Shown here one piece after another: positions 1-24,601 of a stretch of DNA of 24,601 nt. The stretch spans positions 1 through 24,601 of IMG/VR virus record IMGVR_UViG_3300042007_000155; one strand, given 5' to 3'. The position numbers and the translations under genes were made by a program. The DNA is from a virus. The notes under the pieces are model-generated. The model saw only the letters and a list, made by a program, of their open reading frames with translations. It did no database searches and was not told the origin of the DNA. How positions within the stretch are numbered: the first letter of the stretch is position 1; each line of letters starts with the position of its first letter.

Positions 1-90
1 ACTGGGATCCCGCACGCTCACTACGATGACCAGGGGATCACCTCTCTGACCTGCGGTAACGCGCCGCGACCACGGAGAGGGGCTGATTGA
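1..90 (+). CDS. possible 3' end of an upstream gene (partial, unidentified)
   Basis: Frame 1 is open from the window edge to a TGA at 88-90, giving about 29 codons rich in His, Asp, Arg and Pro. It has no start inside the window. Its stop overlaps the TTG at 87 as TTGA, the kind of overlap used for coupled translation throughout this late operon, which is the main reason to think it is a real gene end. In many actinophages an HNH endonuclease precedes the small terminase, so that is the positional guess, but no HNH motif lies in this fragment. A second frame stops at 47-49, so the choice of frame is uncertain. Confidence 0.25.
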   Translation, partial: TGIPHAHYDDQGITSLTCGNAPRPRRGAD

Positions 91-560
91 CCATGCCTCG
101 GACTGCCAAGCCGGCCGCCCTCAAGCTGATTGAGGGGCGCTCCTCGGGCCGCGACTCGGGGGGCCGCAAGGTCAACTCGGGGCCCGACTTCAAGAGGCTC
201 CCACCCGCGGCGCCTGACTGGCTGTCGACCGAGGCCGCCGCCGAGTGGGACCGCGTCCTCCCGGAGCTCTCGCGGCTGGATCTGGTGAAGGAGTCCGACC
301 GGGCGGCGCTGGCCGCCTACTGCGAGGCCTGGGCCACGTTCGTCGAGGCGACGCTGACGGTCCAGCGGGAAGGGCAGTTCATCGAGGCGCGGCAGGGCAA
401 GCTGGCACACCCTGCTGTCGGCATCGCCCGCGCGGCCGGCCGCGAGATGCGGTCGTGGGCCGCCCACTTCGGCCTGACCCCTTCGACGGAGCAGGCCCTG
501 GCGCGAAGCGGGGGCGACGATGGCGACAGCGAGGCGAACCCGTTCGCCGGATCCGGCTGA
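87..560 (+). CDS. terminase small subunit, P27 family
   Basis: This is the DNA-recognition subunit of the packaging terminase. It would bind concatemeric phage DNA and hand it to the large subunit encoded next. The 157-residue protein has the P27-type pattern: a basic N terminus with a KLIEG motif near residue 14, a proline-rich turn followed by a WL...EW segment near residues 45-55, an L-rich helix with a YC.AWA stretch in the middle, and an HP motif near residue 108. The length fits the family. A purine-rich site GGAGAGG at 74-80 serves either TTG 87 or ATG 93; TTG is chosen because it gives a TTGA overlap with the preceding frame and a shorter spacing, but ATG 93 is a fair alternative. Its 3' end overlaps the large terminase start by 41 bases. 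Family call is by motif recognition only. Confidence 0.88.
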   Translation: MTMPRTAKPAALKLIEGRSSGRDSGGRKVNSGPDFKRLPPAAPDWLSTEAAAEWDRVLPELSRLDLVKESDRAALAAYCEAWATFVEATLTVQREGQFIEARQGKLAHPAVGIARAAGREMRSWAAHFGLTPSTEQALARSGGDDGDSEANPFAGSG

Positions 561-2244
561 GCTGGGGATTTCGCCCGAGGTCGCCTGGTATTTGCAGGAC
601 CGGGGGATCCCGCTGCCGGACTGCCCGCCGAAGGTGCAGACGCCGAGCCCCGGTGAGGCGCCGGGCGCGGTGTTCGACCCGGCCAAGGTGGACCGCGTGC
701 TGCAGTCCTTCCACCTGCTGCGCCACACGCAAGGCAAGTGGGCGGGCAGGCCGCTGGACCCGGACCCTTGGCAGGTGGCATACATCATCGCCCCCGTCTT
801 CGGCTGGGTCCGCTGGGACGACGAGGCAGACGGCTACGTGCGGATCGTCCGCAAGCTCTACGTGGACGTGCCCCGCCGCAACGGAAAGACGACCCTGTCG
901 GGCGGCATCGCCATGTACCTGATGGCGGCGGACGGGGAGCCGGGCGCGCAGGTGTACGCAGCGGCGACGAACGAGCGGCAGGCCCGGTATACGTTCGACC
1001 CGATCCGCACCATCGCCGAGCGGGCGCCGGCGCTGAAGGGGAACGTTAAGGCGTTCACGAAGAAGATCACGCACCCGGCCTCGGGCTCGTACTTCACGGT
1101 CGTGTCGTCGGTGGCCGAGGCTCTGCACGGTGCCAACGTCCACGGCGGGATCATCGACGAGCTGCACGTGCACAAGAGCCCGGACTTGGTGGAGACGATC
1201 GAGACCGGCACGGGCTCTCGCCGGCAGCCGCTGGTCGTCACGATCACGACCGCGGACGAGGGCAAGCAGGAGTCGATCTACGACCGCAAGCGGCAGTACA
1301 TCGAGCAGCTGGCGCGCGGCGCCCTCCATGACCTGGACACCTATGGCGTGGTGTGGGGCGCGGACGAGGACGACGACCCGCACGCCGAGGCGACCTGGCG
1401 GAAGGCCAACCCCGGCTACGGCGTCAGCCCGTCTGCCGCGTACCTGCGGGGTGCGTCCGCGGAGGCACAGCAGTCGCCGGCCGACCTGGCGAAGTTCCTG
1501 CGCCTGCATCTGGGTATCCGCACCAAGCAGACGACGAGGTTCCTGACGCTGGAGGCTTGGGATCGGAACGCGTCGCTAGTCGATGAGCAGCGGCTCAAGG
1601 GGCGTGCGGCGTATGGCGGGCTGGACCTGGCGAGCTCGTCCGACCTGTGCGCGCTGTGCTGGCTGTTCCCCGACGACGAGACCGGCACCCTGGATGCGGT
1701 CTTCCGCTTCTGGACGCCGGAGGACAACCTCCGGGCGCTGGACAAGCGGACGGCGGGTGCTGCGTCTCGGTGGGTCCGCGAAGGCTTCCTGGTGGCGACA
1801 CCGGGGAACGTGGCGGACTACGACTGGATCAAGGAGCAGATCCGCCGCGACCGCGATGCCTTCAAGGTCAAGTCAATCGGCTATGACCCGTGGAACGCGA
1901 GCCAGCTGACCAACGACTTGATCTCTGAGCGGGCACCGATGGTCAAGGTTCGGCAGGGCTTCGCGACGATGTCGCCGGTCCTGAAGGAGATCCAACGCCT
2001 CACACTGCAGGGCACCGTCGAGGCGCCGGCGCTGCGACACGGCGGGCATCCCGTGGCCCGCTGGTGTGTCGACAATCTCGCCGTCGCCATGGACCCGGCC
2101 GGGAACGTGAAGCCGGACAAGGCGAACTCCGGCGACAAGATCGACGGCGTGTCGGCGCTGGCTACGGCGATGGCCGAGGTCGTCGCCCGCCCGCCGCGCC
2201 GGAAGTCCCGGTACGCGGACGACGAAGAGATCATGGTCGTGTGA
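520..2244 (+). CDS. terminase large subunit (ATPase and nuclease)
   Basis: This is the packaging motor that cuts concatemers and pumps DNA into the prohead through the portal. The 574-residue protein has both expected domains. In the N-terminal ATPase the Walker A-like motif VPRRNGKTT lies at residues 117-125, the Walker B GGIIDELH at 209-216, and a TITTA coupling motif near 241-245. In the C-terminal RNase H-like nuclease three acidic residues occupy the expected places: D369 (GGLDLASSSD), D456 (GYDPWN) and D542 (KIDGVSA). Length and order match the Terminase_1 (HK97/lambda-like) group. The start at 520 lies inside the small terminase gene with only a weak G-rich ribosome site, so translational coupling is likely; no better in-frame start is apparent before conserved sequence begins. 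Confidence 0.95.
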   Translation: MATARRTRSPDPAELGISPEVAWYLQDRGIPLPDCPPKVQTPSPGEAPGAVFDPAKVDRVLQSFHLLRHTQGKWAGRPLDPDPWQVAYIIAPVFGWVRWDDEADGYVRIVRKLYVDVPRRNGKTTLSGGIAMYLMAADGEPGAQVYAAATNERQARYTFDPIRTIAERAPALKGNVKAFTKKITHPASGSYFTVVSSVAEALHGANVHGGIIDELHVHKSPDLVETIETGTGSRRQPLVVTITTADEGKQESIYDRKRQYIEQLARGALHDLDTYGVVWGADEDDDPHAEATWRKANPGYGVSPSAAYLRGASAEAQQSPADLAKFLRLHLGIRTKQTTRFLTLEAWDRNASLVDEQRLKGRAAYGGLDLASSSDLCALCWLFPDDETGTLDAVFRFWTPEDNLRALDKRTAGAASRWVREGFLVATPGNVADYDWIKEQIRRDRDAFKVKSIGYDPWNASQLTNDLISERAPMVKVRQGFATMSPVLKEIQRLTLQGTVEAPALRHGGHPVARWCVDNLAVAMDPAGNVKPDKANSGDKIDGVSALATAMAEVVARPPRRKSRYADDEEIMVV

Positions 2245-2265
2245 GCGGCCTCGAGAGGAGGCTGC

Positions 2266-2487
2266 ATGTTTGCCTGGCGCCGCACGGCGGTCCGTAAGCG
2301 GGTGGTCATCAACCAGGCAGACCGCGCCTTCCGCGGGATCCTGTGGGCCCAGCGCGGGCCGCTCCTCGTGCTGCGGGACGCCGAGCTGCTCGAAGCCGGA
2401 CGGGCCCCGCAGGCTGTCGACGGCGAGGTGGTCGTCGAGCGCTCCAAAGTCGAGTTCACCCAGGTGCTGGCGACGGGCGGTGACTGA
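2266..2487 (+). CDS. small protein between terminase and portal, possible Sm-like fold
   Basis: A 73-residue basic protein with a strong AGGAGG site just before ATG 2266. Its stop overlaps the portal start (TGATG), so it belongs to the packaging/head operon. The order of short hydrophobic strands suggests a small beta barrel: KRVVINQ, then AFRGILWAQRGPLLVLRDAEL, then a GEVVVERSKVEFTQVL stretch at the C terminus. That layout resembles the Sm1/Sm2 pattern of LSm/SH3-like proteins, but this is inference from pattern only. Small proteins of this kind commonly sit between the large terminase and portal genes in actinophages, usually with no assigned role. Position suggests a packaging or portal-associated function; none can be demonstrated from sequence. 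Confidence 0.8.
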   Translation: MFAWRRTAVRKRVVINQADRAFRGILWAQRGPLLVLRDAELLEAGRAPQAVDGEVVVERSKVEFTQVLATGGD

Positions 2488-4421
2488 TGTCGTTCGTCGT
2501 ATCCTCCGGGCAGCTTGCCACGACGGGCGCCGGCGTCACCCCCGGCTATGCGGCGATGCCGCTGCCGGCCGCTTCGTGGGAGTACGAGGCGATCTGGCGG
2601 ACGCAGCCACAGGTCCGGACCGTGATCGGCTTCCTGGCCCGGAACATTGCCCAGCTGGGCATCCACACGTACCGGCGCGTGAGCGACACCGATCGGGAGC
2701 GGCTCACGGACCACCCGCTGGCCAAGCTGCTGGCGGAGCCGATGCCGCGGATGACGTCGTACCGGTGGGTGGAGCGGCTCATCTCTGACGTCGCTCTGTA
2801 CGACAACGCCTTCGGGATCAAGCTCAGGCTCGACGGAAAGCTGCGGGTCCTGCCGGTCCCGCCCACGCTGATCCGCCCCTACGGCGGGAACTGGATCGCG
2901 CCTGAGTACTACGAGACCGCGGGCGGCCGGGACTTCGCGGTCGACGAGGTCGTCCACATCCACGGCTACTCGCCGGAGAACCTGACCTATGGGTCGTCGC
3001 CGATCGAGGCACTGCGCGACATGCTGCTGGAGTCGTCCGAGGCTGCCCGGCAGCGTCAGCAGATGTGGAAGGGCGGCGCCCGCCTGACCGGTGTCCTGAC
3101 CCGTCCGGCCGACGCGCCGGAGTGGGGCGCCGAGGAGAAGCGACGCTTCCGCGAGATGTGGCGGTCGTTCTCTCAAGGCGGTGGCGCCGAGGGCGGTACG
3201 CCGATCCTCGAGGACGGCATGGCGTACACCGCGGTCGGCTTCAACCCGGAGCAGGCCCAGTACATCGAGGCACGGAAGCTGACCCGTGAGGAGGTGTCGG
3301 CGGCCTACTTCATTCCGCCGCCGCTGATCGGGATCCTCGACCACGCGACGTACTCCAACATCAAGGAGCAGCACGCGCACCTGTACCAGGACACGCTTGG
3401 GCCGTGGATGGTGATGGTGCAGCAGGAGATCGCGGCACAGATCCTGCCGGACCTTCCGGGCGACAACTCCGATGTGTACTGCGAGTTCAACATCGACGCC
3501 AAGCTCCGCGGCTCCTTCGAGGAGCAGGCTGTGGCGGCATCGACGGCGACGGGCCGGCCGTGGATGACGGTCAACGAGACCAGGGCGCGGAACAACCTCC
3601 CGGCCATTGACGGCGGGGACTCGCTGATCACCCCGATGAACGTGACCGAGGGCGGGCTGGCGTCGCCGCGGGACACGGCGCCGGAGCCGGACGCGCTCCC
3701 AAAAGCGCGCGGCCTGGCGCTGGTGAAGAGCGGCAGGCCGGCTGACCTGGGGACGCTGGCATCCGAGCGCGAGGCGCTGACGGTGTCACTGGAGCGGTGG
3801 ACGAAGCGGGCCGCGGACAAGCTGCTGCTCGCCGCCGGCGCGAAGGCCGGGGCGGTGCCGGATCTCGTGGAGCTGTGGGCGGCTGGCTCGCAGGAGCGGC
3901 TGACGCAGCTGGAGGCTCTGCTGGCGGACCACGGCTACCGGCTGGCGCAGATCGGCGCGTGGGGCGTTCTGTCGGTGTGGAACCCCGACGCGGAGGGCTG
4001 GTCAGCGGACGTCATGCTCGCCTGGATCCTGGCCGCCGCCGAGACGCATGCGGCGCAGCATGAGGAGGCCGGCCGCAAGGCGGTCGCCGAGGCGCAGCAG
4101 GCGGGCGCCGAGGGCTGGCGGGACGCGCTCACTCAGGCCGCGGGCTCTTGGGTTGCCGCGGCCGGCGTGCGCGCGGTCACTGCCAGCACGGAGCTGCACA
4201 GCTTCGGCGGGCACGACGCAGCCTCCGCCTCGGGGCTCACGCGGAAGATATGGCGGACCGGCGGCCGCAATCCGCGGCCCTCGCACAAGGCGCAGGACGG
4301 CGAGGCGGTCCGCCTCGACGACGTCTTCTCCAACGGGCTCCGCTGGCCGGGCGACGGCTCCGGCCGCACCGAGGAGCTCGTGAACTGCAACTGCACTCTC
4401 GACTACGCGAAGGAGGGCTGA
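2487..4421 (+). CDS. portal protein fused to a MuF-like C-terminal domain
   Basis: The portal forms the dodecameric DNA channel at one vertex of the head. Residues 1 to about 395 of this 644-residue protein read as an HK97-type portal: an SWEYEAIWRTQPQVRTVI N-terminal segment, a conserved middle with the YDNAFG motif, and a MWKGGARLTG stretch followed by helical stem and wing regions. A proline/alanine-rich linker (about 385-420) leads to an extra helical region ending in a MuF-type signature: RKIW at 586-589, a conserved H600, an F..G..WPGD stretch, and NCNC at 633-636. MuF domains are minor head components normally encoded by a separate gene after the portal. No separate MuF gene exists here, which supports a genuine fusion. 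The start overlaps the previous stop by one base; AGGAGGG at its end serves the protease gene. Confidence 0.92.
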   Translation: MSFVVSSGQLATTGAGVTPGYAAMPLPAASWEYEAIWRTQPQVRTVIGFLARNIAQLGIHTYRRVSDTDRERLTDHPLAKLLAEPMPRMTSYRWVERLISDVALYDNAFGIKLRLDGKLRVLPVPPTLIRPYGGNWIAPEYYETAGGRDFAVDEVVHIHGYSPENLTYGSSPIEALRDMLLESSEAARQRQQMWKGGARLTGVLTRPADAPEWGAEEKRRFREMWRSFSQGGGAEGGTPILEDGMAYTAVGFNPEQAQYIEARKLTREEVSAAYFIPPPLIGILDHATYSNIKEQHAHLYQDTLGPWMVMVQQEIAAQILPDLPGDNSDVYCEFNIDAKLRGSFEEQAVAASTATGRPWMTVNETRARNNLPAIDGGDSLITPMNVTEGGLASPRDTAPEPDALPKARGLALVKSGRPADLGTLASEREALTVSLERWTKRAADKLLLAAGAKAGAVPDLVELWAAGSQERLTQLEALLADHGYRLAQIGAWGVLSVWNPDAEGWSADVMLAWILAAAETHAAQHEEAGRKAVAEAQQAGAEGWRDALTQAAGSWVAAAGVRAVTASTELHSFGGHDAASASGLTRKIWRTGGRNPRPSHKAQDGEAVRLDDVFSNGLRWPGDGSGRTEELVNCNCTLDYAKEG

Positions 4422-4422
4422 C

Positions 4423-5307
4423 GTGCGCACCAAGGATTTCACCGCCCGGGTGAAGGCGGCGGGCGTCGCCGACGGGCTGGCCGAGGGGCAGTTCGTGGCG
4501 CTGGTGTCCGTGTTCGGCAACGAGGACAGCGTGGGGGACGTGGTCCGTCCGGGCGCGTTCACCGCGACTCTGGCGGACTGGGCGTCGAAGGGTGACCCGA
4601 TCCCCGTAATCTGGGCCCACAACTGGGGCGACCCGTTCGCCCACGTGGGCACCGTCGTCAAGGCGGTGGAAACCCTGCAGGGGCTGGAGGTCACCGGCCA
4701 GATCGACGACCTCGACACCAACCCCACGGCCTCCCAGGTGTACCGCCTGCTGAAGGGCCGCAGGGTCACCCAGTTCTCGTTCGCCTACGACGTCGAAGAG
4801 GGCGCCTGGGTGGACGACGACGACCACCGCTACGGCGGCTACTACGAGTTGCGCCGGCTCAAGCTGCACGAGGTCGGCCCGTGCCTGGTCGGCGCCAACC
4901 AGGAGACCGAGCTCCTCGCGGCCAAGGCCGCGGGTGTGGCGGCCGGCGCGAAGGCCGGGCGTGTCCTGTCGCAGAAGAACTTCGAGTCGCTCGCCGCCGC
5001 CTACGAGGCGATCGGCGAGGTGCTCGCCGCGGCTCAGCCCGAGAAGGCTGCGGCCACCCCCAGCAAGACCGACGACCCCGGCCAGCCGGGCGTCTCGGCG
5101 GCCGGCGGCGACGAGCCGCCCGCCCAGCACGAGACGGCCCCGCCCGCCCAGGAGGACGACGAGGAATCCACCGACAGCAGCATCGAGGACGAGACCACGC
5201 CGGACCCCCGCGAAGCGCCCGAGGGCGCCGCCAAGGCCGCCGCCGCCTCTGCCCGTCTGCGCACCGAGCTGCAGCTGAAGGAGCTGGAGCTCTCGCTCAC
5301 GGAATGA
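4423..5307 (+). CDS. prohead protease (S78/HK97 gp4 type) with long acidic tail
   Basis: This serine protease would be packaged in the prohead and remove the delta domain of the capsid protein during maturation. The first 170 of 294 residues form the protease: a VSVFGNEDSVGDVV motif at 28-41, the catalytic histidine in WAHNW (H66), the catalytic serine in QFSF (S119), and an acidic residue in LHEVGPCLVGAN (E150), an order matching the His-Ser-acid arrangement of the HK97 protease. The remaining roughly 125 residues are Ala/Pro/Glu/Asp-rich, ending in a short charged helix, and look like a disordered scaffold-like or self-processed tail. GTG 4423 follows AGGAGGG at 4411-4417 and lies one base after the portal stop. 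The catalytic assignment is from motif spacing. Confidence 0.92.
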   Translation: MRTKDFTARVKAAGVADGLAEGQFVALVSVFGNEDSVGDVVRPGAFTATLADWASKGDPIPVIWAHNWGDPFAHVGTVVKAVETLQGLEVTGQIDDLDTNPTASQVYRLLKGRRVTQFSFAYDVEEGAWVDDDDHRYGGYYELRRLKLHEVGPCLVGANQETELLAAKAAGVAAGAKAGRVLSQKNFESLAAAYEAIGEVLAAAQPEKAAATPSKTDDPGQPGVSAAGGDEPPAQHETAPPAQEDDEESTDSSIEDETTPDPREAPEGAAKAAAASARLRTELQLKELELSLTE

Positions 5308-5314
5308 GGGACAC

Positions 5315-6646
5315 ATGCCCAGCAAGATCGATGAGCTCAAGGAGCTCATGAAGCACCACCTCCTCGAGGCCCGCACCATCACCAAGGCCGCCGAGGACGA
5401 CGGCGACCGCGACTTCACCACCGACGAGACCGCCCAACTGCGCGAGCACATGGCCAAGGCCACCGAGGCCAAGGCCGAGCTCGAGCGGCTCCGCGGCAAC
5501 GACGAGCTCCGCAAGACGCTCGCCGACCTCGGCGACGACATCGCCCTGAACGCCAAGGCGGACGACAGCGGCCGGCGCCAGACCGCCTCTGGGTTCCACC
5601 TGCCCGAGCGCGGCAAGAGCCTCGGCGAGCAGTTCACGGAGTCCGCCGAGTACAAGGGGCTGATGGCTCAGGCTCGCGGTGGCGTCTTCGCGGCGAAGCA
5701 GCGCATCCAGTCGGACATGTTCGGCGTGAAGTCGCTGGTCACGGGCGCCTCCGACACCTCCGGTGGCGCGTTCGTGCAGAACGACCTGCGCGGCCTGCAG
5801 GTCGGCATCGACGCCTTCCAGCGGCCGCTGCGCCTGCGGGACGTGGTCACCAACGGCACGACCACCTCCGACACCGTCGAGTACGTGCGCGTCACCTCGA
5901 CCACGAACAACGCCGCCCCGATCGCCGAGGCCACGTCCTCCGCCGCACCGACCGCTCCGGCCTCGGTGCCGGGCGCGCTCGTCAACAACGCAGGCGGCGG
6001 CTACAAGCCGGAGTCCGGCCTGGCACTGGCGAAGATCACCACCCCGGTGAAGACGATCGCGCACTGGATGCCGGTCACGAAGCGGGCCCTGTCGGACGCA
6101 GCGCAGATCCGCACCCTCATCGACGCCTTCCTCCGCTACGGCCTGGAGGAAGAGCTCGAGGACCAGATGATCCAGGGCGACGGGACCGGCGAGAACTTCG
6201 AAGGCCTCGGCACCGTGTCCGGCGTGCAGGCCCAGGCCTGGGACACCGACGCGCTGACCACCACCCGCAAGGCGAAGACCAAGGTTCGCACCGTCGGCCG
6301 CAGCATGGCCAACGCCTATCTCCTCAACCCCGCCGACCTCGAGACGCTGGACCTCCTGCAGGACAACGAAGCGAGGTTCTACTTCGGCGGCCCGTCGGGC
6401 ACCGGTGGCGCCGGAACCCTGTGGGGCGTCCCCGTCATCGAGACCGAGGCCGTCCCGGCGGGCACCGGCTACGTCGGCGACTTCCGCAAGGCCGTGCTGT
6501 GGGACCGTGAGCAGGCCACCATCCAGATGACCGACAGCCACCTCGACTTCTTCGTCCGCAACCTGGTGGCGATCCTCGCCGAGATGCGGGCGGCGTTCGG
6601 TGTGCTGCAGCCGACCGCGTTCGTCGAGATCGACCTGACCGCCTGA
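5315..6646 (+). CDS. major capsid protein, HK97 fold
   Basis: This is the shell subunit. The 443-residue protein has the usual two-part design. Residues 1 to about 110 form a charged, coiled-coil delta (scaffold) domain with many Lys/Glu heptad-like repeats. The mature domain begins around residues 115-150, with the TGASDTSGGAFVQND stretch typical of the N-arm/E-loop entry. Later conserved features include the PVTKRAL segment near 250 and the DQMIQGDGTGENFEGL P-domain motif near 285. It follows the protease and has a GAGGGA site before ATG 5315, so it is encoded in the standard protease-capsid order. The presence of a delta domain agrees with a functional protease upstream. No crosslinking residue can be assigned with confidence. 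Confidence 0.95.
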   Translation: MPSKIDELKELMKHHLLEARTITKAAEDDGDRDFTTDETAQLREHMAKATEAKAELERLRGNDELRKTLADLGDDIALNAKADDSGRRQTASGFHLPERGKSLGEQFTESAEYKGLMAQARGGVFAAKQRIQSDMFGVKSLVTGASDTSGGAFVQNDLRGLQVGIDAFQRPLRLRDVVTNGTTTSDTVEYVRVTSTTNNAAPIAEATSSAAPTAPASVPGALVNNAGGGYKPESGLALAKITTPVKTIAHWMPVTKRALSDAAQIRTLIDAFLRYGLEEELEDQMIQGDGTGENFEGLGTVSGVQAQAWDTDALTTTRKAKTKVRTVGRSMANAYLLNPADLETLDLLQDNEARFYFGGPSGTGGAGTLWGVPVIETEAVPAGTGYVGDFRKAVLWDREQATIQMTDSHLDFFVRNLVAILAEMRAAFGVLQPTAFVEIDLTA

Positions 6647-6656
6647 GGAGGCTGAC

Positions 6657-6869
6657 ATGGCATACCTCAACCCGGCGGCCGGCGCCGCGCGCGCAGGCGA
6701 GCAGACCGCGGCCGTCACCAACGCCGCGGCGGCGACCGCCTCGGCGGCGGCCGGCGCCAACCCCACGAAGGCCGAGTTCGACGCGCTTCTCGCGGATGTC
6801 AACGCGCTGCGCACCAAGCTGAACGCGCTGCTCACGGCGATGCGAACCAGCGGCCAGCTCGCATCGTGA
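6657..6869 (+). CDS. small Ala-rich head-associated protein
   Basis: A 70-residue protein directly after the capsid gene, with a GAGGAGG site that overlaps the capsid stop codon. About a third of residues are alanine. The C-terminal half (PTKAEFDALLADVNALRTKLNALLTAMR) has regular leucine spacing and should form an amphipathic helix or trimeric coiled coil. Proteins of this size and position in other phages are often called head fibre or head decoration proteins, but the similarity is compositional, so the role is inferred only. Its stop is overlapped by the next gene as GTGA, so the two are translationally coupled. Confidence 0.75.
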   Translation: MAYLNPAAGAARAGEQTAAVTNAAAATASAAAGANPTKAEFDALLADVNALRTKLNALLTAMRTSGQLAS

Positions 6870-7198
6870 CCCTGTTCACCCGGCAGACGGCCCGAGGGCG
6901 GTGCCCGTGCGGCGCCGAGCACGCCGCGTGCGGCCCGCCCTCGACTGTCACACCCATCGACGTTCCGATCGAGGAGGTGGCCGCAGTGAGCGGTCCGCTC
7001 AAGAAGTACCGGTACACCAGCGAAGCCGGCCATGTCACTGTCCTCAAGCTGAGCGAGGAGGACGCCGAGCGACACGGCCTCACCGACGCCGACCTGCTCG
7101 ACGCCCCGGCACCCGAGGCCGCAGCCAAGGCGCGGCCGGCGGCACAGAACAAGGCGCGCGGTGCCCGCAACAAGGGCGGTGCGGGCGGTGGCGGCTGA
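6866..7198 (+). CDS. small linker protein with an N-terminal Cys/His cluster
   Basis: A 110-residue protein starting at GTG 6866, overlapping the preceding stop as GTGA. Near the N terminus it has C13, C15, H19 and C22, a spacing that could bind a metal ion. A small ordered core follows (KKYRYTSEAGHVTVLKLSEEDAERHGL), and the last 35 residues are Ala/Lys/Arg/Gly-rich and probably disordered. The core resembles the short proteins found between capsid and connector genes of many actinophages. No family function is recognised. A second possible start is the GTG at 6987, which has AGGAGG at 6972-6977 upstream and would remove the Cys cluster, so the functional importance of that cluster is uncertain. 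Confidence 0.7.
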   Translation: MTLFTRQTARGRCPCGAEHAACGPPSTVTPIDVPIEEVAAVSGPLKKYRYTSEAGHVTVLKLSEEDAERHGLTDADLLDAPAPEAAAKARPAAQNKARGARNKGGAGGGG

Positions 7199-7727
7199 TC
7201 TGCTGGCCGACCCGCAGGAGCTCGCCGACTGGCTCGGCATCTCGGCCAACGACACCCGCCTACTGGCCGCCCTGCGAGCCGCCTCCCGCAAGTTCCGGGC
7301 GGCGGTCAGGCACGACGTCACCCTCATCGAGGGCGACCAGGTGACCCTCGACGGGAACGGCCGACAGTCCCTGCTGCTGCCGGTGTGGCCCACCATCGCG
7401 GTGGCCGAGGTGCTCCTGGACGGGGAGGAGCTCATCGAGGGAACCGACTACTCCTGGTCCCAGGACGGCATCCTTCGCCGCCTGGGCTGCCTGGTGTGGC
7501 CGGACCGCCTGCGCTGCGTGGAGGTCACCTACAGCCACGGCTGGGCGGTCATCCCGGAAGACATCACCGGGGCGGTGATCGAGCAGGCCCGCGCCGCCTT
7601 CACCTCGATGCCGGGACTGAAGTCGAAGGCGGTCGGCGGCCAGTCCGTGACCTTCGACGCCGGCGTAACTGCGGACTGGTCGGCCTGCGTGCAGCGCCAC
7701 GCGATCCGCGCGGGGGCCGAGCTGTGA
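7188..7727 (+). CDS. head-tail connector (adaptor) protein
   Basis: This should be the ring protein that attaches below the portal (HK97 gp6/SPP1 gp15-like adaptor). The protein of about 179 residues begins with a helical segment typical of adaptors (DPQELADWLGI followed by a helix with AASRKFR), has central beta strands (VTLDGNGRQSLLLPVWPTI), a VEVTYSHGW motif, then a closing helix with VIEQARAAF. In this family the YxHG pattern and the two flanking helices are characteristic. GTG 7188 is preferred because the sequence conserved in adaptors starts there; GTG 7161 and 7179 are also in frame but would only add Arg/Ala residues lying over the tail of the preceding gene. It overlaps the previous gene by 11 bases and the next by one (TGATG). 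Confidence 0.85.
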   Translation: MAADLLADPQELADWLGISANDTRLLAALRAASRKFRAAVRHDVTLIEGDQVTLDGNGRQSLLLPVWPTIAVAEVLLDGEELIEGTDYSWSQDGILRRLGCLVWPDRLRCVEVTYSHGWAVIPEDITGAVIEQARAAFTSMPGLKSKAVGGQSVTFDAGVTADWSACVQRHAIRAGAEL

Positions 7728-8065
7728 TGTTCAACCAGACGCTCGTCCGTGTGCGCGCAGGCGTGCGCACGGACCGCGGCGGCAACCAGGTGCCGGACTG
7801 GGCTGCCGCAACCCGGCTCACCGTCGAACAGGTCAACATCCAGCCGAGCATCCAGCAGGAGTCCACCGACGAGACCCGCAGCGCGAAGGTCACCGGCTGG
7901 CACGTGCAGTCGACTGAGGGGACCGCCCCCGACATTCGGGCAGACGACCGGATCGAGTGGGACGGCATTGTCTGCGAGGTCGACGGCGAGGTCGCCCGCT
8001 GGCCCGACCTGTTCACCGACGCCGTGCACCACATCGAGTTCGAGATGAAGCGGGCCACCGGCTGA
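7727..8065 (+). CDS. head closure (stopper) protein
   Basis: A 112-residue, beta-rich protein whose ATG overlaps the adaptor stop by one base. It lies in the second connector slot, where siphoviruses encode the stopper that closes the portal channel and joins the tail (SPP1 gp16-like). The sequence fits a small barrel: VRVRAGVRTDRGGN, a VNIQPSIQQES stretch, then IRADDRIEWDGIVCEVDGEV, where the D..E.DG....DG turn pattern is common in this group. No catalytic motif is expected. The call rests on gene order and the general strand pattern rather than on a diagnostic motif. Confidence 0.7.
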   Translation: MFNQTLVRVRAGVRTDRGGNQVPDWAAATRLTVEQVNIQPSIQQESTDETRSAKVTGWHVQSTEGTAPDIRADDRIEWDGIVCEVDGEVARWPDLFTDAVHHIEFEMKRATG

Positions 8066-8079
8066 AGGGGGCGGGCCTG

Positions 8080-8358
8080 ATGCTGGAGAAGTTCGAGCTG
8101 GACATCCCGGGCGTGCGGGAGCTGCTGCACGGTCAAGCGGTCCGCGACCTGATCGATGGCTACGCCGAGCAGGTCGCAGACCACGTCAAGGCCAGCCTCC
8201 CCTCCGGGACGCCGGTCGAGGTCCGCAAGTACACGACGGACCGCGGGGCCGCCACGGTCGTCATCGCCGACGTCCGCGGCATGGCCTGGCAGGCCAAGCA
8301 CGGAACGCTCACCCGGGCAGCGGCCGCCACCGGCCTCGAAGTCAAGGACAAGTCGTGA
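8080..8358 (+). CDS. neck protein, HK97 gp10-like
   Basis: A 92-residue protein in the third connector slot. The first half is helical (GVRELLHGQAVRDLIDGYAE followed by QVADHVKASLP), and the second half has short strands (VEVRKYTTDRGAATVVIADV). Helix followed by a DRG..TVVI..-type beta hairpin is the usual look of HK97 gp10-like tail-completion proteins, which bridge the stopper and the tail tube. It is shorter than many members (usually 100-150 residues) and may be a reduced form. ATG 8080 overlaps no gene but follows a purine-rich stretch (AAGGGGGCGGG at 8065-8075); GTG of the next gene overlaps its stop. Confidence 0.7.
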   Translation: MLEKFELDIPGVRELLHGQAVRDLIDGYAEQVADHVKASLPSGTPVEVRKYTTDRGAATVVIADVRGMAWQAKHGTLTRAAAATGLEVKDKS

Positions 8359-8786
8359 AACCGCTGGTCGCCTTCGGGGACTCCCAGGCTGCCGCGGCAG
8401 GCGTGCTGCGCACCGCGCTGGTATCCCGGCCCGAGCCCTATGCGGACGACGTCGCGGTCGGCACGCGCGTCCCCGGGGACAGGTCGCCGGAAGCACCCCA
8501 CCTGCCTTACATCATGGTCCGCAAGGACGCCGACTTCCCCCACTCCTCGATGGCGGACTCGCGCGTCAGCCTGCGCGTCACGGTGTGGCACGAGGACGCC
8601 GACCAGGCACACGACCTGGCGATGCTGTGCCAAGGCCTGTTGCTCGTGCACTCAGGCTCGATCATCCGAGGCGTCCGGCCGGCCACCGGTCCGGTCGCGG
8701 CGGTCGACGAGGTCGCCGGCTCGTACATCGACCTGTCGACCTTCACCGTGATCGCCCATGTGAAGCCCATCCCGCTGACGGCCTGA
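8355..8786 (+). CDS. tail terminator / tail completion protein
   Basis: A 143-residue protein starting at GTG 8355, overlapping the preceding stop as GTGA. It occupies the last place before the major tail gene, where siphoviruses encode the terminator that caps the tail tube. The sequence has an N-terminal helix (DSQAAAAGVLRTAL), a strand with PYIMVRKDADF, a RVSLRVTVWHEDADQAHDLAMLCQG strand-helix unit and a C-terminal strand (YIDLSTFTVIAHVKP). The V.VWH.....A..LA..C.G pattern is typical of actinophage tail terminators. Assignment is by pattern plus order. Confidence 0.78.
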   Translation: MKPLVAFGDSQAAAAGVLRTALVSRPEPYADDVAVGTRVPGDRSPEAPHLPYIMVRKDADFPHSSMADSRVSLRVTVWHEDADQAHDLAMLCQGLLLVHSGSIIRGVRPATGPVAAVDEVAGSYIDLSTFTVIAHVKPIPLTA

Positions 8787-8838
8787 CATGGGCCGCTGAA
8801 CTGCGACGACAACCCTTGACCCAGAGAAGGAGGACGCC

Positions 8839-9606
8839 GTGGCCGGCGACCCGCTGAAGGCAAATCTGTGGACGGACGCGGACGTCTACATCTCCACCAA
8901 CCTCTCCGCGACCCTGCCCGCCGACGCCTCCACGCCGTTCGGTGTGGACTGGGACCTCGTCGGTCTCCTCGACGGCGACGATGGCTTCCCGGAGTCCCGC
9001 GACGAGGACACCGACGACAAGTTCGCGTGGGGCGGCATCCTGGTCAGGACGTCGCGCAACCACTTCAAGCTCACGAAGTCGTTCACCGCGCTCGAGGACA
9101 ACGACACCACCTACTCGCTGCTGTGGCCGGGATCCTCCGCGACGCAGATCATCGTGCCCCGGCCCGCCAAGGTGCTGATCGCCTTCGAGACCCGCGAGGG
9201 CGACAAGGTCCGCCGTCTGATCAGCGCGAACTACGCCGAGATCAGCCTCGACGGCGACCACGGCGAGAACGAGACCGACCTCGAGTCCATGACGTTCGTC
9301 GCCACGATCTACCCGACGGGCGCCGGCGTGCTCTTCGACCGCCAGACCACGCCCACCCTCGTCAGCCTGTCGGTCACTCCGGCCACCCTGTCGATCGCCG
9401 ACGGAGAGATCGGCGCCCTGACCGCAACCGCCACCTACGACGACGCCTCCACCGCGAACGTCACTGCAACCGCGTCCTGGTCGTCCTCGGCCCCCGCGGA
9501 CGCCACCGTCTCCGCGGGCTTCGTCACCGGCGTCGACCCCGGCTCCGCCACCATCACCGCCACCTACGAGGGCCAGTCCGACACCTGCGCCGTCACCGTC
9601 ACCTGA
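8839..9606 (+). CDS. major tail protein with C-terminal Ig-like (Big_2) domain
   Basis: This is the tail tube subunit. GTG 8839 follows an AAGGAGG site at 8827-8833. Residues 1 to about 168 of 255 form the tube domain: ADVYISTNL near the N terminus, a VDWDLVGLLDGDDGF stretch at 36-50 that is frequent in actinophage tube proteins, and a beta-rich core ending in MTFVATIYP. Residues 172-255 form a separate domain starting with LVSLSVTPAT and ending with ATYEGQSDTCAVTVT, which is the Big_2 bacterial Ig-like pattern (V.P.....G....L.AT..Y.D.S...VT..A.W.SS......V......G...G.A.ITATY.G). Such domains decorate the tail surface and may bind host polysaccharide weakly. Here the domain is in frame, with no frameshift needed. 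Confidence 0.9.
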   Translation: MAGDPLKANLWTDADVYISTNLSATLPADASTPFGVDWDLVGLLDGDDGFPESRDEDTDDKFAWGGILVRTSRNHFKLTKSFTALEDNDTTYSLLWPGSSATQIIVPRPAKVLIAFETREGDKVRRLISANYAEISLDGDHGENETDLESMTFVATIYPTGAGVLFDRQTTPTLVSLSVTPATLSIADGEIGALTATATYDDASTANVTATASWSSSAPADATVSAGFVTGVDPGSATITATYEGQSDTCAVTVT

Positions 9607-9609
9607 CCG

Positions 9610-9679
9610 GCGCCCCAACCGCCGGGGCGCGGTCCTTCGTCGCGGTTCGGCCGCGCCCCGGTGCACCACCCGAACCGCG
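9610..9679 (+). terminator. two consecutive hairpins after the major tail gene
   Basis: Right after the major tail stop, GCGCCCC (9610-9616) pairs with GGGGCGC (9624-9630) around a 7-base loop, followed by TCCTTCG. A second perfect inverted repeat, CGCGGTTCGG (9641-9650) with CCGAACCGCG (9670-9679), ends three bases before the AAGGAGG site of the next gene. The first could be a partial terminator that keeps the abundant tube protein above its downstream neighbours. The second could protect the 3' end or restrain translation of the next gene. Neither has a true U-tract, so full termination is not claimed. Confidence 0.5.
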
Positions 9680-9692
9680 ACAAGGAGGCCGC

Positions 9693-10043
9693 ATGCCGCT
9701 CAGCTACACGGATCAAGAGATCCACGACAAGGCAGTCCAGCTCGGCCTCATCCAGCCCGACGAGGCCCTGCCCCGCCACCTGCGAAGCAGAGTCGTCGCA
9801 GCCATGACCCACCAAGCGGCAGCAGATCGCGACCCCGCTCCGGAGCCACAGCTCGCCCAAGAGATCGTCATCCAGCCGGGCGGCCAGATCCTCATCGACG
9901 GAGCCCCCTTCCCCTGGCTCGTCGCCGGCCACCCCATGGACATCGGCCTCAATCCGGACGGGGTCAGCACTGTCCGCATGACCCTGATGGCAGCCCACGT
10001 GCAGGTCATCAGACCCGAACCGCGACCCGAAAGCGAGACCTGA
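9693..10043 (+). CDS. hypothetical tail-region protein
   Basis: A 116-residue protein with a clear AAGGAGG site before ATG 9693, immediately after the second hairpin. No family is recognised. It starts with a helical region (TDQEIHDKAVQLGLIQPDEAL followed by SRVVAAM), has a charged linker, and ends with a compact beta-rich part (IVIQPGGQILIDGAPFPWLVAG, then VSTVRMTLMAAHVQVI). Proteins in this place, between major tail and the tail assembly chaperones, often assist tail assembly or are minor tail components. It ends one base before the chaperone ATG, so it is part of the same transcription unit. Confidence 0.75.
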   Translation: MPLSYTDQEIHDKAVQLGLIQPDEALPRHLRSRVVAAMTHQAAADRDPAPEPQLAQEIVIQPGGQILIDGAPFPWLVAGHPMDIGLNPDGVSTVRMTLMAAHVQVIRPEPRPESET

Positions 10044-10044
10044 C

Positions 10045-10383
10045 ATGACTGCCCGAACCGCGAAGACCCCCGACGACCAGCCGTTCGACTTCAACCTCGA
10101 CGCCGTCGAAGCCGAGGTCGAGCTGCGGCCCTTCCGCGTCAACTTCGGCGGCCGCCGCTGGACGTTCCTGCACATGCAGGAGCTGGACGCCTGGGAGGCC
10201 ATCGAGGCCGCCGCATCAGGTGACGTCGGCGTCGTCGTCGAGAGCATGAAGCTCGCGCTCGGCGACCAGTGGGAGGACTTCCGCAAGCAGCGCATGCCGC
10301 AGTACAAGCTGATGCCGCTCTTCAAGGCCTGGCAGCAGCACTCGGGGGTGAGCGCGGGGGAATCCGAGGCCTCCGGGACCTGA
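10045..10383 (+). CDS. tail assembly chaperone, G-type product
   Basis: A 112-residue protein (lambda gpG equivalent) that would coat the tape measure during tail assembly and then leave. It has the acidic N-terminal part (FNLDAVEAEVELRPFRVNFGGRRWTFLHMQELDAWEAIEAA) and a helical core seen in actinophage chaperones. The reading frame ends at TGA 10381-10383, shortly after two G5 runs. The next frame (-1) continues directly into a longer helical protein with no start or ribosome site of its own. This is the classical arrangement in which most ribosomes make G and a few slip to make G-T. It lies immediately before the tape measure gene, the expected order. Confidence 0.85.
   Translation: MTARTAKTPDDQPFDFNLDAVEAEVELRPFRVNFGGRRWTFLHMQELDAWEAIEAAASGDVGVVVESMKLALGDQWEDFRKQRMPQYKLMPLFKAWQQHSGVSAGESEASGT
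10356..10362 (+). promoter_or_regulatory. candidate -1 frameshift slippery site
   Basis: In the G frame the codons GCG GGG GAA run across GGGGGAA at 10356-10362, about 20 bases before the G-frame stop. A one-base backward slip here enters the -1 frame, which stays open to 10781. A second G5 run, GGGGGTG at 10344-10350, lies just upstream and is an alternative. P-site re-pairing on G runs is perfect in either case, while A-site pairing is not ideal, so the exact slip codon is uncertain. Position relative to the chaperone pair is the strongest support. Confidence 0.6.
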
Positions 10384-10781
10384 TCCGGAGGCACGGCCCA
10401 GCCCTCGAGGCAGACCTGCGCAGCGAGTACGGCGTCCGCCTCCGCGACCTCTACACCGGCGACCTCACCTGGCGCGAGCTCCAGTGCTACGTCCGCGGCC
10501 TGCCCCCGCACGCACGGGTGCGCACGGCCCTGAACGGCGGCCGCCCCGAGCCGTCCGTCGACCAGCTCATCCTTGCCGACCTGGCCGACCTGCTGCTGCG
10601 CCTGACCTGGACGCTGCAGGCCGTCAACTCCGAGAAGGGCAAAGCCCCCAAGCCGCCCAAGCCGTACCGCAGGTGGTGGCTGGAGGAGAAGCCGACGAAG
10701 TCCGCCGACCCGGCGCGGGTCGCCCGCATCGAGGACGCCCGACGCAGGGCCCGCGAGAGAAGAAGCCGCCAAGCCGGCTGA
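10362..10781 (+). CDS. tail assembly chaperone, T extension (made by -1 frameshift)
   Basis: About 139 residues in the -1 frame relative to the preceding chaperone gene. The protein continues as IRGLRDLIRRHGPALEADL, then YGVRLRDLYTGDLTWRELQCYVRGLPP, which matches the usual T domain of actinophage tail chaperones (a helix, then a short L.W..L...I..LP motif), and ends in a basic tail. A GTG at 10269 is in this frame but lacks a ribosome site and its upstream translation is an unrelated shadow, so independent initiation is unlikely. The expected product is a G-T fusion of roughly 245 residues from 10045 to 10781. The T domain recruits tube subunits to the tape measure in lambda. Confidence 0.8.
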   Translation: MRGLRDLIRRHGPALEADLRSEYGVRLRDLYTGDLTWRELQCYVRGLPPHARVRTALNGGRPEPSVDQLILADLADLLLRLTWTLQAVNSEKGKAPKPPKPYRRWWLEEKPTKSADPARVARIEDARRRARERRSRQAG

Positions 10782-10796
10782 CGGAGGGGAGGGCTC

Positions 10797-13700
10797 GTGC
10801 CGAACGTCGGCTACGCCACCATCCAGATCATCCCCTCCGTCCGCGGCATCGGCGATCAACTGCGGAGTCAGCTCATGGGGCCCGCCGAGGACGCCGGAGA
10901 AGATGCCGGAGTCGCGGCAGGCGGATCCCTCAAGGAGAAGCTCGTCGCCGGCGCGGCCATCGCCGGCGTCGCCGCCGGTGCGGTCCTCGTTGCAGGCATC
11001 ACCGAGGCCATTGACCAGGCCGGCATCACCAAGCGCCTGCAGGCCCAGCTCGGAGCGACCGGCCAGGACGCCGCCCGCTACGGCAAGATCGCAGGACAGC
11101 TGTACAGCAAGGGCATCACCGACTCCGTGCAGGAAGGCGCGGACGCCATCCGCGCCGTGGTCAATGCGGGCCTCGTCTCCCCGGACGCCACGAACGCCCA
11201 GCTGGAGTCGATCGCGGGAAAGATGTCCAGCGTCGCGACCACCTTCCAGTCCGACATGGAAATGCAGACACAGGCTGTCGCGGCCATGTTCAAGAACGGT
11301 CTGGCCCCGTCCGCCGAGGACGCGCTGGACATCATCACGGTCGGCCTGCAGAAGTTGGGCCCCAACGCAGAGGACCTCCTGGAGACGTTCCAGGAGTACA
11401 GCATCCAGTTCCGCAAGCTGGGCATCGACGCCAAGACAGCCCTTGGCCTCTTCCAGCAGGGCATCGCCGGAGGCGCCCGCGATACCGACATCATCGCGGA
11501 CGCGTTCAAGGAGTTCTCGATCCGCGCGATCGACATGTCGGAGTCGTCGCAGGACGCGTACAAGGCGCTCGGACTCGACGCGGAGGCGATGTCTCTACAG
11601 ATCGCGAAGGGCGGCGCAGACGCCAGCGCGGGCCTGCAGCTCGTTCTCGACAAGCTGCGGGGAATGGCAGACCCCGTCGAACAGAACGCTGCCGCGGTCG
11701 GCCTCTTCGGTACCCAAGCCGAGGACATGGGCTCGGCCCTCTTCAAGCTCGACCCTGCCGCGGCCGTGGGTGCGCTCGGCGAAGTCGCCGGCGCGGCCGA
11801 ACACCTCGGCCACACCCTCCACTCCGGCCCGACACACGAGCTCGAGGTGTTCGCGCGCACCGTGAAGCAGCGCTTCGTCGAGCTGATCGCCCGCGAGGTG
11901 CTACCGGTCCTGACCAAGGTGATTCACGTCTTCAACGTGGTGCTGGTGCCGCCGCTGCGGGTCCTTGCCTCGGTGTTGGCTGCGGTCCTGGTTCCGGCGT
12001 TCCACGGCCTCATCGCCGCGGGCGTGGCGATCGTCCGCTGGCTGCAGGAGTTCGGCGTCTGGCTGCTGCCGGTGGCTATCGCCGTCGGCGGCGTGACCCT
12101 CGCTCTCACTGCGCAGGCGATTGTCGTGGGTACGGTGACCGCGATCTTCTCCGCGTACCGCGCGGTGATCCTCGCCTGGATGGCAGTGCAACGCGCAGGC
12201 ATAGCCATCCAGGCGGCCTTCAATGCGGTGATGGCAGCCAACCCGGTCATCTTGATCATCACTGCGATCCTCGCTCTGGGTGCCGCGCTCGTCATCGCCT
12301 ACAAGAGGTCGGAGACGTTCCGGGCGATCGTCCAGGGAGCGTGGGAGGGCATTCAGGCCGCCGCCCTGTGGGCCTGGGAGCGGGTCCTCAAGCCGGCCTT
12401 TGAAGGCTTCATGACGGGCATGCGTGCCGTCGGCGATGCCGCGGTGTGGCTGTGGGACAACGCGATCAAGCCGGCCTTCTCGGCTATCGCGACGGCGGCG
12501 CAGACGCTGGCCACCATCTTCATTACCGTCTTCATCGCACCCACCATTTTCGCGATCAAGCTGCTGGCGCCGGTCTTCACGTGGTTGTGGCAGGAGATCA
12601 TCAAGCCTGCCTTCGACGGCATCGCCTCCGCGGCGATGTGGGTGTGGGAGAACGGCATCAAGCCTGCGTTCGGCCAGCTGGTGGCGCTGGTCCGCTTCAC
12701 CGCGACTGTCATCGTGTGGTTCTGGGAGTCCGTGACTCGGCCGGTCTTTTCCGGCATCGCTGCGGGCGCTTTGTGGCTCTGGCAGAACGGCATTAAGCCG
12801 GCGTTCGACGAGATCATGCGCTTGGTCCGCGTCCTCGGCTCCGTAATGACGTGGCTGTGGTCCGGCGTCGTCCGGCCTGCCTGGGACGGCATTGTCGCGG
12901 CTATCAACGGGGCTTGGCAGTACGGCATCAAGCCTGCCTTCGACTTCCTGAAGCGGGGCATCGACGGCATCCGTGACAGCTTCAACTCGGGCGTCAGCGG
13001 GATCAGCAAGATCTGGGACGGCCTGAAGGACGTGGCCCGCAAGCCCGTCCAGTACGTGGTCGACGTCGTCTACAACGACGGCCTCCGCAAGGTCTGGAAC
13101 ACGGTCGCCGACTTCACCGGCGCCAAGCACCTCAGCCCCTTGAAGTTCGCCTCGGGCGGCTCGGTCTTCGGAGCGGGGACGGCCACCTCCGACTCGATCC
13201 CCGCACTGCTCTCCAACGGCGAGCATGTGTGGACCGCGGCCGAGGTCCGCGGCGCCGGCGGACACGCAGCCGTCGAGGCTCTGCGCGCGAGCGCCCTGCG
13301 GGGAGGCTCGGCTTTCGCCAAGGGAGGCGCCGTTGGCGTCCCGCGATTCGCCGAGGGCGGTGTTGTGGACTGGCTGACCGGCGCCGCCCGCAAGATCGGC
13401 GGCGCCGTCATGACCGGCATCGAGTTCGTCTCCAGCCCCGGCCGGGCCTGGGACACCGCCACCCAATACCTGCGGGACCAGATCCGGTCGGGACTGTCGG
13501 GCTCGCAGTGGGCGCAGGCGCTGAGCCAGTTCCCGCTGAAGATGCTGCGCGACCTGAAGGACAAGGTAGTCTCCGCGGCCGAGAGCCTCATCGGTGGTGG
13601 TAACGCCTCCGGCAACGTGGCCGCAGCGATGGCGTTCGCGAGGTCGCAGGCCGGTAAGCCCTACCAGTGGGGCGGCGCCGGCAACCCGTCGTGGGACTGC

Positions 13701-14210
13701 AGCGGCTTCATGTCCGGCATCCAGAAGGTCATCCTGGGGCAGTCGCCCTACGGCAGGCTCTGGAGCACGTTCTCTTTCCAGGGCGGTACGGCGCCGGCAG
13801 GCTGGCACCGCGGACTCCGCTCCCCCTTCATGATCGGCATCACCAACGAGGGTGTCGGTCACACCGCCGGCACGCTCGGCGGCATGAACGTGGAGAGCCG
13901 CGGCGGCGACGGCGTTGTCGTCGGCAACCGCGCCCGCGGATACAACAGCCCGCTCTTCCATGACTGGTACGGCTTTGCCCCCGCGCTGAAGAAATTCGAC
14001 GACGGGGGCTGGCTCCAGCCCGGCCTCACTCTCGCTTACAACGCGACGGGCCGGCCCGAGCCTGTCCTCACCAGTGGCCAGTGGACGGCGATGAACCGCG
14101 GAGGCGGAGCGAGTGATCAGCGCCAGTACACGATCAACCTCAATGGCTCCTCCATGACCTCCGAGGAGCAGGCGGCGAGCCTGATGCGGCGCCTGGAATT
14201 CATCGGCTGA
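10797..14210 (+). CDS. tape measure protein with TM-rich middle, 45-residue repeats and NlpC/P60-like domain
   Basis: The longest gene of the window (1137 residues) sets tail length and is expelled with DNA at infection. GTG 10797 follows GGAGGGGAGGG. Residues 1-370 are helical, including a TMP core of the kind found in lambdoid phages (a long stretch with GQDAARYGKIAGQLYSKGI and an ALGLFQQGI motif). Residues about 375-500 are strongly hydrophobic and may cross the host membrane. Residues about 524-715 carry eight KPAF-type motifs spaced alternately 19 and 26 residues apart. Gly/Phe-rich segments follow. Near the C terminus is an NlpC/P60-like peptidase fold: a GKPYQWGGAGNPSWDCSGF segment with C968 and a VGHTAGTL segment with H1022. 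That domain would cleave peptidoglycan stems locally. At about 1.5 angstroms per residue the tail would be up to roughly 170 nm, less if the C-terminal domain does not contribute. Confidence 0.95.
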   Translation: MPNVGYATIQIIPSVRGIGDQLRSQLMGPAEDAGEDAGVAAGGSLKEKLVAGAAIAGVAAGAVLVAGITEAIDQAGITKRLQAQLGATGQDAARYGKIAGQLYSKGITDSVQEGADAIRAVVNAGLVSPDATNAQLESIAGKMSSVATTFQSDMEMQTQAVAAMFKNGLAPSAEDALDIITVGLQKLGPNAEDLLETFQEYSIQFRKLGIDAKTALGLFQQGIAGGARDTDIIADAFKEFSIRAIDMSESSQDAYKALGLDAEAMSLQIAKGGADASAGLQLVLDKLRGMADPVEQNAAAVGLFGTQAEDMGSALFKLDPAAAVGALGEVAGAAEHLGHTLHSGPTHELEVFARTVKQRFVELIAREVLPVLTKVIHVFNVVLVPPLRVLASVLAAVLVPAFHGLIAAGVAIVRWLQEFGVWLLPVAIAVGGVTLALTAQAIVVGTVTAIFSAYRAVILAWMAVQRAGIAIQAAFNAVMAANPVILIITAILALGAALVIAYKRSETFRAIVQGAWEGIQAAALWAWERVLKPAFEGFMTGMRAVGDAAVWLWDNAIKPAFSAIATAAQTLATIFITVFIAPTIFAIKLLAPVFTWLWQEIIKPAFDGIASAAMWVWENGIKPAFGQLVALVRFTATVIVWFWESVTRPVFSGIAAGALWLWQNGIKPAFDEIMRLVRVLGSVMTWLWSGVVRPAWDGIVAAINGAWQYGIKPAFDFLKRGIDGIRDSFNSGVSGISKIWDGLKDVARKPVQYVVDVVYNDGLRKVWNTVADFTGAKHLSPLKFASGGSVFGAGTATSDSIPALLSNGEHVWTAAEVRGAGGHAAVEALRASALRGGSAFAKGGAVGVPRFAEGGVVDWLTGAARKIGGAVMTGIEFVSSPGRAWDTATQYLRDQIRSGLSGSQWAQALSQFPLKMLRDLKDKVVSAAESLIGGGNASGNVAAAMAFARSQAGKPYQWGGAGNPSWDCSGFMSGIQKVILGQSPYGRLWSTFSFQGGTAPAGWHRGLRSPFMIGITNEGVGHTAGTLGGMNVESRGGDGVVVGNRARGYNSPLFHDWYGFAPALKKFDDGGWLQPGLTLAYNATGRPEPVLTSGQWTAMNRGGGASDQRQYTINLNGSSMTSEEQAASLMRRLEFIG

Positions 14211-14223
14211 GAGGAGGGACATC

Positions 14224-15075
14224 GTGGTGACCCTGCTCGGCCCGCGCACCGTCACCCTCGGCGGCCTGGAACTACTTGCTACTGATGACGCCGGTGTCGA
14301 CTGGGTGGTCGCCGACGTCAAGGGCTGGGACTCGCCGGACGTCCGCGCGGAGACCAGCGTTCGCCAGGCGGATCACGGAGTATGGGCGTCGCCTGTCTAC
14401 CTGGGGGCGCGGCCGATCACCATCACCGGGTCGCTCGACGCCCCCGACACGGCGAGCAGGGACGCTGCGGTAGAGCAGCTGCTTGCCGCGGTATCCCTCA
14501 CCGACACGCTGCTCGTCGTCGGGGAATCGACGCCAAAGCAGGCTACGGTGCGCCGGTCGGACGCGGTGCTGGTCGAGCTGATGGGCCCCTTTGCCGCACG
14601 GTACAGCCTCGCCGTCACCGCTGCCGACCCCCGCCGCTACTCCACGGTCCTGCAGTCTCAGTCGACCGCTCTGCCGTCCACGTCCGGTGGCCTGTCGGTG
14701 CCGCTGTCGACGCCGCTCAGCATCTCCACCACGACGGTGTCCGGCAGCATCACCCTGGTCAACGAGGGCACGATCGGCACCCGCCCGATTTTCACGGTGA
14801 CGGGACCGGTCACCAACCCGACGATCACTGTCCAGTATCCCGACGGCACCGTCCGGGCCCTGCTCTACAGCAGCTCCCTGGAGGCCGGCGACGAGCTCGT
14901 CATCGACACCGACCTGCACTCGGTGGTCCTCAACGGGGCCGTGTCCCGGCGCCTGTACCTATCCGGGCAGTGGCCGGAGATCCCGCCCGGTACTGCGGTG
15001 ACGGTCGGCTGGTACGCCGACTCCTACGACGCCAACGCTTTGCTGACCGGCACCTGCCGCTCGGCCTGGATGTGA
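14224..15075 (+). CDS. distal tail protein (Dit-like)
   Basis: A 283-residue protein following the tape measure, with GAGAGGAGGGA before GTG 14224. Dit proteins form the hexameric ring at the tail tip that joins tube to baseplate. The first 135 residues contain the belt-like region with DVKGWDSPDVRAET, a YLGARPITITGSL strand and a DAAVEQLLAAV helix, and a VELMGPFAARYSLAVTAADPRRYS segment that marks the end of the Dit N-terminal domain. The C-terminal half is an all-beta, galectin-like domain (VNEGTIGTRPIFTVTGPVTNPTI, then LEAGDELVIDTDLHSVVLNG), as in SPP1 gp19.1 and relatives. The assignment is well supported by order and by this domain pattern, though no single catalytic residue is involved. 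Confidence 0.85.
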   Translation: MVTLLGPRTVTLGGLELLATDDAGVDWVVADVKGWDSPDVRAETSVRQADHGVWASPVYLGARPITITGSLDAPDTASRDAAVEQLLAAVSLTDTLLVVGESTPKQATVRRSDAVLVELMGPFAARYSLAVTAADPRRYSTVLQSQSTALPSTSGGLSVPLSTPLSISTTTVSGSITLVNEGTIGTRPIFTVTGPVTNPTITVQYPDGTVRALLYSSSLEAGDELVIDTDLHSVVLNGAVSRRLYLSGQWPEIPPGTAVTVGWYADSYDANALLTGTCRSAWM

Positions 15076-15084
15076 GGAGGACCC

Positions 15085-16131
15085 ATGGTCGCCACTGATC
15101 CGCTCTGGCTGCCCGGCCTCAGCTATGACGAGGTCGAGCTCCGCAAAATGGACGCGAACTACACGATGGCGGACGGCACGGCGGGAGGCCTCCGTGCGGG
15201 CATCCGTGCCGGCGACCCCGGATTCGCCGTCAGCCTGGCCGGCACCACCGTCAACGTCACCGGCGGAACCGCTGTGGTGACGCGCAGCGGGCAGGGCGCG
15301 TACCGGGTCCAGATGGCTGCGACGAGCCCCGGCACACTGGCCGCCGCGCACGGCACGTTCGCGCGGATCGACCTGGTCTATCTGCGGGTGTGGGACAACT
15401 CTGTCGACTCGTCCGGCCTGGTGAAAGCCGACACGGTCCTGCTGACCGGTACGCCGTCCGGGTCGCCCGCGATCCCGACGCCGTCGGCGACGGTCATCTA
15501 CATCCCGCTGGCCACGATCAGCGTCCCGAACACAGGCGGTGGCGGCACCGGGTCGGCCACCGTCTCGAGCGCCATCCGACAGACGACTGTCGCCCCGGGC
15601 GGCATCTTGCCGGTCTCGTCGGCCACGGACATCGCGATCAGCGGCACCTACACCGGGCAGGCCCGCTACAACACGGTCCGCGGGGTGCCCGAGTATTGGA
15701 CCGGCTCGGTCTGGCGGGCGCAGGGTGACTATGTCGCCTACACCCCGTCGTGGACGGCAGCAACCGCCAACCCGACCCTCGGCAACGGGACCTTGACGGC
15801 GCGCTGGACCAGGGTCGGCGGCCAGATCCACGTCATCGGCTCCCTGATCCTCGGCTCCACGTCCAGTGGCGGCACGGGCGTCTGGAGCATCTCCCTGCCC
15901 GTGGCGAATGCCGCCAACGGCCTGAGCACGTTCGGGACCTGCGACTACGCGGTGACTTTCACCAACGACTACCTCGGCATCGTGCAGATCGAGTCGGGGG
16001 CGTCCTCGATGCTGTTCGTCGTCAAAACCTCCTCGAACTCCTCGTCGGCGAGCCAGGTCAGCAACACGGTGCCGGTCGCGGCCTCGTCGTCGTCGCGCCT
16101 GTACTGGTCTGTGCAGTACGAGTCGGCCTGA
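15085..16131 (+). CDS. minor tail / tail-tip protein, possible receptor-binding end
   Basis: A 348-residue protein with a GAGGAGG site before ATG 15085. The N-terminal third resembles the baseplate-attachment part of actinophage minor tail proteins (DPLWLPGLSYDEVELRKMD, then a long beta-rich segment with RIDLVYLRVWDN). A Gly/Ser/Thr-rich connector follows. The last 135 residues begin with YTPSWTAATANPTLGNGTL and continue with ARWTRVGGQIHVIGSLILG, a pattern common in phage tail tips and host-contact modules. This makes it the best candidate for a receptor-contact protein here, but binding target cannot be read from sequence. Its stop overlaps the next gene start (TGATG). Confidence 0.75.
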   Translation: MVATDPLWLPGLSYDEVELRKMDANYTMADGTAGGLRAGIRAGDPGFAVSLAGTTVNVTGGTAVVTRSGQGAYRVQMAATSPGTLAAAHGTFARIDLVYLRVWDNSVDSSGLVKADTVLLTGTPSGSPAIPTPSATVIYIPLATISVPNTGGGGTGSATVSSAIRQTTVAPGGILPVSSATDIAISGTYTGQARYNTVRGVPEYWTGSVWRAQGDYVAYTPSWTAATANPTLGNGTLTARWTRVGGQIHVIGSLILGSTSSGGTGVWSISLPVANAANGLSTFGTCDYAVTFTNDYLGIVQIESGASSMLFVVKTSSNSSSASQVSNTVPVAASSSSRLYWSVQYESA

Positions 16132-17210
16132 TGGCTGCTGTCGAGCTCGCCTGGTACGGCTGCGACCTGCGGTCGGGGCGGATCGCGGAGGAGCTGCGGT
16201 CGTTCAACGGCGGCGCGCTCTCCCGGAAACTGGGCGCGTCCACGTCGGTGTCGGGGACGCTCACGGTGGCGGGCGCCCCGGGCGGCTGGGAGGCGGCCAC
16301 GGACCCCGGCCGGACCCTGCTCGTCGCCGTCGATGCGGCCACGGGAGCCCCGCTGTGGTCTGGTCTCACCCTGGTCCGGGCCGGCGGGAGCAGTCCGGAG
16401 GTCAGCCTGACGGCGGCCACAGCGGAGATCTATCTGGACCGCCGCTACCCCGGGGACTACACGGCCGCCGGCGTCGACCAGACCGCGGTCATCGCGGCCC
16501 TGGCCACGCCCGCCCTGACCGACGGGCCGCCGCTCGTCCTCGACACCACCGACACCGGCATCGCCATCGACTACACGATGGTGGACTCCGAGGACCGGTC
16601 GATCCTGTCGGGTGTGCAGGAGGTCTCCGAGATGGAGGGCGGCCCGGAGTGGACCATCGACACCATCTGGGGCGACGCCGCGCAGACCCGCTTCGAGCTG
16701 GTCCTGCGGGTCGCGCCGACAGTCGGCATCATCACCGGTCAGCCTGTCGCGGTCTTCGATCTGCCGGGCTGTATCGAGACGTACACGCTCACCGAGTCCT
16801 ACGAGAAGGGCAAGGGCGCAACGAGCGTCATCGCCCGCGGTGAGCGGTCGTCGGATGTTCGCGCGTCCAGCAGCGTCCACACCGCCGACGACCTCCTCGC
16901 CGCCGGCTGGGCGTTGTGGGAGGAGCGCTACACCCCTGCCTCGGGGATCACCGACACCGGCCAGCTCGACCGGCACGCCGCCGGCGCCCTCGCGCTGATG
17001 GGTGCCGGCTCCCGGGCCTGGGCGCTGGAGGCGGTCGCTTCGCGGGCGCCGCGGCTGGGCGTCGACTGGGCCCTCGGCGACTCCATCGGCGTGCAGGTGA
17101 CCGGCTCTCCACGGCACCCGGACGGCATCGAGACGATCGCCCGCGCCTACGCCTGGTCTCTGGACGTCGGGTCGGACCGGGTCACCCCGACTCTGCTGGA
17201 GGACTCGTGA
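16131..17210 (+). CDS. minor tail protein, baseplate hub-like
   Basis: A 359-residue protein whose ATG overlaps the previous stop by one base. It starts with VELAWYGCDLRSGRIAEEL, a pattern frequent in actinophage minor tail proteins that form the central hub, and continues with beta-rich hub-like domains (SGTLTVAG, WSGLTLVRAGGSSPEVSLTAATAEIYLDRR). The middle has a helix with QTAVIAALATPAL. The C-terminal part (ASRAPRLGVDWALGDSIGVQVTG then SLDVGSDRVTPTL) resembles hub domains related to lambda gpJ/T4 gp27. It lies where siphoviruses encode the tail-associated protein. No lysozyme or peptidase motif is seen, in line with the peptidase being on the tape measure. Ends with GTGA overlap to the next gene. 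Confidence 0.78.
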   Translation: MAAVELAWYGCDLRSGRIAEELRSFNGGALSRKLGASTSVSGTLTVAGAPGGWEAATDPGRTLLVAVDAATGAPLWSGLTLVRAGGSSPEVSLTAATAEIYLDRRYPGDYTAAGVDQTAVIAALATPALTDGPPLVLDTTDTGIAIDYTMVDSEDRSILSGVQEVSEMEGGPEWTIDTIWGDAAQTRFELVLRVAPTVGIITGQPVAVFDLPGCIETYTLTESYEKGKGATSVIARGERSSDVRASSSVHTADDLLAAGWALWEERYTPASGITDTGQLDRHAAGALALMGAGSRAWALEAVASRAPRLGVDWALGDSIGVQVTGSPRHPDGIETIARAYAWSLDVGSDRVTPTLLEDS

Positions 17211-17662
17211 CGCGCCGCCTCGACCAGCTGCCCCGTGACCTGTCGGATTTCGGGCGGGACCTCGCCACCCTGAAGCGCCAGCTGGACGAGCTGCGTGCCC
17301 AGCAGCCGGACCTGACGGCAGCGGACGGCATGATGCCGCCCCTGCCTGCGGATCCGGCTACGTGGCCGCAGGCGACATCGGCCGGGTACACGACGATCGC
17401 GACCGGCAGCTATGTGGCCCACGGGTCGCAGCTGCGGCTGGCTCTGACGACGGCGGTCGGGTCGGGCACCACCGGCAACGTCCGCGTGATGATCAACGGC
17501 GTGCAGTGGGGCCCGACGACGGCAGCGGGCTCCCCGTTCGACTACACCGGCCCGCACGGGATCGCCCCTGGCGCCGAGTACACCATCACCGTCGAGGCCC
17601 AGCGGACCGGCGGCGCCAACGCCGTCGCAGCCCAGACCCGCCTCATCCGCGCCATCCGCTAA
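17207..17662 (+). CDS. tail-tip accessory protein with N-terminal coiled coil
   Basis: A 151-residue protein starting at GTG 17207, overlapping the previous stop as GTGA. The first 35 residues (RRLDQLPRDLSDFGRDLATLKRQLDELRAQ) have leucine spacing of a coiled coil. The rest is a small beta domain (YTTIATGSYVAHGSQLRLALTTAV, NVRVMINGVQWGPTTAAG, then EYTITVEAQRTGGANAVAA) that could be a tip or fibre head. A coiled coil followed by a beta module suggests a trimeric fibre-like protein attached to the hub. No family is named with confidence; the role is inferred from architecture and position. Confidence 0.75.
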   Translation: MTRRLDQLPRDLSDFGRDLATLKRQLDELRAQQPDLTAADGMMPPLPADPATWPQATSAGYTTIATGSYVAHGSQLRLALTTAVGSGTTGNVRVMINGVQWGPTTAAGSPFDYTGPHGIAPGAEYTITVEAQRTGGANAVAAQTRLIRAIR

Positions 17663-17672
17663 GGGGATCTGC

Positions 17673-18053
17673 ATGCGTTTCGTCAACACGCTCGGCAACC
17701 TGCAGGGCGGGGCGTTCATCGACGCCCTCGACGCGTTCGCCCGGGAGGAGTACCGCACCGGCCGCGCCGGGCAGGCGTCCCCGCCGCAGTGGGGCCAGGA
17801 CACCGTGTACGGCGAGCTGTGGCTGCTGGCCATCGCCCGACCCACCGCCGAGGACACCGAGTGGGTCGTGTACGCGATCACCAGCCAGGACGACATCCCC
17901 GGCTGGCCGCACCGCACAGGCGAGTACACGGGCGGCCCGCGGACCGCGGCCGATCTCGCCCAGCCCTACGCGACCGCCGGCCACAACGTCGTCCTCCGCC
18001 ACTACGCGGACTTCTCCACCACCTTCGACGCCGCCGACGTCGTCCTCACCTGA
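17673..18053 (+). CDS. hypothetical protein between tail tip and endolysin
   Basis: A 126-residue protein with an AAGGGGAT site before ATG 17673. It appears to be a compact globular protein: an N-terminal helix (GGAFIDALDAFAREEYRTGRAGQ), a VYGELWLLAIARPTAEDTEWVVYAI beta-hairpin region, and a C-terminal AHNV-type segment ending DAADVVLT. I do not recognise a family. No signal peptide or membrane segment is seen. Placement after the tail genes and just before endolysin would fit a late accessory or tail chaperone-like role, but this is only context. Confidence 0.65.
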   Translation: MRFVNTLGNLQGGAFIDALDAFAREEYRTGRAGQASPPQWGQDTVYGELWLLAIARPTAEDTEWVVYAITSQDDIPGWPHRTGEYTGGPRTAADLAQPYATAGHNVVLRHYADFSTTFDAADVVLT

Positions 18054-18070
18054 CCCACTGGAGGCGCCCC

Positions 18071-18928
18071 ATGGGCGAGATATGGATCCCAGAGGCCGAA
18101 CGCCTCGGCAGCGGCAGCATCGGCGGTGCCATGGACACCCCGAACGCCCCGCCTCGCGTCGTCTGGCACACCACCGAAAGCAGCGCGGGCAACGCGGCCT
18201 TCACGAATGTGGGCGCCTACCTGAGCAGCGCCTCGTCCGAGCCGCACATCCTGTACGACCCGACCACGGACAGGCTCGGCCAGTTCGGCCCCCTCAACCA
18301 GAGCGCCCGCGCCCTGAGGAACGCCGGCTCGGTCCGCACCAACCGGACGGGCAGAGTCTGCATCCAGATCGAAGTCCTGGCTCGGGCCGGCGCTCCGTTC
18401 ACCGGCTACTGGCGGCCCGGCCGAAACTTCAAGGCCTTGCTCCGTGCGATCCGCTCCTGGGGCGTACCCGACGAGTGGCCCGCGGGCCGTCTGGCCCAGT
18501 CGTACAGCGACAACTCGCCGCGCCCGCTGTCCACCTGGCAGACCCGCGGCGGCCACTACGGCCACTCCAACGTCCCCGGAAACGATCACTGGGATCCCGG
18601 GGCCATCGACCGCACGGCGCTCCTGCGCGCCGGCGCCGCACAGCCCACCCCCTCAGAGGAGGACATCGTGACCCCTGCAGAAATCCAGGCCGTTGCCGAG
18701 GCCGTCTGGAACTACCAGCTCCCCAACCTCCGCGCCGACGGCACGCAGGACGGAACCAAGAAGTCGGCCTTCTGGTGGCTGATCTGGCAGGACGTCTTCC
18801 AGGCCCAGCTCCTGGCCGCGATCACCGCCGCCGAGCTGACGCCGGCCGAGATCACCCAGGCGCTCGCCGACGGCACCCTCAAGGTCCAGGTCACCGTCGC
18901 CCCCGCCGCCACCCCGAAGGCGAGCTGA
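18071..18928 (+). CDS. endolysin, PGRP-type N-acetylmuramoyl-L-alanine amidase
   Basis: This enzyme should cut the bond between N-acetylmuramic acid and L-alanine in the host wall. The 285-residue protein has a PGRP-like amidase domain at about residues 1-190. A VWHTTE motif contains H33, and a GHSNVPGNDHWDPG stretch near 164-177 contains H165, H173 and D175; H33, H165 and D175 fit zinc ligands of actinophage PGRP lysins. There is no signal peptide, so export depends on the holin-like proteins next door. A Pro/Thr/Ser/Glu-rich linker follows (about 190-198). The C-terminal 86 residues (TPAEIQAVAEAVWNYQLP and on) have no recognised wall-binding family. Within the gene a separate ribosome site and GTG at 18668 could make that part alone. 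GGAGG at 18060-18064 precedes ATG 18071. Confidence 0.9.
   Translation: MGEIWIPEAERLGSGSIGGAMDTPNAPPRVVWHTTESSAGNAAFTNVGAYLSSASSEPHILYDPTTDRLGQFGPLNQSARALRNAGSVRTNRTGRVCIQIEVLARAGAPFTGYWRPGRNFKALLRAIRSWGVPDEWPAGRLAQSYSDNSPRPLSTWQTRGGHYGHSNVPGNDHWDPGAIDRTALLRAGAAQPTPSEEDIVTPAEIQAVAEAVWNYQLPNLRADGTQDGTKKSAFWWLIWQDVFQAQLLAAITAAELTPAEITQALADGTLKVQVTVAPAATPKAS
18655..18670 (+). promoter_or_regulatory. internal ribosome site and GTG start inside the endolysin gene
   Basis: AGAGGAGG (18655-18662) is followed five bases later by GTG 18668-18670, in the same frame as the endolysin (codon 200). This is a better Shine-Dalgarno site than that of the full-length gene. Translation here would give an 86-residue C-terminal product, 18668-18928. 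The match lies exactly at the linker/C-terminal domain border, which argues against chance. Internal starts making free binding domains are known in some endolysins of other phages. Confidence 0.6.
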
Positions 18929-18930
18929 TC

Positions 18931-19287
18931 GTGAAGCTCTTCAACCGTGAGCCGGCTCTCTGGCTGGGCCTGGTCGCCATCCTCGTCAAGCTCGTCGCCG
19001 CGTTCGGCGTGGACGTGTCCGCCGAGCAGCAGGCCGTCATCAACGCTGTCGCCGCGGCTGCCGTCGGTCTGATCCTCGCGGTCGTCGCTGGCGACGCGAT
19101 CGGCGCCGCCGTCCTCGGCTTCGCCCAGGCCGTCCTCGCGCTTGCTGTCGGCTTCGGCCTGGACTGGTCTGCCGAACAGCAGGCCGTCGTCCTCGCCGCG
19201 GCGTCCGCGATCGTCGCGATGTGGGACCGGACGCAGATCACCGCCCCGGCCCCCGCCTCCGCGGCGCCGCCCGTCCGGAGCGTGTGA
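18931..19287 (+). CDS. holin-like membrane protein with internal duplication
   Basis: A 118-residue protein starting at GTG 18931, two bases after the endolysin stop. It is mostly hydrophobic, with about four short membrane segments (roughly residues 10-26, 38-57, 58-76 and 84-97) and a polar Pro/Ala-rich C-terminal tail. Residues 25-36 (FGVDVSAEQQAV) recur at 75-86 (FGLDWSAEQQAV), exactly 50 residues later, so the protein is an internal duplication. Size, position right after endolysin, and topology fit a holin, which would open the membrane at lysis time. GAAGGCGAG upstream is a modest ribosome site. The GTG start is preferred because the segment begins there. The next ATG follows its stop without a gap. 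Confidence 0.8.
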   Translation: MKLFNREPALWLGLVAILVKLVAAFGVDVSAEQQAVINAVAAAAVGLILAVVAGDAIGAAVLGFAQAVLALAVGFGLDWSAEQQAVVLAAASAIVAMWDRTQITAPAPASAAPPVRSV

Positions 19288-19725
19288 ATGTGGTGCCGTG
19301 CGGTCCGGCGAGCCCAACAGCTGCTGGGCCGCCGCGGCGCCTTCCTCCTCATCCTGGGCATCGGGAAGACGAGCTGGGGCGTGTCCTTCCTCGTCGACCC
19401 GCCCAGCACGCAGGGGCTCCGACTCCTGACGCACTGGTGCTCCATCCAGGACTGGGCCTGGCTGTGGATCGTCGCCGGGCTCGTCACCACCGTCTCCGCC
19501 TTCCTGAAGGTGGGGCGGGACGGGGCCGGGTTCATCGCCGCACTGGTACCGCCGGCCGTGTGGGCGATTGCATACCTCGCCGCTGTCATCAGCGGCGACT
19601 ACTCGCGCGGCGCATGGGTCGCCGTCTGGTACCTCACCTCCCACGTGGGGGTGATCCTGTGGGCCAGCACGGTGCCGGAGTACGAAGTGCCCGAATGCTC
19701 GGCCCGGAGAGCTGAGGGCGGATGA
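19288..19725 (+). CDS. predicted multi-pass membrane protein of the lysis cassette
   Basis: A 145-residue protein starting at ATG 19288, directly after the previous TGA, so it is probably translated by coupling. The N terminus is basic and is followed by three to four hydrophobic segments (around residues 18-36, 54-74, 82-102 and 108-127), with charged loops between. The final 20 residues are polar. No catalytic motif is present. Position between a holin-like gene and a single-span coiled-coil gene suggests a second holin, an antiholin, or a membrane partner. No family is recognised, and a non-lysis membrane role cannot be excluded. Confidence 0.75.
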   Translation: MWCRAVRRAQQLLGRRGAFLLILGIGKTSWGVSFLVDPPSTQGLRLLTHWCSIQDWAWLWIVAGLVTTVSAFLKVGRDGAGFIAALVPPAVWAIAYLAAVISGDYSRGAWVAVWYLTSHVGVILWASTVPEYEVPECSARRAEGG

Positions 19726-20081
19726 GCATCTGGTCAGGAGTCGTCGCGGCGTTCGGCGCGCTGGGCGTCATCGTCGCGGGCCTGTTCGCGGCGCGGGCGA
19801 CGAAGGCCGCCGCGGCCGCGACAGCTGAGGCGACGAGGGCCGCGGCGTTCGTGACCGCGGCGCCGGCCATGCGGGCCGAGGACTTGAAGGTCTTGGAGGC
19901 GACCGTCAAGCGGGTCGATGAGGAGAACGGGAGCCTCCGTGGCCGGCTGTACCGGCTCGAGGTACTCGTCCGGGCGTTCTCCTCCTACGTGGGGCAGTTG
20001 ACCGGGCAGATGCGCTCCCACGGCATCGAGCCGCCGGCGCCGCCGGACGCGGTCGACGAGTACAACCGAACTGGAGTGTGA
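19722..20081 (+). CDS. single-span membrane protein with coiled coil (lysis accessory candidate)
   Basis: A 119-residue protein whose ATG overlaps the previous stop as ATGA. Residues 4-24 are a membrane segment or uncleaved signal anchor. A long alanine-rich helix (about 25-50) and a charged helical coil (AEDLKVLEATVKRVDEENGSLRGRLYRLEVLVRAF) follow, and the C terminus is polar and Pro-rich. One membrane span plus coiled coil is the shape of small lysis accessory proteins, but actinobacterial hosts with a mycolic-free wall do not need a classical spanin, so this is a shape-based suggestion only. A strong hairpin follows its stop, marking the end of the late operon. Confidence 0.72.
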   Translation: MSIWSGVVAAFGALGVIVAGLFAARATKAAAAATAEATRAAAFVTAAPAMRAEDLKVLEATVKRVDEENGSLRGRLYRLEVLVRAFSSYVGQLTGQMRSHGIEPPAPPDAVDEYNRTGV

Positions 20082-20083
20082 GC

Positions 20084-20111
20084 CGCCCCCGCTGCCGCCG
20101 CAGTGGGGGCG
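20084..20111 (+). terminator. rho-independent-type terminator of the late operon
   Basis: CGCCCCCGCT (20084-20093) pairs with AGTGGGGGCG (20102-20111) over 10 positions with one G-U wobble, and the loop is 8 bases. CTTT follows on the + strand. It begins three bases after the stop of the last late gene, so it should end late transcription before the convergently oriented integrase gene. Its 3' flank (GGGGGCGCTTTGCTGT) resembles that of the hairpins at 23069 and 23803, suggesting a common terminator style in this genome. Confidence 0.8.
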
Positions 20112-20164
20112 CTTTGCTGTGCCCGGAGACGGGTGAGTCGCGATAACCCCCACATATCGCCTGG
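20112..20164. other. candidate attP region next to the integrase gene
   Basis: This 53-base gap between the late terminator and the end of the integrase gene contains an inverted repeat, GCGATA (20140-20145) with TATCGC (20155-20160), around a 9-base C-rich loop, and a CCCG-GAGA-CGGG tetraloop hairpin (20122-20133). Tyrosine integrase genes commonly lie beside attP, and the inverted repeat has the right size for core half-sites. No tRNA-like T-arm sequence is present, so if this is attP the host target is not an obvious tRNA gene. The hairpins could equally be part of an integrase terminator. Confidence 0.35.
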
Positions 20165-21253
20165 TCAGCGCCGGAACTGCGGCACGACGTCCGCGAACAC
20201 CGCCTCGGCTGCGTCCACGTGGGCGGCGTTCCGCTGGCCCTTGTTCCGCCGGTTCCAGTACCCAACCGTGGTGGCGGGGTTGTCGTGGTCGGCGAAGGCC
20301 TGGACCTCGGCGAGCGGAACCTCGGCGTCGAGCATGTGCGTGATCCGGGAGGCCCGCAGGACGTGCGGCGTGAGCTTCCGGCCGGGCAGCACCCCGGCCT
20401 TGCGGCCGAGCCGGGCCAGAAGCCGGGCCACGTCGTGCCGGTCCAGCCGCCTGCCCTCGGAGTCCAGTAGCAGCGGCCCGTCCTCGCGGCCCTCGGTGTG
20501 CGCGTCGAGGAGCTCCGCCACCGTGAGCGGCAGGGGCAGCAGGCGCTCCTTCGCCTCTTTGCGGGTCAGGTCGATGTACGAGCGGCGCCCCCGTTCGACC
20601 CGGGCGTCCATGTCGGCGGCACACATCTCGGAGACTCGGCCGGCCAGCGTGTATAGCAGCATGACGATGAGCAGGTCGAACTCGTTGCCCGCCTGCGCGG
20701 CTACGGCCTGAACCTCGTCGAGCTCCAGCACGGGCGTGCTGGTGGACGTGTTGCCCTTGTCGAACTTGGGCCGATCGTCCTGGGTGACAGGGTTCCGGGG
20801 AAGTTCCATCTTCTCCGCGGCGTAGACGTGCAGAGAGGAGAAGGCGTTGAGGTATCGTCCGATGCTCTTCGGGCTGGCCTCGTTGGCTTCCATGCGGATG
20901 CGCCAGGCTCGGATGTGGTCGGCGTTGAAGCATCCGAGGAAGAACCGGTCGTGCCCGAGCTCCTGGGCGTAGGCGGCCCAGACGCGCCGGATGTCGTCGG
21001 CGTAGGTCCGCTTCGTGTTCACGGACCCGCGGCGTGTGGATGACAGCCAGTCCATCATCATCACGAACGTCTCGGGCGTGACGGCCTCGGCGAGGAGCTC
21101 GGCGCGCGACCGGTAGATGCGTTCCTGTCCGCGGCGGTCGACCTGGACGAGGCCGAGGTCGTCGATGAGCTTGCGGCGGACCGTCTCGAACAGGTCCGAG
21201 CCGGGCAGCGCGAGAGGCTGGGCGCCCTGCTGTACGGGCAGTGAGGTGTCCAT
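20165..21253 (-). CDS. int: tyrosine site-specific integrase
   Basis: This recombinase would insert the phage into the host chromosome through attP x attB crossover. The 362-residue protein has an N-terminal region, a SAM-like core-binding domain at about 58-150 and a catalytic domain at about 172-345. The expected catalytic residues are visible: R206 in AGRVSEM, a lysine near 232-236 in LTRKEAK, H297 and R300 in TPHVLRAS, H323 in ADHDNPATTVGYW, and the nucleophile Y332. The start at 21253 is chosen because AAAGGAGAG lies just upstream; a longer frame to 21301 would run through the preceding hairpin. It is transcribed toward the late operon and converges with it. No excisionase is recognised next to it; the small HTH protein at 22238 is a possible candidate. 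Confidence 0.93.
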   Translation of the reverse strand: MDTSLPVQQGAQPLALPGSDLFETVRRKLIDDLGLVQVDRRGQERIYRSRAELLAEAVTPETFVMMMDWLSSTRRGSVNTKRTYADDIRRVWAAYAQELGHDRFFLGCFNADHIRAWRIRMEANEASPKSIGRYLNAFSSLHVYAAEKMELPRNPVTQDDRPKFDKGNTSTSTPVLELDEVQAVAAQAGNEFDLLIVMLLYTLAGRVSEMCAADMDARVERGRRSYIDLTRKEAKERLLPLPLTVAELLDAHTEGREDGPLLLDSEGRRLDRHDVARLLARLGRKAGVLPGRKLTPHVLRASRITHMLDAEVPLAEVQAFADHDNPATTVGYWNRRNKGQRNAAHVDAAEAVFADVVPQFRR

Positions 21254-21287
21254 GGCTCTCCTTTCGTGGTTGGTACCCTGATGCGGC

Positions 21288-21320
21288 GGCGCCCCACCCA
21301 CTAGACCTGGGTGGGGCGCC
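21288..21320 (-). terminator. strong hairpin between the 21332 gene and the integrase gene
   Basis: GGCGCCCCACCCA (21288-21300) pairs perfectly over 13 bases with TGGGTGGGGCGCC (21308-21320) around a 7-base loop. It starts 11 bases beyond the stop of the minus-strand gene at 21332, so it would terminate that transcript before the integrase. It lacks a U-tract in this direction, as is common for actinobacterial I-shaped terminators. Integrase would then need its own promoter in the 35-base stretch downstream, or rely on read-through, which could limit its expression. Confidence 0.7.
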
Positions 21321-21331
21321 TTCCTGCATGC

Positions 21332-22150
21332 TCAGCGGGCGAAGTAGTCGCGGATCGAGAAGCGCAGCTCCCGCATGGCGTCCCTCCTATTGGGGATGGG
21401 GTCGCTGTAGTTGTTGCGGCTCGCGACGACCCAGCCGGAGAAGTCGGCGCCGTCGCGCTTGTAGGAACGGGTGGCTTCAGCAACGACCTCGACTTCGTAG
21501 GGGAGGTCGCGGCGGAGGATGTTCTCCAGGGCAACCGCCGGATCGACGGTCGGGTCGGAGACCCACACGGCGCTGACGACGGCGCCCCCGTCCACGATCC
21601 GCACGTTCTCGGCGCTATAGGGGCGGCGAGCGGGCTGCTCGGCGACCGCCTTGCTCACGCAGCGGCGCTGCCATTCGGCCCGGCGCAGACTGGCGGTGCG
21701 GCCCAGCTTGCGAGACTTGCCACCCACGAAGACGTTCTCGGCGAGCGGGTTGTGGCCCGTGATCTCGACTGTGACGGTCTTGTCGGTGACCTTGACGACC
21801 GTGCCGGTGCGCCACACGTCGTCACCGCCGCCGAAGCCGTTGTTGGCGGTGACGAACTGGACGCGGTCACCCTCGCGGACGTCGTTGAATCCGACGGGCT
21901 TGAACTCGGGCTCCTCCTCGTCCTCGGGCTCCTCGGACTCGTCGTCGCCGTCGGTGGCGCACTCCTCGCAGCCGTTCTTGGGCTGCTCCTCGTGGTCGGG
22001 GCACATCTCCAGGACCTCGTATGCGTCGACCATCTCGGGGTGCGCGGCGACCAGCCTGGCGGCCCGCTCCTCGGCCGCGGCCTTGCCGGACGCGCCGTGG
22101 AACCCAGCCTCGATGCAGGCGCCGTCCTCGAAGACTCCGTACTCGGTCAT
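21332..22150 (-). CDS. hypothetical protein with zinc-like motif, acidic linker and small beta-barrel region
   Basis: A 272-residue protein of unknown function, beginning at ATG 22150 behind an AGGAGG site; a 10-residue longer frame has no ribosome site. Residues 1-45 look like a small alpha/beta domain (EYGVFEDGACIEAGFHG, then helix AAAEERAARLVAAHP). C49, H52, C60 and C63 form a CxxH...CxxC pattern that could bind zinc. A run rich in Glu and Asp (about residues 66-80) follows. Then VREGDRVQFVTA and TGTVVKVTDKTVTVEITG read like a KOW/SH3-like barrel, followed by a basic region (KSRKLGRTASLRRAEWQRR) and a mixed C-terminal domain. The modular zinc/barrel/basic design hints at nucleic-acid binding, but this is inference. 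It is driven by the strong divergent promoter at 22179-22208. Confidence 0.8.
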   Translation of the reverse strand: MTEYGVFEDGACIEAGFHGASGKAAAEERAARLVAAHPEMVDAYEVLEMCPDHEEQPKNGCEECATDGDDESEEPEDEEEPEFKPVGFNDVREGDRVQFVTANNGFGGGDDVWRTGTVVKVTDKTVTVEITGHNPLAENVFVGGKSRKLGRTASLRRAEWQRRCVSKAVAEQPARRPYSAENVRIVDGGAVVSAVWVSDPTVDPAVALENILRRDLPYEVEVVAEATRSYKRDGADFSGWVVASRNNYSDPIPNRRDAMRELRFSIRDYFAR

Positions 22151-22178
22151 CGGACCTCCTCTTGGGGTTGATGACAAC

Positions 22179-22208
22179 ACTGTAGGCCTACTCGATAGGC
22201 AATGTCAA
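22179..22208 (-). promoter_or_regulatory. sigma70-like promoter for the 21332-22150 gene
   Basis: Reading the minus strand, TTGACA (22208-22203) is followed by an 18-base spacer and TACAGT (22184-22179). The -35 hexamer is perfect and the -10 fits TAnnnT. The -10 ends 28 bases before the ATG and leaves room for the AGGAGG site. It is the best promoter seen in the window, and GTAGGC half-sites overlap or flank it, so it should be regulated. Confidence 0.75.
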
Positions 22209-22235
22209 CCAAGTAGGCATGGCGAGGTGGCCTAC
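22182..22235. promoter_or_regulatory. cluster of GTAGGC half-sites, probable operators
   Basis: Five near-identical half-sites lie in 54 bases of a divergent intergenic region. They are the palindrome GTAGGCCTAC (22182-22191, two half-sites), ATAGGC (22195-22200), GTAGGC (22213-22218) and the inverted GCCTAC (22230-22235). The palindrome covers the -10 of the leftward promoter, ATAGGC lies in its spacer, and the last site overlaps the ribosome site of the rightward HTH gene. Binding there would control both genes. The small HTH protein encoded at 22238 is the natural candidate, inferred from adjacency. Confidence 0.65.
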
Positions 22236-22237
22236 CC

Positions 22238-22480
22238 ATGTGTCACGATGCCGCTATGGATACCGCCGAACTGGAGCTCGCCGCCAAGCGCTACCGGGAA
22301 GCCGAAGAGGCTCTCGAAGCCGCACGCCAAGATCTGCAAGTGGAAGCTGTCCGCGCATTGCAGGGCGGCGTGCGACAGGTCGATGTGGTTCGAACCACGG
22401 GATGGACGCGCGAGTACCTCCGTCGACTCCGCGCGAAGGCCGAGGAAGGGCCCGCTGAGGCCTCAAATCCTGGCGCTTAA
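22238..22480 (+). CDS. small HTH DNA-binding protein, probable autoregulator
   Basis: An 80-residue protein (or 74 if it starts at ATG 22256). ATG 22238 is chosen because GAGGTGG lies seven bases upstream; ATG 22256 has no site and would be nearly leaderless. The N-terminal two-thirds is a charged helical region (ELELAAKRYREAEEALEAARQDLQVEAVRAL). It is followed by a helix-turn-helix pattern: QGGVRQVDVVRTTGWTREYLRRL, where VRQVDVVRTTG is the positioning helix and WTREYLRRLR the recognition helix. Small proteins with this design are widespread in streptomycetes. It is divergent from the 21332-22150 gene, and the GTAGGC cluster lies between them, so repression of both promoters by this protein is likely. 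An excisionase or lysogeny role is possible but not shown. Confidence 0.75.
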   Translation: MCHDAAMDTAELELAAKRYREAEEALEAARQDLQVEAVRALQGGVRQVDVVRTTGWTREYLRRLRAKAEEGPAEASNPGA

Positions 22481-22525
22481 GGGAACGTTATGCGCTGCCT
22501 CAGCAAGCCTGACCGAAGGGATCGG

Positions 22526-22732
22526 ATGATGAGCAGAACCGTGACCCTGATCTTCCATGGCGGCCCGCTCGACGGGCAAGCGGTAGATATGACGGTGCCG
22601 ATCCCAAGAGTGGTCAAGCTGGACCAGCAGGTTGGGGTCGCCATGGAGTTCACCTACGAGCGGTACACCCCAGAGCAGCCCGACCAGTACGCGCACTTCC
22701 AGATGACCGAGTGGAAGCCGGCTGCCGCCTGA
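22526..22732 (+). CDS. small hypothetical protein with GGPLDGQ motif
   Basis: A 68-residue protein. GAAGGGAT upstream serves ATG 22526 or 22529 (the two are adjacent); a longer frame to 22490 has no ribosome site. The sequence contains TLIFHGGPLDGQAVDM and a late FTYERYTPEQPDQYAHFQ segment. The F.GGPLDG motif is common in small proteins of actinophages and actinobacteria with no known role. The protein appears to be one small beta sheet with a hairpin, with no membrane segment. It lies 45 bases after the HTH gene and may be transcribed with it. Confidence 0.7.
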   Translation: MMSRTVTLIFHGGPLDGQAVDMTVPIPRVVKLDQQVGVAMEFTYERYTPEQPDQYAHFQMTEWKPAAA

Positions 22733-22770
22733 CCGCCCTGCCACACTGAAGCCATCCGAAGGAGGTCCCG

Positions 22771-22959
22771 ATGCGCCTGGTCCGCCGCTTGTTCCGTCGC
22801 CCGCGCGGCGGCCGCGTGCGACCCTTCAGGCCGGTGGACGACAGTATCCCCGTGTCCCTGTCGCCCGGCCGCCTGATCACGGATCCCGACGAGGCGGAGG
22901 CGCTGGGCATGACGGCCACCGCCCGGCGACTCCGGGCAAACCGCGACTACGGCGCCTGA
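22771..22959 (+). CDS. small basic hypothetical protein
   Basis: A 62-residue protein with a strong AAGGAGG site nine bases before ATG 22771. The first 22 residues are very Arg-rich (RLVRRLFRRPRGGRVRPFRP), the middle is polar, and the C terminus has an acidic then basic helix (DPDEAEALGMTATARRLRANRD). No family is recognised. The Arg-rich front could bind nucleic acid or membrane, but it could equally be compositional. Upstream, TGCCACACTG at 22739-22748 has a promoter-like -10 appearance, so it may have its own weak promoter. Confidence 0.6.
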   Translation: MRLVRRLFRRPRGGRVRPFRPVDDSIPVSLSPGRLITDPDEAEALGMTATARRLRANRDYGA

Positions 22960-23060
22960 ACGCCTGACCGCGGTCGGTGCTGCGTGCCACGCTGGTCGTG
23001 CGGACGCTCGTAGGCCACTGGGAAACCGTGGCACCCGGCGATGCCGGCCTCGCTCCAGGC

Positions 23061-23104
23061 GACGCCTCAGCCCCCACCCTCCTCGGGTGGGGGCTCTTCG
23101 TTGT
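23061..23104 (+). repeat. 44-bp terminator-containing direct repeat, copy 1
   Basis: Positions 23061-23104 match 23795-23838 at 41 of 44 positions by eye. The first 20 bases (GACGCCTCAGCCCCCACCCT) are identical. The repeat consists of the left flank, hairpin and right flank of a terminator. Both copies follow a small + strand gene at a similar distance and a TGCCAC-type promoter-like motif. Confidence 0.75.
23069..23095 (+). terminator. hairpin terminator, first copy of a repeated type
   Basis: AGCCCCCACCC (23069-23079) pairs perfectly over 11 bases with GGGTGGGGGCT (23085-23095) around a 5-base loop, and CTTCGTTGTTCC follows. It probably ends transcripts from the small genes upstream. The hairpin and its left flank (GACGCCTC) recur at 23795-23838 with three differences in 44 bases. 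Confidence 0.75.
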
Positions 23105-23435
23105 TCCGGGAACTCCCGCTGTCATATGCCTACCACCACCCGGCCTGCGGGTCTACGGTGTGCGGACCGGCCCTGACCATCCCGGGCCGGCGCCCCTCCC
23201 GGCCTCCCCACGGGAGGGTCGCCGCACGTCTACTCCGCCGGTCACCGGGCTCATCCATCAGGACGTCGATCTCATCGAAGGTCACCCCCAGGTAACCGCA
23301 GCCGGCTGCTGCCGGCCACTGCGGGGACTTACCCAGACGCTGGGCCCGCCGCCCCGCCACGCCGCCGGGATGCGCACACGCGTCAGCCGGGTGAACCTGA
23401 AGGAGATCCCGACCCCTAACACCCCAGGGATAGCC

Positions 23436-23708
23436 ATGATCAAGAAGCTTCACGAGATGGGCATGCGAAGCGAGCACGCATACATGGCGGCTTTCGCCTC
23501 GATCGGTCTTTCCATCGCCACATGGGCTATGTCCCTTAAGGCCGAGCCGGGTGCCGGCCTCGATCGCGCCGACCGGTGGGGCATCTTCGTTGGCGAGTGG
23601 GCCCCCACCTTCTTCGGGCTCGGCCTGGCCCTGTCCCACTATGAGCAGTCGGAAGGCACCCTCCTCGCCAGCGTCAGCGACATCCGCGAGGAACGCGCGG
23701 CCATGTAA
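23436..23708 (+). CDS. small membrane protein with two predicted transmembrane segments
   Basis: A 90-residue protein. ATG 23436 is chosen because AGGGA lies nine bases before it and the hydrophobic protein begins here; the frame is open upstream but crosses a terminator. The N terminus is basic (IKKLHEMGMRSEHAY), followed by membrane segments at about 16-33 and 48-68, with a short loop (EPGAGLDRADRW) between them and a charged C terminus (SVSDIREERAAM). The topology would place both ends in the cytoplasm. No family function is recognised. In an early-region location it could be a holin-like, immunity or superinfection-exclusion protein, but the sequence does not decide. Confidence 0.68.
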   Translation: MIKKLHEMGMRSEHAYMAAFASIGLSIATWAMSLKAEPGAGLDRADRWGIFVGEWAPTFFGLGLALSHYEQSEGTLLASVSDIREERAAM

Positions 23709-23794
23709 GCGCAACCCGTTGTCGGCGCCCCGTGCCACACTTGGTCAGCGGCTGGCCTGGTCGCGTGGCCTGCTGCCAGGTGACAGCCCCCGAA

Positions 23795-23838
23795 GACGCC
23801 TCAGCCCCCACCCTCGTCGAGTGGGGGCTCTTCGCTGT
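23795..23838 (+). repeat. 44-bp terminator-containing direct repeat, copy 2
   Basis: Second copy of the repeat at 23061-23104, with three substitutions. It contains the hairpin at 23803-23829 and the same CTCTTCG right flank. It lies 86 bases after the small membrane protein gene and overlaps the 3' end of the minus-strand gene at 23801-24058. Confidence 0.75.
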
Positions 23839-24058
23839 CCTCGTATACGTGCGGCCGCCCGCCCTGCCAGGCGATGGCTGGCGAGTCGCCGAGGACAAGG
23901 TCGTCGGGGTCGGGCACCTCGATCCGCCGGAGGAACTCGATCAGATCCGCATCGGAGTACGCGATGCCGAGGACGGTGTCGACGCCGCGGATCCGGATCA
24001 CGACGCGTCGGCCGCCCGACGGGCTGATGCGGTGGACGAGGATCGGCGGATGCTCCAT
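23801..24058 (-). CDS. small conserved-type hypothetical protein
   Basis: An 85-residue protein starting at ATG 24058, where GGAGGG lies almost immediately upstream (short spacing). The sequence EHPPILVHRISPSGGRRVVIR, then TVLGIAYSDADLIEFLRRIEVPDPDDL and IAWQGG, looks like a compact beta-beta-helix protein of a type often found in streptomycetes and their mobile elements. Its function is not known. The last residues (EEPPLDEGGG) are encoded by the terminator hairpin. It lies 42 bases downstream of the next minus-strand gene and may share its transcript. Confidence 0.7.
   Translation of the reverse strand: MEHPPILVHRISPSGGRRVVIRIRGVDTVLGIAYSDADLIEFLRRIEVPDPDDLVLGDSPAIAWQGGRPHVYEDSEEPPLDEGGG
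23803..23829 (+). terminator. hairpin terminator, second copy
   Basis: AGCCCCCAC (23803-23811) pairs with GTGGGGGCT (23821-23829) around a 9-base loop, followed by CTTCGCTGTCC. It should end the + strand transcript of the small membrane protein gene at 23436. It lies inside the last codons of the convergent minus-strand gene, so the same hairpin forms at the 3' end of that mRNA as well. Confidence 0.7.
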
Positions 24059-24100
24059 CCCTCCAGCCTGCGGGCGACGGACTCGGTCGGCATCCTGGGG

Positions 24101-24601
24101 TCAGCGTCTCCAGACGTTGACGCGCTCCGTGCTCAGCATCGGCGCCCCGTCCGGCCCTTTGACGTGGGCAGGGATCCACGTCTGGCGACGCAGCGCGCGG
24201 TCCGGGCCGTAGGCCTGGTCCCGCCAGTGCCCCGACACCACCCAGCGGTGCCGGTACCGCCGCCCCGAGATATCGGCGCCTTCGGTGGCATCGTCGCTGC
24301 CGGGCACGTACTGGCGGCGCAGCGAGGTCACGGTTACGGCAGGATCGCCGAGGCCGGCCCGCGCCAGGCTGCGCGCCTCAGCCGGGGACGAGCGCACCAC
24401 GGTCCGGTCGACCAGTACCGGTTGCTGCATCAGCAGCCATGCCGCAGCGAGCGCGGCCACGATGGTGGTCGGCAGCTGCCCGTCGAGGCTGGCAAACGGC
24501 ACTGGTTCAGCGGTCACGGGGAGGCCGCCTCCCTGGATCGGGATCAGCGGCGGCACGTGCTCGTCCGCCAGGGCCAGCCCGTTCCTGGCGGCCATTTCGG
24601 C
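24101..24601 (-). CDS. hypothetical protein, probably cut by the window end
   Basis: At least 164 residues. An ATG lies at 24595, but the frame stays open to the window edge and no ribosome site is seen before that ATG, so the gene probably starts outside. A hydrophobic stretch (TTIVAALAAAWLLM) near residue 43 is followed by a charged helix (SSPAEARSLARAG). The C-terminal part is the most distinctive: RRYRHRWVVSGHWRDQAYGPD, then WIPAHVKGPDGAPM and VNVWRR. This RHRW...HWR.Q..G......WI..H.KGP pattern recurs in proteins of unknown role in actinobacterial phages and plasmids. I infer a mobile-element gene, possibly of the replication/early region, with no specific function. Confidence 0.7.
   Translation of the reverse strand, partial: AEMAARNGLALADEHVPPLIPIQGGGLPVTAEPVPFASLDGQLPTTIVAALAAAWLLMQQPVLVDRTVVRSSPAEARSLARAGLGDPAVTVTSLRRQYVPGSDDATEGADISGRRYRHRWVVSGHWRDQAYGPDRALRRQTWIPAHVKGPDGAPMLSTERVNVWRR

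Follow-up and report, generated by a model that had tools for sequence, protein, structure and literature searches.

Lysins of Streptomyces phages are, as a rule, treated as single chains in both annotation and cloning, and the endolysin gene described here raises the question of whether such a gene encodes one polypeptide or two. The gene is located in a virus record from IMG/VR that is 24,601 bases long and was analyzed in full (hereafter, the window); this record appears to represent the late region of a tailed phage of the Streptomyces type. The window contains genes for the large terminase, portal, head protease, major head protein, tape measure, tail proteins, lysin, and holin, together with a minus-strand integrase gene (20165-21301; phrog_1, E 1e-28). 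The presence of this integrase gene, downstream of those for lysis, makes a temperate lifestyle probable. The full-length endolysin ORF (18071..18928, plus strand) encodes 285 residues (30.6 kDa), which phrog_17214, Foldseek, and alignment divide into an AmpD-like amidase of the Amidase_2 fold and a C-terminal module. Its Shine-Dalgarno (SD) sequence, GGAGG (18060..18064, plus strand), is located 6 nt upstream of the ATG at 18071. The holin gene follows directly at the 3' side (18931..19287, plus strand; phrog_9752, holin, E 2e-34). An N-terminal catalytic domain, a C-terminal module, and an adjoining holin gene identify this gene as the endolysin of a lysis cassette.

The amidase domain comprises residues 1 to 190 (18071..18640, plus strand), as delimited by an AlphaFold2 (AF2) model with a pLDDT of about 90 and by an alignment of 28 sequences. 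The domain has no Pfam match by sequence, and the endolysin family phrog_17214 in PHROG matches the N-terminal part of the lysin with an E value of 1e-73. A Foldseek search of the predicted domain against the PDB returned AmpD, AmiA, and the endolysin PlyP100 (E 8e-6 to 6e-4), and residues H33, H165, H173, and D175 are invariant among the 28 aligned relatives in a zinc-ligand pattern. By fold and by this pattern, the lysin is a predicted Amidase_2/PGRP amidase, and its lysin relatives are found in Streptomyces phages and prophages. Two other relatives of the amidase (L009 and L069) terminate in a short tail rich in proline and arginine (...RRRRPRVYRAIGA) and carry no C-terminal module at all.

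A short linker (residues 191 to 199; 18641..18667, plus strand) connects the amidase to the C-terminal module, and it also encodes an internal ribosome binding site (RBS). The DNA around this border reads TCAGAGGAGGACATCGTGACC. The internal SD, AGAGGAGG (18655..18662, plus strand), has its AGGAGG core at 18657-18662 and is separated by a 5-nt spacer from a GTG (18668..18670, plus strand), which is in frame at codon 200 of 285 and leaves 86 residues to be translated. Residues 192 to 200 are disordered in the AF2 model (pLDDT below 50) and the first helix of the C-terminal module begins at residue 202, which places the internal start at the domain border. The initial annotation had described an SD and GTG in frame at this border and had judged the site to be stronger than that of the full-length protein. 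The sequence and the AF2 model agree on the former, and the predicted duplexes with the 16S anti-SD tail bear out the latter (-11.7 kcal/mol for the internal site versus -9.3 kcal/mol for the full-length start). The region around the internal start is no more structured than that around the full-length start, and other genes in the window use a near-identical signal, such as GAGAGGAGGGACATC-GTG at 14224.

A single gene with such a site is nevertheless weak evidence. When the codons were redrawn from those of related lysins with the protein held unchanged, AGGAGG and a GTG at codon 200 appeared in 18.9% of the shuffles, and any AGGAGG-plus-start site appeared in 19.2%. The site arises this often because Glu-Glu-Asp spells GAGGAGGA in GC-rich DNA, and the case for an internal start consequently rests on comparison with other lysins.

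We identified the same module behind different enzymes. Its five close homologues, including that of the window, follow the same amidase (the window and L002), another Amidase_2 domain (L160), and GH25 domains (L159 and L214); Pfam confirmation of GH25 and Amidase_2 was run on L159 and L160. All five carry CAGGAGGACATC-GTG or GAGGAGGACATC-GTG, which is to say (C/G)AGGAGGACATC-GTG, with the GTG as the opening codon of the module. Over the six codons E/Q-E-D-I-V-T, codons for the same residue are identical in 56 of 56 comparisons, as opposed to 291 of 438 (66%) elsewhere in the module, and this stretch ranks above every other six-codon window. A Glu has been replaced by Gln just before the SD core in L002, with AGGAGG retained, and Val200 is GTG in all five homologues even though these genes prefer GTC for valine (0.55 versus 0.29). 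More divergent modules follow enzymes with both GH25 and amidase domains, and their first codons likewise coincide with an RBS and start: CAGGAGGACGAC-ATG in L215, TGGAGGACGAC-ATG in L216, and CGGAGGACGAC-ATG in L217, whose module is longer. The residues next to the SD vary although the SD itself is retained, reading Q-E, L-E, S-E, or P-E ahead of the Asp in L215, L216, L217, and L196. The start residue is Val, Met, or Leu, encoded solely by GTG, ATG, or TTG, and SD spacing and start codon vary among the distant modules in permitted ways only. The initial annotation had tied its suggestion of two products to conservation of the SD and GTG among relatives, and every module homologue that we found keeps an in-frame SD and start across different catalytic domains. 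An intact and strong internal RBS and start thus occupies the domain border, and its nucleotides are conserved even though the catalytic domains paired with the module are unrelated.

Relatives of the module are few, with two clear matches among 393 Streptomyces genomes and two strong matches plus one weaker match among 395 genomes in another search. Five of the 393 Streptomyces genomes contain an exact match to the 18-mer CAGGAGGACATCGTGACC, and two of these matches are in lysins of the set described here. Two more lie outside lysins at ordinary gene starts, with a RapZ_C domain beginning at residue 3 and a CoA_transf_3 domain at residue 9, respectively, and the fifth similarly resembles a gene start. 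The candidates L161, L162, L163, and L218/L224 were discarded as module relatives, as their weak matches lay in frames that are unrelated or antisense, and the GH25 relatives in the phage collection had diverged too far to be added to the comparison.

The presence of an internal start separates lysins sharply by the class of their C-terminal module. A junction site is also present in L003, L004, L081, L194, L195, L196, L228 (gp52 of phage VWB), and L222 (with a TTG start), all of which have C-terminal parts other than PG_binding or LysM. We scored an internal site as an SD core at a spacing of 4 to 10 nt; scoring by duplex energy alone was too loose, as it credited badly spaced sites within PG_binding modules. 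In a set of lysins collected solely by protein similarity, all 16 with other modules have the site, in contrast to any site in 4 of 105 with tails of the PG_binding/LysM type, just one of which lies at the junction (phage TurkishDelight, L232), where module class was assigned by motif and by eye with a Pfam check on ten proteins (L025 and L088 having no Pfam match). The script itself scored 15 of the 16; the long L217 module was truncated by it, and the site of this lysin was seen in a separate inspection. The corresponding Fisher p value of about 1e-14 is too favorable, as related lysins are not independent of one another. The lysins with a site nonetheless span at least five catalytic backgrounds. 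Sibling lysins L005, L012, L044, L099, and L101 match PG_binding_1 and/or LysM in Pfam, and in an outside control of twelve PGRP-amidase lysins from Streptomyces phages, 11 lack a junction site, the exception being that of TurkishDelight. The two classes also differ in charge: modules with an internal start have a pI of 4.2 to 6.7 (median, 5.0), while the basic PG_binding/LysM tails have a median pI of 9.9. The TurkishDelight lysin (1495-2433) carries GGAGG, 8 nt, and GTG exactly at the LysM border, and it may be another two-product lysin or a product of chance. In the isolated and culturable Streptomyces phage VWB, gp52 is annotated as a hypothetical protein, and its gene carries CAGGAGGACGACGCC-ATG at the border of a helical C-terminal module.

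We also evaluated the start signal in a manner that is blind to reading frame. IMG/VR DNA was scanned for WDPG codons, GAGGAG, a gap of 4 to 8 nt, and an ATG in whichever frame. In 24 lysin-like ORFs, which form about twelve clusters by our own grouping, the frame remains open past the ATG, and the ATG is in frame in every one (24/24, with none out of frame). The out-of-frame cases within lysins all fall at the lysin stop, where the next gene begins. The same scan yielded 4 in-frame and 7 out-of-frame cases in nonlysin ORFs, which matches the chance expectation. The SD is encoded by Glu-Glu in some lysin clusters and by Gly-Gly in others, indicating that the constraint acts on nucleotides. The Gly-Gly version (GGA GGA) precedes quite different C-terminal modules, namely those of L107, L124, L128, L140, L148, L117, L129, and L150.

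The C-terminal module and the putative free product that corresponds to it (18668..18928, plus strand; 86 residues, 9.2 kDa, pI 4.5) are predicted to be helical, with helices at residues 202 to 215, 233 to 253, and 258 to 267, but at low confidence (AF2 pLDDT of 64). An AF2 model of the isolated module was not good enough to be used in a fold search. The initial annotation had recognized no wall-binding family in the module, and this assessment stands, as the module has no match in Pfam (including PG_binding_1 and LysM), PHROG, or PDB sequences. Stand-alone homologues of the 86-residue part, which had also been raised there, did not appear in phages, viral contigs, or about 1,100 genomes of Streptomycetaceae and related taxa. 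All faces of the helix AFWWLIWQDVFQAQLLAAITA are hydrophobic, as might be expected if it were buried within an oligomer.

These observations are best explained by a two-polypeptide endolysin, and the gene probably specifies both the full-length 30.6-kDa protein and a free 9.2-kDa module. Ribosomes initiating at ATG 18071 would produce the full-length amidase, and those initiating at the internal RBS and GTG 18668 would produce the C-terminal module alone, with fMet replacing Val200. Judging from the conservation of its signal, the internal start is very probably used in the cell, such that the 9.2-kDa protein would be made beside the 30.6-kDa enzyme. The free module could then join the module of the full-length chain, so that a multimeric hub of C-terminal modules would carry one or a few catalytic domains; by analogy with characterized lysins, we consider the chances evenly balanced that such assembly takes place. 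More tentatively, the assembled free modules might help the enzyme to hold the wall.

A conserved start could also be the relic of a gene fusion, in which the module, once encoded separately behind an RBS and start of its own, was joined in frame to lysins and its start is now unused. The module does move as a unit that starts at the RBS, and in L103, L130, L134, L147, and L156, the lysin stops and a separate gene with an SD and ATG begins at the same spot. However, an unused start would be expected to decay, yet the codons of the site are invariant while the rest of the module varies, and the distant modules depart from one another in SD spacing and start codon solely in ways that initiation permits. 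The absence of a stand-alone copy from the phages, viral contigs, and bacterial genomes described above likewise argues against this scenario, which we regard as unlikely. A different account would place the constraint on the protein, with selection for a hinge favoring an acidic E-D-[I/D] linker, whose GAG-GAG codons would form an SD fortuitously in GC-rich DNA. ED is indeed common at the site, and the shuffling result demonstrates how readily S-E-E-D-I-V in preferred codons generates AGGAGG and GTG. Selection on a hinge is nevertheless quite improbable, since the SD persists through residue changes (Glu to Gln, and Glu-Glu versus Gly-Gly), the start residue is always one with an NTG codon, valine is GTG in 5 of 5 homologues against the codon preference, and the site is almost never found in PG_binding/LysM linkers.

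The purine tract could instead serve as a conserved crossover point for swaps of C-terminal modules, with no translation starting from it. The window, L003, and L004 join different modules at the same tract behind the same amidase, as this account would have it. PG_binding/LysM modules, however, have been swapped as freely without the tract, and a crossover point leaves unexplained why all 24 open cases in the scan have an in-frame and rightly spaced start. We consider this the remotest of the alternatives, and very improbable.

The two-polypeptide reading of the window gene has characterized counterparts. In the Enterococcus phage endolysin LysIME-EF1, one full-length chain assembles with three free C-terminal domains (PMC7098653), and Lys170, from another Enterococcus phage, is cited in the same paper as being of the same two-product type (Proenca 2015). 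Like the window gene, both have one catalytic domain, a small C-terminal domain, and an internal RBS and start at the border between linker and domain. Their free C-terminal product is 8 kDa (9.2 kDa is predicted for the window gene), and their linker RBS is conserved among homologues. They differ in having a CHAP or other catalytic domain and a C-terminal domain shown to tetramerize, whereas the window module is short, acidic, and predicted to be helical, with no detected relationship. The Clostridium phage endolysins CTP1L and CD27L also release a free C-terminal domain from an internal start, as proposed for the window, but they have a known wall-binding fold, solved structures, and low-GC hosts (PMC4777826, PMC4110038); the free domain of CTP1L assembles with the full-length chain (PMC4777826). 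We found no sequence homology between the window module and C-terminal domains of the LysIME-EF1/Lys170/CTP1L type in Pfam, PHROG, or PDB sequences, and the arrangement is thus held in common but the domain ancestry is not. The full-length chain and free C-terminal product of LysP7951 are reported to assemble 1:5 (PMC9430671).

Internal starts in endolysins are already known and common, with mycobacteriophage examples included (PMC9430671, PMC6116114, PMC3314691). A survey reports predicted internal starts in about half of the endolysins of Gram-positive phages, with two products shown for four (PMC9430671), and its main text names no Streptomyces phage; we saw in it no link between module type and internal start. 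A predicted start does not always yield an assembled pair: LysP008 and Lysc2, with similar predicted internal starts, gave no second product in Escherichia coli (PMC9371310), and LysJavan488 is reported to yield two products that do not associate (PMC9430671). Ms6 LysA, Corndog gp69, and LysPollywog, from mycobacteriophages and thus actinobacterial hosts, are each described as making two products from one lysA gene (PMC6116114, PMC3314691, PMC9430671). According to these accounts, their internal start lies between catalytic domains and the short form retains an enzyme domain, unlike the short form predicted for the window gene, which would have none. Closer to the window gene, the amidases of the Streptomyces phages Samy, phiSASD1, and Success (phrog_17214) share the same amidase domain at 65 to 75% identity, but these lysins have basic PG_binding/LysM wall-binding modules and no internal start. 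A study of Streptomyces phage endolysins discusses truncated forms (PMC11705968), but its N-terminal tags mean that free C-terminal products could not have been seen.

In the literature, we found no description of this module family, its RBS-linked transfer between enzymes, or the sharp split by module class. The contrast of 16/16 and 4/105 provides a simple criterion by which two-part lysins of actinobacterial phages could be predicted, and tractable test cases are available, such as gp52 of the isolated phage VWB. Should the short form be produced, it would be missed or lost when codon-optimized or N-terminally tagged enzymes are assayed, and their activity could be misjudged. It is conceivable, though rather doubtful, that a broader rule applies, in which the small acidic helical modules of actinobacterial phage lysins form a cassette with its own RBS and start that moves between unrelated catalytic domains. 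The main product of such a cassette would be the free module, acting as an assembly hub or regulator and not as a wall-binding domain, whereas basic PG_binding/LysM lysins would act alone, such that module chemistry would predict the strategy.

Two further features of the window concern neighboring genes. The last codons of the lysin (CCG AAG GCG AGC TGA) adjoin the GTG start of the holin at 18931 (window positions 18905-18933), and a C-terminal "...TPKA" with a nearby holin start is also found in L002, L003, and L160. The tail of the module may thus serve also as a weak RBS or coupling signal for the holin. The best PHROG match of the tape measure protein (10797-14210) is phrog_971 (E 3e-197), which is labeled endolysin and is probably a tape measure family with a wall-degrading domain.
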